DNA of 53,797 nt from Candidatus Rokuibacteriota bacterium (GTDB lineage Bacteria; Methylomirabilota; Methylomirabilia; Rokubacteriales; CSP1-6): contig QHSZ01000086.1 in NCBI GenBank assembly GCA_003220595.1, positions 1-53,797 of the forward strand, written 5' to 3'. Shown here one piece after another: positions 1 through 53,797 of the stretch (the first letter of the stretch is position 1; each line of letters starts with the position of its first letter). The position numbers were made by a program, and so were the translations under genes. The notes beneath the pieces were generated by a model that was not told the origin of the DNA, made no database searches, and saw only the letters and a list, made by a program, of their open reading frames with translations.

Positions 1-617
1 ATCCGGGCGTGGCCGGCTCCGCGGGCCTCGAGACGCTGGAGGACGTGTTCGACCTCACGCTGGCCTACGAGGAGCTGCTGGACGCCCTCGGCATCGGGAC
101 CGTGTCCCTGGTCGGCCACTTCTTCGGTGGGATGGTCGCCGCCGAGCTGGCCGCGGTCTTCCCCGAGCGCGTCGGGCGCCTGGTCCTCGTGTCGCCCCTC
201 GGCCTCTGGCGCGACGATGCGCCGTCGGAGGACCTCCTCATCCTCCCGCGCGAGGACCTGCCCGCCGTGCTCTTCCGCGATCCCGCCTCCGAGGCCGCAC
301 GGCGGTGGGCCGCGGGGCCCGCGAGCGAGGAGGAGAATCTCGCGGCGCAGATCGAGTCCATCCAGCGGCGCGCCGCGATGGCGAAGTTCGTCTGGCCGAT
401 CCCCGACAAGGGGATCAAGAAGCGCCTGCACCGGATCGCGGCGCCGACGCTCGTCCTCTGGGGCGACGCCGACCGCGCGAACCCGGTCGTGTACGCGGAG
501 GCCTGGCAGCAGCGCATCAAGGGCGCGGCGCTCTCGCTCCTGCCGGGCGGCCACATGGTGCTCCACGAGACGCCCGACGTCGCCGCCGCGGCGGTCGCGG
601 AGTTCGTCGGACGATGA
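1..617 (+). CDS. alpha/beta hydrolase, 5'-partial, nucleophile serine replaced
   Basis: The frame is open from base 3 with no convincing start, and the N-terminal strands carrying the oxyanion-hole HG motif are missing, so the gene begins outside the window. Visible core: a nucleophile-elbow region at bases 112-132, a helical cap, the acidic strand LVLWGDADRANP and the catalytic-His region GGHMVLHE. Where the family has GHSxGG this protein reads GHFFGG: codon TTC replaces the expected TCC serine, so the Ser-His-Asp triad is incomplete here. The stop overlaps the ATG of the next gene (ATGA), giving an operon with an SDR and a luciferase-like oxidoreductase. The fold is clear; catalytic competence and substrate are unknown. 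Confidence 0.85.
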   Translation, partial: PGVAGSAGLETLEDVFDLTLAYEELLDALGIGTVSLVGHFFGGMVAAELAAVFPERVGRLVLVSPLGLWRDDAPSEDLLILPREDLPAVLFRDPASEAARRWAAGPASEEENLAAQIESIQRRAAMAKFVWPIPDKGIKKRLHRIAAPTLVLWGDADRANPVVYAEAWQQRIKGAALSLLPGGHMVLHETPDVAAAAVAEFVGR

Positions 618-1399
618 GTCTCGTCCCCGGCGCGGCCCTCGTCACCGGTGGCGGCTCGGGGATCGGGCGCGCAATCGCCGTGGCGCTCGGCGCCGCGGGC
701 GCGCCCGTGGCGGTCTTCGACCTCCTGCCCGACGGCGGGAAGGACACCGTCCAGGCGATCGAGGCCAAGGGCGGCCGGGCGTTCTTCGTCTCCGGCGACG
801 TCAGCCGCTGGGGCGACGTCGACGGCGCCGTCGCGGCGGCGGTTGGCCGGCTCGGCCCGCTCGCGATCATGGTGAACGCGGCGGGGATCCTCGACGGCTA
901 CGCCCGCGTCGACGAGCTGACGCCGGCCGTCTTCGAGCGCGTCGTCGCGATCAACCTCACCGGGACGTTCCACGGCTGCAAGCGCGCCCTCGCGGAGATG
1001 GCGCCGCGCGGCGCCGGGCGCATCGTCAACATCGCCTCGGTCGCCGGGCTCATCGGCGACGGCGGCGGCCCCGCCTACGTCGCCTCCAAGCACGGGGTCG
1101 TCGGGCTCACGCGCGTGCTCGCCGCGACCCACGCCGCCCAGGGCGTCACGGTGAACGCCATCTGCCCCGGCCCGATCGCGACGAGCCTCCGGCAGAATTC
1201 GACGCGGATCCTGGGGGCCGGGGCGCCGGTGATGCGCGGCATCGGCGGCGACGAGGCCGCCATCAAGGCCGTGACGCCGGCCGGGCGGCGCGGGACGGTG
1301 GAGGAGATCGCGGCGGCGGCCTGCTACCTGGCGAGCGAGGAGGCCGCCTACGTCACGGGACACACGCTCGTCATCGACGGAGGATGGACAGCGCGATGA
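614..1399 (+). CDS. SDR family oxidoreductase
   Basis: A 261-residue classical short-chain dehydrogenase/reductase. The Rossmann nucleotide motif TGGGSGIG is at residues 11-18, NAAG at about 87-90, the catalytic serine in NIAS near 141, and YVASK (Tyr155, Lys159) completes the active site; the C-terminus VTGHTLVIDGGW is typical. It should carry out NAD(P)-dependent oxidation or reduction of a hydroxyl/carbonyl on an unidentified cytosolic substrate. The ATG at 614 overlaps the upstream stop and the TGA at 1397-1399 overlaps the next ATG, so the three genes are probably translated as a coupled catabolic unit. Confidence 0.93.
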   Translation: MSLVPGAALVTGGGSGIGRAIAVALGAAGAPVAVFDLLPDGGKDTVQAIEAKGGRAFFVSGDVSRWGDVDGAVAAAVGRLGPLAIMVNAAGILDGYARVDELTPAVFERVVAINLTGTFHGCKRALAEMAPRGAGRIVNIASVAGLIGDGGGPAYVASKHGVVGLTRVLAATHAAQGVTVNAICPGPIATSLRQNSTRILGAGAPVMRGIGGDEAAIKAVTPAGRRGTVEEIAAAACYLASEEAAYVTGHTLVIDGGWTAR

Positions 1400-2538
1400 T
1401 CAAACGATTCCACGTGCTCTACGTCGGCCAGGTCGAGCTCGACAACATCGGGTTGCAGGGCACGCCCGCCGATGCGCGGCGCTACGACAACGAGCGGCTG
1501 AGCGCGCCGTTCTTCGCCGCGCGCGACGTCGCCCAGCTGATGGACGAGCTCGGGTACTACGCCCTCTGGACGGCGGAGCACCACTTCCAGCGCGAGGGCT
1601 ACGAGTGCTTCCCGAACCTCATCCAGCTCTCGCTCTGGCTCGCCACCCTGACGCGGCGGCTCAAGCTCGGCTGCGCCTTCAACGTGGTCCCGATGTGGCA
1701 TCCGATCCGCCTGGCCGAGGACTACGCCATGGCGGACATCGTCACCGACGGGCGCGTGATCATGGGCGTGGGCCGCGGCTATCACTCGCGTGAGGTGGAG
1801 ACGTTCGACGCGCCCGTCATCGACCAGGCGGCGAACCGGGAGCTGTTCGAGGAGCAGATCGACCTCCTGCTCAAGTGCTTCAACGAGGAGGCGTTCAGCC
1901 ACCACGGCAAGCGCTACGACTGCCCGCCGGCGGTCGACTACCGCGGCTACCAGCTCACCGAGATCACGTGCGTGCCGCGGCCGAAGCACCTGCCCGTGGA
2001 GATCTGGATGCCGATCGCGAGCAGCAAGTCCATCGACTACATGGCGAGCAAGAACTTCAAGGCCATGGTGACCCTCAACGGCGAGAAGATCCTCGACGAC
2101 ATGGTGAAGGCGTACCGCGACGCCTGCGCGAAGCACGGCCATCGCAAGCAGCTCGGCGAGGACATGATCTGGGGCGCCGGGCTCTACCTCGCCGACACGC
2201 CCGAGGAGGCCAAGCGGCGCGTCGAGCCCTCGCATGACGAGCGCTACAAGTGGTTCGCGCCGTTCGGCTTCGTGCGCTACGCGGACGAGCAGGGGCGCAC
2301 GTGGGGCACGCCGGGCGCCCCCGCGCGCGTGCCCACGCTCGCCGACGGCATCAAGCAGAAGGCGTGGTTCTGCGGGCCGCCCGCGCACGTCATCGAGGGG
2401 ATCAAGTCCATCGAGGCGAAGTACCCGGGGCTCGAGGACTTCATGATCCACTGGGCGGAGGGCATCCCGCCGAAGGAGTTCAAGGAGCAGCTCCGCTGGT
2501 TCGCGCGTGACGTGATGCCCGCGTTCGACCGACGCTGA
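1396..2538 (+). CDS. LLM class flavin-dependent oxidoreductase (luciferase-like)
   Basis: A 380-residue bacterial-luciferase-like TIM-barrel protein. Recognisable parts are TAEHHF near residues 60-64, KLGCAFNVVPMWHPIRLAED, GRVIMGVGRGYHSREVE, and a long C-terminal portion that fits flavin- or F420-dependent monooxygenases and reductases. The ATG at 1396 is preferred: it gives an ATGA overlap with the SDR gene, and GGAGG at 1379-1383 lies 12 nt upstream. The in-frame ATG at 1384 touches that GGAGG directly and is less likely. Together with the SDR and hydrolase it suggests oxidative breakdown of an organic substrate; the substrate cannot be read from sequence. Confidence 0.92.
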   Translation: MIKRFHVLYVGQVELDNIGLQGTPADARRYDNERLSAPFFAARDVAQLMDELGYYALWTAEHHFQREGYECFPNLIQLSLWLATLTRRLKLGCAFNVVPMWHPIRLAEDYAMADIVTDGRVIMGVGRGYHSREVETFDAPVIDQAANRELFEEQIDLLLKCFNEEAFSHHGKRYDCPPAVDYRGYQLTEITCVPRPKHLPVEIWMPIASSKSIDYMASKNFKAMVTLNGEKILDDMVKAYRDACAKHGHRKQLGEDMIWGAGLYLADTPEEAKRRVEPSHDERYKWFAPFGFVRYADEQGRTWGTPGAPARVPTLADGIKQKAWFCGPPAHVIEGIKSIEAKYPGLEDFMIHWAEGIPPKEFKEQLRWFARDVMPAFDRR

Positions 2539-2567
2539 CCACAGGCCGGGCGGCGTCGCGTGGCCTC

Positions 2568-2584
2568 ATACCCTCTGGGGGTAT
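2568..2584. promoter_or_regulatory. CsoR-like operator (ATACCC-N5-GGGTAT)
   Basis: A 17-nt inverted repeat, ATACCC then 5 nt then GGGTAT, upstream of the 52-aa basic protein gene. This is the form of operators bound by CsoR-type (copper- or sulfide-sensing) repressors. A related element, ATACCCCCTAGGG at 2654-2666, lies over the putative -10 region. No csoR gene is visible in the window, so regulation is inferred from the motif alone. Confidence 0.4.
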
Positions 2585-2626
2585 TTCCCGGACGGCGGAG
2601 GACCCCCAAGCGATGGTGTTTTTTTC

Positions 2627-2666
2627 TTGCCTCCCCTCGTACATGTGGTAGTAATACCCCCTAGGG
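2627..2666 (+). promoter_or_regulatory. putative promoter overlapping a second CsoR-like element
   Basis: TTGCCT at 2627-2632 could be a -35 box. TAGTAA (2649-2654, 16-nt spacer) or GTAATA (2651-2656, 18-nt spacer) could be the -10. The second ATACCC-type element (2654-2666) overlaps or directly follows it, as expected for repression of the small gene starting at 2710. The region 2539-2709 shows no other coding signal. Confidence 0.35.
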
Positions 2667-2709
2667 AAGTCAGGGTGCGGATGCCCGACCACCAAAGGAG
2701 GAGGAGGAC

Positions 2710-2868
2710 ATGGCGAAGGGCAGGAAGGCGTTCGGCGGGTACGCAATCAGCTTCAAGGGCTGCAAGGACTCCGTGGAGAAGGTCTTCGGGAGCGCGGCGA
2801 TCGGGCCGTCCGTGATGACCAAGAAGCTCTGGGCCTACGTGAAGCGGAAGAGGCTCGGCAAGAGGTAG
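2710..2868 (+). CDS. 52-aa basic protein, SWIB-like C-terminus
   Basis: A short Lys/Arg-rich protein (MAKGRKAFGG at the start, VKRKRLGKR at the end). An unusually strong purine tract (AAAGGAGGAGGAGGA, 2694-2708) lies immediately upstream and a clear intrinsic terminator follows, so it is a genuine monocistronic unit. The stretch SVMTKKLWAYVKRKRL resembles the helix of the SWIB/MDM2 domain that carries LWxYIK, but less than a full domain is present and I do not assign that function firmly. The charge suggests nucleic-acid binding. It is flanked upstream by a CsoR-like operator, so a role in metal or sulfur stress is possible but unproven. Confidence 0.7.
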   Translation: MAKGRKAFGGYAISFKGCKDSVEKVFGSAAIGPSVMTKKLWAYVKRKRLGKR

Positions 2869-2890
2869 ACGGACGCCGTTCCACCGTCTC

Positions 2891-2924
2891 GGGCGGCTCG
2901 CGGTCGGCGAGCCGCCCTTTCTTT
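2891..2924 (+). terminator. intrinsic terminator after the 52-aa ORF
   Basis: A perfect 11-bp stem (GGGCGGCTCGC at 2891-2901 with GCGAGCCGCCC at 2907-2917), a 5-nt loop and then TTTCTTT. The T-run is on the plus-strand side only, so it ends the transcript of the small basic protein rather than that of the convergent HAD gene. Confidence 0.88.
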
Positions 2925-2931
2925 GTGCCCT

Positions 2932-3582
2932 CTAGAGCGGGAGCTCGGCGAGGCTCGTGACGATCACATCGGCGCTGAGGCCGAGCTCCTCCGCGGGCGC
3001 GTCCTGCCGGTTGCACCACGCCACGCGGTAGCCGAACGCCTTCGCGCCCGCGACGTCCCACGCGTTCGACGAGACGAAGAGGAGCTCGCTGGCGGGGAGG
3101 GAGAGCGCCCGGGGCCCAAGCGCGTAGACCTGCGGCGCGGGCTTGTACGTCTTGACCGCGTCCACGGAGAGCACGTGCTCGAGGTGGCGACCGAGGCCGC
3201 TCGAGCGCACCGCGGCCTCGAGCATGGCCGGCGAGCCGTTCGAGAGGATCGCGCGCGGGCGCCCCGCCAGGCGCTCGAGGGCCGGCCTCACCTCGGGAAA
3301 GCACGCGAGCGAGTGATACGCCTCCATCAGCCGTCGCACGTCAGCCTCGCCCGCCTTCAGCTCGAGGCGCCGCAGCGTCCAGCGGAGCGCCGCCTCGGTC
3401 ACCGCGCCGAAGTCCTCGTAGCGCCCCATGAGCGCCCGGAGCCACGTGTACTCGAGCTGCTTCTGGCGCCACGTCGCCGAGAGCGCCGCCGGGTCGCGCG
3501 TGACCGCGCGCCCCGCCTCGACGACCGAGTGGACGTCGAAGAGCGTGCCGTAGGCGTCGAAGACGTAGCCGCGCACGGTCAC
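2932..3582 (-). CDS. HAD hydrolase, haloacid dehalogenase type II-like
   Basis: A 216-residue HAD-superfamily protein of the length usual for L-2-haloacid dehalogenases. Motif I is FDAYGTLFDVHS with nucleophile Asp9, motif II is ILSNGSP, the motif III lysine is in KTYKPAPQVY, and motif IV SSNAWDVAGAKAFGY contains the Ser/Asn/Asp set of the dehalogenase subgroup. The predicted reaction is hydrolytic dehalogenation of a 2-haloacid; other small substrates are possible. The start overlaps the 3' end of the D,D-carboxypeptidase gene by 4 nt, making it the last gene of a minus-strand operon. Confidence 0.88.
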   Translation of the reverse strand: MTVRGYVFDAYGTLFDVHSVVEAGRAVTRDPAALSATWRQKQLEYTWLRALMGRYEDFGAVTEAALRWTLRRLELKAGEADVRRLMEAYHSLACFPEVRPALERLAGRPRAILSNGSPAMLEAAVRSSGLGRHLEHVLSVDAVKTYKPAPQVYALGPRALSLPASELLFVSSNAWDVAGAKAFGYRVAWCNRQDAPAEELGLSADVIVTSLAELPL

Positions 3583-4496
3583 GGCGAGGCGGCGGCGCGG
3601 CGCCTGCGGGCGGGCTTCTTGGGCGGACGCTCACGCTCCTCGGGTGCCTGCTCGAGCCCGGTCTCGACGAACGCGTAGTGCAGGAGCTTCTTCGCGTCGA
3701 GGAACGACAGCCCGCGCGTACGCGAGCCGAGCACGATCATGACGAATTGCTGTTGACCCCGCCACACCGAGACGGCCAGGTTGTAGCCCGCCTCGCGCGT
3801 GAAGCCGGTCTTGAGCGCCTGGACGCCGACCGGGTCGTTGAAGAGCGGGATGTGCCGCACGTGGACGCGGCCGTTGAAGACGAAGGTCTGGCCCCCGAGC
3901 AGGATGCGCGCGTCCGGATAGTCGTGGAGGAGGCGCGTGGTGAGCACGGCGAGGTCGCGGGCGCTGCTGCGCTGGGACGGGTCGGGCAGCCCGTGGGCGT
4001 TCGCGAACCGCGTGGCCGGGAGGGCGAGTTCCCGGGCCTTCGCGTTCATCCGCTCGACGAACGCCGCCTCGTCGCCCGAGAGGCGCTCGGCGAGCGCCGT
4101 CGCGGCGTCGTTCGCCGACGCGATCGCGACCCCCTCGAGCAGGACGCGCAGCGGCACCCACGCGCCCGCGCGGAGGCCCATGCGGTACTTCGGCGTCATC
4201 GCGGCGTAGTGGCTGACCTGGACCGGCTCCTCGATATCCACCTTGCCGCGGTCGAGGTCCTCGTAGGCGAGGTAGAGCGTCATGAGCTTGACGAGGCTCG
4301 CCGGTGCCCGCTCGTCCTCGGCGTTCTTGGCGAAGAGCACGCGTCCCTCGGGATCGACGACGAGCGCCGAGCCGGCGCTGACTATGACGGGGCGGCCGTT
4401 GGGCGAGGGCGGCTGGAGGGCCTGTGCAGACGCGAGGAGAGGAGCCAGGAGGGCGGCGAGCGCCACCAGCACGGCGAGTGATCGTGTCGGAGGCAC
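3579..4496 (-). CDS. D-alanyl-D-alanine carboxypeptidase (PBP5/6-like, peptidase S11)
   Basis: A 305-residue low-molecular-weight penicillin-binding protein that trims the terminal D-Ala of peptidoglycan stem peptides in the periplasm. A signal peptide covers about residues 1-25 (LAVLVALAALLAPLLASAQA). All three active-site motifs are present in order: SLVK (SxxK), SAN (SxN) and KTG. The C-terminus is short and Lys/Arg/Pro-rich, without a clear PBP5 beta-domain or amphipathic anchor, so membrane attachment is uncertain. The start is GTG at 4496, 5 nt after the HU-like gene's stop. Confidence 0.92.
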   Translation of the reverse strand: MPPTRSLAVLVALAALLAPLLASAQALQPPSPNGRPVIVSAGSALVVDPEGRVLFAKNAEDERAPASLVKLMTLYLAYEDLDRGKVDIEEPVQVSHYAAMTPKYRMGLRAGAWVPLRVLLEGVAIASANDAATALAERLSGDEAAFVERMNAKARELALPATRFANAHGLPDPSQRSSARDLAVLTTRLLHDYPDARILLGGQTFVFNGRVHVRHIPLFNDPVGVQALKTGFTREAGYNLAVSVWRGQQQFVMIVLGSRTRGLSFLDAKKLLHYAFVETGLEQAPEERERPPKKPARRRRAAASP

Positions 4497-4501
4497 CTCG
4501 T

Positions 4502-4771
4502 TCAGCGGACCGCCTGCTTCAATTCCTTCGACGGCTTGAAGCGCGGCACGCGGCCGCCGACGGTGACGGACTGGCCCGTTCTTGGATTTTTCGTCGTGCG
4601 CGGCTTGCGGCGAGCGACGGAAAAGGTGCCGAAGCCGACCAGGGTCACGGAGTCGCCGCGCTTGAGCGAGGCGCGCACGCCCGCGAGCATGGCCCGGACG
4701 GCCCGCTCCGTCGCCGCCTTCGGCCAGCCCGCGGCCTGCGCCATCCGCACGACGAGATCGGCCTTGGTCAT
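4502..4771 (-). CDS. HU/IHF family DNA-binding protein
   Basis: An 89-residue histone-like protein of standard HU length. MTKADLVVRMAQ begins the dimerisation helices, VTLVGFGTFSVARRKPR is the signature, and NPRTG sits at the tip of the DNA-binding arm, followed by RVPRFKPSKELKQAV. The frame stays open upstream to 5011, but the ATG at 4771 matches the family N-terminus and lies 4 nt after the upstream stop. It probably bends and compacts DNA in the nucleoid. It sits between the PCP-reductase-domain protein and the D,D-carboxypeptidase in one operon. Confidence 0.93.
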   Translation of the reverse strand: MTKADLVVRMAQAAGWPKAATERAVRAMLAGVRASLKRGDSVTLVGFGTFSVARRKPRTTKNPRTGQSVTVGGRVPRFKPSKELKQAVR

Positions 4772-4775
4772 CCCG

Positions 4776-5273
4776 CTACATGCCGAACGTGGCGCGCGCC
4801 TCGTCCAGCACCGCCTCGGTGATGGACGCGTGGCCCTTGTCCTCGGCGTACCGCTCGATCGCCCGCCGGGCCATCGGCCGGATGAACGACGGTATGCGCT
4901 CGATGCGCGCCTCGGCCTCGGGTGTCCACACGACGCCGGACGGCGCCGCCGCGGCGCCCTCGTTGAGCGTCGCCGCGAAGGGGCAGCTCGGCCCCTCGCT
5001 CGCGGCGCCACCGGCGGGCGTGCCCTCGAACGCGTCGGGCCGCGCGTGCGCGAGCGAGCTCCGCAGGTGCTCGAACGGCTCGACGGGCGCGGCCCGGCCG
5101 CCGACCTTCACGCCGAGGCTTCGCACCATCTGCGTCTCGAACGGATTCGTGAGCATCGCGACGCGGAAGCCGCACTCCGGACAGCGGAACGTGACGCTGA
5201 GCGAGCCCTCCTCGGGTCCCTCCGTCGAGTGGAGCTTCATCGGTTGGTCGCAGTCGAGGCATAGGAACTTCAT
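4776..5273 (-). CDS. zinc-ribbon protein with C-terminal PCP-reductase-type domain
   Basis: 165 residues in two parts. The N-terminus has two Cys pairs (CLDC at residues 5-8, CPEC near 31-34), a probable zinc ribbon. After a variable linker containing SCPF comes WTPEAEARIERIPSFIRP with a helical tail ending ITEAVLDEARATFG. That tail matches the small domain at the C-terminus of light-independent protochlorophyllide reductase subunit B (PCP_red family), which also occurs in non-photosynthetic proteins. No chlorophyll gene is near, so chlorophyll synthesis is not implied. The role is unknown; redox or Fe-S-related function is a guess. First soluble gene of the minus-strand operon. Confidence 0.75.
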   Translation of the reverse strand: MKFLCLDCDQPMKLHSTEGPEEGSLSVTFRCPECGFRVAMLTNPFETQMVRSLGVKVGGRAAPVEPFEHLRSSLAHARPDAFEGTPAGGAASEGPSCPFAATLNEGAAAAPSGVVWTPEAEARIERIPSFIRPMARRAIERYAEDKGHASITEAVLDEARATFGM

Positions 5274-5285
5274 GACCGCGCCATT

Positions 5286-5597
5286 CTAGCAGAAGCGGTC
5301 GCCGCGTGTCCGGCCGGCGCGGAGCGGCGGCCACGTCCGCCGCGCGGCGGCCGTCTGCATGAGCGCGACGGCGAGCGCGGCGAACGTGAACGCGAGCCAA
5401 TGACGCGTGAGCACGCCGCGCAGCGCGACCACGGAGAGGAACACGTACGCGGCGAAGCGCGCGCGGGGATGGCGACGCCAGAGCAGGAACGCGATCACCG
5501 GCGCCGCGAGCCCCGAGACCCACCAGCGCGCGAGGCCGAGCGCGAGGACCGCGTAGACGAGCAGCGCCGCGGGGAGGAGGCGGACGACGGGGCCCAC
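5286..5597 (-). CDS. small integral membrane protein, hypothetical
   Basis: 103 residues with GTG start at 5597. Hydrophobic segments fall at about residues 6-23, 28-40, 48-60 and 68-84, separated by Arg-rich loops (WRRHPRAR, AARRTWPPLRAGRTR), so three or four membrane helices are likely. No family is recognised. It lies 12 nt upstream of the PCP-reductase-domain gene and is probably the first gene of that operon. Confidence 0.6.
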   Translation of the reverse strand: MGPVVRLLPAALLVYAVLALGLARWWVSGLAAPVIAFLLWRRHPRARFAAYVFLSVVALRGVLTRHWLAFTFAALAVALMQTAAARRTWPPLRAGRTRGDRFC

Positions 5598-5656
5598 CGG
5601 CAGCAGTATACGCGTCGCCCGGCCGGCCTCGCCTGGCGGGCCCGCACCGAATGCTT

Positions 5657-5662
5657 TATAGT
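5657..5662 (+). promoter_or_regulatory. -10 box upstream of tRNA-Thr
   Basis: TATAGT at 5657-5662 would place transcription start near 5669, just before the tRNA. The best -35 candidate, CTGGCG at 5633-5638, is weak. Confidence 0.4.
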
Positions 5663-5673
5663 GAGGCTCCGGT

Positions 5674-5748
5674 GCCGGTGTAGCTCAGTGGCAGAGCAGC
5701 TGATTCGTAATCAGCAGGTCGCGGGTTCAAGTCCCGCCGCCGGCTCCA
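5674..5748 (+). tRNA. tRNA-Thr (anticodon CGT)
   Basis: A complete cloverleaf. The acceptor stem pairs GCCGGTG (5674-5680) with CGCCGGC (5738-5744), with one G-U pair. The D stem is GCTC/GAGC, the anticodon stem GCTGA/TCAGC with loop TTCGTAA, giving anticodon CGT (reads ACG), and the T stem GCGGG/CCCGC with TTCAAGT. The discriminator base is T and CCA is encoded (5746-5748). No integrase or duplicated 3' end is nearby, so there is no sign of an integration site. Confidence 0.97.
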
Positions 5749-5925
5749 CCCCCCCACCGCTCCTCCCTTGGACCGTCCGGACGAAGAATTCATCGTTTCA
5801 GCGAGCGACACGCAGCGTAAGGTGGTCCCATCCGCATCCCGCTGGATGCGTGGCGGCTCAATAGCCCGGAGTTGGCGTGGCGTAGTCATGCGGCGCGCGA
5901 CGTCGCGTGACGGAAGGGAGACCAC
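5749..5925 (+). other. intergenic stretch with one hairpin
   Basis: No gene is seen here. A perfect 7-bp hairpin, CGCATCC-cgct-GGATGCG, lies at 5833-5850 without a T-run; it may be a leader structure for the next gene or fortuitous. Confidence 0.35.
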
Positions 5926-6129
5926 ATGGCATACGGCAAGACGCGAAGCATGGCGGCGCGGGTGGCGGCGTTGCTCGGGTGCCTGTGCGGAATCCTGGGG
6001 TTTCTCGCGGGAGCGACCGAACATACGTGGAAGTTGGGCCTCGTGGGTTGGTTCTTGGGCGGGGCCCTGCTCACGCTGCTGGGGGTGTTCATGCTGATCG
6101 ACGGTGCCGTCGCCGGTCAGCGTCGGTAG
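5926..6129 (+). CDS. 67-aa two-helix membrane protein, hypothetical
   Basis: A small protein with two clear hydrophobic segments, AALLGCLCGILGFLAGA (about 13-29) and LGLVGWFLGGALLTLLGVFML (about 38-58), separated by a short polar loop (TEHTWK). GGAAGGGAG (5911-5919) upstream is a good SD for the ATG at 5926. No family is recognised. It stands alone between the tRNA and ridA. Confidence 0.72.
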   Translation: MAYGKTRSMAARVAALLGCLCGILGFLAGATEHTWKLGLVGWFLGGALLTLLGVFMLIDGAVAGQRR

Positions 6130-6236
6130 GATTCGAGCATCGGGGGTTGCAGTTCTCGCCCGGATCTGCCACGTTTTCGCAGGGGCGCGGCTCCAGATCA
6201 GACGCGCGCGTCCACTCCCACCGCACGGAGCGAGAG

Positions 6237-6638
6237 ATGAGCGATCTGGGTCGTCGCGAAGAGATCAGGGTTCCGGGGATGTCCGAGCCCATCAGCCACT
6301 TCACCCACGTCGTCAAGGCGGGGCGCCTCGTCTTCGTCTCGGGCTGCGTCGCGACGGACGCCCAGGGGCGCACCGTCGGCGGCGGCGACGTCCTCGCACA
6401 GGCCCGCCAGGTGCACGAGAACCTCAAGACGTGCCTCGCCGCGGCGGGCGCCACGTTCGCCGACGTGTGCAAGGTCACCGTCTTCCTCAGGAACGTCGCC
6501 GACCGGGAGAAGGTCAACGTCGTCCGTCAGGAATACTTCGGCGCGCACCGCCCGGCCAGCACGCTGGTCGAGATCTCACGCCTCGTGCGTGAGGACCTGC
6601 TGGTGGAGATCGAGGCGACCGCCGTGTTGCCCGGATGA
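6237..6638 (+). CDS. ridA: RidA family enamine/imine deaminase
   Basis: 133 residues, the usual RidA (YjgF/YER057c/UK114) length. Landmarks are the N-terminal HFTHVVKAGRLVFVSGCVATD strand pair, CKVTVFLRNVADREKVN, and the C-terminal STLVEISRLVREDLLVEIEATA with the conserved arginine. RidA hydrolyses reactive 2-aminoacrylate and other enamine/imine intermediates made by PLP enzymes, in the cytosol. The ATG at 6237 fits the family N-terminus; the frame stays open further upstream without homologous sequence. The stop overlaps the start of the TPR gene (ATGA). Divergent subfamilies have other substrates. Confidence 0.9.
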   Translation: MSDLGRREEIRVPGMSEPISHFTHVVKAGRLVFVSGCVATDAQGRTVGGGDVLAQARQVHENLKTCLAAAGATFADVCKVTVFLRNVADREKVNVVRQEYFGAHRPASTLVEISRLVREDLLVEIEATAVLPG

Positions 6639-8521
6639 GCGGCGAGGTCGCCCCGCTCCTCGGCCGGGCGCGTGCGCTCGCCGCGCAGGGGCGCTGGGGC
6701 GACGCCGAGGCGGCGTTCCGCGAGGCGCTCGCTCGCCGGCCCGACGATGCCCCGGCGCACGTGGGGCTCGGCCTCGCCCTGCGCCGTCAGCGCCGCGCCG
6801 ACGAGGCGGAGGCCGCGTTTCGCCGCGCGGTGGCGCTCGCGCCCCGGAGCGCGTCGGCGCACGCCGAGCTCGGCGGCGCCCTCTTCGAGCAGGCGCGGTA
6901 CGCCGACGCGGCCGCGGCGTTCACGGAAGCCGCCCGCCTGCGCCCCGATTTCGTGAAAGCGCACGTGAGCCTGGGCCTGGCGCTCGCGCGTCAGGCGGCC
7001 TGGGCTGCGGCCGAGACGGCGCTCCGCGAGGCGCTCCGCTTGAAGCCCGGCGATCGGACGGCCCGCGCCAACCTCGGGACGGTGCTGCGCCGCCAGCGGC
7101 GCCCGGCGGAGGCCGAGGCGATCCATCGCGACGCCGCGCGGCGCGACCCGGCGGCGCGGGTCGAGCTGGCCGTCGCGCTCTACGAGCAGGGACGGTACGC
7201 CGAGGCCGCCGTGACGTTCCGCGAGACGCTCAGCGAGCGGCCGCGCGACGCGAAGGCGCGCCTCGGCTGGGGCCTGGCTCTCGAGCGGCAGGGCCGCCTC
7301 GTCGAGGCGATCGCCGCGTACCGCGAGGCGGTGCGCCTGCGTCCCGACGCCGCGCACCTCCACCAGCGACTCGGCCTGGCGCTCCGACGCTGCCACCGCT
7401 ACGCCGAGGCCGTGACGGCCTTCCGCGAGGCGACCCGCCGCGCGCCGCGCGACGCGCGCTCCCACCACCACCTCGCCGTGGCGCTCGAGCGTCACGGCCG
7501 TTACGACGAGGCGGCCGCGGCGTTCCGCGCGGCGATCCGGCTCCGTCCCGGGCACGTGCCCTCGTACGTTGGCCTCGCGGTGACGCTGCGGCGACAGGGC
7601 CGATGGGCGGAGGAGGCGGCCACGTACGCGGAGGCGCTCCGGCTCGAGCCCGACGACGCCGATCTGCTCACGGGCCGCGGGCTCGCGCTCGGCGCGGCCG
7701 GCGACTACGCGGCCGCCGCCGAGGCGTTCCGCCGGGCGCTCGGGCTCCGACCCGACGACGGCGACCTCCACTACGAGCTCGGCGTGGCCCTCGGTCGCCA
7801 GGGACGACACGCGGACGCGGAGACGGCGCTGCGCGAGGCGGTGCGCCTGCGGCCCGAGTCGCTCAAGGCGCGCGCCAACTTCGCGCTCGGCCTCGGGCGG
7901 CAAGGCAAGCACGCCGAGGCGGAGGCGGCCTACCGCGAGGCGCTCGGGCTCCGGCCGCGGCACCCCGTGCTCCACCGCGGGCTCGGCGTGTCGCTCTACT
8001 GGCAAGGACGCCACGACGAGGCGGAGCGCGCGTTCCACCAGGCGATCCAGCTCAGGCCCGCCTACGTGCGCGCCCACTGTGACCTCGGCGAGATGTTCGT
8101 CGAGCGCCAGCGCTGGGCGGAGGCCGAGGCCGCATACCGAGCCGCCGTGCGCATCAAGCCCGCGTCCGTGACGGCGCAGGCGGGGCTCGCCGGGGCGCTC
8201 CTGGCGCTCGGGCGCGCCGACGAGGCGGAGGCCGCGTGCCGCGAGGCGCTCCGGCTCGACGGGGACGAGGCGCGCGCGCACTTCGTCCTCTGGGACGCGC
8301 TCGAGGCGCAGGGGCGCTTCCGCGAGCTCGGCGAGGCCGCGCGCGCCGTCCTGGGGCGCCGGCCCGATCACGCCGACGCCCACGCCCGGCTCGGGCGCGC
8401 GCTCGACGAGGAGGGACGCTGGGACGAGGCGCGCGCGGCGTACGAGACGGCGGTGCGCCTCAATCCTGGCGTGACGCGGTTCCGCGAGGGGCTCGCGCGG
8501 GTCTCAGCGAAGCTGAAGTAG
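6635..8521 (+). CDS. tetratricopeptide-repeat protein (about 18 TPRs)
   Basis: 628 residues made almost entirely of 34-residue TPR units with the pattern LG..L...G...EA...F..A..L.P. The repeats are close copies, so bases 6660-8490 form a visible 102-nt periodicity. There is no signal peptide, membrane helix or catalytic domain, so it is probably a cytosolic protein-interaction scaffold. The ATG overlaps the ridA stop by 4 nt. The last 18 nt overlap the convergent gene on the minus strand. No specific partner is indicated. Confidence 0.93.
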   Translation: MSGEVAPLLGRARALAAQGRWGDAEAAFREALARRPDDAPAHVGLGLALRRQRRADEAEAAFRRAVALAPRSASAHAELGGALFEQARYADAAAAFTEAARLRPDFVKAHVSLGLALARQAAWAAAETALREALRLKPGDRTARANLGTVLRRQRRPAEAEAIHRDAARRDPAARVELAVALYEQGRYAEAAVTFRETLSERPRDAKARLGWGLALERQGRLVEAIAAYREAVRLRPDAAHLHQRLGLALRRCHRYAEAVTAFREATRRAPRDARSHHHLAVALERHGRYDEAAAAFRAAIRLRPGHVPSYVGLAVTLRRQGRWAEEAATYAEALRLEPDDADLLTGRGLALGAAGDYAAAAEAFRRALGLRPDDGDLHYELGVALGRQGRHADAETALREAVRLRPESLKARANFALGLGRQGKHAEAEAAYREALGLRPRHPVLHRGLGVSLYWQGRHDEAERAFHQAIQLRPAYVRAHCDLGEMFVERQRWAEAEAAYRAAVRIKPASVTAQAGLAGALLALGRADEAEAACREALRLDGDEARAHFVLWDALEAQGRFRELGEAARAVLGRRPDHADAHARLGRALDEEGRWDEARAAYETAVRLNPGVTRFREGLARVSAKLK

Positions 8522-9235
8522 CCGGTGGAACTCCTCGAGGTCGCGCCGCGGCGCGTCGGGGCGCTTGCGCACGAGCTCGTAGACGCCGGCCGGATCGTTC
8601 TCGATCCCCCGGCTCGCGCGCGCGAAGACGCGGACGAGGAGCCGGGCCTCCTTCTCGGCCTTCGCGGCCGCCGCGGCCTTGGCGAAGCGCCCCGCCCACT
8701 CGAGCAGGCGGCTGTCGAGCTTCACGAAGCCCGTGACCGTCGTCGTGATGAGGCTCCGGCTGTCGGGCGCCGGCTGTGCCACGTACTCGATGACGACCAC
8801 GGCCTGACCGTTGATCGTCGGCAGGAGCCAGGGCTTGTACTGGCCGCGTGCGTACATCACCCGCGTCCCGTTCGTCGCGTGCACGACCGAGAAGCGGCCC
8901 GTCGCGCCCCAGCCGTCGTCGAGCCAGAGGCCGTCGTCCTCGCGCCAGATCCGGTAGCGCGCGAGCTTCAGCGCGCGCGTGACGTGGGTCGCGAGCTCGG
9001 GATGGTCGAGGAGGTACTCGAAGACGTCGCGCCGCGTGATGAAGGGCTCGCCGTCGGCGCGCGTCGCGACCGACGCCTGCTCGGTGACCTGCTGGAGCTG
9101 CAGCCGCTCGGCCGGGGGCAAGTCGGCGGGCAGCGTGGGGGCGGGCCGGGCCGCGAGCGCGCTTCCCGCGAGGCCCAGGAGCGCCGCGGCGCCGGCGAGC
9201 AGGAGGTGGAGCCTCGGGCGGCGCCGGTTCGGCAC
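8504..9235 (-). CDS. secreted protein of unknown function
   Basis: 243 residues. A signal peptide of about 28 residues ([21 protein letters not shown] with an AxA-type cleavage site) directs it to the periplasm. The mature part starts with a Gln-rich helix, continues with DVFEYLLDHPELATHVTRALKLARYRI, and has a beta-rich centre (GWGATGRFSVVHATNGTRVMYARGQY, VVVIEYVAQ) followed by a charged helical tail with several Ala/Lys runs. No family is recognised; a lipid- or ligand-binding fold is only a possibility. The 3' end overlaps that of the TPR gene by 18 nt (convergent). Confidence 0.75.
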   Translation of the reverse strand: MPNRRRPRLHLLLAGAAALLGLAGSALAARPAPTLPADLPPAERLQLQQVTEQASVATRADGEPFITRRDVFEYLLDHPELATHVTRALKLARYRIWREDDGLWLDDGWGATGRFSVVHATNGTRVMYARGQYKPWLLPTINGQAVVVIEYVAQPAPDSRSLITTTVTGFVKLDSRLLEWAGRFAKAAAAAKAEKEARLLVRVFARASRGIENDPAGVYELVRKRPDAPRRDLEEFHRLLQLR

Positions 9236-9261
9236 GGTCGAAGCCCATTATGTCATGGCGC

Positions 9262-9290
9262 TTGACGCGGCATCGCCCCGTCCGTAGGCT
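9262..9290 (+). promoter_or_regulatory. promoter for the GvpL/F-like gene
   Basis: TTGACG (9262-9267), 17-nt spacer, TAGGCT (9285-9290). It lies between the divergent secreted-protein gene and the GvpL/F-like gene, 65 nt before the latter's ATG. The same -10 hexamer recurs upstream of the 65-aa ORF at 10134-10139. Confidence 0.5.
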
Positions 9291-9355
9291 CGGGACCACG
9301 CCCGAGAGCGTTCACCACGATTCGGCGCCCCGGTCGGGGCCGAGAGGGCAGGGCG

Positions 9356-10048
9356 ATGTACCAGCACCTGTTCGCCATCGTCGAGCGCCTGCCGGCGTTC
9401 TGGAGCCCGCCCGCGTCCTCCCTCGGCCCCGTCGCCGTGCACCCCGTGGACGAGCTCCAGCTGATCGCGAGCCCCTGCGACGGGCCGCCCGACGCCAACG
9501 CGCGCGCCCTCGGGAGCCACCACGACGTCGTCCGCTCCACGCTCGATGCGGCCGCCGTCCTCCCGTTCCGCTTCGGCACCGTCGTGCCGGCCGCGGAGCT
9601 CCCCGACTGGCTCGAGGCGCACCGGGCGCGCATCTGCTCGACCCTGGCCGAGCTGCGCGGCCGCGTGGAGATGAGCGTGAAGCTCTTGAGACTCCATTGC
9701 GGGCACGGCGCGGACCGCGTGTGCCGCGAGTGCGCCGGGGGCGCGCCCGGGGTGGCGGAGCTCGGCGACCTGGCCGAGCTCCTCGTCGAGCGCGCGGGCG
9801 TCGCGCGTTGGCGGTTTTCCTCCTCGGCGCACGGCGACAACGTCGCCGGCGCGGTCGCGTTCCTCGTCCCACGGCCCGAGGTGCACGCCTTCCTCGCGCG
9901 CATCGCGCCGGTCGCGTCGCGTGCCTCGGGCATCGCGGTCGTCCCGACGGGACCGTGGCCCGCCTACTCGTTCGCCGGGAGCTTCGATCGCCTCCCAATC
10001 GCGTGGATGCCCGCGACGCCGCCGCCGCCGGCGCGGTGGTTCGGCTAG
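9356..10048 (+). CDS. GvpL/GvpF family protein, solitary
   Basis: 230 residues, the family length. Hallmarks of gas vesicle GvpL/F are present: N-terminal YQHLFAIVERLP, a central AAAVLPFRFGTVVP, the LRGRVEMSVKL strand, and the C-terminal GPWPAYSFAG. GGCAGGGCG (9348-9356) may act as SD. In gas-vesicle formers these proteins help nucleate the GvpA shell, but no gvpA or other gvp gene is present, so a vesicle role is doubtful. A cluster CGHGADRVCREC in the middle carries three Cys and one His spaced like a small metal site, unusual for the family. The next genes are a 65-aa ORF and a kinase-BON protein under a separate putative promoter. Confidence 0.85.
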   Translation: MYQHLFAIVERLPAFWSPPASSLGPVAVHPVDELQLIASPCDGPPDANARALGSHHDVVRSTLDAAAVLPFRFGTVVPAAELPDWLEAHRARICSTLAELRGRVEMSVKLLRLHCGHGADRVCRECAGGAPGVAELGDLAELLVERAGVARWRFSSSAHGDNVAGAVAFLVPRPEVHAFLARIAPVASRASGIAVVPTGPWPAYSFAGSFDRLPIAWMPATPPPPARWFG

Positions 10049-10109
10049 CGCCGGCCGGCGACGCCCTGGCGGCGCCCGCCGCCGACCTGCTCGCGGGGCG
10101 GCGCGCGCC

Positions 10110-10139
10110 TTGCCCCGCCGTGCCCTTGTGGGATAGGCT
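10110..10139 (+). promoter_or_regulatory. putative promoter for the 65-aa ORF and kinase-BON gene
   Basis: TTGCCC (10110-10115), 18-nt spacer, TAGGCT (10134-10139), in the gap after the GvpL/F-like gene and 21 nt before the next ATG. It closely resembles the elements at 9262-9290 and 53014-53043. Confidence 0.45.
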
Positions 10140-10160
10140 TGGCGCCCCAGGAGGGTGGAC

Positions 10161-10358
10161 ATGACGCGGCTGCCGCGCGCCGCCGTCGAGGAAATGATGG
10201 ACACGCGCCCGGAGACGACCCTCGAGGCGGCGCTCGAGGTGTTCGAGGTGTTCGCGAGCGGATCGCTCACGGACGAGGTGTACATCCTGGACGACGTCGG
10301 CGGGAAGCGCATCGCGATCGCGCCGGCGGCGCTCAAAGAGAAGTACCGGCGGGGGTGA
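10161..10358 (+). CDS. 65-aa hypothetical protein
   Basis: A small acidic protein beginning MTRLPRAAVEEMMDTRPETTLEAALEVFEVF, then a short beta-like stretch (EVYILDDVGGKRIAIAPAALKEKY). AGGAGGG (10149-10155) favours the ATG at 10161 over the in-frame GTG at 10155, which lies inside the SD. It is 3 nt upstream of the kinase-BON gene, so the two are cotranscribed. No family is recognised. Confidence 0.7.
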   Translation: MTRLPRAAVEEMMDTRPETTLEAALEVFEVFASGSLTDEVYILDDVGGKRIAIAPAALKEKYRRG

Positions 10359-10361
10359 GCC

Positions 10362-11189
10362 ATGGCCATACTCGTGATCTCGCACCAGATGGGCGCGGGC
10401 GGCCCGGAGATCGGCATGGCGCTCGCGCAGCGGCTTGGCTATCGCTACGTGAACCAGGAGCTGCTGCTCGACGCCGCGCGCCGCTACGGGCTCGCCGAGG
10501 AGCGGCTGTCGCATCTCGACGAGTCGAAGCCGACCCTGTTCGAGCGGTTCGACACCGAGACGCGCCACCACATCACCGTCCTCCAGACCACGCTCCTCGA
10601 GTTCGCCGAGCAGGACAATTGCGTGCTCATGCGCGGCGGCGGCCAGTGGCTCCTGCGCGGCGTGCCGCACGCGCTGCGCGTGCGCCTGATCGCGCCGTTC
10701 GAGCATCGGGTGAAGCAGTGGATCAAGCGCACCGCCGAGATGACGGGCGAGACGCCCACGCACCGCGCGGCCGCCGACTTCGTGCGGCGCGACGACGCGG
10801 AAAAGGCGGGCCGGATGCGCTACCTCTACGAGGTCGACATCTCGGACCCGAACCTCTACGAGCTGATCGTGAACGTCGAGAAGCTTCCGTACGACGCCGT
10901 GGTCGAGATGCTCGCGGGGCTCGTGCGCCGGCCGGAGTTGGCGACGGCCGAGGATGGGCGACGGCTCGTCGCCTCGCGGGCGCTGGCCTCGCGCGTGCAG
11001 GTGGCCCTCGCCACGCACCCGGAGACGCGCCGCTACCGCATCACCGTGGACGCGCAGGGGGGCGTGGTCACGCTCGAGGGCACGGCCGCGCTCGACCGGG
11101 CCGTCGAGGTGGCGCGCGCCGTCCCGGGCGTCAAGCAGGTGAAGACCCAGCAGCTGGAGATCCCGCCGATCCCCCCGTTCGTCGCCTAA
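10362..11189 (+). CDS. cytidylate kinase-like protein with C-terminal BON domain
   Basis: 275 residues. Residues 1-190 fit the cytidylate-kinase-like family (Cytidylate_kin2): ILVISHQMGAGGPEIGMALAQRLGYRYVNQELL at the start, with a GxGG-type nucleotide loop lacking the GK(S/T) of a standard Walker A, then LMRGGGQWLL and the basic VRLIAPFEHRVKQWIKR. Residues about 205-270 form a BON domain (RVQVALATHPETRRYRITVDAQGGVVTLEG ... AVPGVKQVKTQQL), usually a periplasmic phospholipid- or protein-binding module. No signal peptide precedes it, so this BON would be cytosolic. True CMP kinase activity is uncertain. Confidence 0.85.
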   Translation: MAILVISHQMGAGGPEIGMALAQRLGYRYVNQELLLDAARRYGLAEERLSHLDESKPTLFERFDTETRHHITVLQTTLLEFAEQDNCVLMRGGGQWLLRGVPHALRVRLIAPFEHRVKQWIKRTAEMTGETPTHRAAADFVRRDDAEKAGRMRYLYEVDISDPNLYELIVNVEKLPYDAVVEMLAGLVRRPELATAEDGRRLVASRALASRVQVALATHPETRRYRITVDAQGGVVTLEGTAALDRAVEVARAVPGVKQVKTQQLEIPPIPPFVA

Positions 11190-11197
11190 TTGAACAT

Positions 11198-11297
11198 GGG
11201 GGCCCCGACATGGCCCCCAAACCCCCCGGGTGGCTCGGGACGCCCCGGCGGAGCCGTGGCGCCCCTCGATAACCCGACGGGCCCCGACATGGCCCCC
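11198..11297. repeat. GGGGGCC-bearing repeat between convergent genes
   Basis: Two copies of a near-identical palindromic core (GGGGGCC, 7 nt, GGCCCCC) at 11198-11218 and 11279-11297 bracket about 60 nt of GC-rich sequence. It fills the gap between the convergent kinase-BON and HtrA genes. The first 70 nt match the reverse complement of about 38611-38680, inside the repeat locus between two glycosyltransferase genes, at roughly 80 % by eye. It is therefore a dispersed repeat; it may also act as a two-way terminator, although no T-run is present. Confidence 0.7.
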
Positions 11298-11311
11298 ATG
11301 CGGACGGTCCC

Positions 11312-12496
<1,185 letters not shown>

Positions 12497-12572
12497 CGGG
12501 GACCGCCTTCCGGAATGCGTTCGCGCGGGGCGCGGCGGCGTTGTGGATCTTAGCGGCCGAAACGGGCGAGTG

Positions 12573-12633
12573 TCAAGGAAACTATTGCAATCATGTATTT
12601 TCCTTGACGCTCGGAAGCCCGAAAAGAGAAAAT
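12573..12633 (+). promoter_or_regulatory. inverted repeat and putative promoter of the polysaccharide locus
   Basis: The gap before the Wza-like gene is locally AT-rich. It holds a perfect 9-bp inverted repeat, TCAAGGAAA (12573-12581) and TTTCCTTGA (12599-12607), separated by 17 nt. TTGACG (12604-12609), 18 nt and GAAAAT (12628-12633) form a possible sigma70-type promoter. A GG-N10-GC pair at 12634-12647 satisfies the minimal sigma54 spacing but lacks the TTGC consensus. The repeat could be an activator or repressor site for the whole locus. Confidence 0.4.
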
Positions 12634-12665
12634 GGCACAATCGGGGCCAATGGCCTCGAGCCACG

Positions 12666-14216
12666 ATGAAACGGCACATCTTTCGCAGGGCTCTGAGCGC
12701 AACACTAATCATGTCCCTGCTGGCGCCCGTCCCAGGGTTCGCGCAGCAAGGGGCGACGGGTCCGCCGGCCGCGCCTCCGGCCGTTCCCGCGCGACCGGTG
12801 CTGCCGGCCGCGGCGCCTCCGCCCCCGAGCCGCATCATTCCGGGCCCTGAGTACCGGGTGGGTCCCGGCGACATCCTCGACGTACAGATCGCCGGCCGCC
12901 TCGAAGTGATCCGCTCCCAGGTCGCCGTCGACCTGGAAGGCGCCGTCAACATGCCGCCCCTCGGCTCGATCCCGCTCTCGGGTCTCACGTTGCTCGAGGC
13001 CCACCGGCGCATCGCCGCACGCGCGCACGCGATCTACAAGTTCGTGGACGTGACGGTCGCCGTCGTCGCGCCCCGCACCTTCGAGATCACCGTCTCGGGC
13101 GAGGTCGAGCGGCCAGGGACGATGACGGTGAGCGCCACGCGGCGGCTCCACGAGGTCACCCTCGAGGCGGGCGGCGTCACGCCGCGCGGCAGCCTGCGGC
13201 GCGTCCTCGTGGCCAGGAAAAGCGGTCAGGCCGAGATGGACCTGCTGCGCTTCGAGCTCAGGGGCGATCTCTCCCAGAACCCGTTCGTCGAGGAGGGTAT
13301 GAGGATCCTCGTGCCCCCGAAGGGCCCCTCGGTCATGCTGGCGGGCGCCGTCCGCCGGCCCGGGGAGTATGAGATCGGTCCCGACGGCTCGCTCGCGGCG
13401 CTCCTCGACCTCGTCGGGGGCCTGAGCCAGGCCGCGGCGGGGGCCGAGGCGCGGCTCACGCGCGTCGGCGCCGATGGCCGCAAGGAAACGCTCACGCTCG
13501 ACCTCCACACCGCGCTCCGGGCGCCGGCCGACGTGCCGCTCCAGCCCGGCGACGCGCTGTTCGTGCCGCCGCTTTCCGTGCTCCAGGACGTCGTCGAGGT
13601 GCGCGGCGCCTTCACCGGCACGCCCGAGTCCAGCAAGACGAGCGTGGCCGGCAAGGCGACGATCGTGCAGCGCTTCGAGCTGGCGCAGGGCGACCGCGTC
13701 CGCGACGTCGTCGTCCGCGCCGGCGGCGCGGCGGCGTACGCCGACCTGCGGCTCACGGTGATCGAGCGCAGCGGCCAGACCGGGCCGCGGCAGCGGATCC
13801 CCGTCGACCTCCACCGGTTGCTCGTCGAGAAGGACGAGACGCAGAACGTCCTGCTCCAGAACGGCGACGTCGTCCTCCTGCCCATCGTCGAGGACAAGGT
13901 CTACGTCGTCGGCGAGGTCAGGACGCCCGGCGGTCTGGACTTCCGGCCCGACCTCACGCCGCGGGAGTACGTCACGCTCGCGGGCGGGCCGACCAACCGC
14001 GCCAAGCTCCCCGGGACGGCCGTGACCTTCCGCAACGGCAGGACCTACGCGATGGCCGATGCGCCGCCGCTCGAGCCGGGCGCGGTCGTCACGGTGCCCG
14101 AGGTCGCGGTGAAGTGGTGGCAGGACTACCTGCAGATCGCGTCGGTCCTCGCCGGGCTCGTCACCGCGTACACCGGCGTCTACATCCTCTTCAACGGCCC
14201 GTTGTCGAGGCCCTGA
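12666..14216 (+). CDS. Wza-like polysaccharide export protein with SLBB domains
   Basis: 516 residues. A signal peptide ends near AFAQ-type residues 22-26 and has no lipobox Cys, unlike E. coli Wza. A Pro/Ala-rich linker follows, then the polysaccharide-export domain (YRVGPGDILDVQIAGR, from about 60). Next come several SLBB ligand-binding repeats: ITVSGEVERPGTM near 140, VMLAGAVRRPGEYEI near 222, VEVRGAF near 312, VYVVGEVRTPGGL near 414. A C-terminal hydrophobic helix (IASVLAGLVTAYTGVYILF) would span the outer membrane. It should form the outer-membrane exit for the glycan. First gene of the long EPS operon. Confidence 0.92.
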   Translation: MKRHIFRRALSATLIMSLLAPVPGFAQQGATGPPAAPPAVPARPVLPAAAPPPPSRIIPGPEYRVGPGDILDVQIAGRLEVIRSQVAVDLEGAVNMPPLGSIPLSGLTLLEAHRRIAARAHAIYKFVDVTVAVVAPRTFEITVSGEVERPGTMTVSATRRLHEVTLEAGGVTPRGSLRRVLVARKSGQAEMDLLRFELRGDLSQNPFVEEGMRILVPPKGPSVMLAGAVRRPGEYEIGPDGSLAALLDLVGGLSQAAAGAEARLTRVGADGRKETLTLDLHTALRAPADVPLQPGDALFVPPLSVLQDVVEVRGAFTGTPESSKTSVAGKATIVQRFELAQGDRVRDVVVRAGGAAAYADLRLTVIERSGQTGPRQRIPVDLHRLLVEKDETQNVLLQNGDVVLLPIVEDKVYVVGEVRTPGGLDFRPDLTPREYVTLAGGPTNRAKLPGTAVTFRNGRTYAMADAPPLEPGAVVTVPEVAVKWWQDYLQIASVLAGLVTAYTGVYILFNGPLSRP

Positions 14217-14220
14217 ACTA

Positions 14221-15027
14221 ATGTACGAAGCGTACTGGGAGCTCGCCGAATCACCATTCGACAACTCGCCGAACCCGAAATTCTTTTACCTCTCGCCGGA
14301 CCACGAGGAAGCCCTGGTGCGGCTCGTGTACACGGTCCGCCACCGCAAGGGCTGCGGGATGCTCACGGGCGAGTACGGGTGCGGCAAGACCACGCTGTCG
14401 CGCGCCCTCATCCAGCGGCTCGAGGCCGACCGCTACGAGATCGGCCTCCTGACCAACCCGAGCTGGACCCCGGTCGAGTTCCTCCGCGAGGTGCTCTACC
14501 AGCTCGGTGTCGAGACGGACGAGAAGAACAAGCCCGAGCTTCTCCATTTGCTGAACGACGCCTTCTACCGGAACTTCCAGGCCGGACGCGACAGCGTCGT
14601 CATCGTGGACGAGGCGCAGCTGATCGACGACGACGCCGTCTTCGAGGAGCTCCGGTTGCTCCTGAACTTCCAGACCGACGAACGCTTCCTCGTGACGCTC
14701 CTCCTCATCGGCTCGCCCGAGCTCGCCGTCAAGGTGCGGCGGATGAAGCACCTCGACCAGCGGATCACGCTCCGCTACCACCTGAACACGCTCGACTACA
14801 CGCACACGGCGAACTACATCGCGCACCGCCTGACGATGGCGGGCCAGACGAGGCAGCTCTTCACCGAGGGGGCGATCAAGCTCATCTTCGACTTCACGCG
14901 CGGGACGCCGCGCGAGATCAACAACCTCTGCGACGTCGCCCTGCTCGTCGGCTTCTCGAAGCGCGCCACGGAGATCGGGGACAAGATCATCGCCGAGGTC
15001 ATCAAGGACATGGTGGGCGTGTCCTGA
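14221..15027 (+). CDS. ExeA-like AAA ATPase of polysaccharide locus
   Basis: 268 residues. MYEAYWELAESPFDNSPNPKFFYLSPDHEEAL is typical of GspA/ExeA-like ATPases found in exosortase-type polysaccharide loci. Walker A is GEYGCGKTT (about 51-59), Walker B VVIVDEAQ (about 124-131), with a sensor-like TLLLIGSPEL and an arginine region RRMKHLDQRI. There is no C-terminal membrane helix or peptidoglycan-binding domain, unlike ExeA, so it is cytosolic. It presumably powers or regulates assembly of the export machine. It lies 4 nt after the Wza-like gene, and its stop shares one base with the next ATG (TGATG). Confidence 0.9.
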   Translation: MYEAYWELAESPFDNSPNPKFFYLSPDHEEALVRLVYTVRHRKGCGMLTGEYGCGKTTLSRALIQRLEADRYEIGLLTNPSWTPVEFLREVLYQLGVETDEKNKPELLHLLNDAFYRNFQAGRDSVVIVDEAQLIDDDAVFEELRLLLNFQTDERFLVTLLLIGSPELAVKVRRMKHLDQRITLRYHLNTLDYTHTANYIAHRLTMAGQTRQLFTEGAIKLIFDFTRGTPREINNLCDVALLVGFSKRATEIGDKIIAEVIKDMVGVS

Positions 15028-16142
15028 TGGTACGGATGAGCGACCTCGTGCGTGGCACCGTCGTCGCCCCGAAGCCCGCGGCGGAGACGGACAAGGACAC
15101 GGCCGCCAAGCGGCCGGCCGCGGGAGCCGGCGTGCCGCCGGCGCTCCCCCGCACGCGCCTCGCCGATCTGACGCCGCCGCCACCCGCGCCGCCGAAGCAG
15201 GCCGAGCCCGCGCGGCCTGCGCCGGAGACGCGCGCGCGAGCCGAGGCGCCGGGCGAGAGCGCCGAGCCGCTGCTGGGTGAGCTGCAGGTGTGCATCGCGC
15301 GGGTGCGCGAGGTCGCACGCGCTGGCGGGCAGTTCCCGTGGGGCGATCTCGAGCGCCTGATCGTGCGCGTCGTCGGCTCGCTCGAGCGCGCCGGCGACCT
15401 GTTCTGGGCGGCCAACAACCCCGCGGCGCCGCCCGGCATCGATTACCTCGCGTTCCACCAAGCGCGCGTCGCGGTGCTCGCGATCCGCATCGGCATCGAC
15501 CTCGGTTACGAGCGCCGGCGCCTCATCCCGCTTGGCATCGCGGGGGCCCTCATCGACGTCGGGCTCTGGCAACTGCCCGAAGGCGTGCTGCGGCGGCTCG
15601 ACGCGCTCTCGCCCGAGGAGCAGACGCAGTATCACTCGCACCCGCGGCTCGGCGCCGACCTGCTTCGGCGCTTCACGCCGCCCCACGAGGGCATCGTCGA
15701 GGCGGTGTTGCAGCACCACGAGCGCGAGCAAGGGCAGGGCTTCCCCCAGGGGCTCGCCGCCGTGGCGATCCACCCCGACGCCAAGATCCTGGGCCTCGTC
15801 GACACGTATGCGGGGCTCACCGTCCCGCCGACCTCGCGGCCGCGCGTCCGCCCGCACGAGGCGATCCGCGACATCGTGCGGGGGAAGCACGAGTCCTTCC
15901 CGTCCGCGCTCGTCAAGGCGCTGCTCTCCGAGGTCTCGGTCTTTCCGCCGGGCACGCTCGTGCGCCTCAACACGGGCGAGATGGGGCGCGTCATCGCCGT
16001 GAACCGCAGCCATCCGCTCCGGCCCCGCGTCGAGATCATCGCCGACGGCAAGGGCCAGCGTCTCCCCGCGCCGAAGACGACCGACCTCGCCGAGGCGCCC
16101 TTCCTCTACATCACCGGTGCGGTCGCGGAGGGCGGGCACTAG
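15027..16142 (+). CDS. degenerate HD-GYP domain protein
   Basis: 371 residues. The first 80 are Pro/Ala/Lys-rich and probably disordered. From about residue 130 an HD-GYP-like fold is seen: YLAFHQARVAVLAIRIGIDLGYERRRLIPLGIAGALIDVGLWQLPEGVL, HPRLGADLLRRF, VLQHHEREQGQGFPQGL, AKILGLVDTYAGLT. The metal-binding HD pair is altered to Ile176-Asp177, the usual following GK is GL, and GYP reads GFP. Phosphodiesterase activity on cyclic-di-GMP is therefore doubtful; it may sense the nucleotide or act structurally. A beta-rich tail follows (VFPPGTLVRLNTGEMGRVIAVN). Its position inside the EPS operon suggests control of export. Confidence 0.82.
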   Translation: MVRMSDLVRGTVVAPKPAAETDKDTAAKRPAAGAGVPPALPRTRLADLTPPPPAPPKQAEPARPAPETRARAEAPGESAEPLLGELQVCIARVREVARAGGQFPWGDLERLIVRVVGSLERAGDLFWAANNPAAPPGIDYLAFHQARVAVLAIRIGIDLGYERRRLIPLGIAGALIDVGLWQLPEGVLRRLDALSPEEQTQYHSHPRLGADLLRRFTPPHEGIVEAVLQHHEREQGQGFPQGLAAVAIHPDAKILGLVDTYAGLTVPPTSRPRVRPHEAIRDIVRGKHESFPSALVKALLSEVSVFPPGTLVRLNTGEMGRVIAVNRSHPLRPRVEIIADGKGQRLPAPKTTDLAEAPFLYITGAVAEGGH

Positions 16143-19100
16143 TGGCACAGTACGAGATGAACCTCCGCGACTACTGGATGATCATCCACCGCCGGCGGGT
16201 GATCATCATCACCGCGACGGTGCTCGTCGCGGGGCTCAGCTTTTGGATCGCCAAGCAAAAGGTCCCGAACTACCAGGCGACGGCCGCGGTGAAGTTCGAG
16301 CAGTCCACTCAGCTCTCGGGCCTGCTCGTCGAGGTGCTCTCGTACTCCAGCGCGGACAACATCGAGACCCAGGTGACGCTCATCAAGAGCTACCCGATCC
16401 TCGAGGAAGCCGCGAAGCGGCTCGGCCGGCTACCGGAGACCGCCTCCGGCGAGGCGCTCCGCGAGGCGAAGAGCTACTGGGCCGCGCTCGACGCGATCGG
16501 CTCGAAGGTCAAGATCGCCCGGGTCCCGACCACGAGCATCCTCGAGATCACGGTGACCTCGACCAACCAGCGCGAGGCCCGGGACATCGCCAACACGGTC
16601 GCCGAGGTCTACCGCGACTACAACAAGGCCCAGCGCAACGTCCGGGTCACCGAGGCGCGCAAGTTCATCGAGAGCCAGCTGAAGGAGGTCGAGGGGCGCG
16701 TGAAGCGGGCCGAGTCCGAGGTGTGGGCGTTCCGCGAGGCCAACCGGATCATCTCGCCCGGCGCCGAGTCGTCGGTGCTGCTCTCGCTCTTCACGCAGGT
16801 GCGGGGCGACATCGAGAAGGCCCGCCAGCAGCGGACCGAGCTCGAGCTGGTGCAGCAGCGGCTCGTCCGGACCGACGCGGCCAACACGGGCGAGCGCGTC
16901 TTCGTCGACACGACGAACCCGGCCGTACAGCGGCTCCAGAGCATGTATTCGGAGCTCCTCCTCGAGCGCAACAACCTCGCGCTCGAGGTGACCGACAAGC
17001 ACCCGCGGCTCCAGGCGCTCGACGACCGTATGCGCGAGGTCCGCATGGAGATGCGGCGCGAGGTCGGGGCCCAGATCGCCGCCCTCCGCAGCCGCGAGGA
17101 GATCCTCAACCGGCAGATGGGCGAGCTCCTCCAGAAGAACCGCGAGATCCCCGAGGTCGAGCTGACGATGCAGCGACTCCAGCGGGAGGCGAAGAACAAC
17201 GACGACCTCCTCACGCTCCTGAAGACGAAGCACCAGGAGGCGCTCATCAAGGAGTCGGAGAAGATCGAGGAGGTGACGATCGTCCGGCCGGCCATCGAGT
17301 CCGACACGCCCATCGGCGCGGAGATGCTGAACACCGTCCTCGTGGGCGCGATCCTCGGCCTGTCGCTCGGGCTGGTCCTCGCCTTCGTGCAGGAGACGCT
17401 CGACACCTCGATCGGCACGATCGAGGACATCGAGGCGTACCTCGAGGTCCCGGTCCTCGGCGTGGTGCCGCACATCGACGCGCGGGCGACGGTCCAGAGC
17501 ATCCTCGCGCGACGGCCCGCGCTGGCGCAGATGGAGCCGGACGCGCTCCTGAGCCACTCGCTGCTCATCACCCACTTCGACCCGAAGTCGCCGGTTGCCG
17601 AGGCGTTCCGCACGCTCCGGACGAACATCCAGTTCGCGCGCCTGGAGCGGGCGGGAAAGCTCCTCGTCGTGACCAGCGCGACCCTGCAGGAAGGCAAGAC
17701 GACGACGATCGTCAACCTGGCGATCACGATGGCGCAGAGCGGGCAGCGCACGCTCCTCGTCGGCTCCAACATGCGCCGCCCGAGCATCCATCGCTTCTTC
17801 GGCATCGAGCGCGAGCCCGGGCTCTCCGACATCCTGGTCGGCAGCGTCCAGTGGCGCGACTGCATTCGCACCGTCGCGGACATCCTCATGGGCCGCTTCG
17901 AGATGGAAGACATCATGTCCGCGCCGGGCCTCGACAACCTGCACATCATCGAGGCCGGGCCGATCCCGGCGAACCCCTCCGAGCTCCTCTCGACGCCGGC
18001 GATGACCGCGTTCCTCCAAGCCGTGCGCGAGGAGTACGACATCGTCCTGATCGACACGCCGCCGGTCCTGCCGGTCACCGACTCGGCGATCGTGGCGTCG
18101 CAGACGGACGGCGTGATCCTCGTCTACCAGGCGGGCAAGGTGGGGCGCCTCGTCCTGAAGCGCGCCAAGGTCCATATCGAGAACGTCGGCGGCAAGGTCT
18201 GGGGCGTCGTCCTCAACGACGTCAAGAGCGAGATCGCCGGCTACGCGTACACGCACTACTACACGCACTACTACGGCGAGGAGACGGTCGTCGACGCCCG
18301 CAAGGAGCAGCTCCAGCGGGTCGGCGGCTTCTTCCGTAAGCTCTTCCGGCGCGGTGGCGGCAAGGAGACGACGATCGCCGAGCGCCCGGCCGAGGTGGCG
18401 GGCGCGTACGCGCCGGCCGCCGACGAGCCCGCGAGGGCGCGCCGCGGACCCCGCCGCGGCCTCCTGCTCGCGCTGCTCGTGGTCCTCGCGGGGGCCGCGG
18501 TCGCCGGGCTCTTCGCATGGCGTGCGGGGTGGCTGACGAGCGACCTCGGACCGCGGCAGCTCCTGCGCCAGAGGCTCGCGGCACCCCGGCCGGCGGCTCC
18601 GGCGCCGGCCAGCGCCGCGCCGCCCCCTCTCGTGGCGCCGGCGCCGCCTCCGGTCGCGCCCGAGTCGGTCGCGGCGGCCCCCGCGCCCGTTGCCCCGGCC
18701 CCCGCGCCGGTCGCCCCGGCCCCTGCGCCCGAGAGCGTGGCTCCCGCTGCGGCGGCTCAGGCGCCGGGCCCCCCGCCCGCGCCCGAGGTGCAGGCACCCG
18801 CGCCGCCGCCGCCGGCGGCGGCGGCCGCCGCGCGCTTCGCGCTGGAGCTCGGGCCGTTCACGAAGCGGGAGGACGTGGAGCGCGTCGAGCTCCAGCTGAG
18901 CCGGGCCGGCTACGCGACCGTCCGCTTGCGCCAGCGCGACACGGGCGCGGCCGTGTACGCCGTGCTCATCGAGCAGGTCCCGAGCGCCCGTGAGGCGCAG
19001 GCGGTCGTCGCCACTCTCCGTGAGCAGGGCTTCGGCGACGCGATGGCGCTGGGCGACGGTGAGCCGCGTGGCGTGCGCGTCGGCGCGCCGCTGCCGCTGC

Positions 19101-19288
19101 GCGGCGCGGTGCAGCTGGCCGAGCGGGTCCGCGCGGCCGGCTACCGCGTGCGCGTGGCCCTACAGCCGGGGGAGGCTCTCACGTTCACGCTGCGGCTCGG
19201 CAGCTTCGCGACGTCCGAGGAAGGCCAGGTGACGAGCCAGGAGCTGACGCGCGCCGGCCTCGCGAACCGGGTCGTCCGGGTGAAGTAG
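16142..19288 (+). CDS. Wzc-like chain-length determinant/BY-kinase with C-terminal SPOR repeats
   Basis: 1048 residues. N-terminal Wzz domain with TM1 near 20-38 (IIIITATVLVAGLSFWIAK), a long periplasmic coiled coil, and TM2 near 395-417. Cytoplasmic P-loop domain: Walker A SATLQEGKTTT near 510; the Walker A' region reads LLVGSNMRRP where families have LLIDxDxRRP; Walker B is VLIDTPP. The tyrosine cluster YAYTHYYTHYY (near 700) marks a bacterial tyrosine kinase tail. Unusually the protein continues: a third TM (LLLALLVVLAGAAVAGLFAW, about 775-795), a Pro/Ala linker, and two SPOR-type repeats (about 898-1048). Start GTG at 16142 overlaps the previous stop by one base; ATG 16157 is an alternative. 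Controls polymer length and export by phosphorylation cycles. Confidence 0.9.
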   Translation: MAQYEMNLRDYWMIIHRRRVIIITATVLVAGLSFWIAKQKVPNYQATAAVKFEQSTQLSGLLVEVLSYSSADNIETQVTLIKSYPILEEAAKRLGRLPETASGEALREAKSYWAALDAIGSKVKIARVPTTSILEITVTSTNQREARDIANTVAEVYRDYNKAQRNVRVTEARKFIESQLKEVEGRVKRAESEVWAFREANRIISPGAESSVLLSLFTQVRGDIEKARQQRTELELVQQRLVRTDAANTGERVFVDTTNPAVQRLQSMYSELLLERNNLALEVTDKHPRLQALDDRMREVRMEMRREVGAQIAALRSREEILNRQMGELLQKNREIPEVELTMQRLQREAKNNDDLLTLLKTKHQEALIKESEKIEEVTIVRPAIESDTPIGAEMLNTVLVGAILGLSLGLVLAFVQETLDTSIGTIEDIEAYLEVPVLGVVPHIDARATVQSILARRPALAQMEPDALLSHSLLITHFDPKSPVAEAFRTLRTNIQFARLERAGKLLVVTSATLQEGKTTTIVNLAITMAQSGQRTLLVGSNMRRPSIHRFFGIEREPGLSDILVGSVQWRDCIRTVADILMGRFEMEDIMSAPGLDNLHIIEAGPIPANPSELLSTPAMTAFLQAVREEYDIVLIDTPPVLPVTDSAIVASQTDGVILVYQAGKVGRLVLKRAKVHIENVGGKVWGVVLNDVKSEIAGYAYTHYYTHYYGEETVVDARKEQLQRVGGFFRKLFRRGGGKETTIAERPAEVAGAYAPAADEPARARRGPRRGLLLALLVVLAGAAVAGLFAWRAGWLTSDLGPRQLLRQRLAAPRPAAPAPASAAPPPLVAPAPPPVAPESVAAAPAPVAPAPAPVAPAPAPESVAPAAAAQAPGPPPAPEVQAPAPPPPAAAAAARFALELGPFTKREDVERVELQLSRAGYATVRLRQRDTGAAVYAVLIEQVPSAREAQAVVATLREQGFGDAMALGDGEPRGVRVGAPLPLRGAVQLAERVRAAGYRVRVALQPGEALTFTLRLGSFATSEEGQVTSQELTRAGLANRVVRVK

Positions 19289-19309
19289 CGCCAGGCTCCC
19301 CGCCGGCCG

Positions 19310-20629
19310 ATGGATTCCGCGTTCGTCCTGGCGATCGCCCTCGCCGTCTTCCTCGTCGTCTTCATCAAGACGGAGATCGGCCTCTACCTCGTCGTCTTCT
19401 CCATGCTGCTCTCGCCCCAGTTCGGCGCGGGCGGCGCGCTCGCCGAGGGCCGGCGGTTCGTCATCCGGAGCGAGGACATCCTGTTGCTCGTGGTCGCGCT
19501 GAGCTGGCTCGCGAAGACTGCGGTCAACAAGGAGCTCGGCCTCACGCTCAAGACGCCGCTCAATCGGCCGATCCTCGCCTACCTCGCGACGACCGCGCTC
19601 GCGACGCTCGTCGGCTACGCGACGGGCACGGTCCAGGGCCTCGGCGGCTTCTTCTACGTCTTGAAGTACGTCGAGTACTTCATCGTCTACTTCATGGTCG
19701 TGAACAACCTGGGGGACCGGCCGCAGGTGTGGCGCCTCGTCACCGCGGCGTTCCTCACGGCGGTCATCGTCAGCCTGATCGGCGCCTCGCAGATCCCGTC
19801 GGGAGAGCGCGTGTCGGCGCCGTTCGAGGGCAAGGAGGGCGAGCCGAACACCCTGGGCGGCTATCTGCTCCTGATGATGGCGATCGCCGGCGGCATCGCG
19901 CTCGAGACCACGCGCATCCGCGTGCGCGCGGTGTGCCTCGGCCTGGTCGCGCTGATGGGGCTGCCCTTCGCCTATACGCTCTCGCGCGCCTCGTTCCTCG
20001 GCGTGCCGTTCGTGCTCGGGACGCTGGCCGCGTTCTCCACGCGCCGGAAGGTCGTCACCCTCGCGCTGCTGCTCGCGGTCGTCGCCTCGCCCCTGACGCT
20101 CACGCTCCTGCCCACGCCGGTCGTGAACCGGCTCCTCTACACGTTCCAGCCGGAGACGGGCCAGGCGACGGTGAAGCTGGGGCGCGTCGCCTTCGACCCG
20201 TCGACGTCCGCGCGGCTGATCAGCTTCCAGTCGGCGCTCGCGGGCTGGGCCAAGCACCCGTTCCTCGGCTACGGCGTGACGGGGTTCGCCTTCATGGACG
20301 CCCAGTACGCGCGGACCCTCGTCGAGACGGGGATCATCGGCCTCGGCGCGTTCCTCTGGCTCGCCTGGTCCGTGTTCCGGGGCGGCGTCGGCTCGATCCG
20401 CTCGCTCGCGGACGGCGACGAGCGGGGCCTGGCGCTCGGCTTCGTCGCGGGCCTCGTCGGGCTCCTCGTGCACGCGATCGGCGCGAACACCTTCATCATC
20501 GTGCGCATCATGGAGCCTTTCTGGTTCTTCGCCGCCGTGGTCATCGCGCTCCCGGTCCTCGCGGCGCAGGAGACGGCGGCGCCGGCGCGTCCGCTGCGTC
20601 CGGTGCGTCCCGCCCGGCGCGTCGCGTGA
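19310..20629 (+). CDS. O-antigen polymerase/ligase family protein (Wzy-like)
   Basis: 439 residues with about ten to twelve membrane helices. A long periplasmic loop includes the conserved region RVAFDPSTSARLISFQSALAGWAKHPFLGYGVTGF, the R...A...HP..G.G signature of the Wzy_C/O-antigen ligase family. It should link undecaprenyl-carried repeat units, or transfer polymer to an acceptor; polymerase and ligase cannot be told apart by sequence. It starts 21 nt after the Wzc-like gene and its TGA overlaps the GTG of the KdsC-like gene. Confidence 0.88.
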   Translation: MDSAFVLAIALAVFLVVFIKTEIGLYLVVFSMLLSPQFGAGGALAEGRRFVIRSEDILLLVVALSWLAKTAVNKELGLTLKTPLNRPILAYLATTALATLVGYATGTVQGLGGFFYVLKYVEYFIVYFMVVNNLGDRPQVWRLVTAAFLTAVIVSLIGASQIPSGERVSAPFEGKEGEPNTLGGYLLLMMAIAGGIALETTRIRVRAVCLGLVALMGLPFAYTLSRASFLGVPFVLGTLAAFSTRRKVVTLALLLAVVASPLTLTLLPTPVVNRLLYTFQPETGQATVKLGRVAFDPSTSARLISFQSALAGWAKHPFLGYGVTGFAFMDAQYARTLVETGIIGLGAFLWLAWSVFRGGVGSIRSLADGDERGLALGFVAGLVGLLVHAIGANTFIIVRIMEPFWFFAAVVIALPVLAAQETAAPARPLRPVRPARRVA

Positions 20630-21174
20630 GGCTCGCCCGTCGCGTGCTGGCGCGGGCCCGCCGGGTCCGGCTTCTCGTGATGGACGTGGACGGGGTGCTG
20701 ACGGACGGCCGCATGATCCTCTCGGAGCGCGGTGACGAGCTGAAGGCCTTCCACACCCGCGACGGAGTCGCGGTGGCGCTCGCCAAGCGCGCGGGCCTGC
20801 GCACGGCGATCGTGACGGGCGAGTCGAGCCCGATCGCCAAGGCGCGCGGGGCGAAGCTCGGCGTGGACTCGGTCGTCCTGGGTGCCCGCCGGAAGGGCGA
20901 GACCGTGGAGGCGCTCATGACCGAGTTCGGCCTGGCCGCCGACGCGGTCGCGTACCTCGGCGACGACCTCCTCGACATCCCGGCGATGCAGCGCGTGGGC
21001 CTCGCCCTCGCCGTCAGAGACGCGGCGGCGGCGGTCGTGGCGGTTGCCCACGCCGTCACGCGCGCCGCGGGCGGGCAGGGGGCGGTCCGTGAGTGCGTGG
21101 AGCTGATTCTGAAGGCCCAGGGGTCCTGGCAGCGGACCCTTCGCGGTTACGTGAGCGAACACGGAGGTCGATGA
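20626..21174 (+). CDS. kdsC: KdsC-like HAD phosphatase (Kdo-8-phosphate phosphatase)
   Basis: 182 residues, a cap-less HAD of the KdsC type. Motif I is LLVMDVDGVLTDGRM (DxDGxLTDG), motif II IVTGESSP, the motif III lysine lies in GARRKGETVEAL, and motif IV is YLGDDLLDIPAMQRVGLALAV. KdsC removes phosphate from Kdo-8-P in the pathway to CMP-Kdo for lipopolysaccharide. Its place inside an EPS locus leaves open a related sugar phosphate. GTG start in a GTGA overlap with the Wzy-like gene; the stop overlaps the flippase ATG. Confidence 0.87.
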   Translation: MRLARRVLARARRVRLLVMDVDGVLTDGRMILSERGDELKAFHTRDGVAVALAKRAGLRTAIVTGESSPIAKARGAKLGVDSVVLGARRKGETVEALMTEFGLAADAVAYLGDDLLDIPAMQRVGLALAVRDAAAAVVAVAHAVTRAAGGQGAVRECVELILKAQGSWQRTLRGYVSEHGGR

Positions 21175-22622
21175 CGCCGGCCGACGCACTCGGGCTCCGC
21201 GGCCGCACCCTTCGCAGCTTCATCGTCCTCGCGGCGCAGCGGGTCGCGAGCCTCCTCGTGATCGCCGCGGGCGGCATCGCCCTGGCCCGGCTCCTCACGC
21301 CCGCGGAGTTCGGGCTCTACGCGATCTTCTCGTTCGTGATCGGCCTCGGCGTCACCCTCTCCGACCTCGGCCTCGGCGCGGCGCTGGTCCAACGGCGCGA
21401 TCTCGACCCCAGCGTGACGCTCGGGACGACGTTCACACTGAACCTCGCCCTCGCGAGCGTGCTGGCCCTCGGCGTCGTGGGGCTCGCGCCCGTGGTGGCG
21501 CGCTGGCTCGACCCCGCCGCCGACGTGGCCGCGCCGCTTCGCTGCCTGGCGCTGCTGATCGTGCTCGCGTCCCTGCGGATGCCGGCGGCGGTTCTCCTCG
21601 AGCGGCGGCTCGCGTATCTGCCGCTCGCCATCGCCGAGACCGTGGACACGGTCGTCTTTTACACGCTCGCCGTCGCCGCCGCCCTAGCGGGCGCCGGGCT
21701 CTGGAGCTTCGTCCTCGGCGCGCTCGTCGCGCGTCTCGCCAACGTCGCGATCGTCTGGAGCGCCGCGCCCGCGCGGCTGCGCCTGGCCTGGAGACCGCGT
21801 GAGCTCGCCCCGGTCCTCCGGTTCGGCCTGCCGTTCCAGGGGAGCGCCCTGATCGGGATCGCCCGCGACGCGAGCATGCCCACCATCGTGACGGCGTGGA
21901 GCGGCGTTGCGGCGGTCGGCTTCCTCAACTGGGCGTCGACGCTCGCCTTCCAGCCGCTCCAGCTCGTGGCGATCGCGGGCAAGGTGCTCTTCCCGGCGCT
22001 CTCACGCGTCCAGGACGATCGCGAGCGGTTCGGCCTGGCCACGGAGCGCGCGCTCAACCGGATCGCCACCGTGCTCTATCCGGCGGCGCTCCTGCTGCTC
22101 GCGGGCGCCGATCCGATCGTGCGGCTCGTGTACGGGGAAGCCTGGGCGCCGGCGATCCCGGCGATGCGGCTCTTCTGCGTCACCACGCTCCTCGGCGGCA
22201 CCTCGACGATCCTGGTCCACGCGCTCTACGGTCTGGGCCGGGCCGACCTCGTCTTCCGCCTGAGCCTCGGGTGGGCGGCGCTCGTCTGGGGCCTCACGCT
22301 GGCGCTGGTCCCCTGGCTCGGCTTCCTCGGCTTCGCCGTCGCGAGCGTCGGCGTGTCGGTCACGAGCGTGGCCCCGCTGCTCGTGCTGCGCCGCTCGGTC
22401 CCGATCCGCTTCCTGCCGGCGGTCCGCGTCCCGCTCGCCGCCGCCCTCGTGAGCGCGCTCGCGCTCGGCGCGCTGTCCGAGGTGTGGATCCACGACCTCC
22501 TCTCACTGCTGATCGGCGGCGGCGTGTCGTTCGCGGCCTACGTCGGTCTCGTCCTGCTCCTGGGCGGTGCGGCGTGGCGCGTCGAGCTCGTCGCCGACTG
22601 GCGCACGGCGCTCCAGGGATGA
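21171..22622 (+). CDS. Wzx-like polysaccharide flippase
   Basis: 483 residues with about twelve to fourteen hydrophobic segments and the MATE/MOP-type start AAQRVASLLVIAAGGIALARLLTPAEFGLYAI. ALVQRRDLDPSVTLGTTFTLNL and ALSRVQDDRERF are features of the Polysacc_synt family. It would flip undecaprenyl-linked repeat units from the cytosolic to the periplasmic face. ATGA overlaps occur at both ends of the gene. Placed next to the Wzy-like and Wzc-like genes, it completes a Wzx/Wzy pathway. Confidence 0.9.
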   Translation: MTPADALGLRGRTLRSFIVLAAQRVASLLVIAAGGIALARLLTPAEFGLYAIFSFVIGLGVTLSDLGLGAALVQRRDLDPSVTLGTTFTLNLALASVLALGVVGLAPVVARWLDPAADVAAPLRCLALLIVLASLRMPAAVLLERRLAYLPLAIAETVDTVVFYTLAVAAALAGAGLWSFVLGALVARLANVAIVWSAAPARLRLAWRPRELAPVLRFGLPFQGSALIGIARDASMPTIVTAWSGVAAVGFLNWASTLAFQPLQLVAIAGKVLFPALSRVQDDRERFGLATERALNRIATVLYPAALLLLAGADPIVRLVYGEAWAPAIPAMRLFCVTTLLGGTSTILVHALYGLGRADLVFRLSLGWAALVWGLTLALVPWLGFLGFAVASVGVSVTSVAPLLVLRRSVPIRFLPAVRVPLAAALVSALALGALSEVWIHDLLSLLIGGGVSFAAYVGLVLLLGGAAWRVELVADWRTALQG

Positions 22623-23404
22623 TCCAGGGCTACCCGCCGGAGTTCTTCGAGGGACTGCGGAAGACCGCCCGGCGCTCGGCCGAGCGCGTCGTGCCGCTGG
22701 TGCTCGAGCTCGTCTCCCCATCGAGCGTCGTCGACGTCGGGTGCGGCGTGGGCAGCTGGCTCGCGGTGTTCAGAGAGCGGGGCGTGCGGACGATCCTCGG
22801 GATCGACGGTGAGTACGTGGATCGCGGACGCCTCGAGATCCCGCACGAGTGCTTCCGCGCGCGCGACGTCACGCGGCCGCTCGACGTGGTCGAGCGGTTC
22901 GACCTCGTCGTCACGCTCGAGGTCGCCGAGCACCTGCCGCCGGAAGCCGCCGACGCCTTCGTGGGGTCGGTGACGGAGCTCGGGCCGGTCGTGCTCTTCT
23001 CCGCGGCCGTGCCGGGCCAGGGGGGCTTCCGCCACCTGAACGAGCAGTGGCCGCCGTACTGGGTCGAACGATTCGAGCAGCGCGGGTTTGTCCCGATCGA
23101 CGCGCTCCGGGACGAGCTGTGGGAGACCACCGAGGTCGAATGGTGGTACGCGCAGAACGTCCTCTTCTTCTGCCGGCGCGACCAGCTCGACCGGCACGCC
23201 GCCTTGAAACAGAGGTGGCTGATGACGGACCGGCGCCGGCTGTCGGTCGTCCACCCGAAGCTCTACACCGAGAAGTGCCGACTGCTGTCCGAGCTGTCCG
23301 ACCCGAGGAACCTCTCGCTGCGAGCGTCGCTCCGCGCGCTCCCGGGGCAGACGGCGCGCGCGCTGCGTGACGGGATCCGACGGCTCCGGGGGATGACGCC
23401 GTGA
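22619..23404 (+). CDS. class I SAM-dependent methyltransferase
   Basis: 261 residues. The SAM-binding motif is VVDVGCGVGSW (about residues 37-47), followed by the acidic strand ILGIDGEYVD and FDLVVTLEVAEHLP. Downstream sections (FRHLNEQWPPYWVERFEQRGF, WWYAQNVLFFC) are usual in methyltransferases of glycan clusters. The substrate, presumably a sugar hydroxyl or amine of the repeat unit, is unknown. Overlaps its neighbours by 4 nt at both ends. Confidence 0.9.
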   Translation: MIQGYPPEFFEGLRKTARRSAERVVPLVLELVSPSSVVDVGCGVGSWLAVFRERGVRTILGIDGEYVDRGRLEIPHECFRARDVTRPLDVVERFDLVVTLEVAEHLPPEAADAFVGSVTELGPVVLFSAAVPGQGGFRHLNEQWPPYWVERFEQRGFVPIDALRDELWETTEVEWWYAQNVLFFCRRDQLDRHAALKQRWLMTDRRRLSVVHPKLYTEKCRLLSELSDPRNLSLRASLRALPGQTARALRDGIRRLRGMTP

Positions 23405-24267
23405 GTGGCGAGGTGTGGTCCCTGTGGGTCGACTGCCGGCTCTGCGGCTCGCGCGATCTCCGCGTGCTGTTCACCGCGACACGCTCGGGCCGCCAGGTGG
23501 TCCGCTGCCGCGGGTGCGGCCTCGTCTTCTACGATCCGCAGCCGTCGCCCGCCCAGGCCGCCGCGCTCTATTCGAGCGACTATTTCGCGCGCGAGTACCC
23601 CGCGGAGACCGAAGAGGGGCAGACCCGGCTGGCCCACCGCCGTCTCACGAGGATCGAGATGGAGGCCGGCGTCGGGAGTCTCCTCGACGCGGGGTGCGGC
23701 GCGGGCCGCTTCCTCGCGGTCGCGCGCACGCGCGGCTGGAAGGCGGCGGGACTCGACGTCTCGCCCTCCGCGGTGCAGCTCGCCGCCACGACCTCGGGAG
23801 CTCCGGTGTACGAGGGCGATCTCGGGCGGCCGCTGCCGCCGGGTCAGGCACCCGTGGACGTCGTCACGATGTGGGACACGCTCGAGCACCTCGCCAACCC
23901 CGTCGCGGCGCTCGCCGAGACGACGCGCTGGCTCCGGCCCGGCGGGCTCCTCGTGATCCAGACCCAGAACGCGAACAGCGTGACCGCTGCGTGGATGGGC
24001 CGTCGCTGGGAACAGTTCGTCGAGTTCCACCTCTATCACTTCTCGCCGTGGGCGCTGCGCCTGGCCCTGGAGCGCGCTGGGCTCGCGGCCGTGCGCATCG
24101 AGGACGCGGACCAGTTCGGGGACGCCGGCCGCGCCTCGCCGTCGCCCGCCCACGGGTTCCGCGCGGTGCTCGGCCGGCTTCGGGATCGGGCCTGGGTGCT
24201 GGCGGGACACGACGCGTTCAACGTCATGATCGCGACCGCGCGCCGCCCGGCGCGGGGGACCGCATGA
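23401..24267 (+). CDS. zinc-ribbon class I SAM methyltransferase
   Basis: 288 residues. The N-terminus has two Cys pairs, CRLC and CRGC, forming a probable zinc ribbon, then LVFYDPQPS and SSDYFAREYP. The Rossmann part has SLLDAGCGAGRFL and VVTMWDTLEHLANP, and the C-terminal FHLYHFSPWALRLALERAGL is shared with many sugar methyltransferases of EPS and LPS loci. Start GTG in a GTGA overlap. It likely methylates an activated or lipid-linked sugar; the specific target is unknown. Confidence 0.9.
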   Translation: MSGEVWSLWVDCRLCGSRDLRVLFTATRSGRQVVRCRGCGLVFYDPQPSPAQAAALYSSDYFAREYPAETEEGQTRLAHRRLTRIEMEAGVGSLLDAGCGAGRFLAVARTRGWKAAGLDVSPSAVQLAATTSGAPVYEGDLGRPLPPGQAPVDVVTMWDTLEHLANPVAALAETTRWLRPGGLLVIQTQNANSVTAAWMGRRWEQFVEFHLYHFSPWALRLALERAGLAAVRIEDADQFGDAGRASPSPAHGFRAVLGRLRDRAWVLAGHDAFNVMIATARRPARGTA

Positions 24268-25163
24268 AGCCGGACCCGGGCCGGCCACGGTTCTCCGCCG
24301 TCGTCGTCGCGCGGAACGAGGAGCTCAACATCCGCCGCTGTCTCGAGCACCTCGCCTGGTGCCACGAGCGGATCGTCGTGGACATGACGAGCGAAGACCG
24401 CACGCGCGAGCTCGCCGGCCCGCTGGCGACCGCGATTCTCCCGCAGGCGTGGATTCCCCACATGGAGTTCGCGCGGAATCATGGAATTGACGCCGCCACC
24501 GGCGAGTGGGTCCTGATCGTGGACGCCGACGAGCTGATCCCCGCGAAGCTCGTGCGCCGCCTCGAGGAGCACGTCGCGGCGAGCCCCGCGACGGCCGGCG
24601 TCTGGATCCCACGGATGAACTACTTCTTCGGGCTGCCCGTGCCGCACGCCGGGGGCTTTCCCGACTACCAGCTGCGTCTCTTCAGGCGCGGCGCGGGCCG
24701 CTATCCGGACCAGCTGCACAGCGCGGCCGTCATCGACGGCCCCGTGGCGTACCTCCCGGTCGAGGACGGCGCGTGGATCGTCCACGACCGCCAGGGCACG
24801 ACCCTCACCGACGTCGTCCTCAAGTTCGACACCTACGCGGGCAAGGAGGCCCGGACCAGGCTCGCCGGGGGCCAACCGTTCGGCGGGCCGCGGACGGCGC
24901 TGTGGGCCGGGCTCTCCGCGTTCTGGTTCCGCTTCATCACCGCGCGGGGATATCGCGACGGCATGGCCGGGCTGCTCCTGAGCGTGCTGTTCGCGTTCTA
25001 CCGGTTCCTGGTCGAGGCCAAGGCGTGGGAGCTCTCCGGATTCGAGTCGCGCTGGGACCCCGACGCGCGGCGGCTCGGCTCGTTGAGGCATCTCGCCTGG
25101 GCGCTGACGACGGGAGGCGTCCGGCGGCTCCTCAGGCGGACGCGTCCGACGCGCTCGCCATGA
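24264..25163 (+). CDS. glycosyltransferase family 2 (WaaE/KdtX-like)
   Basis: 299 residues. A GT-A fold with FSAVVVARNEELNIRRCLEHL, IVVDMTSEDRT, FARNHGIDAATGEWVLIVDADELIP (metal-binding DAD) and the C-terminal LKFDTYAGKEARTRL pattern of the WaaE/KdtX-like GT2 group, which often add glucose to the heptose core. The C-terminal 60 residues contain a hydrophobic segment (MAGLLLSVLFAFYRFLVEAKAWE). Overlaps both neighbours by 4 nt. Confidence 0.88.
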   Translation: MKPDPGRPRFSAVVVARNEELNIRRCLEHLAWCHERIVVDMTSEDRTRELAGPLATAILPQAWIPHMEFARNHGIDAATGEWVLIVDADELIPAKLVRRLEEHVAASPATAGVWIPRMNYFFGLPVPHAGGFPDYQLRLFRRGAGRYPDQLHSAAVIDGPVAYLPVEDGAWIVHDRQGTTLTDVVLKFDTYAGKEARTRLAGGQPFGGPRTALWAGLSAFWFRFITARGYRDGMAGLLLSVLFAFYRFLVEAKAWELSGFESRWDPDARRLGSLRHLAWALTTGGVRRLLRRTRPTRSP

Positions 25164-25924
25164 TGAGCCAGCTCGTCCGCTACGCGCCGGTCATCCCGCT
25201 CATCGAGGGAGGGCGCCCGCGGCATATCCTCGAGGTCGGGCCGGGCTCGGAGGGGCTCGCAAAGTTCCTCACGCGGCGCTTCGTCGGCGCCGAGACGGAC
25301 TTCTCGGACTACACGGGCGCCGCGCGGCGCCCGAGCGCCCAGATGCTCGCGGTGCGCGCCGACGGCGCGGCGCTGCCCTTCGCCGCGGACGCCTTCGACC
25401 TCGTGCTGATGATCGACGTCCTGGAGCACGTGGCGCCCGGCGCGCGCGCCGGGATCGTCCGCGAGTGCGTCCGGGTGGCGCGCGGCACGGTCGCCATCGG
25501 GTTTCCGGCCGGGGCCTCCGCCGAGGCGCACGACCGCGAGTACGACCGCTGGCTCAGGGCGCGCGGGCTCCCACGCCCGGGCTGGCTCGCCGAGCATCTC
25601 GCGCATCCGTTCCCCAGCACGGGCGAGGTCGCTCCCGCCCTCGACGGCGCGCGCTGGGCCGCCCTCGACAACGCCTGGCTGCCCGCCCACCGCGTCGTCA
25701 TGCGCTGGGAGGCGCGGGCTCGCGGCGCGCGCTACTCGGCGCTCCTCGCCGACCTCCTGGCCCCGACCGCCTGGGACTGGTGCTCACACCGCGCGCTCAC
25801 GAACGCGCTCCGTGTGATCGCGCGGCCGCTCCGGCCGCTGCTCAGGCTGCTCGACCGCCGGCCCGCGTACCGGACGGTGATCGTGGTCGAGAAGGCACGC
25901 GCGCGCGAGGCCCGGCCCTGCTGA
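25160..25924 (+). CDS. class I SAM-dependent methyltransferase
   Basis: 254 residues. SAM motifs are HILEVGPGSEGLAKF and LPFAADAFDLVLMIDVLEHVAPGAR. The C-terminal half is helical and Arg-rich, ending in RTVIVVEKAR. The start is within ATGATGAGC: the first ATG (25160) overlaps the preceding stop; the second (25163) is equally possible and shortens the protein by one residue. Substrate unknown, presumably a sugar of the repeat unit. Confidence 0.87.
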   Translation: MMSQLVRYAPVIPLIEGGRPRHILEVGPGSEGLAKFLTRRFVGAETDFSDYTGAARRPSAQMLAVRADGAALPFAADAFDLVLMIDVLEHVAPGARAGIVRECVRVARGTVAIGFPAGASAEAHDREYDRWLRARGLPRPGWLAEHLAHPFPSTGEVAPALDGARWAALDNAWLPAHRVVMRWEARARGARYSALLADLLAPTAWDWCSHRALTNALRVIARPLRPLLRLLDRRPAYRTVIVVEKARAREARPC

Positions 25925-26814
25925 GCGTCGGCGTCGTGATCCCGACGTACAATTCGGCGGCCACGGTGACGGCGGCGATCGAGAGCGCCCTCGCCCAGGA
26001 GCCGGCGCCCGCGCACGTCGTCGTCGTGGACGACGGCTCGACCGACGGGACCGCCGACGCGTTGCGGCCCTTCGCGGGGCGGATCACGGGCGTGACCCAG
26101 ACGAACCGGGGCCCGGCCGCGGCCCGCAACGTCGGCCTGGCCCGGCTCTCTACGGACGCCGTGGTGTTCCTCGACGCCGACGACCTTCTGCTCCCGGGCG
26201 CCCTCGCGTGCCGCGCCCGGCTCCTCGCCAGCGCCGACACGGTCTGGGCCCACACCGACGGCTGGCTCGAGGACCCGACCCTCGTGCGGCAACGCTTCTC
26301 CGCGTGCTACCCGCCGGTCGACGACCGGGTCGAGGGATGGATCTTCACCGGGCTCCTGCGCCGGAACTTCATCACGGCCGACGCCGTCATCGCGCGTCGT
26401 GACGTCGTCAGCGGGCTCGGCGGCTTCGACGAGACGATCCGCGGCACGGAGGACTGGGAGCTCTGGCTCCGTCTCGCCGTTCGTCACGCGGTGGCCCACA
26501 GCGCCGAGCCGACGTTCGTCTACCGGGCGCGCCCCCGGACGCTCTCGAGCGACCGCGCGCGCATGGACCGGATGCGATACCTGACGCTCGTGACGGCGCA
26601 CCGTTTGTTCCCCGCGGCCGTCCGTGAGGCCGGCGTGCCCGCCCGCCGCTCGGTCGCCGACGCGTACAACGGCCTCGGCGACGCGCTGGCGGCCGAGGGG
26701 CGCTGGCGCGAGGCCGCGGGATACTTCGCCGCGTCGCTCCGGCTCTGGCCGCTGCAGCGCGGCGCGTGGCTCAGGTGGCTCCGCGGCCGCGCCGCCGCCC
26801 CGTCGGGACCATGA
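25921..26814 (+). CDS. glycosyltransferase family 2, probable CTG start
   Basis: 297 residues. GT-A motifs: VGVVIPTYNSAATVTAAIESAL, VVVVDDGSTDGTADAL, GPAAARNVGLA, VVFLDADDLLLPG (DxD) and GTEDWELWLRLA. Upstream in this frame there is no ATG, GTG or TTG close enough, whereas CTG at 25921 forms a CTGA overlap with the preceding stop, matching the NTGA overlaps all around it. The only in-frame GTG (25936) would delete part of the first beta strand. The C-terminal 90 residues include a TPR-like helix pair (AYNGLGDALAAEGRWREAAGYFAASLRLWP). The stop overlaps the next ATG. Confidence 0.87.
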   Translation: MSVGVVIPTYNSAATVTAAIESALAQEPAPAHVVVVDDGSTDGTADALRPFAGRITGVTQTNRGPAAARNVGLARLSTDAVVFLDADDLLLPGALACRARLLASADTVWAHTDGWLEDPTLVRQRFSACYPPVDDRVEGWIFTGLLRRNFITADAVIARRDVVSGLGGFDETIRGTEDWELWLRLAVRHAVAHSAEPTFVYRARPRTLSSDRARMDRMRYLTLVTAHRLFPAAVREAGVPARRSVADAYNGLGDALAAEGRWREAAGYFAASLRLWPLQRGAWLRWLRGRAAAPSGP

Positions 26815-27749
26815 CCGAGATGGCGGTGGTCGTGGTGAGCTACAACACGCGCGAGCTGACGCTCGCGGCGCTCGCCTCGGCGCGGGTCGCGACGGACGGG
26901 CGCGACGCCGTCGTCGTCGCCGCGGACAACGGCTCGGGCGACGGCACGTGCGCGGCGGTGCGGGCCGCGTTCCCCGACGTCGTGCTGCTGGAGAACCCCG
27001 ACAACCCCGGCTATGGCCCTGCCATCAATCGGGCGGCGGCTCTCCACCCGGCCGTGTACCTCTGCGCGATGAACGCCGACGTGATGCTCGCGCCGGCGAG
27101 CCTCCAAACGCTGCGCGCCTACCTCGCGGGCCATCCGGAGTGCGCACTCGCCGGGCCTGCGCTCGCCTATCCCGACGGAACGCCGCAGCGGTCGTGCAAG
27201 CGCTTCCCCACGCTCGGTCAGGCACTGGGCGAGCTCCTCGGCGTCCACGCGCTCCTGCCGGAGAACCGCTGGGTGCGGAGGTTCTACTACGCGGACCGCG
27301 ACCTCTCGCGCGACACGCCGGTAGACTGCGTGTCGGGGGCGGTGATGCTGATCCGCGGCGACGCCTTCGCCCGCGTCGGTGGCTTCGACGAAGGCTTCAG
27401 GATGTACTTCGAGGAGACGGACCTCTGCCGGCGCTTCCGCGCCGCCGGGCTCGGCGTGGCCTTCTGCCCCGACGCGCGCGCCGTCCACCACCTCGGCGCG
27501 AGCACGCGAGAAACGTCGGCGCGGCAGGTCGAGTACTACCTGAGCTACGTCCGCTACTTCCGCAAGCACCACGGCCGCGCGGCCCGGGCCGCGCTCACCC
27601 TGGCCGTCGTGCTCGGCACGCTCGGCCGGATGGCGGGCCTGCCCGTGCGCTATCCGCCGCTCGACCGGCGGCGCGCGGCCCTGCTCCGCGCCAAAGAGGG
27701 CGCGTGCGCGCGGCTCCTGCGCGCCCTCGGGCCGTCGGCGGCGGTGTAG
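26811..27749 (+). CDS. glycosyltransferase family 2 (rhamnosyltransferase-like)
   Basis: 312 residues. VVVVSYNTRELTLAAL, AADNGSGDGT, NPGYGPAINRAA, LCAMNADVML and FDEGFRMYFEETDLCRRFRAAG are the signature of the WbbL/rhamnosyltransferase branch of GT2. The metal-binding motif reads NAD rather than DxD, as is common in this branch. Hydrophobic tail AALTLAVVLGTLGRMAGLPV. Cytosolic face of the membrane, adding a deoxy-hexose or similar sugar to the lipid-linked glycan. ATGA overlap with the preceding gene. Confidence 0.9.
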   Translation: MTEMAVVVVSYNTRELTLAALASARVATDGRDAVVVAADNGSGDGTCAAVRAAFPDVVLLENPDNPGYGPAINRAAALHPAVYLCAMNADVMLAPASLQTLRAYLAGHPECALAGPALAYPDGTPQRSCKRFPTLGQALGELLGVHALLPENRWVRRFYYADRDLSRDTPVDCVSGAVMLIRGDAFARVGGFDEGFRMYFEETDLCRRFRAAGLGVAFCPDARAVHHLGASTRETSARQVEYYLSYVRYFRKHHGRAARAALTLAVVLGTLGRMAGLPVRYPPLDRRRAALLRAKEGACARLLRALGPSAAV

Positions 27750-27765
27750 GGATCGAGCGGCCGCC

Positions 27766-28899
27766 GTGAAGGTCGCCATCGTCGAGACGGGGGGCTGGGG
27801 CGGCATCGCGCACTATGCCTTCAATCTCTGCAACGCGCTCAGTGAGTGCGGCGCCGAGCCGTGGCTGCTCACGAACGTCCGGTACGAGCTCGGCGAGCTC
27901 CCGCGCGCGTTCCGCGTGGAGCGATGCTTCGACGGGCGCCACGGGTACCCGCGCGCCGCCGGCCGGCTCCTCAGGCACCTCGCCGCGCTGGGCCCCGACG
28001 TCGTCCACGTCCAGAGCCTCCTCTCGACGCGCTTCGACGGGTGGCTCTGGCCGCTCGTCCGGCGGCGCCGACCGCTCGTCGGCACGGTCCACAACGTGCG
28101 GAGCCACGAGAACGTGCGCTGGGAGGACTGGACGTGGTGGCGCGTGCTGCGCGCCGCCGACGCGGTCGTCGTCCACACGCAGGAGGCGGCCGCGCTCGCG
28201 GCGCGACGGCTCGGCCCCGCGGCGCGGATCAAGGTCATCCACCACGGGGACTATGGGTTCTTCGCGCCCGGCGGCGGCGTCGATCGCGCGCGCGCGCGCC
28301 GTCGCCTCGGCCTCGCGGCGGGTGGCCGTCTCGTCCTGGCGTTCGGCGCGATCCGACCGTACAAGGGCATCCTCGAGCTGATCGGCGCGTGGGCGGCGGT
28401 GCGTGCGCGTCATCCCGACGCCAGCCTCGTGATCGTGGGGCCGCTCCTGGTTGGCAGCGAAGCCGCGTATCATCGGGCGATCGAGGGCGCCGGCGTGGCC
28501 GACGCCGTGACGTTCCGTCCGACCTACGTGCCCCACGCGGAGGTCGCCCTCTACTTCGGAGCGGCCGACGTCGCCGTGTATAACTATCGTGAGGTGACGG
28601 ACAGCGGGTCGCTCCGCATCGCCTGCAGCCTCGGGACGCCTGTCGTGGCGACCGCGGTGGGCGCGTTCCGCGAGTTCCTGACGGACGGCGTGAGCGCCAG
28701 GCTCGTGCCTCCCGGCGACGCGGCGGCGCTCGCCGCGGCGCTCGGCGGGGTCCTCGAGGATCCCGCGGGCGCGGCCCGCATGGCGGCCGCGGCGCGCGAC
28801 CTCGTGACGGCCCGCTGGTCGTGGGCCGTCAGCGCTCAGGCGACCCTCGAGCTGTACCGGACGGTGGTCCGTGAGCGCGCCGGAGATCGGACCGGGTGA
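27766..28899 (+). CDS. glycosyltransferase family 4 (GT-B)
   Basis: 377 residues, starting with GTG 16 nt after the preceding gene. N-terminal Rossmann half KVAIVETGGWGGIAHYAFNL. The C-terminal half has LVLAFGAIRPYKGILELIGAW, SLVIVGPLL, VTFRPTYVPHAEVALYFGAADVAVYNYREVTDSGSLRIACSLGTPVVATAVGAFREFL. The usual E-x7-E motif is altered: the first position reads REVTDSGSL. Retaining sugar transfer to the growing glycan is expected. The stop overlaps the GTG of the next GT4 gene. Confidence 0.9.
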   Translation: MKVAIVETGGWGGIAHYAFNLCNALSECGAEPWLLTNVRYELGELPRAFRVERCFDGRHGYPRAAGRLLRHLAALGPDVVHVQSLLSTRFDGWLWPLVRRRRPLVGTVHNVRSHENVRWEDWTWWRVLRAADAVVVHTQEAAALAARRLGPAARIKVIHHGDYGFFAPGGGVDRARARRRLGLAAGGRLVLAFGAIRPYKGILELIGAWAAVRARHPDASLVIVGPLLVGSEAAYHRAIEGAGVADAVTFRPTYVPHAEVALYFGAADVAVYNYREVTDSGSLRIACSLGTPVVATAVGAFREFLTDGVSARLVPPGDAAALAAALGGVLEDPAGAARMAAAARDLVTARWSWAVSAQATLELYRTVVRERAGDRTG

Positions 28900-30014
28900 G
28901 CGAGCCTCAGCCCGTCCTCCTCATGGCGAACTTCGCGGATCGGATCGGTGGCGGAGAAGAGAGCCTGCTCGGGTTGGTGCGCGGGCTCGACCGGCGGCGG
29001 TTCGCTCCGCACGTCCACGTGCCCGGGGAGGGCGGCATGGCGATCGAGCTGCGCCGCATCGGCGTCCCGCTCGCCCTCCGACCGCTCCCCACGGTGCGGC
29101 CCTGGACCCTCCTCGCGGGCGGTCGCGCGGTCCGCGACCTGCGCGCGCTCCTCTCCGCACGGCGCATTCGACTCGTCCACGCGCACGGGAGTCGTTCTGC
29201 CCTGTACGCCGGGCTCGCGGCCCGGAGATCTCGGATCCCCGTCATCTGGCACGTCAGGATCGTCGATCGGGACCCGTGGCTCGACGGTCTCCTGCTGCGG
29301 CTGTCGAGCGCCATCGTGGCGAACTCGGCCGCTGCCGCCGGGCGCTTTCGCGGGCGCGCCGGTGCGGGGACGAAGGTCCACATCGTTCCGAACGGTGTGG
29401 ACCTCGAGATGTTCAGCCCTGGGGCCCACGCCACGACGACGCCCGCGCCGTCGGCGGAGGGGGCGGTCGTCTACATCGGACGCCTCGAGCACGGCAAAGG
29501 TCCCGACGTTTTTCTCGAGGCGGCCCGGGTCGTCCAGCGGGCGCTGCCGCGGGTGAGGTTCGTCCTGGTCGGGGACGGTCCGATGCGCGCCGCCCTCGAG
29601 GCGGACGCGCGCGCGGCCGACGTGCGGGCCACGTTCGTCGGGCACCAGGCCGACCCCCGTCCGTTTCTGGGGATGGCCGAGGCGGTCGTCGTCCCGTCGA
29701 GGCAGGAGGCGTTCGGCCGCGTCCTGATCGAGGCCATGGCCGCCGAGGTCCCGGTCGTCGCCACGCGCGTGGGAGGTATCCCCGAGGTCTGCGTCGATGG
29801 TCGAACCGGGCTCCTCGTTCCACCCGAGGATCCAGGCGCGCTGGCAGGAGCGATCGTGAGCACATTGACCGATCCCGACGCCACGCGGGCCCGCGTCCGC
29901 GCCGCGGCGGCGGACGTGCGCGCGCGCTTCACGCTCGCCGCTCACGTCGCGCGCATCCAGCAGCTCTACGACGCGGTCCTCGCGCCGGGACGGGTCGATG
30001 GCGTCCCCCGCTGA
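28896..30014 (+). CDS. glycosyltransferase family 4 (GT-B)
   Basis: 372 residues. VLLMANFADRIGGGEESLLGLVRGLD at the N-terminus, VPNGVDLEMFSPG at the hinge, and in the C-terminal domain VVYIGRLEHGKGPDVFLEAA, FVLVGDGPMR and PSRQEAFGRVLIEAMAAEVPVVATRVGGIPE, with the E-x7-E motif in EAFGRVLIE. Retaining GT4. The GTG start overlaps the preceding stop by 4 nt, and the 3' end overlaps the start of the next gene by 17 nt. Confidence 0.93.
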   Translation: MSEPQPVLLMANFADRIGGGEESLLGLVRGLDRRRFAPHVHVPGEGGMAIELRRIGVPLALRPLPTVRPWTLLAGGRAVRDLRALLSARRIRLVHAHGSRSALYAGLAARRSRIPVIWHVRIVDRDPWLDGLLLRLSSAIVANSAAAAGRFRGRAGAGTKVHIVPNGVDLEMFSPGAHATTTPAPSAEGAVVYIGRLEHGKGPDVFLEAARVVQRALPRVRFVLVGDGPMRAALEADARAADVRATFVGHQADPRPFLGMAEAVVVPSRQEAFGRVLIEAMAAEVPVVATRVGGIPEVCVDGRTGLLVPPEDPGALAGAIVSTLTDPDATRARVRAAAADVRARFTLAAHVARIQQLYDAVLAPGRVDGVPR

Positions 30015-31590
30015 GGCGGAGGGCGGGGGCGGCCGGCGCGGGGACGGCCTCTGGCTCCCCGGGCTCATCCTCTCGGGGGCCGCGATCCTGCTCCGCCTGG
30101 CCGTCGCGAGTCGGCGCGAAGGGATCGAGGTGGACGGCATCACCTATCTGACCAACGCCCGTGCACTCCTCTCCGACTTCGGTGCGTTCACCGTGCTCCA
30201 CCCACCCCTCTACTCCATCCTCCTCACGCCGTTTCTCTGGCTCTCGGCCGACGCGGAATGGGTCGCGCGCGTCGTCTCGGCGGTGCTCGGTGGCCTGTGG
30301 GTGTGGCCCACGCTCTGGCTCAGCCGTGGAGCGACGGACGCGCGGGTCGCCTGGCTCGCCGGCCTGCTGGTGGCCGTGAGCCCGTCGGCGGTCGAGGCCA
30401 GCACCCGCGTGCTCTCCGAACCCATCGCCGGCCTCACCCTCACGACGTTCTTCGTCGTGCTCGTGCGCGCCCTGCGCACGGGATCGCTCGGGTCCGCGGC
30501 CCTCGCCGGGGTTCTCGGGGGGCTGACGACGTTGTCGCGCCCGGAGGGCATGGCCTACCTGGCGCTCGCCTGGGTCGTGCTGGCGCGGGCACCGCGGCTC
30601 GTCGCCTGGCGCGCGTCGCGCCACGTCCTGGCCGGACTCGGTGTGCTCACGCTCGTCTGGTGCGCGGTCTTGTTCCCGTACATGGCGCTCGTCAAGCGCG
30701 AGACGGGGCACTGGCACTGGAGCGGCAAGGTGGGACAGACGCTCGTGTTCGCCGAGAGCGTCGGCGACGAGCGTCCGGGCGCGGCCATGGAGCGTGCGAT
30801 CACGGACCCGGCGCCCGATGTCCCGCGGACGCTCCTCGACTACGTGCTCGCCCGCCCCCGGGAGGCCGTGAAGCGAATCGCGATCAACCTCCATCTGGTG
30901 GACAAGTATTTCGCGCCCGGGCTGCTCCAGTCGGGCGGGATCGCGCTGCTGGCCGTGGGCCTGGTCCAGCTCCAGTGGAGGCGCGGCCCGGCGCCGCCGG
31001 AGTGGTTTCTCGCGATCGCACCGTTGCCGCTCCTCGGTCTTTTGCTGTTCGTCCTCGACGCTCGCTACGGCACGCCCCTCGTGCCGGTGCTGAGCATCAT
31101 CGCGGCGATCGGCCTACGGCGTCTCGGACAGCCCGACGACCCGTCGCCGCACCTGTCGGTGCGCGCCCGGATCCTGCTCGTCGTCGTGCTGCTGAGTTTC
31201 GGCCCGTGGATCGCGCGCCCATGGTTCCGGCAGGACCCGGCCGCCGTCGAGAAGCAGGCCGGGCTCTGGATCCGTCGCTCCACCGGGCCGGGAGCCACGT
31301 TCATCGGACGCTATCCCGTGATCGCCCACTACGCGGAGGCCCGGGCGATCCCGTTCGGACAGCGCTCGCTCGACGCCGCGCTCGCCGAGGGACGGAGCCT
31401 CGGCGCGCGCTTCGTGGTCGCCGATAGCGTCCGCCTCCCGGAGTCGCGTCCCGACCTGCTGGGGCTCGTGGCGGGCGCTCGGGTGCGCCCGGACCTGGAG
31501 CTCGCCCACGTCGAGGAGGACCGGGCGGGCCGCCGCGTGGTGATCTACCAGATCCGGGACGCCGACGCTCGACGGGTCCGAACTCCGTGA
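29998..31590 (+). CDS. membrane glycosyltransferase, GT39/ArnT-like
   Basis: 530 residues with about ten membrane helices. Features of polyprenol-phosphate-sugar-dependent GT-C enzymes: an acidic pair in the first loop (EGIEVDGITYLTNARALLSDFG), a short HPPLYSILLTPFLWL helix, and LTTLSRPEGMAYLALAW. A soluble C-terminal section follows (TGPGATFIGRYPVIAHYAEARAIPF). It would transfer a sugar in the periplasm from a lipid-linked donor. ATG at 29998 lies within the preceding gene (17-nt overlap). Confidence 0.83.
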   Translation: MASPAEAEGGGGRRGDGLWLPGLILSGAAILLRLAVASRREGIEVDGITYLTNARALLSDFGAFTVLHPPLYSILLTPFLWLSADAEWVARVVSAVLGGLWVWPTLWLSRGATDARVAWLAGLLVAVSPSAVEASTRVLSEPIAGLTLTTFFVVLVRALRTGSLGSAALAGVLGGLTTLSRPEGMAYLALAWVVLARAPRLVAWRASRHVLAGLGVLTLVWCAVLFPYMALVKRETGHWHWSGKVGQTLVFAESVGDERPGAAMERAITDPAPDVPRTLLDYVLARPREAVKRIAINLHLVDKYFAPGLLQSGGIALLAVGLVQLQWRRGPAPPEWFLAIAPLPLLGLLLFVLDARYGTPLVPVLSIIAAIGLRRLGQPDDPSPHLSVRARILLVVVLLSFGPWIARPWFRQDPAAVEKQAGLWIRRSTGPGATFIGRYPVIAHYAEARAIPFGQRSLDAALAEGRSLGARFVVADSVRLPESRPDLLGLVAGARVRPDLELAHVEEDRAGRRVVIYQIRDADARRVRTP

Positions 31591-32975
31591 CGGTGGAGGC
31601 GCCACGGGACGTCCGATTCCTCGCGGCGACGGTGCTCGTCGCCGTCGCGCTCGCGTGGGCCTGCTTCGCGCGGGCGGCGCTGCCGACACGGGTGGAGGGC
31701 CTGCGGCTGATGGTGGCAAGCGTCCTCGCCGCCCTCGCGTTCACGCCCGTGGGTCCACGCCGGCGACAGGGGCTGCTCCTGGGGCTCCTGTCGGCCTGGC
31801 TGCTGCTGAACCTTTGGGACGCACGCTGGCTCTCGATCCTGACGACGAACTTCACCACGCCCGGTCGGTGGGCGAGCGCGCACACGCCCTCGAACGACTA
31901 CTGGGTCTTCTACCATGCGGCCCGCGACACGTACGTTCTCGGCGGATCGCCGTACGCGGTCGGTAACAACTTTCCGATCCCGACGTACTGGTTCATCCAC
32001 CTCCTCGCCGGTGCTGGCCGGCTGCCGATCGAGTGGGCCGGGAGCGTCCTCTGGGGCCTGAACCTCCTGATCCTCGCGGCGAGCCTCGGCGCCGCGGTCC
32101 TCCTGCTTCGCACGGCGCGCCCGGCGTCGAGCCTTGCGGGCGTCCTTCTGGTCCTGCTCCTCGTGACGACGAACCCCGTCCTGTCGGCGTGGGCGACGGG
32201 ACAGACGATCATCCTCGCTCTCGGCTTCTGGGTGCTCGGCGCCCTCGTCTGGGATCGGTGGCGTGGCCTCGGGCGTGAGGTCGGGTGCGCCGCGGCCCTC
32301 GTGATCGCCGGGATGATCAAGCCCCCGCTGCTGATCTTCCCGGCGGCGTTCGGGGTTCGGGCGCTGGGTGAGGCGGCCCTGGGCGGGCTGCGCCGGGGTG
32401 GGGGCCCTTCCCCCAGCGCCCGGGTCGGTTGGTGGTCGGTCGCGATCGTCGCAGCGTTCGTCGCCGTGGCGGTCGTGCTCCCAGGCGGCGTCACCTGGCA
32501 GACGCTGGGGCAGTTCCCGCAGATCGGGCACACGGCTCAGCTGACGATCGGCTACGAGCTGCGGTTCAACTTCAGCCTGCCCTTCATCCTGCTGCGAAAG
32601 CTCGAGCAACACGGCCTCCTGTCGCTCGGCCGATGGCTCGAGCCCTCGAACACCGTCCTCGGCAGTCTCGCGGCGGTCCTCTTCGCCGTGCGCCTCGGGC
32701 CGTGCCCGTCGGTGTTCCGCGACCTGGCGCCAGGCTTGTTGATTCCACCGCTCGTCCTGGGCGCCTTCGAGTCGTACTACGCGACCTGGTTCCTTCCGTT
32801 CCTGCTCTGGGTCGGCGCGCGGGCGGTGAACGGGACGATGCCGCCCCGCGCTCAGGCGCTCGCCTGGAGCGGGCTTGGCCTGGTCCAGGTCTTCACGAGC
32901 CCGCTCTTCCTCGTCGGCGTGGTCCTGCTGCTTCTGACCTCTGACGACGGCCGCGGTGAGGCCGGCGACCCATGA
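31587..32975 (+). CDS. polytopic GT87/DUF2029-like glycosyltransferase
   Basis: 462 residues with about ten membrane helices. The loop SNDYWVFYHAARDTYVLGGSPYAVGNNFPIPTYWFIHLL has the D...Y..A......G..PY pattern of the GT87 (alpha-mannosyltransferase-like) GT-C family, and GMIKPPLLIFPAAF fits its later K.P motif. Expected to use a polyprenyl-phosphate sugar at the outer face of the inner membrane. GTG start in a GTGA overlap; the stop overlaps the ATG of the next gene. Confidence 0.8.
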   Translation: MTVEAPRDVRFLAATVLVAVALAWACFARAALPTRVEGLRLMVASVLAALAFTPVGPRRRQGLLLGLLSAWLLLNLWDARWLSILTTNFTTPGRWASAHTPSNDYWVFYHAARDTYVLGGSPYAVGNNFPIPTYWFIHLLAGAGRLPIEWAGSVLWGLNLLILAASLGAAVLLLRTARPASSLAGVLLVLLLVTTNPVLSAWATGQTIILALGFWVLGALVWDRWRGLGREVGCAAALVIAGMIKPPLLIFPAAFGVRALGEAALGGLRRGGGPSPSARVGWWSVAIVAAFVAVAVVLPGGVTWQTLGQFPQIGHTAQLTIGYELRFNFSLPFILLRKLEQHGLLSLGRWLEPSNTVLGSLAAVLFAVRLGPCPSVFRDLAPGLLIPPLVLGAFESYYATWFLPFLLWVGARAVNGTMPPRAQALAWSGLGLVQVFTSPLFLVGVVLLLLTSDDGRGEAGDP

Positions 32976-34252
32976 GCTCCGTGTCGCCGGAGCTCGCCAT
33001 CGTCATTCCCGCGTGGAACGAGCGCGAGAATCTCGAGCTCCTGCTCCCCGCGCTACGGGAGACGCTCGCCGGCCTCGGCGTCGTGGCGGAGGTGGTCGTG
33101 GTCGACGGCGGCTCCGAGGACGGCACGCGCGAGGCGGCCCTGCGCCGCGGCGCGCGCGTCGTCGGCCAGGAGGTGCGCGGCTACGCGGGCGCGCTGCTCG
33201 CCGGCTTCGCGGCCACCAAGGCCGCCTACGTGGTCACCATGGACGCCGACCTGTCCCACCGGCCTCTCTTCCTCGAGAGCTTCTGGCAGCGAAGGGACGA
33301 AGGGGAGGTCCTCGTCGCCTCCCGCTACGTCGCCGGAGGGCGCGCCGACATGGGCTGGTTCCGGCGCCTCCTGAGCCAGATCCTCAACCGCGCGTACCGG
33401 CGGACGCTCTCCCTCCCGCTTCGCGATCTCTCGAGCGGATTTCGGATGTACCGTCGTGACGTGGTCACGGGGCTCACCCTGGAGGCCAGGGACTTCGACG
33501 TGCTCGAGGAGATCCTGATCCGCGTCCACGCCGAGGGCTGGCGTATCGTCGAGGTGCCCTTCCACTACATGGCGCGGGGCTCCGGCCGCTCCCACGCGCG
33601 CCTCGTCAAGTTCGGCTGGGCGTTCGCGAAGACCCTGGTGCGCATGTGGCGGCTGCGCAACTCCGTCGTCGCGGCGGACTACGACTATCGCGCGTTCGAC
33701 AGCCCGATCTGGCTCCAGCGGTACTGGCAGCGAACGCGCCACCGCATCGTGCTGGGCTACCTGGACGGCCGCGCCGGCGTCGTGGACGTGGGCTGCGGCT
33801 CGAGCCGGATCCTCCTCGACCTCGCCGACGCCGTCGGGATCGATATCCTCCAGAGCAAGCTGCGCTGGCTCCGGCCTCGCCACCGGCGGCTGCTCCGCGC
33901 GAGCGGCGACCGCCTGCCGCTGCGCCCGGCGAGCGTCGCCACGCTCATCACGTCGGAGGTGATCGAGCACGTGCCGAACGCCAGCGAGCATCTCGCCGAG
34001 GCCCGGCGCGTGCTGAAGCCGGGCGGGATCCTCATCGTCGGGACCCCGGACTACGGTCGATGGCTCTGGTGGGCGCTCGAATGGGTCTACGGCACGCTGC
34101 TGCCCGGCGCCTACGCGCACGAGCACATCACGCACTACTCGCGCGCCACGCTGTCCGCCGAGCTTCGCGCCCTCGGCTACGAGATCCTCGACTGCCGGTA
34201 CGTCGGCTTCTGCGAGATGATCTTCAAGGCCCAGAAGCCGGAGACGGCGTGA
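32972..34252 (+). CDS. fusion: DPM1-like GT2 plus class I methyltransferase
   Basis: 426 residues in two domains. Residues 1-230 form a dolichyl-phosphate-mannose-synthase-like GT2: LAIVIPAWNERENLELLLPAL, VVVDGGSEDGT, YVVTMDADLSHRP (DAD), RDLSSGFRMYRRDVV. From about 265 comes a SAM methyltransferase: GVVDVGCGSSRILLDL, VATLITSEVIEHVPNASEHLAEARRVLKPGGILIVGTPDYGRW. The GT part could make the polyprenyl-phosphate-sugar donors used by the two GT-C neighbours. Translational overlap at both ends (ATGA, GTGA). No internal start or stop suggests two separate genes. Confidence 0.9.
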   Translation: MSSVSPELAIVIPAWNERENLELLLPALRETLAGLGVVAEVVVVDGGSEDGTREAALRRGARVVGQEVRGYAGALLAGFAATKAAYVVTMDADLSHRPLFLESFWQRRDEGEVLVASRYVAGGRADMGWFRRLLSQILNRAYRRTLSLPLRDLSSGFRMYRRDVVTGLTLEARDFDVLEEILIRVHAEGWRIVEVPFHYMARGSGRSHARLVKFGWAFAKTLVRMWRLRNSVVAADYDYRAFDSPIWLQRYWQRTRHRIVLGYLDGRAGVVDVGCGSSRILLDLADAVGIDILQSKLRWLRPRHRRLLRASGDRLPLRPASVATLITSEVIEHVPNASEHLAEARRVLKPGGILIVGTPDYGRWLWWALEWVYGTLLPGAYAHEHITHYSRATLSAELRALGYEILDCRYVGFCEMIFKAQKPETA

Positions 34253-35358
34253 CGCTTGGCGTCCGGCTCGGCGTGGACGGCCGGGAGCTCCGCCCCGGGG
34301 TGCGCACCGGGATCCGTCGCTACGTCACCGAGGTGCTGCGCGCGGCGTCGCGCGCGGGCTGGCCGTGCGTCGTCTACGGCGACGGCTCGACGGTGGTCGA
34401 CGAGACACTTCCCGGCGTCGCCACGCGCGTCCTCGCGGGGCGCCTGACGCAAGTGTGGGATCAGGTGCGGCTGCCCCGCGCGCTCCGCGAGGACGGCGCG
34501 ACGGTCTTCCTGTCGCCCTACTACAAGGGCCCGCTCGCCGCGCCCTGTCCGGTGGTGCTCACGATCCACGACCTCTTCTTCATCGGCTACCCTGGCCGGC
34601 GCCGGAGGCTCCATGACGCGACGCTGATCCGGCTGGCGCGGCTCTACGCCCGCCGCGCCGCCGCGATCGTCACCGACTCGGAGCACTCACGGCGCGAGAT
34701 CGCGGCGCGTCTCGGGATCGACCCGGCGCGGGTGACGGTGATCCCCGTCGCGCTCGGCCCGGAGTTCAGGGCGCCGGCACCGCCCGCCCCCGGGCGCGAC
34801 GGGATCGCTTCCTCCTACATTCTCTACGTGGGGAACTTCCGGCCGCACAAGAACCTGCCCCGGCTGCTCGCCGCGTACGCGGCGCTGCCCGCGGCGCTCC
34901 GGGCGGCGCACGCCCTGGTCCTCGCCGGAGGCGACCGCGCGGGCCGGCCCCTCCTGGAGGCGCGCGCGCGCGAGCTCGGCGTGGCGGACCGCGTCGTGTT
35001 CGCCGGGCTCGTGGCGGACCGCGACCTCCCGGGCCTGTACGCCGGCGCGACGGTCGCCGTTCTGCCCTCGCTCGAGGAGGGGTTCGGCCTGCCGGCGCTC
35101 GAGGCGATGGCGTGCGGGACGCCCGTCGTCGTGTCGAACCGCGGCGCCCTGCCCGAGCTCGTGGCCGACGCCGGGCTCGTCGCCGACGCCGCGCGCCCCG
35201 AAGAGATCGCCGGGGCGCTGGCGCGCGTGCTCGCGGACGGGGGGTTGCGGGCGGAGCTCCGGCGGCGCGGCCTCGCGCGCGCCTCACTCTACACCGCCGA
35301 CCGTACCGCCGGGCGCGTGCTCGAGCTGCTCGCCCGGGTCGCCGGGAGCCCTCGCTGA
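34249..35358 (+). CDS. glycosyltransferase family 4, mannosyltransferase-like
   Basis: 369 residues. GVRLGVDGRELRPGVRTGIRRYVTEVL is the glycine-rich N-terminal loop of WbaZ-type GT4 enzymes. VVLTIHDLFFIGYP, IVTDSEHSRREIAARLGIDPARVTVIPVAL and YVGNFRPHKNLPRLLAAYA lead to the sugar-nucleotide site PSLEEGFGLPALEAMACGTPVVVSNRGALPE, with E-x7-E in EEGFGLPALE. GTG start in a GTGA overlap; the stop shares one base with the next ATG (TGATG). Confidence 0.93.
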   Translation: MTLGVRLGVDGRELRPGVRTGIRRYVTEVLRAASRAGWPCVVYGDGSTVVDETLPGVATRVLAGRLTQVWDQVRLPRALREDGATVFLSPYYKGPLAAPCPVVLTIHDLFFIGYPGRRRRLHDATLIRLARLYARRAAAIVTDSEHSRREIAARLGIDPARVTVIPVALGPEFRAPAPPAPGRDGIASSYILYVGNFRPHKNLPRLLAAYAALPAALRAAHALVLAGGDRAGRPLLEARARELGVADRVVFAGLVADRDLPGLYAGATVAVLPSLEEGFGLPALEAMACGTPVVVSNRGALPELVADAGLVADAARPEEIAGALARVLADGGLRAELRRRGLARASLYTADRTAGRVLELLARVAGSPR

Positions 35359-38300
35359 TGTGCGGCATCGCCGGCGTCATCGGCGAGGCGCCGCCGGACC
35401 TCCTGCCGGCGATGCTCGACCTGCTCCGCCATCGCGGGCCCGACGACATGGGCGTCCACGCCGAGCCCGGCGTGGCGCTCGGCATGACGCGGCTCGCGAT
35501 CATCGACCTCGTCACGGGGCGGCAGCCGATGAGCGACGCCGACGAGCGCTTCTGGCTCGTGTTCAACGGCGAGATCTACAACTTCCGCGAGCTCCGGGCG
35601 GAGCTCGAGGCGCGTGGTCGGCGATTCCGGACGCAGAGCGACACCGAGGTGATCCTCCAGGCGTACGCCACGTTCGGCGAGGCGTGCGTCGAGCGCCTGC
35701 GCGGCATGTTCGCGTTGGCCCTCTGGGACCGCGCGCGGCGGGCCCTGTTCCTCGCGCGCGACCGCCTGGGCAAGAAGCCCCTCTACTACTGGCAGCACGG
35801 CGGCCTCCTCGCCTTCGCGTCCGAGCCGAAGGCCCTCCTCCGGCACCCCGCCGTGTCGCGCGACGTCGACTGGGCGGCCTTCCACCACTACCTCGCCTTC
35901 GGCTATACGCCCGGGCGTAGCTCGATCTACGCGGGGATGCTGAAGCTCCCGCCGGCCCACACGGCCACGCTCGTCGACGGGCGGCTGACGCTCTCCCGCT
36001 ACTGGCAATTGCCGCCGGGTCCGGCGGCGGTGCTCCCGGCGTCGATCGAGGACACGGCCGCGACGCTGCGCGAGCAGCTGCGCGACGCGGTCAGGCTGAG
36101 GCTCGAGAGCGACGTGCCGCTCGGCGTCTTCCTGTCGGGCGGCATCGATTCGAGCGCGGTCGTGGCGAGCATGCGGGAGGTCACGAGCGGGCGCATCACG
36201 ACCGTCTCGATCGGCTTCGCCCGCGCCTTCGCCTCTTACGACGAGCTGCCCTACGCGCGGCTCGTCGCCGAGCGCTTCGGCACCGACCACCACGAGGAGG
36301 TCCTGGAGCCGAACGTCGCCGAGCTCTTGCCCACGATCGTCCGCCACTTCGACGAGCCGTTCGCCGACTCCTCCGCGGTGCCGACGTTCGCGGTCGCCCA
36401 GGCGACGGCGCGACTCGTGAAGGTCGCCCTCTCGGGCATCGGCGGCGACGAGACCTTCGGCGGCTACCCGCGCTACTTGGGCGTCCGCGCCTCCGAGCTC
36501 TACGCGCGGCTCCCGCGCGCGGCGCGCCGCGCGGCGGGCGCGCTCGCGCAAGCCCTGGTTCGCGAGTCGCGCACCAGCCGGAACCTGGGCGGCTGGGTGC
36601 GCCGCTTCGCCGCGGGGGCCGAGGCGCCGCTGCCCGAGCGCTACCTGCGCTGGACGCGCTTCTTCGGCGACGAGGAGCTGGCGCGGCTCGCGACGCCCGC
36701 GCTCGGCGCGCTGCTGACGTCCTCCGTGGACGCGGCGCAGCGGAGCGCGTTCGAGACCCACGGCCACGGCGACCCGCTGGACGGGGCCTTCCGCATCGAC
36801 CTCGCGACCTACCTGCCCGACGACCTCCTCGTCATGGCGGACCGGATGAGCATGGCGAACTCGCTCGAGCTGCGGGCGCCTTTCTGCGACCACCGGCTCG
36901 TCGAGGCGAGCCTGGCCATCCCGCCCTCGGTGAAGATCCCGGGGCGTCGGCTCAAGGGGCTCCTCAAGACGGCGTTCGCGGACGTCTTGCCCCGGCCGGT
37001 GCTCGAGCACCGGAAGCAAGGCTTCATGATCCCGCTCGGCGCGTGGCTCACCTCTGATCTCCGGGCGACGCTGGAGGACCTCCTGGCGCCCTCGCTCGTC
37101 GCCGCGCGGGGCCTCTTCGAGCCCGCGGAGGTGGAGCGGCTCCGGCGCGAGCACGCGGGCGGCGCCCGCGACCACGCCGACCGCCTCTTCACGCTCATGA
37201 TGACCGAGCTGTGGATCCGCGAGTACCTCGATCGCGGCGGGCAGTGGTCGCTCGGAGGTGCCCACGCGCGCGGGACCCGGGCGGGGCGCCCGGTGGTCGC
37301 GCGCCCGCGCACGCTCCGGATCCTCATGGTGTCCGACGTCTCACCCGCGCGGCCAGAGGGCGGGGCAGAGCGGATGCTCCGGGAGCAGGCGTCGCGGCTC
37401 GCCGCGCTCGGCCATCGCGTGCGCGTGGTCAGCCGTGCGCATGCGGACGGCGGTCAGGCGCCGCTCGACCTCGCCGGCGTTCACGTCCGCCACTTCCCGA
37501 TGGATCACCGGTCGGTGGCGGGCTTCGTCCGGACCTCGATCCTGGCGGCGCGGCGCGCGACGTCGGCGGACCTCGCCGAGAGCCCCGCGGACGTGCTGCA
37601 CCTCTACCAGCCGCTCGCGGGCTACGGCGCGCTGCTCTCGCCCGCGGCGCGTCGGCTCCCCATGCTCTACACCTTCCACTCGCCAGCACCCCTCGAGTAT
37701 CGCGCGCGCCACGGGATGACCCGCCGCCACCGCGGCGGCCTCGCGGGCGGCTTCGGCGCCGCCGCGCTCTGGCTGGTCGAGCGCGCCTGCCTCCGGCGCG
37801 CGCGCCTGATCCACGTGCTCAGCGACTTCTCGGCGGGCCAGCTCGAGACGCTCTACCGCATCCCGCCGGAGCGGATCGTGAAGATCCCGGGCGCGGTGGA
37901 GCTCGAGCGGTTCCGTCCGGCCGCCGACCGCGCCGCCGTCCGTCGGGCGCTCGGGCTGCCCGAGGGCCGCCCGCTGCTCCTCACCGTGCGGAACCTCGAG
38001 CGCCGCATGGGGCTCGACCTCCTGCTGCGCGCGATGGCGCGCGTGAAGGCACGCGTCCCCGAGGCGCTCCTGCTGCTCGGCGGCGCGGGCTCGCTCCGGG
38101 GCGAGCTCGAGGCCCTCGGCGCGGCCCTCGGGCTCGACGGCCACGTGCGCTTCCTCGGGTTCATCCCGGACCGCACGCTGCCGGCCTTCTACCAGGCCGC
38201 CGACGTCTTCGTCCTGCCGACGCGGGAGCTCGAGGGCTTCGGCCTCGTCACGGTCGAGGCGCTCGCGTGCGGGACGCCCGTCCTCGGCACGCGCGTCGGG

Positions 38301-38528
38301 GCGACGCCGGAGATCCTGGCGCCCCTCTCGCCCTCGCTCATCTTCCGCGGCCTCGCGCCGGAGACGCTGGCCGACGACCTCACGGGCCTGCTCGAGCGGC
38401 TGACCGACCCCGCGGACGCGGCCCGGCTGCGCGCGGAGTGCCGCCGGCACGCCGAGGCGCACTACGGGTGGGACCGCGCGATCGCCGCCCTCGCCGAGGC
38501 CCTCGAGCGCGTCGCGGGGATGCAGTGA
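35358..38528 (+). CDS. asnB: fusion: asparagine synthase-like amidotransferase plus GT4
   Basis: 1056 residues. Residues 1-640 are a complete AsnB-type enzyme: Cys2 (MCGIAG) is the glutaminase nucleophile, LRHRGPDDMG and FNGEIYNFRELR line the glutamine site, GVFLSGGIDSSAVVA (near 257-271) is the PP-loop of the ATP site, and LSGIGGDETFGGY follows. From about 652 a full GT4 enzyme begins (RILMVSDVSPARPEGGAERML), with PTRELEGFGLVTVEALACGTPVLGTRVGATPE near the end. The linker is Arg/Ala-rich; ATG 37326 could serve as an internal start. Such amidotransferases in EPS loci are thought to amidate a sugar acid or peptide on the glycan. TGA overlaps the GTG of a repeat-derived small ORF. Confidence 0.92.
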   Translation: MCGIAGVIGEAPPDLLPAMLDLLRHRGPDDMGVHAEPGVALGMTRLAIIDLVTGRQPMSDADERFWLVFNGEIYNFRELRAELEARGRRFRTQSDTEVILQAYATFGEACVERLRGMFALALWDRARRALFLARDRLGKKPLYYWQHGGLLAFASEPKALLRHPAVSRDVDWAAFHHYLAFGYTPGRSSIYAGMLKLPPAHTATLVDGRLTLSRYWQLPPGPAAVLPASIEDTAATLREQLRDAVRLRLESDVPLGVFLSGGIDSSAVVASMREVTSGRITTVSIGFARAFASYDELPYARLVAERFGTDHHEEVLEPNVAELLPTIVRHFDEPFADSSAVPTFAVAQATARLVKVALSGIGGDETFGGYPRYLGVRASELYARLPRAARRAAGALAQALVRESRTSRNLGGWVRRFAAGAEAPLPERYLRWTRFFGDEELARLATPALGALLTSSVDAAQRSAFETHGHGDPLDGAFRIDLATYLPDDLLVMADRMSMANSLELRAPFCDHRLVEASLAIPPSVKIPGRRLKGLLKTAFADVLPRPVLEHRKQGFMIPLGAWLTSDLRATLEDLLAPSLVAARGLFEPAEVERLRREHAGGARDHADRLFTLMMTELWIREYLDRGGQWSLGGAHARGTRAGRPVVARPRTLRILMVSDVSPARPEGGAERMLREQASRLAALGHRVRVVSRAHADGGQAPLDLAGVHVRHFPMDHRSVAGFVRTSILAARRATSADLAESPADVLHLYQPLAGYGALLSPAARRLPMLYTFHSPAPLEYRARHGMTRRHRGGLAGGFGAAALWLVERACLRRARLIHVLSDFSAGQLETLYRIPPERIVKIPGAVELERFRPAADRAAVRRALGLPEGRPLLLTVRNLERRMGLDLLLRAMARVKARVPEALLLLGGAGSLRGELEALGAALGLDGHVRFLGFIPDRTLPAFYQAADVFVLPTRELEGFGLVTVEALACGTPVLGTRVGATPEILAPLSPSLIFRGLAPETLADDLTGLLERLTDPADAARLRAECRRHAEAHYGWDRAIAALAEALERVAGMQ

Positions 38529-38754
38529 GCGACGCGCGCCTCGCTCGGGCCACCCACGGTGCACGCCGGCCTCGCGGACCCCGCTACAAATTGACCGGCG
38601 CGCGCCTGGTCGAGGAGCGCCACGGGTTTCCCGGGGCGCTCCGAGCGTGGGGGGGTCTGGGGGGCCATGTCGGGGCCCCCCACGTCGACCGATACGGCGC
38701 GCGCCTGGCTCAGGCCACCCACGGTGCACGCCGGCCTCGCGGACCCGGTTACCA
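38525..38754 (+). repeat. composite repeat locus between two glycosyltransferase genes
   Basis: One full 66-nt unit (38525-38590) and one diverged or truncated unit (about 38691-38754) flank about 100 nt that match, in reverse orientation, the repeat at 11198-11267. That inner part contains the palindrome GGGGGCC-N7-GGCCCCC (38660-38680). The identical CAGTGAGC occurs at both outer edges (38523-38530 and 38753-38760). Removing the insert would leave a simple GTGA overlap between the flanking genes. Confidence 0.85.
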
Positions 38755-38758
38755 GTGA
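38525..38758 (+). CDS. 77-aa small ORF built from the 66-nt repeat family
   Basis: GTG at 38525 overlaps the AsnB-GT4 stop (GTGA) and the TGA at 38756-38758 overlaps the GTG of the next glycosyltransferase gene (GTGA). It encodes VSDARLARATHG...[10 protein letters not shown], then a unit derived from a second repeat, then GARLAQATHG...RPRGPRYQ. The product is very basic and resembles no family. It most likely exists because the repeat has a frame that preserves translational coupling, rather than as a functional protein; translation is unproven. Confidence 0.5.
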   Translation: MSDARLARATHGARRPRGPRYKLTGARLVEERHGFPGALRAWGGLGGHVGAPHVDRYGARLAQATHGARRPRGPGYQ

Positions 38759-39915
38759 GCCTGCGCGTCCTGCACGTGATCACGCGCCTCACGCTCGGCG
38801 GCTCGTCGGAGAACACGCTGGCGTCGATCGTGGCGCTCCAGCGCGCGGGTCACGAGGTGGCGCTGGCGGTCTCGTTCCGTGAGTCCGACCCCTCGACGCT
38901 CGAGGCCGCGCGGCGGCGCGGCGTGCGGCTCGTCGACGTCCCGGCGCTCGGCCGCGCCGTGGCGCCGCTCCGTGACCTCGGCGCGCTCCTCCGGCTTCGC
39001 CGCATCATCGCCGCCGAGCGGCCGCACGTCGTCCACACGCACACGTCGAAGGCGGGCTTCGTCGGCCGGCTCGCGGCGCGGCTCATGCGGGTGCCCGCCG
39101 TCATCCACCAGCCCCACGGCCACGTCTTCTACGGCTACTGGGGGCGGTGCACGAGCGCGCTCTTCACGGCGCTGGAGCGGCGCGCCGCGCGCTGGAGCGA
39201 CCGGATCGTGACGCTGACGGACCGCGGCACCGAGGAGCACCTGGCGCGCGGCGTCGGGCGCCGGGCGCAGTACGTCAGCGTGCCGAGCGGCGTGCCGGTC
39301 GAGCGCCTGCGCGCGGCGGCGCCGTCGCGCGGGGCCGCGCGCGAGCAGCTCGGCCTTCCTCCGGCGGCGTTCATCGTCGCGGGGCTCGGCCGCTTCGTGC
39401 CGGTCAAGGGGTTCGACCTGCTCGTGGAGGCGCTGCCGGCTCTCTGCGCGGGCGTGCCCGCCGCGCACCTCGTGCTCGTCGGCGACGGCCCGGAGCGTCG
39501 GACGCTCGAGGCACGCGCCGCCGCGCTCGGCGTCGCCTCGCGGCTTCGGCTGAGCGGCGCGGTCGCAGATCCCACGCCGTGGCTCGCGGCTGCCGACGTC
39601 GTCGCCGCGCCCTCGCGCAACGAGGGGATGGGGCGCGCGATCGTGGAGGCGATGGCGCTCGGCCTCCCCGTCGTCGGCGCCGCGGTCGGCGGGATCCCCT
39701 CGGTCATCGTCGACGGCGAGAGCGGGCGCCTGGTCCCGCCCGAGGACGCGGTGGCGCTCGCGGAGGCACTCGTCGAGCTTGGCCGCGACGCGGGGCTCCG
39801 CGCGCGGCTCGGCGTGGAGGCCGTGGCCCGCGCGGAGGCGTTTTCGAGCGCGGTCGCCGACCGGAGGCTGTGTGAGGTGTACGCGGCGCTCGCCCGGGAG
39901 AAGCGGCTATCGTAG
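38755..39915 (+). CDS. glycosyltransferase family 4 (GT-B)
   Basis: 386 residues. LRVLHVITRLTLGGSSENTLASIVALQRAGHEV at the N-terminus, VHTHTSKAGFVGRLAARLMRVPAVIHQPHGHVFYGYWG, VPSGVPVERL, and in the C-terminal half FIVAGLGRFVPVKGFDLLVEALP, LVLVGDGPERRTLEARA and PSRNEGMGRAIVEAMALGLPVVGAAVGGIPS (E-x7-E: EGMGRAIVE). The N-terminus matches the WcaL/PimB-like GT4 group. The GTG start overlaps the stop of the repeat-derived small ORF; before repeat insertion it presumably overlapped the AsnB-GT4 stop. Confidence 0.93.
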   Translation: MSLRVLHVITRLTLGGSSENTLASIVALQRAGHEVALAVSFRESDPSTLEAARRRGVRLVDVPALGRAVAPLRDLGALLRLRRIIAAERPHVVHTHTSKAGFVGRLAARLMRVPAVIHQPHGHVFYGYWGRCTSALFTALERRAARWSDRIVTLTDRGTEEHLARGVGRRAQYVSVPSGVPVERLRAAAPSRGAAREQLGLPPAAFIVAGLGRFVPVKGFDLLVEALPALCAGVPAAHLVLVGDGPERRTLEARAAALGVASRLRLSGAVADPTPWLAAADVVAAPSRNEGMGRAIVEAMALGLPVVGAAVGGIPSVIVDGESGRLVPPEDAVALAEALVELGRDAGLRARLGVEAVARAEAFSSAVADRRLCEVYAALAREKRLS

Positions 39916-39959
39916 CGGGCACCGCGCGGCGTGGTCGGAAGGGTGCCTGGCGCCGCCGC

Positions 39960-41414
39960 GTGGCGCCGTTCGCCCTCCTGCTGCTCGGGGTCGCGCCCGC
40001 GGCCGCCGGCGGCGCCGAGTACGAGCGCCTGCCCGCGGTCCTCCACGTCCACTCCGACCTCACGACCGGCGATTTCCCGCTCGAGCAGCTCCAGACGATG
40101 GCGGAGAAGGCCGGCGTCGACGCGCTCCTGATGACCGAGAACTACCTGCTCCGCATCGAGTACGGGCTGCCGCCCTTCCGCGCGCTCACGCGGGTCGTGC
40201 GCGAGGAGCGCTCGGTCCTGGGCCTCGGGCTGGAGCACTACCTCCAGCGCGTCGCCGAGGCGCGCACCCGGAACCCGCGCGTCCTGCTCCTCCCGGGCGT
40301 CGAGGTGCTCCCGCACTACCACTGGACGGGCGCGCCGTGGCGGCTCGACATGGAGCTCCACGATACGCAGAAGAATCTCCTCGTCTTCGGCGTGACCGAC
40401 CCCGCGGCACTGCAGGCGCTCCCGGCCGCGAGCAACGCCGGCGCCGGCGCCTTCGACGCGGCGGCGGCGCTGGACCTCGTCCCCGTCCTCCTCGTCGTGC
40501 CCGGCGCGGTGCTCGTCGCGACGAAGCGTCGGGCCCTCGCGCGTGTCGGGCGCAGTGTCGTCGTCGTCCGCCGCCGGCGTCTCTTCCTGGGCGGGCTCCT
40601 GCTCGCCATCGGCGCGACGGCGTTCGTCCGCGCCTGGCCCTTCGTGACGGCGCCGTATCCGCCCTACCGCGAGCTCGGTTCCGGACCTCACCAGGCGCTC
40701 ATCGACTACGTGGAGCGGCTCGGGGGCGCCACCGTCTGGTCGTTCCCGGAGGCGCACGACAGCGGCGAACAGTGGGTCGGGCCCGTGCGGGTCTCCTGGC
40801 GGACGGACCCGTACACCGACGACCTCCAGCGGACCGCCCGCTACACGGCCTTCGGCGCGATCTACGAGGACACGACGCGCTTCGAGCTCCCGGGCGGCGG
40901 CTGGGACCGGCTCCTCTCGCAGTACACGGCGGGCGCGCGCAGCCGGCCCGCGTGGGCGGTGGGCGAGTCGGGCTTTCACGGATTGAGCGCGGGCAAGCGG
41001 GTGGGGCCGATCCAGACGGTGTTCCTCGTCGCCGAGCGGTCGGAGCGCGGCGTGCTCGAGGCCCTCCGGCAAGGCCGCATGTACGCGCTCCAGCGGTCCG
41101 CGGCCGCCGGGCTCGCGCTCGCCCAGTTCGCCGTGCGCGCGGGCGAGCGCGTCGCGATCTCGGGTGAGATGCTCGCCGCGCCCGCGGGGACCGCGCTCGA
41201 GGTCCACGTGGCCGTGGAGACGCTCGACGGCTCGGCGGGCGACGTGCGCGCGACGCTCGTCCGGAACGGCGCGGTCGTCGCGGTCTGGGCGGGGAGCACG
41301 CCCTTGCGCCAGGTCCATCGCGAGGTCTTCGACGGCGCGCCGGCCTTCTACCGCCTGGACGCGCGCGGGCCGGGCCGCCTCCTGTCCAACCCGATCTTCG
41401 TGAAGGCGCCGTGA
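39960..41414 (+). CDS. PHP-type phosphoesterase domain protein with inserted membrane helices
   Basis: 484 residues. A signal-like N-terminus (FALLLLGVAPAAAGG) precedes LPAVLHVHSDLTTGDFPLEQLQTMAEKAGVDALLMTENY, the PHP start HxHSD. LLLPGVEVLPHYHWTG corresponds to the next metal site. The usual DH pair after the second strand reads TEN, and the late His motif lies in GESGFHG. Two hydrophobic segments (LVPVLLVVPGAVLVA near 170-184 and LFLGGLLLAIGATAFV near 203-218) interrupt the fold. The C-terminus is the beta-sandwich-like tail common in surface-attached PHP proteins. GTG at 39960 is the only in-frame start nearby. Hydrolysis of a phospho-sugar or phosphoester outside the cytosol is inferred. 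Confidence 0.82.
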   Translation: MAPFALLLLGVAPAAAGGAEYERLPAVLHVHSDLTTGDFPLEQLQTMAEKAGVDALLMTENYLLRIEYGLPPFRALTRVVREERSVLGLGLEHYLQRVAEARTRNPRVLLLPGVEVLPHYHWTGAPWRLDMELHDTQKNLLVFGVTDPAALQALPAASNAGAGAFDAAAALDLVPVLLVVPGAVLVATKRRALARVGRSVVVVRRRRLFLGGLLLAIGATAFVRAWPFVTAPYPPYRELGSGPHQALIDYVERLGGATVWSFPEAHDSGEQWVGPVRVSWRTDPYTDDLQRTARYTAFGAIYEDTTRFELPGGGWDRLLSQYTAGARSRPAWAVGESGFHGLSAGKRVGPIQTVFLVAERSERGVLEALRQGRMYALQRSAAAGLALAQFAVRAGERVAISGEMLAAPAGTALEVHVAVETLDGSAGDVRATLVRNGAVVAVWAGSTPLRQVHREVFDGAPAFYRLDARGPGRLLSNPIFVKAP

Positions 41415-41445
41415 CGGGCGGGCCTCGCGCGGCCGAGGCTCGCCG

Positions 41446-42159
41446 GTGAAGGTCGCGATCCACCAGCCGCACTACCTCCCGTGGCTCGGCTACGTCGCCA
41501 AGTGGGCCGCCGCGGACTGCTTCATCTTCCTCGACACCGTGCAGTACGAGAAGAACGGCTGGCAGAACCGGAACCGGATCAAGACGAGCCAGGGCCCGCA
41601 GTGGCTGACCGTGCCCGTGCAGGCGCGCCTGGCGACGGCGATCCGCGACGTCGGCGTCGATGCCGCCCAGCCCTGGGCCGCCCGCCACCTGCGCGCGATC
41701 GAGCTCGGCTATGCGCGGGCGCCGCACTTCGCCCGCTACCGTGACGGCCTCGGCGCCTTCTACGCGCGCGCGTGGGACCGGCTGGCGCCGCTCGCGGCCG
41801 CGAGCGCCGAGTGGCTGGCGCGGGCGCTCGGGGTGACGACGCCGGTCACGCTCGCGTCGGCGCTCGACCTCGGCCCCGCACCGGTCGAGGACGCGACCGC
41901 TCGCCTCGTGGCCCTCTGCCGGGCCGTGGGCGCCGACACCTACCTCGCGGGGCGGGACGGCGCGCGCTACATGGATCTCGCCCAGTTCCGGACGGCCGGG
42001 ATCGCCGTGGAGGCCCAGGAGTACGCGCACCCCGTGTACGCCCAGCTCCACGGGGAATTCGTCACTGCTCTCTCGGCCCTTGACATATTATTGATGCACG
42101 GAGATGAGGCCCTCGCCATCCTGTGCCGCGGCAACGCGTGGGCGCGCCTCGCGCCCTGA
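41446..42159 (+). CDS. WbqC-like family protein
   Basis: 237 residues, the usual WbqC length. KVAIHQPHYLPWLGYVAKWAAADCFIFLDTVQYEKNGWQNRNRIK is the signature N-terminus, followed by WLTVPVQA and, later, YLAGRDGARYMDLAQFRTAGI. The family occurs in O-antigen and antibiotic clusters beside DegT aminotransferases and acyl or methyl transferases; its reaction is not settled. Start GTG 31 nt after the PHP gene. With the PIG-L deacetylase and DegT genes that follow, it probably belongs to amino-sugar synthesis. Confidence 0.92.
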   Translation: MKVAIHQPHYLPWLGYVAKWAAADCFIFLDTVQYEKNGWQNRNRIKTSQGPQWLTVPVQARLATAIRDVGVDAAQPWAARHLRAIELGYARAPHFARYRDGLGAFYARAWDRLAPLAAASAEWLARALGVTTPVTLASALDLGPAPVEDATARLVALCRAVGADTYLAGRDGARYMDLAQFRTAGIAVEAQEYAHPVYAQLHGEFVTALSALDILLMHGDEALAILCRGNAWARLAP

Positions 42160-42169
42160 GTCCGCCTAA

Positions 42170-42784
42170 ATGAACATCCTCGCGCTCGGCGCCCACCCCG
42201 ACGACATCGAGTACGGCTGCGGTGGCATGCTCGCCAAGTACGCGCGCAAGGGGAACGGCGTCTACATGTTCATCGCGTCCGACGGCGCGCTCGGTGGCGA
42301 CGCGGAGGTGCGGCGCCGGGAGCAGAAGGATGCGGCCCGGACTCTCAGCGTCCGCGAGGTGTTCTGGGGCGAGTACCAGGACACCGAGGTGCCGCTCTCG
42401 CGCGAGCTGATCGTGCGCATCGAGGCGGTGATCCGGCAGATCGAGCCGCGGATGATCTTCGTGAACTCGCCCGAGGACACGCACCAAGACCACCGTCACC
42501 TGGCCCAGTGCGCCATGTCCGCGACGCGCTACGTCCCGAACTTCCTCTTCTTCGAGGTCCCGTCGACGGTCGAGTTCCGGCCGAACTGCTACACCGACAT
42601 CGCCGACGTGCTCGACATCAAGCTCGCGAGCCTCGAGGCCCACCGCTCGCAGGTGGCGAAGACGAACATCGAGGACCTCACCATTCTCGAGCTGGCGAAG
42701 TCGTCGGCTAACTTCCGCGGCATCCAGGCGCGGGTGAAGTACGCCGAGGCATTCCAGTCGGTCAGGCTGCTCCTCAACCTCTAG
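42170..42784 (+). CDS. PIG-L/LmbE family deacetylase
   Basis: 204 residues. The zinc-binding AHPDDIE is near the N-terminus (residues 8-14) and the second metal motif HQDHRH lies near 104-109; IRQIEPRMIFVNSPEDTHQDH is typical. Members deacetylate N-acetylglucosamine-containing substrates. The neighbours WbqC-like and DegT indicate it acts on an N-acetylated sugar of the surface glycan. Ten nt after the WbqC-like gene. Confidence 0.93.
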   Translation: MNILALGAHPDDIEYGCGGMLAKYARKGNGVYMFIASDGALGGDAEVRRREQKDAARTLSVREVFWGEYQDTEVPLSRELIVRIEAVIRQIEPRMIFVNSPEDTHQDHRHLAQCAMSATRYVPNFLFFEVPSTVEFRPNCYTDIADVLDIKLASLEAHRSQVAKTNIEDLTILELAKSSANFRGIQARVKYAEAFQSVRLLLNL

Positions 42785-42794
42785 CCGGATCCCG

Positions 42795-43835
42795 GTGATC
42801 GCCCACTCGAGGCCCACGCTCAGCGAGGAGGACGTCGGGCGCGTGGCGCGTGTCGTCCGTTCGGGTCACCTCGCGCAGGGAGAGGAGGTCGCCGCCTTCG
42901 AGGGGGAGCTGGCGCCCCGGCTCGGCGTGCCGGCGGCCGCCGCGGTGAGCTCGGGCAGCGCCGCCCTCGAGCTGGCGCTGCGCGCCCTCGGCGCGGGCGC
43001 GGGCGATGAGGTCATCGTGCCCACCTACGCGTGCGACGCGCTCCACCACGCGGTGACCCGGTGCGGCGCGACCCCGGTGCTGGCCGACGCCGACCCCGAG
43101 ACGCTCGGCCTGTCGCCCAAGGACGCGGCGCGGCGCCGCACGCGACGCACCCGCGCGATCGTCGCCGTCCACCCTTTCGGGCTCGCGGTCGGCCTCGACG
43201 AGCTCCTCGCGCTCGGCGTCCCGCTCGTCGAGGACTGCGCCCAGGCGATCGGCGCGGTCGCCGACGGCCGGCCCGCGGGCTCCCGGGGCGCGCTCTCCGT
43301 GTGCTCGTTCTACGCGACCAAGCTTCTCACCACGGGCGAGGGCGGCGCCGTCGCCGGTCCCGCCGACCACGTCGCGCGGGTGCGCGACGCGCGCGACTAC
43401 GACGAGCGCGCGGACCTCGCCCCGCGCTTCAACTACAAGCTGACGGATATGCAGGCGGCCCTCGGCCGCGGCCAGCTCACCCGGCTCGACGCCTTCCTGG
43501 CCCGCCGACGCGAGATCGCCGCGCGCTACCGCGGCGCCCTCGCCGGGGTCGCCCGCTGCCGCGTGCCCGCCGACGCGGGCGCCCGCCACGTCTACCACCG
43601 GTTCGTCGTGCGCGTGGAGCGGCCGCTCGAGCGCGTCATCGAGGAGCTCGCCCGGCGCGGCGTGAGCGCGCGGCGCCCGGTCTTCCGCCCGATCCACCGG
43701 GCGCTCGGACTCGACGGTTACCGGGACGCCGAGCGGCTGTGGGAGACGTGCCTGTCGCTCCCGTGCTACCCGCTCCTGACCGACGCCGAGGCGGACGCGG
43801 TCGCGGCGGCGCTCGCGGCGGCGCTGGCGGCGTGA
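42795..43835 (+). CDS. DegT/DnrJ/EryC1/StrS aminotransferase
   Basis: 346 residues. MIAHSRPTLSEEDVGRVARVVRSGHLAQG is the family start. The PLP-binding lysine lies in CSFYATKLLTTGEGGAV (about residue 176), preceded by VPLVEDCAQAIGA; FNYKLTDMQAALGRGQL follows. It should transfer an amino group from glutamate to a keto-sugar nucleotide. GTG start; the stop overlaps the GTG of the WecA-like gene. An elongated Arg-rich loop (RRRTRRTRAIVAV) is unusual but within variation. Confidence 0.94.
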   Translation: MIAHSRPTLSEEDVGRVARVVRSGHLAQGEEVAAFEGELAPRLGVPAAAAVSSGSAALELALRALGAGAGDEVIVPTYACDALHHAVTRCGATPVLADADPETLGLSPKDAARRRTRRTRAIVAVHPFGLAVGLDELLALGVPLVEDCAQAIGAVADGRPAGSRGALSVCSFYATKLLTTGEGGAVAGPADHVARVRDARDYDERADLAPRFNYKLTDMQAALGRGQLTRLDAFLARRREIAARYRGALAGVARCRVPADAGARHVYHRFVVRVERPLERVIEELARRGVSARRPVFRPIHRALGLDGYRDAERLWETCLSLPCYPLLTDAEADAVAAALAAALAA

Positions 43836-44953
43836 TCGATCGCTTCACGCTCCCCCGCCTCGTGCTCCCGGCGGTGCTCCTGCTGTCGCCGGTGCGCGAC
43901 GCGTTCGTGGCTGCGCGCCTGCTGTGGCTCTACCTCGCGCTGCTCGCGTGGGGCCTGGCGTTCTTCGTGACGCCGCTCGTGCGGGGTGTCGCCCACTGGC
44001 GGGGCGTGCTCGACCTGCCCGCGGAGCGCAAGGTGCACCGCGTCGCGACGCCGCTGCTCGGGGGCGTCGCGGTCTGGGCCGCGCTCGCGGCGACCGTGCT
44101 CGCCAACTTCGAGTTCTCGCGCGGCCTGAAGGGCGTCGCGGTCGGCGGGGCGATCGTCGTCGCCCTCGGTGTCCTCGACGACGTGTTCGACGTGCCCGCG
44201 CGACTCAAGCTCGCCGGCCAGGTGGCGGCGGCGGCGGCGGCGATCGGGTACGGCGTCGTCCTCGACGCGGTGCCGACCTGGGTCCCCGGCGTCGTCTGGC
44301 TGAACGTGCTCCTCACCACCCTCTGGTTCCTCACGGTGACGAACTCGATCCAGTTCCTCGACGGCATGGACGGGCTGGCCGCGGGCCTCGGCGTCATCGC
44401 CGGCATCTTCTTCAGCCTCGTGTCGCTCCAGACCGGACAGCGCTACCTCATGTTCCTCTCGGCGGCGCTCGTGGGGGCGTGCCTCGGGTTCCTTCCGTAC
44501 AACTTCCGGCCGGGCGGCGCCACGATCTTCCTCGGCGACAGCGGCGCCTCGTTCATCGGCTTCACGCTGGCGGGGCTCGCGGTGATGGGCGTGTGGGCCC
44601 AGAACAATCCCCTCGTGTCGCTGCTCACCCCCATGCTGATCCTGGGCGTGCCGCTCTTCGACATCGCCTTCGTCGGCGTCGGGCGCGTGGTCACCGGCAA
44701 GGTGCACTCCCTTGCCGAGTGGCTCGCCTACACGGGCAAGGACCACATCCACCACCGGTTCCAGGCCCTCGGCCTCACGAAGACCCAGAGCGTGCTGCTG
44801 ATCTTCTTCATCGCGGCGACGCTCGGCCTCTCGGCCATCCTCTTGAAGGACGCGGCTCCGCACGAGGTCGTGCTCGTGCTCGTCCAGGCGGCGTGCGTGC
44901 TGGCGATCGTCGCCATCCTCGAGGGGATCGGCCGCGTCCGCCCGCGGGACTGA
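43832..44953 (+). CDS. WecA/MraY-like undecaprenyl-phosphate sugar-1-phosphate transferase
   Basis: 373 residues and about ten membrane helices. Conserved cytosolic motifs: PAERKVHRVATPLLGGVAV, LGVLDDVFDVPARLKL (DDxxD), NSIQFLDGMDGLAAGLG, PYNFRPGGATIFLGDSGASFIG and GKDHIHHRF (HIHHR as in WecA). It attaches a HexNAc- or similar sugar-1-phosphate to undecaprenyl phosphate, starting repeat-unit assembly. Start GTG in a GTGA overlap with the aminotransferase gene. Its site at the 3' end of the EPS genes fits an initiating-enzyme role. Confidence 0.93.
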   Translation: MIDRFTLPRLVLPAVLLLSPVRDAFVAARLLWLYLALLAWGLAFFVTPLVRGVAHWRGVLDLPAERKVHRVATPLLGGVAVWAALAATVLANFEFSRGLKGVAVGGAIVVALGVLDDVFDVPARLKLAGQVAAAAAAIGYGVVLDAVPTWVPGVVWLNVLLTTLWFLTVTNSIQFLDGMDGLAAGLGVIAGIFFSLVSLQTGQRYLMFLSAALVGACLGFLPYNFRPGGATIFLGDSGASFIGFTLAGLAVMGVWAQNNPLVSLLTPMLILGVPLFDIAFVGVGRVVTGKVHSLAEWLAYTGKDHIHHRFQALGLTKTQSVLLIFFIAATLGLSAILLKDAAPHEVVLVLVQAACVLAIVAILEGIGRVRPRD

Positions 44954-44966
44954 GCGCCCGCGTATG

Positions 44967-44972
44967 TATAAT
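44967..44972 (+). promoter_or_regulatory. TATAAT box before galU
   Basis: A perfect TATAAT (44967-44972) lies 6 nt before the galU ATG at 44979. This places predicted transcription start at or next to the start codon. No matching -35 box and no Shine-Dalgarno sequence are seen, which fits a leaderless transcript. Confidence 0.45.
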
Positions 44973-44978
44973 GTGCCG

Positions 44979-45845
44979 ATGAATGTCCGCAAGGGCGTGT
45001 TCCCGGCGGCGGGGCTCGGCACGCGCTTCCTGCCCGCGACGAAGGCGCAGCCCAAGGAGATGCTCCCGCTCGTCGACAAGCCGATGATCCAGTACGTCGT
45101 CGAGGAGGCGGTGGCCTCGGGGCTGAATGAGATCATCATCGTCACCGGCCGCGGCAAGCGCGCGATCGAGGACCACTTCGACGCTTCGTTCGAGCTCGAG
45201 TACTACCTGAACGACCGCGGTAAGACCGAGGAGCTCGCCCAGATCAAGACGATCTCCGAGCTGGCCTCGGTCTCCTACGTCCGGCAGAAGGAGCCCCTCG
45301 GCCTCGGCCACGCGATCCTCTGCGCCCGCGCGCTCGTGGGCGAGGAGCCCTTCGCCGTGTTCCTCGGCGACGACATCATCGGGGCGGCGCCGACCCCGTG
45401 CATGCGTCAGCTCCTCGACGCCTTCGAGCGTTTCGGCGGGCCCGTGCTGGCCGTCGAGCGCGTGCCGCGGGCGCGCCTCGGCCAGTACGGCGTGATCGCG
45501 CCGCGTCCGATCGGCGGCAACGTCTACGAGATCCTCGACCTCGTCGAGAAGCCGCGGCCATCGGAGGCGCCCTCGGACCTCGCGATCATCGGCCGCTACG
45601 TGCTGACGCCCGAGCTGTTCTCGATCCTGGCCGAGACGGCGGCGGGCAAGAACGGCGAGATCCAGCTGACCGACGCGCTCCGGACCCTGCGCGCGCGGCG
45701 CCCCATGTACGCCGTCGAGTTCGAGGGGCGGCGCTACGATACCGGCGACAAGCTGGGCTTCCTCAAGGCGACGGTCGAGTTCGCGCTGGCGCGCCCCGAC
45801 CTCGCCGACGAGTTCCGGACCTACCTCAAGGCGCTCAAGCTCTAG
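44979..45845 (+). CDS. galU: UTP-glucose-1-phosphate uridylyltransferase
   Basis: 288 residues. The nucleotidyl-transferase signature AAGLGTRFLPATKAQPKEMLPLVDKPMIQYVVEEAV is near the N-terminus, followed by GRGKRAIEDHFD, VRQKEPLGLGHAILCA, FLGDDII and LVEKP. It makes UDP-glucose for the glycan genes upstream. Two ATGs compete, 44964 and 44979; 44979 is preferred because VRKGVFPAAG is the family start and a TATAAT sits at the right distance for a leaderless message. It lies 25 nt after the WecA-like gene. Confidence 0.95.
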   Translation: MNVRKGVFPAAGLGTRFLPATKAQPKEMLPLVDKPMIQYVVEEAVASGLNEIIIVTGRGKRAIEDHFDASFELEYYLNDRGKTEELAQIKTISELASVSYVRQKEPLGLGHAILCARALVGEEPFAVFLGDDIIGAAPTPCMRQLLDAFERFGGPVLAVERVPRARLGQYGVIAPRPIGGNVYEILDLVEKPRPSEAPSDLAIIGRYVLTPELFSILAETAAGKNGEIQLTDALRTLRARRPMYAVEFEGRRYDTGDKLGFLKATVEFALARPDLADEFRTYLKALKL

Positions 45846-45904
45846 CCTCTCGCGCGCGGCGCGTGGTTTGACTTGCCCCCGGGGTTCTGACACACTTTTC
45901 GGAA

Positions 45905-45923
45905 CCTTCCGAGTACGGGAAGG
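45905..45923 (+). promoter_or_regulatory. hairpin sequestering the SD of the pncB-like gene
   Basis: CCTTCC (45905-45910) pairs with GGAAGG (45918-45923) across a 7-nt loop. The right arm is the only SD-like sequence before the ATG at 45935, so folding would hide it. A TATAAT at 45931-45936 overlaps the start codon and cannot serve this gene. A weak TTGACT (45868-45873) with CACACT (45891-45896) might be the promoter. Confidence 0.3.
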
Positions 45924-45934
45924 CCGCACATATA

Positions 45935-47146
45935 ATGGCGAAGACCCCGAAGCGCCCGTTCCATACAGCCTCCGACGCCGAGATCAAGAGCGGCGAGGTC
46001 TCGGACGTCTACTTCGCCCGCACGGTCCAGATCCTGACCCACCGCAAGGACACGAAGCGCGTCAAGGCCGAGGTTTACCTCAAGTCCCTGCCCGAGGACT
46101 GGCGCTGGGGCGTCCTCGCCGGCGTCGAGGAGGCCGCGAGCCTGCTCGAGGGCCTGCGCGTGGACGTGCTGGCGATGGACGAGGGGACGCTCTTCGAGCC
46201 GTACCAGCCCGTGCTCCGCATCGAGGGGACCTACGTCGAGTGGGCGCAATACGAGACCGCGCTCCTCGGTCTCCTCTGCCAGGCCTCCGGCATCGCGACC
46301 AAGGCGGCGCGGTGTAAGAAGGCCGCGGGCGAGCGTCAGGTGATCTCGTTCGGCGCGCGCCGGATGCATCCGTCGCTCGCGCCCATGATCGAGCGCAACG
46401 CGTTCATCGGCGGCTGCGACGGCGTCGCCGTCACCAAGTCCGCCGAGCTGATCGACGCCGACCCGACGGGCACGATTCCGCACTCGCTCGTGCTCATGGT
46501 CGGGGACACGGTCGAGGCCCTGCGCGCGTTCCACGACGTCGTGGACACGAAGGTGCGCCGCGTGGCGCTCATCGACACGCTCCAGGACGAGAAGTTCGAG
46601 GCGATCCGCGTGGCCGAGGCGCTCGGCAAGGACCTCTACGCGGTCCGGCTCGACACGCCCTCGTCACGGCGGGGTGACTTCTACCGGATCATCGAGGAGG
46701 TCCGTTGGGAGCTCGACCTCCGCGGCTTCGGTCACGTGAAGATCCTGGCGTCGGGCGGGATCGACGAGTACGAGATCCTCAACCTGAACCCGGTCGTCGA
46801 CGGCTACGGCGTCGGCACCTCGATCGCCAACGCGCCGGTGCTGAACTTCGCGCTCGACATCATGGAGATCGAGGGGCGGCCCGTGGCCAAGCGCGGCAAG
46901 TGGTCGGGCGCGAAGGCGGTCTACCGCCGCCGCGGCACGAGCGAGACGCTCGTGCTGCCCGAAGGCAAGAAGCCCCCCGGGCGCGACGGGGCGACGTGGG
47001 AGCCCCTCCTCAAGCCGCTCGTCGCCGCGGGGCGCATCGCCCGCGACCTCCCGCCGCCGCGCACCCTGCGCGACTTCGTGCTGGACCAGCTCACGCGCGT
47101 GCCGCTCGACACGCTCCGACGCCAGGCACTCCGCCGCGACTTCTGA
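45935..47146 (+). CDS. pncB: nicotinate phosphoribosyltransferase family protein
   Basis: 403 residues. The QPRTase-like barrel motifs are present: FARTVQILTHRKDTKRV, YETALLGLLCQASGIATKAARCKKAAG, ISFGARRMHPSLAPMIERNAFIGGCDGVAVTKSAE, LIDTLQDEKFEA, YAVRLDTPSSRRGDF and KILASGGIDEYEI. It makes nicotinate mononucleotide from nicotinate and PRPP in the NAD salvage pathway. It is shorter than E. coli PncB and nearer to the archaeal-type enzyme. Next to the trp genes, 22 nt before trpC; PRPP is also a tryptophan-pathway substrate. Confidence 0.88.
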   Translation: MAKTPKRPFHTASDAEIKSGEVSDVYFARTVQILTHRKDTKRVKAEVYLKSLPEDWRWGVLAGVEEAASLLEGLRVDVLAMDEGTLFEPYQPVLRIEGTYVEWAQYETALLGLLCQASGIATKAARCKKAAGERQVISFGARRMHPSLAPMIERNAFIGGCDGVAVTKSAELIDADPTGTIPHSLVLMVGDTVEALRAFHDVVDTKVRRVALIDTLQDEKFEAIRVAEALGKDLYAVRLDTPSSRRGDFYRIIEEVRWELDLRGFGHVKILASGGIDEYEILNLNPVVDGYGVGTSIANAPVLNFALDIMEIEGRPVAKRGKWSGAKAVYRRRGTSETLVLPEGKKPPGRDGATWEPLLKPLVAAGRIARDLPPPRTLRDFVLDQLTRVPLDTLRRQALRRDF

Positions 47147-47168
47147 GCGCGGGTGTGCGTCTCACGCC

Positions 47169-47954
47169 ATGAGCATCCTCGACGACATCGTCCGCGACAA
47201 GCGCCAGGAAATCGCGCGCCGCCGGGCCGCGACCCCGCGCGCCGAGCTCGAGCGCCGGGTCGCGCAGGCCGGGCCCGCCCGCGATTTCGAGGGCGCGCTC
47301 GCAGGAAGGCCCGGGCGCGCGCGCCTGATCGCCGAGGTGAAGAAGGCGTCACCCTCCCGCGGCGTCCTCGCGGGCGACCTCGACCCGCTCGCCCTCGCGC
47401 GGAGCTACGCCGCGGCGGGCGCCCACGCGATCTCGGTCCTCACCGACGAGAAGTACTTCCAGGGGAGCCTCGACCTCCTCGCGCCGATCCGCGCGGCCGT
47501 GCCTCTGCCCCTCCTCCGCAAGGATTTCACGCTCGACGAGTACCAGCTCTGGGAGTCGCGCGCGGCCGGCGCCGACGCGGTGCTGCTGATCGTCGCGATC
47601 CTGGCGCCCGCGGGTCTGCGCGACCTCGTCGCCGCGGCGAAGGGCCTCGGCCTCGCGGCGCTGATCGAGTGCCACACCGCGGGCGAGCTCGACGCGGCGC
47701 TCGGCGCGGGCGCCCGGATCGTCGGCCTCAACAACCGCGACCTCCGCACCTTCGAGACGCGCATCGAGACGACGCTCGAGCTCCTGCCGTTGATCCCGCC
47801 GGGGCCGATCGTCGTCAGCGAGAGCGGGTTCTTCACCGGCGACCAGGTCCGGCGGGTGGTGGACGCGGGCGCCCACGCCGTGCTCGTCGGCGAGGGGCTC
47901 GTCCGCGCCGTCGACGTCGGGGCGAAGCTCCGGGAGCTCACGCTCGATGGTTAG
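47169..47954 (+). CDS. trpC: indole-3-glycerol phosphate synthase
   Basis: 261 residues, standard length. ILDDIVRDKRQEIARR is the N-terminal helix; RLIAEVKKASPSRGVL carries the catalytic Lys of beta strand 1; LRKDFTLDEYQ the second; IVGLNNRDLRTFE and VVSESGFFTGDQ complete the barrel. It closes the ring of CdRP to indole-3-glycerol phosphate. The 3' end overlaps trpF by 8 nt. Confidence 0.96.
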   Translation: MSILDDIVRDKRQEIARRRAATPRAELERRVAQAGPARDFEGALAGRPGRARLIAEVKKASPSRGVLAGDLDPLALARSYAAAGAHAISVLTDEKYFQGSLDLLAPIRAAVPLPLLRKDFTLDEYQLWESRAAGADAVLLIVAILAPAGLRDLVAAAKGLGLAALIECHTAGELDAALGAGARIVGLNNRDLRTFETRIETTLELLPLIPPGPIVVSESGFFTGDQVRRVVDAGAHAVLVGEGLVRAVDVGAKLRELTLDG

Positions 47955-48594
47955 GGTCAAGGTCTGCGGGATCACGAACCTCGAGGACGCGAGGGTCGCG
48001 GTCGAGGCGGGCGCCGACGCCCTCGGCTTCATCTTCGTCGAGGGGACGCCGCGGTTCGTCACGCCCGAGCAGGCGGCGCCGATCATCCGCGCCCTGCCGC
48101 CGTTCGTCACGTCCGTCGGCGTCTTCTGGGATCACCCGGCGGGGCACGTGAAGGCCGTCGCCGAGGCGTGCGGGCTCCGCGCGCTGCAGTTCCACGGCGA
48201 CGAGCGGCCGGAGGACCTCGAGGGCTACGCGCTGCCGGTGATCAAGACCCTCAAGCTCGCGCCCTCGGACGCGCTCGGGGGTCGCCCACCGTGGACGCCG
48301 CTCATCGCCGAACGCTACCGGAAGTGCGCGGCGGCCCTCCTGCTCGACAGCGCCGCGCGCTGGAGCGAGGGTGAGCCGCGCCAGCCCATCGAGTGGACGG
48401 CGGCGCGCGACCTGACCGGCCACCGCTGGCGGGTCGTCCTGTCGGCCGGGCTGACGCCGGAAAACGTGGGGCGGGCGGTTGCGACGGCACGGCCGTACGC
48501 CGTGGACGTGAACTCCGGCGTGGAGACGCAGCCGGGACGCAAGGACCCGGACAAGGTCTGGCGCTTCGTCGCCGAAGCCAAGGGCGTGCGATGA
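47947..48594 (+). CDS. trpF: phosphoribosylanthranilate isomerase
   Basis: 215 residues. [35 protein letters not shown] contains the catalytic Cys of strand 1, [10 protein letters not shown] is typical, [12 protein letters not shown] and [16 protein letters not shown] bind the phosphate and carry the catalytic Asp. It isomerises PRA to CdRP. It overlaps trpC by 8 nt, and its TGA (48592-48594) overlaps the ATG of a repeat-derived ORF placed between it and trpB. Confidence 0.96.
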
Positions 48595-48787
48595 GCGACG
48601 CGCCCCTGACTCGGGCCACCCACGGTTCACGCCGGCCTCGTGGACCCCGCTACCAAATGAGCGACGCGCGCCTGTTTCAGGCCACCCACGGTTCGCGCCG
48701 GCCTCGTGGACCCCGCTACCAAATGAGCGACGCGCGCCTGTTTCAGGCCACCCACGGTTCGCGCCGGCCTCGTGGACCCCGCTACCG
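48591..48787 (+). repeat. three tandem units of the 66-nt repeat between trpF and trpB
   Basis: Units at 48591-48656, 48657-48722 (66 nt each) and 48723-48787 (65 nt). The second and third are identical through TACC; the first differs at several positions. Each begins ATGAGCGACGCG and ends GGACCCCGCTACC plus 1-2 nt. A short inverted repeat, GCCTG-TTT-CAGGC, is conserved inside. The outer sequence is ATGA at both edges. Removing the insert leaves trpF and trpB in a plain ATGA overlap. Confidence 0.92.
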
Positions 48788-48791
48788 ATGA
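48591..48791 (+). CDS. 66-aa small ORF of three 22-residue repeats
   Basis: Starts with ATG in the trpF stop (ATGA) and stops with TGA in the trpB start (ATGA), so it is open through all three repeat units. The product repeats [15 protein letters not shown]...RPRGPRY three times and is strongly basic. No resemblance to a known family. It may be translated by coupling from trpF and pass ribosomes on to trpB. Whether the peptide itself matters is unknown. Confidence 0.5.
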
Positions 48792-50005
48792 AGCGCGCGC
48801 GGCCTCGGCCCGCCGCCCTGCCCGACGCGCAGGGGCACTTCGGCCGGTTCGGCGGCCGCTTCGTGCCCGAGACGCTCATGGCCCCGCTCGTCGAGCTCGA
48901 GCGCGCGTACGCCCGGGCGCGCCGCGACCCCGCGTTCCAGGCGCGCCTCGCCGGGCTCCTCCGGGACTACGCCGGGCGGCCCACCCCGCTCTACTTCGCG
49001 ACGCGCCTCAGCGAGCAGGCCGGCGGCGCCCGGATCTACCTGAAGCGCGAGGACCTCTGTCACACCGGCGCCCACAAGATCAACAACGTCCTCGGCCAGG
49101 CGCTCCTCGCCGAGCGGATGGGCAAGCGGCGGGTGATTGCCGAGACCGGCGCGGGCCAGCACGGCGTCGCGACCGCGACCGCCGCGGCGCTCCTGGGCCT
49201 CGCGTGCGAGGTGTACATGGGCGCGGAGGATATCGAGCGGCAGGCGCTCAACGTCTTCCGGATGCGCCTGCTCGGCGCGCGCGTCGTCCCGGTCGAGTCG
49301 GGGAGCCGCACGCTCAAGGACGCGATCAACGAGGCGCTGCGCGACTGGGTCACGAACGTGCGCACGACCTACTACCTCCTCGGCTCGGCGCTCGGCCCGC
49401 ACCCGTACCCGGTGATGGTCCGCGACTTCCACGCCGTCATCGGCGCGGAGACGCGGCGGCAGGCCCGCCAGGCGCTCGGCCGGCTTCCGGACGCGCTGGT
49501 CGCGTGCGTCGGCGGCGGCTCGAACGCGATCGGGCTCTTCCACCCGTTCATCGGCGACCGCCGGGTCAGGATCATCGGCGTCGAGCCCGGCGGCGAGGGG
49601 CTCGCAACGGGCCGGCACGGCGCCTCGATGACCGCGGGGCGCGTGGGGGTGCTGCACGGCTGCATGAGCTACCTGCTCCAGAGCGACGACGGTCAGATCG
49701 CCACCGCCCACTCGATCTCGGCGGGGCTCGATTACCCGGGCGTCGGGCCCGAGCACGCCTACTACCGCGACGCGGGCCGCTTCGAGTTCGTGGCCGTGAC
49801 GGACGAGGAGGCGCTCGAGGGCTTCGAGGCGCTCACGCGCCTCGAAGGCATCATGCCGGCGCTCGAGTCGGCCCACGCCGTCGCGCACGCGATGCGGCTC
49901 GCCAAGACCCTGCCGCGCGCGAAGGCGATCGTCGTGGGCCTCTCCGGGCGCGGCGACAAGGACGTGCACGTCGTCGCCAAGGCCCTCGGCACGGAGGTCA
50001 AATGA
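48788..50005 (+). CDS. trpB: tryptophan synthase beta chain
   Basis: 405 residues. [16 protein letters not shown] at the start, [23 protein letters not shown] with the PLP lysine near residue 97, [19 protein letters not shown], and the phosphate-binding glycine loop [10 protein letters not shown]. It condenses indole with serine to give tryptophan in complex with TrpA. ATG overlaps the stop of the repeat-derived ORF; TGA at 50003-50005 overlaps the ATG of the repeat fused to trpA. Confidence 0.97.
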
Positions 50006-50067
50006 GCGACGCGCGCCTGGCTCAGGCCACCGACGGTGCACGCCGGCCTCGCGGACCCCGCTACAAA
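50002..50067 (+). repeat. single 66-nt repeat unit fused in frame to trpA
   Basis: Begins with ATGAGCGACGCGCGCCTGG, where ATGA overlaps the trpB stop, and ends GGACCCCGCTACAAA immediately before TTGACC. Exactly 66 nt, hence 22 codons in the trpA frame. The TACAAATTGACC ending is shared with the unit at 38525-38590, so the TTG may belong to the repeat. Confidence 0.9.
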
Positions 50068-50871
50068 TTGACCCGCCTTGGCGAGACCTTCGAGGGCCTC
50101 CGGGCCCGCGGCGAGCGCGCGCTCGTCGCGTACCTGACCGCGGGCGACCCCTCGCTCGCCGACACGCGCCGGCTCGTGCTCGAGGCGGCGCGGCGCGGCG
50201 CCGACGTGGTCGAGCTCGGCGTGCCGTTCTCCGATCCGCTCGCCGACGGGCCCGTCATCCAGCGCGCGGCGATGCGGGCCCTGGACCGCGGGACGACGCT
50301 GCCGCGGGTGCTCGAGACCGTCGCCACGCTCCGGGCGGAGACCAACGTGCCGATCGCGCTGCTCACGTACTACAACCCCGTCCTCGCCTTCGGCCTGAAG
50401 GCCTTCGCCCGCACCGCGGCCGACGCGGGCGTGGACGGTGTGATCGTCGCCGACCTGCCGCCCGAGGAGGCGGACCCCCTCGCGGCGGAAGCAGAGGCGG
50501 CGGGCCTCGACCTCGTCGCCATGGTCGCGCCGACGTCGACGCCCGAGCGCGTGCGCCTCATCGCGCGCCGGAGCCGCGGCTTCATCTACCTCGTCGCGCT
50601 GACCGGCGTGACCGGCGAGCGGCGGGAGGTGCCGCGCGATCTGGCGGCGCAGATCCGCGCGCTCCGGCGGGTCACGCGCATGCCCGTGTGCGTCGGCTTC
50701 GGCATCTCGCGGCCGGAGCACGTCGAGGCCGTGGGGCGGCTGGCGGACGGCGTGATCGTCGGCTCGGCGATCGTGCGCCTCGTCGAGGAGCGGGCCGGGT
50801 CGGCCGGCCTCGTGGAGGCCGTCGGCGACTTCGTCGCGGCGCTGAAGGCGCCGCTCCGTGGGCCGAGGTAG
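50002..50871 (+). CDS. trpA: tryptophan synthase alpha chain with repeat-encoded N-terminus
   Basis: 289 residues from the ATG at 50002, or 267 from TTG at 50068, the latter being the usual TrpA length. Core features: [31 protein letters not shown] with the catalytic Glu, [14 protein letters not shown] with the catalytic Asp, [14 protein letters not shown] (the mobile loop) and [13 protein letters not shown]. The first 22 residues of the long form come from the 66-nt repeat and have no TrpA counterpart. The ATG sits in an ATGA overlap with trpB and no good SD precedes the TTG, so the long form may be the real product. TrpA releases indole from indole-3-glycerol phosphate. Confidence 0.94.
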
Positions 50872-50874
50872 GCC

Positions 50875-51735
50875 ATGGCGTGGTTCAAGCGGAAGACCGA
50901 CGGGTCGGAGGGCAAGGCGAGCCGCGTCCACATCGCCGAGGGCCTCTGGATCAAGTGCGACTCGTGCAAGGAGATCATCTATCGCGCCGAGGTGGAGCGC
51001 GCCGGGCGGGTCTGCCCCAAGTGCAACTACCCCTTCCGCATCTCCGCCCGCGAGCGCATCACTCTCCTGGCCGACCCGGGCTCCTACGAGGAGCGCGACA
51101 CGACCCTCGAGACGACTGACCCGCTCGCCTTCAAGGACACCAAGAAGTACAGGGACCGCGTCCGGGCGGCCATGCAGAAGACGCGCGCCGACGAGGCGGT
51201 GGTCTGCGGGCTGGCGCGGATCGGTGGGCTCCCCGCGGTGCTCTGCGTGTTCGAGTTCGGCTTCCTCGGGGGCAGCATGGGCTCGGTCGTCGGCGAGAAG
51301 CTCACACGCGCGATCGAGCTCGCGATCGACAAGCACGTGCCGGTCGTCATCGTCTCGGCCTCCGGCGGCGCACGGATGCAGGAGGGGATCCTCTCGCTGA
51401 TGCAGATGGCGAAGACCTCGGCGGCGCTCCAGCGGCTCGGCGAGCGCCGGCTCCCGTACGTCTCCGTCCTGACCGACCCGACGACCGGGGGCGTCACGGC
51501 GAGCTTCGCGATGCTCGGCGACGTGATCATGGCCGAGCCGCGCGCGCTCATCGGTTTCGCCGGGCCGCGCGTCATCGCCGAGACGATCCGCCAGCCGCTC
51601 CCCGAGGGCTTCCAGCGCTCGGAGTTCCTGCTGGAGCACGGGCAGCTCGACCTGATCGTGGACCGGCGCGACCTCAAGGAGACGCTGCGCCGGATCCTGG
51701 CCTTCTTCGCGGACCAGCCGTCCCAGCCGGGTTAA
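50875..51735 (+). CDS. accD: acetyl-CoA carboxylase carboxyltransferase subunit beta
   Basis: 286 residues. The N-terminal zinc ribbon has CDSC and CPKC pairs, followed by the crotonase-like carboxyltransferase domain: LCVFEFGFLGGSMGSVVGEKLTRAIE, IVSASGGARMQEGILSLMQMAKT, SVLTDPTTGGVTASFAMLGDV, IGFAGPRVIAETIRQPLPEGFQRSEFLLEHG. It transfers carboxyl from biotin to acetyl-CoA with AccA. Three nt after trpA; the trpBA-accD-folC order is widespread in bacteria. Confidence 0.97.
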   Translation: MAWFKRKTDGSEGKASRVHIAEGLWIKCDSCKEIIYRAEVERAGRVCPKCNYPFRISARERITLLADPGSYEERDTTLETTDPLAFKDTKKYRDRVRAAMQKTRADEAVVCGLARIGGLPAVLCVFEFGFLGGSMGSVVGEKLTRAIELAIDKHVPVVIVSASGGARMQEGILSLMQMAKTSAALQRLGERRLPYVSVLTDPTTGGVTASFAMLGDVIMAEPRALIGFAGPRVIAETIRQPLPEGFQRSEFLLEHGQLDLIVDRRDLKETLRRILAFFADQPSQPG

Positions 51736-51742
51736 CCCGCCG

Positions 51743-53059
51743 GTGACGTACGCCGACGCGGTCGCCCGGCTCACCGCCCTGCGCGGCGGCGAGCACGCAG
51801 GCATGCGTCCCGGGCTCGAGCGCATCGAGGCACTGCTCGCCGCGCTGGGCCATCCCGAGCGGCGCTACCGGCTCGTCCAGATCGGCGGCACGAACGGCAA
51901 GGGCTCGGTGGCGGCGCTGCTCGCCGCGATCCTCAAGGCGGCCGGTCACCGCGTTGGCCTCTACACGTCGCCGCACCTCGTCTCGTTCCGCGAGCGCATC
52001 CGCGTGAACGCCGAGGCGATCCCCGAGGACGGTGTCGTGGACGGCGTCGAGGCGCTCGGCACGCTCGTCGCGCGCCTCGACGCGACGATGTTCGAGGCGA
52101 CGACCGCGCTCGCGCTCGACCACTTCGCGCGTGAGGCGGTGGACGTCGCCGTGCTCGAGGTGGGGCTCGGCGGCCGGCTCGACGCGACGACCGTCGGCGT
52201 GCCCGCGGTGACGGTGATCACGCGCCTGGACCTCGACCACCAGCAGGTCCTCGGGCCTACGCTCGCCGCGATCGCGGCGGAGAAGGCGGCGATCATCCGG
52301 AGCGGCGTCGCGTTCGCCGCGGCCCAGGCGCCCGAGGCGACCGAAGTCCTCGTGCGCCGGGCCGCCGAGGTGGGCGTCCCGCTGCGCCTCGCGGGGCGCG
52401 ACCTCCACGTCTCGGTCGCGGGCCGCAGTCTCGACGGCCAGGTGATCGCGTGCGCGGGCCCGACCTGGAGGCTCAGGGACCTGCGCCTTCCCATGCTCGG
52501 CACGTTCCAGCCGGCGAACGCGCTGCTCGCCGTGGCGGCGGCACGCGAGCTCGACGTCCCCGAGGCGGCGATGCGCGAGGGTCTCGAGCGCGCGCGCTGG
52601 CCGGGGCGCTTCCAGGTCCTCCGGCGAGCCGACGGCGTCCTCGTGCTGGACGGCGCGCACAACCCGGCCGGCGCCCGCGCGCTCGCGAGCTCCCTCCGCG
52701 AGTTCTTCGCCGGATGCCGGGTCACGTTCGTGCTCGGGATCCTGCGCGACAAGGACGCCGCCGGGATCGTCGCCGAGCTCTCGCCCCTCGCGGACCGGCT
52801 CGTCCTGACCGCCGCCTCGAACCCGCGCGCCACCCATCCCGACACGCTCCGGGCGGCGGTGCCGGCCTCCGTCGGGCGCGTCGAGACGGCGCCGTCGCCA
52901 GCCGAGGCCCTAGCGCTGGCGGCCGGCGGCCGCTCGACCCCCATCGTTTGTGTCGCGGGCTCGCTGTCGTTGATCGGGGACGTCCTCCGCCACCTCGCCG
53001 GGGGCGATACCCCTTGCCCCATCGAAAAGGGGGCTGATAGCATGGGGCCCCTTTCCTGA
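51743..53059 (+). CDS. folC: folylpolyglutamate synthase/dihydrofolate synthase
   Basis: 438 residues, Mur-ligase fold. The P-loop is IGGTNGKGSVAALLAAIL (near 47-64); YTSPHLVSFRERIRVN and FEATTALALDHF follow; EVGLGGRLDATT binds Mg, TRLDLDHQQVLG is the carbamylated-lysine region, and DGAHNPAGARAL marks the C-terminal domain. It ligates glutamate to dihydropteroate and folates. GTG start 7 nt after accD. The 3' end contains a putative promoter for lptD. Confidence 0.95.
   Translation: MTYADAVARLTALRGGEHAGMRPGLERIEALLAALGHPERRYRLVQIGGTNGKGSVAALLAAILKAAGHRVGLYTSPHLVSFRERIRVNAEAIPEDGVVDGVEALGTLVARLDATMFEATTALALDHFAREAVDVAVLEVGLGGRLDATTVGVPAVTVITRLDLDHQQVLGPTLAAIAAEKAAIIRSGVAFAAAQAPEATEVLVRRAAEVGVPLRLAGRDLHVSVAGRSLDGQVIACAGPTWRLRDLRLPMLGTFQPANALLAVAAARELDVPEAAMREGLERARWPGRFQVLRRADGVLVLDGAHNPAGARALASSLREFFAGCRVTFVLGILRDKDAAGIVAELSPLADRLVLTAASNPRATHPDTLRAAVPASVGRVETAPSPAEALALAAGGRSTPIVCVAGSLSLIGDVLRHLAGGDTPCPIEKGADSMGPLS
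53014..53043 (+). promoter_or_regulatory. putative lptD promoter within folC
   Basis: TTGCCC (53014-53019), 18-nt spacer, TAGCAT (53038-53043), inside the last codons of folC and about 37 nt before the lptD ATG. Same -35 hexamer and spacing as the element at 10110-10139. Confidence 0.4.
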
Positions 53060-53079
53060 CGAGGACTTTCCAGACACCG

Positions 53080-53797
53080 ATGAGGCGATTCCGCGCTGCG
53101 GTCGTGCTCCTGGCCGGCGCGCTGCTGGCGGGGCCCTCCCCGACGGCCGCCCAGGCGCCGACGACCGCGACCGTGAAGACCGCCGGAGGGGACGTGACGA
53201 TCATCGCCGACCGGCTCGAGCAGTCGGGGACCGACAACCTGATCGTGGCGACGGGCAACGTCGAGGTCACGCGCGGGACGGCGCGCTTGCTCGCCGACCG
53301 CGTCGAGATCAACCGCGAGACGGGCGACGCGACCGCGCTGGGGCGCGTGATCTTCTACGACGGCGAGGACCGCCTGACCGGCGACCGCGTCGAGTACAAC
53401 CTCAAGAACGGCACCGGCGTGGTCTACCAGGGGCGCCTGCAAGTCGCGCCGTACTACCGCATCGGCGGCGAGCGCATGGAGCGGCTCGCGGAGAGCGTCT
53501 ACCACGTCCGCCGCGGCGTCTTCACGACGTGCGAGGAGGACACGCCCGCGTGGTCGTTCAGGTTCGGCGAGGCGACCGCCGACCTCAACGAGCTGATCTA
53601 CGGCACGAACGTCTCGTTCTGGCTCAAGGACGTGCCCCTCATCCCGTTCGTGCCGTTCTTCGCCGCCGCGATCCGCCGCGAGCGCCAGACGGGTTTCCTC
53701 CCGCCGAACGTCGGGACCTCGACGCGCAAGGGCTTCTCCGCCCAGATCCCCTTCTTCTGGGCGATCTCCGACAGCCAGGACGCCACGTTCGCGCTGG
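53080..53797 (+). CDS. lptD: LPS-assembly protein LptD, 3'-partial
   Basis: 239 codons are visible before the window ends. ATG at 53080 begins MRRFRAAVVLLAGALLAG, a signal peptide cleaved near AAQA. Next is the OstA/LptA-like jellyroll domain: VTIIADRLEQSGTDNLIVATGNVEV, ARLLADRVEINRETGDA and DRLTGDRVEYNLKNGTG. TTCEEDTPAWSFRFGEA and IPFVPFFAAAIRRERQTGFLPPNVG lead into the outer-membrane beta barrel. LptD with LptE inserts LPS into the outer leaflet. The protein normally exceeds 700 residues, so most of the barrel lies outside. Confidence 0.93.
   Translation, partial: MRRFRAAVVLLAGALLAGPSPTAAQAPTTATVKTAGGDVTIIADRLEQSGTDNLIVATGNVEVTRGTARLLADRVEINRETGDATALGRVIFYDGEDRLTGDRVEYNLKNGTGVVYQGRLQVAPYYRIGGERMERLAESVYHVRRGVFTTCEEDTPAWSFRFGEATADLNELIYGTNVSFWLKDVPLIPFVPFFAAAIRRERQTGFLPPNVGTSTRKGFSAQIPFFWAISDSQDATFAL

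Follow-up and report, generated by a model that had tools for sequence, protein, structure and literature searches.

Genes and features of the locus

The stretch of DNA analysed here (the window) is 53,797 nt long and corresponds to contig C150 of a 4.06 Mb draft genome of a Candidatus Rokuibacteriota bacterium. It carries a Wzx/Wzy-type polysaccharide locus, with glycosyltransferase and methyltransferase genes in addition to those listed in Table 1. The gene studied is an intact ORF which starts with GTG and codes for a 1048 amino acid protein. In nearly all family loci located on a long enough contig, the genes run Wza, AAA ATPase, HD protein, Wzc-SPOR, Wzy. The HD_5 protein itself has xDxG in place of the HDxGK of HD-GYP proteins in 37 of the 37 aligned sequences, while its HHE and GFP/GYP-like motifs are mostly retained; a degenerate HD-GYP-like protein is therefore conserved beside a degenerate kinase.

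Table 1. Features of the polysaccharide locus (window coordinates; residue numbers are those of the Wzc-type protein)
Feature	Position	Strand	Evidence
Wza-type export outer-membrane protein (Poly_export + SLBB), start uncertain	12663..14216	+	Pfam; adjoins kinase locus in most family genomes
AAA ATPase (AAA_22; TIGR03015-like)	14221..15027	+	Pfam, NCBIfam, synteny
HD_5 protein, degenerate HD site, directly upstream of kinase	15027..16142	+	Pfam HD_5, 92 bits; alignment of 37 sequences
Wzc-type co-polymerase, degenerate BY-kinase with C-terminal TM3-linker-SPOR pair	16142..19288	+	ORF, Pfam; orthologues 58–87% identical
Wzz domain with TM1 (residues 5–93; TM about 20–38)	16154..16420	+	Pfam Wzz, 32.7 bits; hydropathy
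GNVR running into TM2 (residues 344–418; TM2 about 396–417)	17171..17395	+	Pfam GNVR, 33.1 bits; hydropathy
BY-kinase-type P-loop domain (residues 470–697)	17549..18232	+	TIGR01007, 180.5 bits, above cut-off; PDB Wzc/CapB
Walker A TSATLQEGKTT (511–521), intact	17672..17704	+	Kept in 36/36 orthologues
Walker A' LLVGSNMRRP (538–547), DxD Asp pair replaced by G541 and N543	17753..17782	+	Asp-free in 36/36 family orthologues
Walker B YDIVLIDTP (632–640), intact	18035..18061	+	Asp kept in 36/36
Tyrosine cluster YAYTHYYTHYY (701–711)	18242..18274	+	Mean pairwise identity 0.83 among orthologues
TM3 (771–794)	18452..18523	+	Hydropathy; AlphaFold2 helix; found in orthologues
Pro/Ala-rich periplasmic linker (795–896), location strongly implied	18524..18829	+	Composition; pLDDT mostly <50
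SPOR module 1 (897–968); Glu902 at Gln position, Phe906, Arg928/Arg930	18830..19045	+	Pfam SPOR above cut-off; AlphaFold2; residue counts
SPOR-fold module 2 (972–1048)	19055..19285	+	Second Pfam stretch; AlphaFold2 fold
Wzy-type polymerase/ligase (Wzy_C)	19310..20629	+	Pfam; synteny
Wzx-type flippase (Polysacc_synt_3)	21171..22622	+	Pfam, 191.6 bits

Wzz and GNVR domains, two membrane helices and a P-loop kinase domain are all present on one chain, as defines a Wzc-type (PCP-2a) protein. The P-loop domain is also recognized as AAA_31 (residues 518–664; like Wzz, GNVR and SPOR, above its curated Pfam cut-off), the NCBIfam model matched (TIGR01007) is that of a polysaccharide biosynthesis tyrosine autokinase, and among solved structures Wzc and CapB come closest (PDB, E about 1e-38). 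Three membrane helices appear in the hydropathy profile (residues 20–38, 398–416 and 774–792). In the full-length AlphaFold2 model, whose domain arrangement is of low confidence (pTM 0.38), TM3 is a helix with disordered stretches on either side. The protein is thus confirmed as a Wzc-type polysaccharide co-polymerase/BY-kinase with a C-terminal extension. A first-pass annotation, made from the sequence without database searches, had described a tyrosine cluster near residue 700 followed by a membrane helix, a Pro/Ala linker and two SPOR repeats; this layout is borne out by Pfam, hydropathy and AlphaFold2, and the tail gives the significant SPOR match that such a description implies (Pfam SPOR (PF05036), residues 897–966, in two stretches, scoring 29.6 bits where the cut-off is 21).

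Fold and topology of the C-terminal extension

The E-value of the SPOR match is 9.2e-7 within the whole protein and 1.5e-9 for the 150 amino acid tail, and SPOR HMM scores range from 29.6 to 38.5 bits against the same curated cut-off. AlphaFold2 folds the C-terminal 156 residues into two beta-alpha-beta-beta-alpha-beta modules (mean pLDDT 88.8). When a profile of the pair was compared with PDB, the only significant relatives were the SPOR domain of E. coli FtsN (1uta, E 2.8e-6) and the SPOR pair of CwlC (1x60, E 1.4e-5). A Foldseek search of the pair against PDB gave no match with E <0.001, the CwlC SPOR ranking second (E 0.04); the assignment therefore rests on sequence profiles and on the order of secondary-structure elements.

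In Wzc proteins TM1 and TM2 leave the kinase in the cytosol. Since a third helix is here added to that topology, the tail is expected in the periplasm, and the charges around TM3 agree: 4.4 Lys or Arg residues flank it on the inner side versus 2.5 on the outer side, the inner count being higher in 25 of 35 orthologues. Helix parity and this charge excess strongly imply a periplasmic location, in keeping with the orientation presupposed at first reading. The linker that follows TM3 is made of Pro and Ala for a fraction of 0.67 in the window protein and 0.40–0.61 in orthologues, where its length varies from 69 to 237 amino acids and its sequence is not conserved.

Conservation and selection

The mean pairwise identity among orthologues is 0.82 for the kinase, 0.62–0.63 for the SPOR modules and 0.25–0.34 for the juxtamembrane, TM3 and linker parts. 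Estimates of pN/pS from ten close pairs follow the same order. The kinase and its tyrosines form the most constrained region of the protein (0.02–0.21), the SPOR pair gives 0.07–0.33 in nine of the ten pairs, and the linker and juxtamembrane parts give 0.41–1.49. These values indicate that purifying selection maintains the SPOR pair, and that the linker is kept mainly in its composition. The window's own SPOR pair (18830–19285) evolves faster, with a pN/pS of 0.63 in the pair that contains it.

Two trivial readings of the gene were considered. A decaying pseudogene is ruled out by the pN/pS of the kinase. An artefact of assembly or gene calling that fused two neighbouring genes, or a chance ORF fusion, would find its one point of support in the standalone genes coding for a membrane helix, a linker and SPOR modules that occur in sister lineages; it is ruled out by conservation and synteny, the frame being uninterrupted and Wzy following immediately in dozens of genomes, each assembled on its own, and we consider it vanishingly improbable.

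The glycan-contact site of the SPOR modules

MurNAc and GlcNAc units are contacted in RlpA by the conserved Q270, with further contributions to the site from Phe and from a patch of Arg residues (PMC6895207). The first SPOR module has Glu at this Gln position (Q251 of FtsN) in 33 of 33 family orthologues, so that binding of denuded glycan by the tail is not assured. At the Phe position (profile position 12) this module has Phe or Tyr in 33/33; Arg930 is present in 34/34 and Arg928 in 32/34, but the position of FtsN R285 is without Arg. Gly of the beta3 motif is replaced by Glu or Asp. The second module has Arg or Gln at the Gln position, and mostly Pro in place of Phe. With Gln changed to Glu in one module and Phe missing from the other, the affinity for glycan may be weak or altered, and we do not file the tail as a proven denuded-glycan binder. 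By sequence, the SPOR tails of BY-kinases from other lineages (L117, L132, L134, L149 and L073) retain Gln; because such tails, like other SPOR proteins encoded in related genomes, often keep Gln, the change to Glu is lineage-specific.

A SPOR module would by default be expected to bind the wall, but in the Rokubacteria clade the classical site for denuded glycan is altered. It may be, then, that the periplasmic pair recognizes something else (modified or N-deacetylated glycan, the polysaccharide being made, or a partner protein, for example Wza) and that the tail is a sensor or assembly module rather than a wall anchor. This would account for a fold and an Arg patch that are conserved in spite of the invariant Glu and the beta3 change, and for the Gln often retained elsewhere; moreover, in simulations of the RlpA SPOR domain an N-deacetylated glycan leaves the site on losing the Gln contact (PMC6895207). 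However, contacts between SPOR and glycan are largely made by the main chain together with a basic patch (PMC6895207), and Phe906 and Arg928/930 are retained. On balance we regard a ligand other than denuded peptidoglycan as unlikely, though it is a serious contender. A septal location of the tail, also put forward at first reading, would be inference only.

The kinase core

BY-kinases carry DxDxR at Walker A', as part of a shared catalytic site (PMC8517177, PMC8394532). All 36 family orthologues have GxN (once NxN) instead of DxD, the following Arg being kept (GxNxR, once NxNxR). The first-pass annotation had pointed out that the motif (GSNMRRP) lacks its usual aspartate; the lesion is real, but both aspartates of DxD are gone and not one. 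The family shows little or no variation in Walker A (GKTT), the Walker B Asp, EX2RX2R and the YTHYYTHYY cluster, although the cluster is internal (701–711 of 1048) instead of terminal. Most outgroups retain the second Asp. In the kinase tree, the sister sequences to the Rokubacteria clade (15 rows, support 98) have NxD (L110, L112 and L120), together with one that has GCN (L133). The loss is old, since it is common to the whole clade and a partial NxD form is present in the sister group.

Without the two Walker A' aspartates, the core has probably lost efficient autophosphorylation; judged from its motifs, catalysis would be lost or weak, and the protein is not claimed here as an active BY-kinase. 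Retention of the Walker A Lys and the Walker B Asp in the family leaves activity possible on sequence. An ordinary, active BY-kinase to which the tail adds only localization would explain why Walker A, Walker B, EX2RX2R and the tyrosine cluster hardly vary, if at all, and why no other part of the protein is as constrained as the kinase and tyrosines. Against it stands the loss of both Asp in 36/36 orthologues from a DxD that lies within the catalytic site common to BY-kinases (PMC8517177), and we hold it to be rather improbable. Tyrosines so conserved would nevertheless be odd if they were never phosphorylated, which we count against the explanation favoured below. Phosphorylation in trans is possible, because the same genome encodes a second BY-kinase domain with a canonical DADLR, behind an ExeA-like AAA domain (L172; G000:C154, 528–2597).

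Distribution and origin of the SPOR tail

We searched 95 genomes of the class with a profile of the SPOR pair, presence being defined as >190 bits. Of the 57 that belong to the window's Rokubacteria family, 38 carry the pair, representing 18 of its 24 genera; a few of these matches lie on short or broken frames, and complete frames generally code for at least 1019 amino acids. A strong match is absent from the other 19/57, so the tail is not universal in the family. In a wider survey of 79 loci, chosen among the best matches in genome contigs, BY-kinases with TM3 and a SPOR tail were also found in Latescibacterota (L111, L129 and L149), Syntrophales (L132 and L134) and another Methylomirabilota genome (L117). 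For Latescibacterota and Syntrophales, SPOR on BY-kinase frames was confirmed by a whole-genome scan, whereas a Desulfobacterales locus (L125) that seemed SPOR-tailed gave no match in that scan and was left out of the final counts. The architecture that the first-pass annotation had proposed to survey is therefore widely conserved, in the family and beyond. TM3 without SPOR is found in Planctomycetota-type sequences (L122, L124, L126 and L130), and in L110 and L112.

SPOR-tailed kinases do not form one clade. A single-clade origin was ruled out on the kinase tree (p-AU 2.8e-93, at least five changes), this being a quick tree with long branches in which gene transfer is possible; the tail appears to have been gained or lost several times. 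Relatives of the window protein were not found in viral contigs; among plasmids, 826 records matched the query and none spanned 80% of it; and in 61 unrelated genomes there was no SPOR match in any frame longer than 318 amino acids.

Comparison with known systems and proposed role

The window protein resembles Wzc/PCP-2a co-polymerases (E. coli Wzc, 9r62, 3la6) in its Wzz and GNVR domains, two membrane helices, P-loop fold and tyrosine cluster, and in having Wza, Wzy and Wzx as partner genes; it differs from them by the addition of TM3, the Pro/Ala linker and the SPOR pair after the tyrosine cluster, and by the absence of DxD at Walker A'. With FtsN, DedD, DamX and RlpA it shares a membrane helix, a low-complexity linker and a periplasmic SPOR module, the FtsN SPOR being its nearest solved sequence relative, but here the SPOR domain is in tandem, is fused to a BY-kinase and has Glu for the contact Gln, and there is no sign of a division role. 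A precedent for export placed by the wall is pneumococcal CpsC/CpsD, a BY-kinase system that places the capsule machine at the septum (PMC4574921) and in this way sites polysaccharide synthesis at the division site; CpsC and CpsD are, however, split Gram-positive proteins, have no SPOR domain and are located by another route. No description of SPOR joined with a BY-kinase, a co-polymerase or Wzc was found in the open literature (subscription papers being outside the scope of the search). SPOR domains and BY-kinases are known kinds of module; what is new is their combination, its spread and the loss of DxD.

The explanation that we favour, with a confidence only a little beyond even because the clade's denuded-glycan site is altered, is that of a Wzc co-polymerase whose periplasmic SPOR domains anchor it to the sacculus and whose kinase core is probably a nucleotide-binding switch. 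The protein is the co-polymerase of a Wzx/Wzy-type export locus, in which TM1 and TM2 flank the usual periplasmic stalk meeting Wza while the ring of kinase folds is cytosolic. The third helix would return the chain outward, the flexible linker would take the two SPOR modules to peptidoglycan, and the Wzc-Wza-Wzy machine would thus be fastened to the sacculus, perhaps at sites of wall remodelling. The core would act as a nucleotide-dependent oligomer switch, or its tyrosines would be phosphorylated in trans; a switch is proposed because, with both aspartates lost, strong constraint is still seen on the residues that bind nucleotide, on the oligomer motif and on the tyrosines. We thus infer that the protein binds the wall, that it has lost kinase activity and that export is coupled with wall remodelling; polymer export may have become physically attached to the cell wall and may have ceased to be controlled by self-phosphorylation. 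A more speculative extension, to which we give little credence, is an export free of phosphorylation, in which the wall-tethered Wzc would be a nucleotide-binding pseudokinase, the degenerate HD neighbour would replace an active phosphodiesterase, the Gln-to-Glu SPOR pair would read modified cell-wall glycan, and wall chemistry would directly gate polysaccharide export.

Little is known about how Gram-negative polysaccharide export machines cross the peptidoglycan layer or are positioned on it. A co-polymerase with SPOR modules of its own, found in several phyla, offers a physical connection between the wall and Wzy-type export that is direct and can be tested. Whether co-polymerase function depends on kinase catalysis, or only on nucleotide binding and oligomer changes, can be put to a natural test in the Rokubacteria clade, which has lost the Walker A' aspartates throughout while under strong purifying selection.

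Additional observations

Standalone proteins made of one membrane helix, a Pro/Ala linker and a SPOR pair, resembling the tail of the window protein, are encoded in sister lineages (L163, L164, L165 and L166); no match to the window's polysaccharide genes was found near them. In Methylomirabilota relatives (L168, L169 and L170), the gene of a different SPOR-pair protein adjoins an apparent MiaB-type methylthiotransferase gene, identified by eye from the translations. A contig titled as Chloroflexi (L088) carries a Rokubacteria-type SPOR kinase with GxN and 62% identity, and is likely a binning error. Finally, the BY-kinases of Nitrospinota (L114, L115 and L116) have two extra membrane helices and an acidic tail of 480–680 amino acids after the tyrosine cluster.
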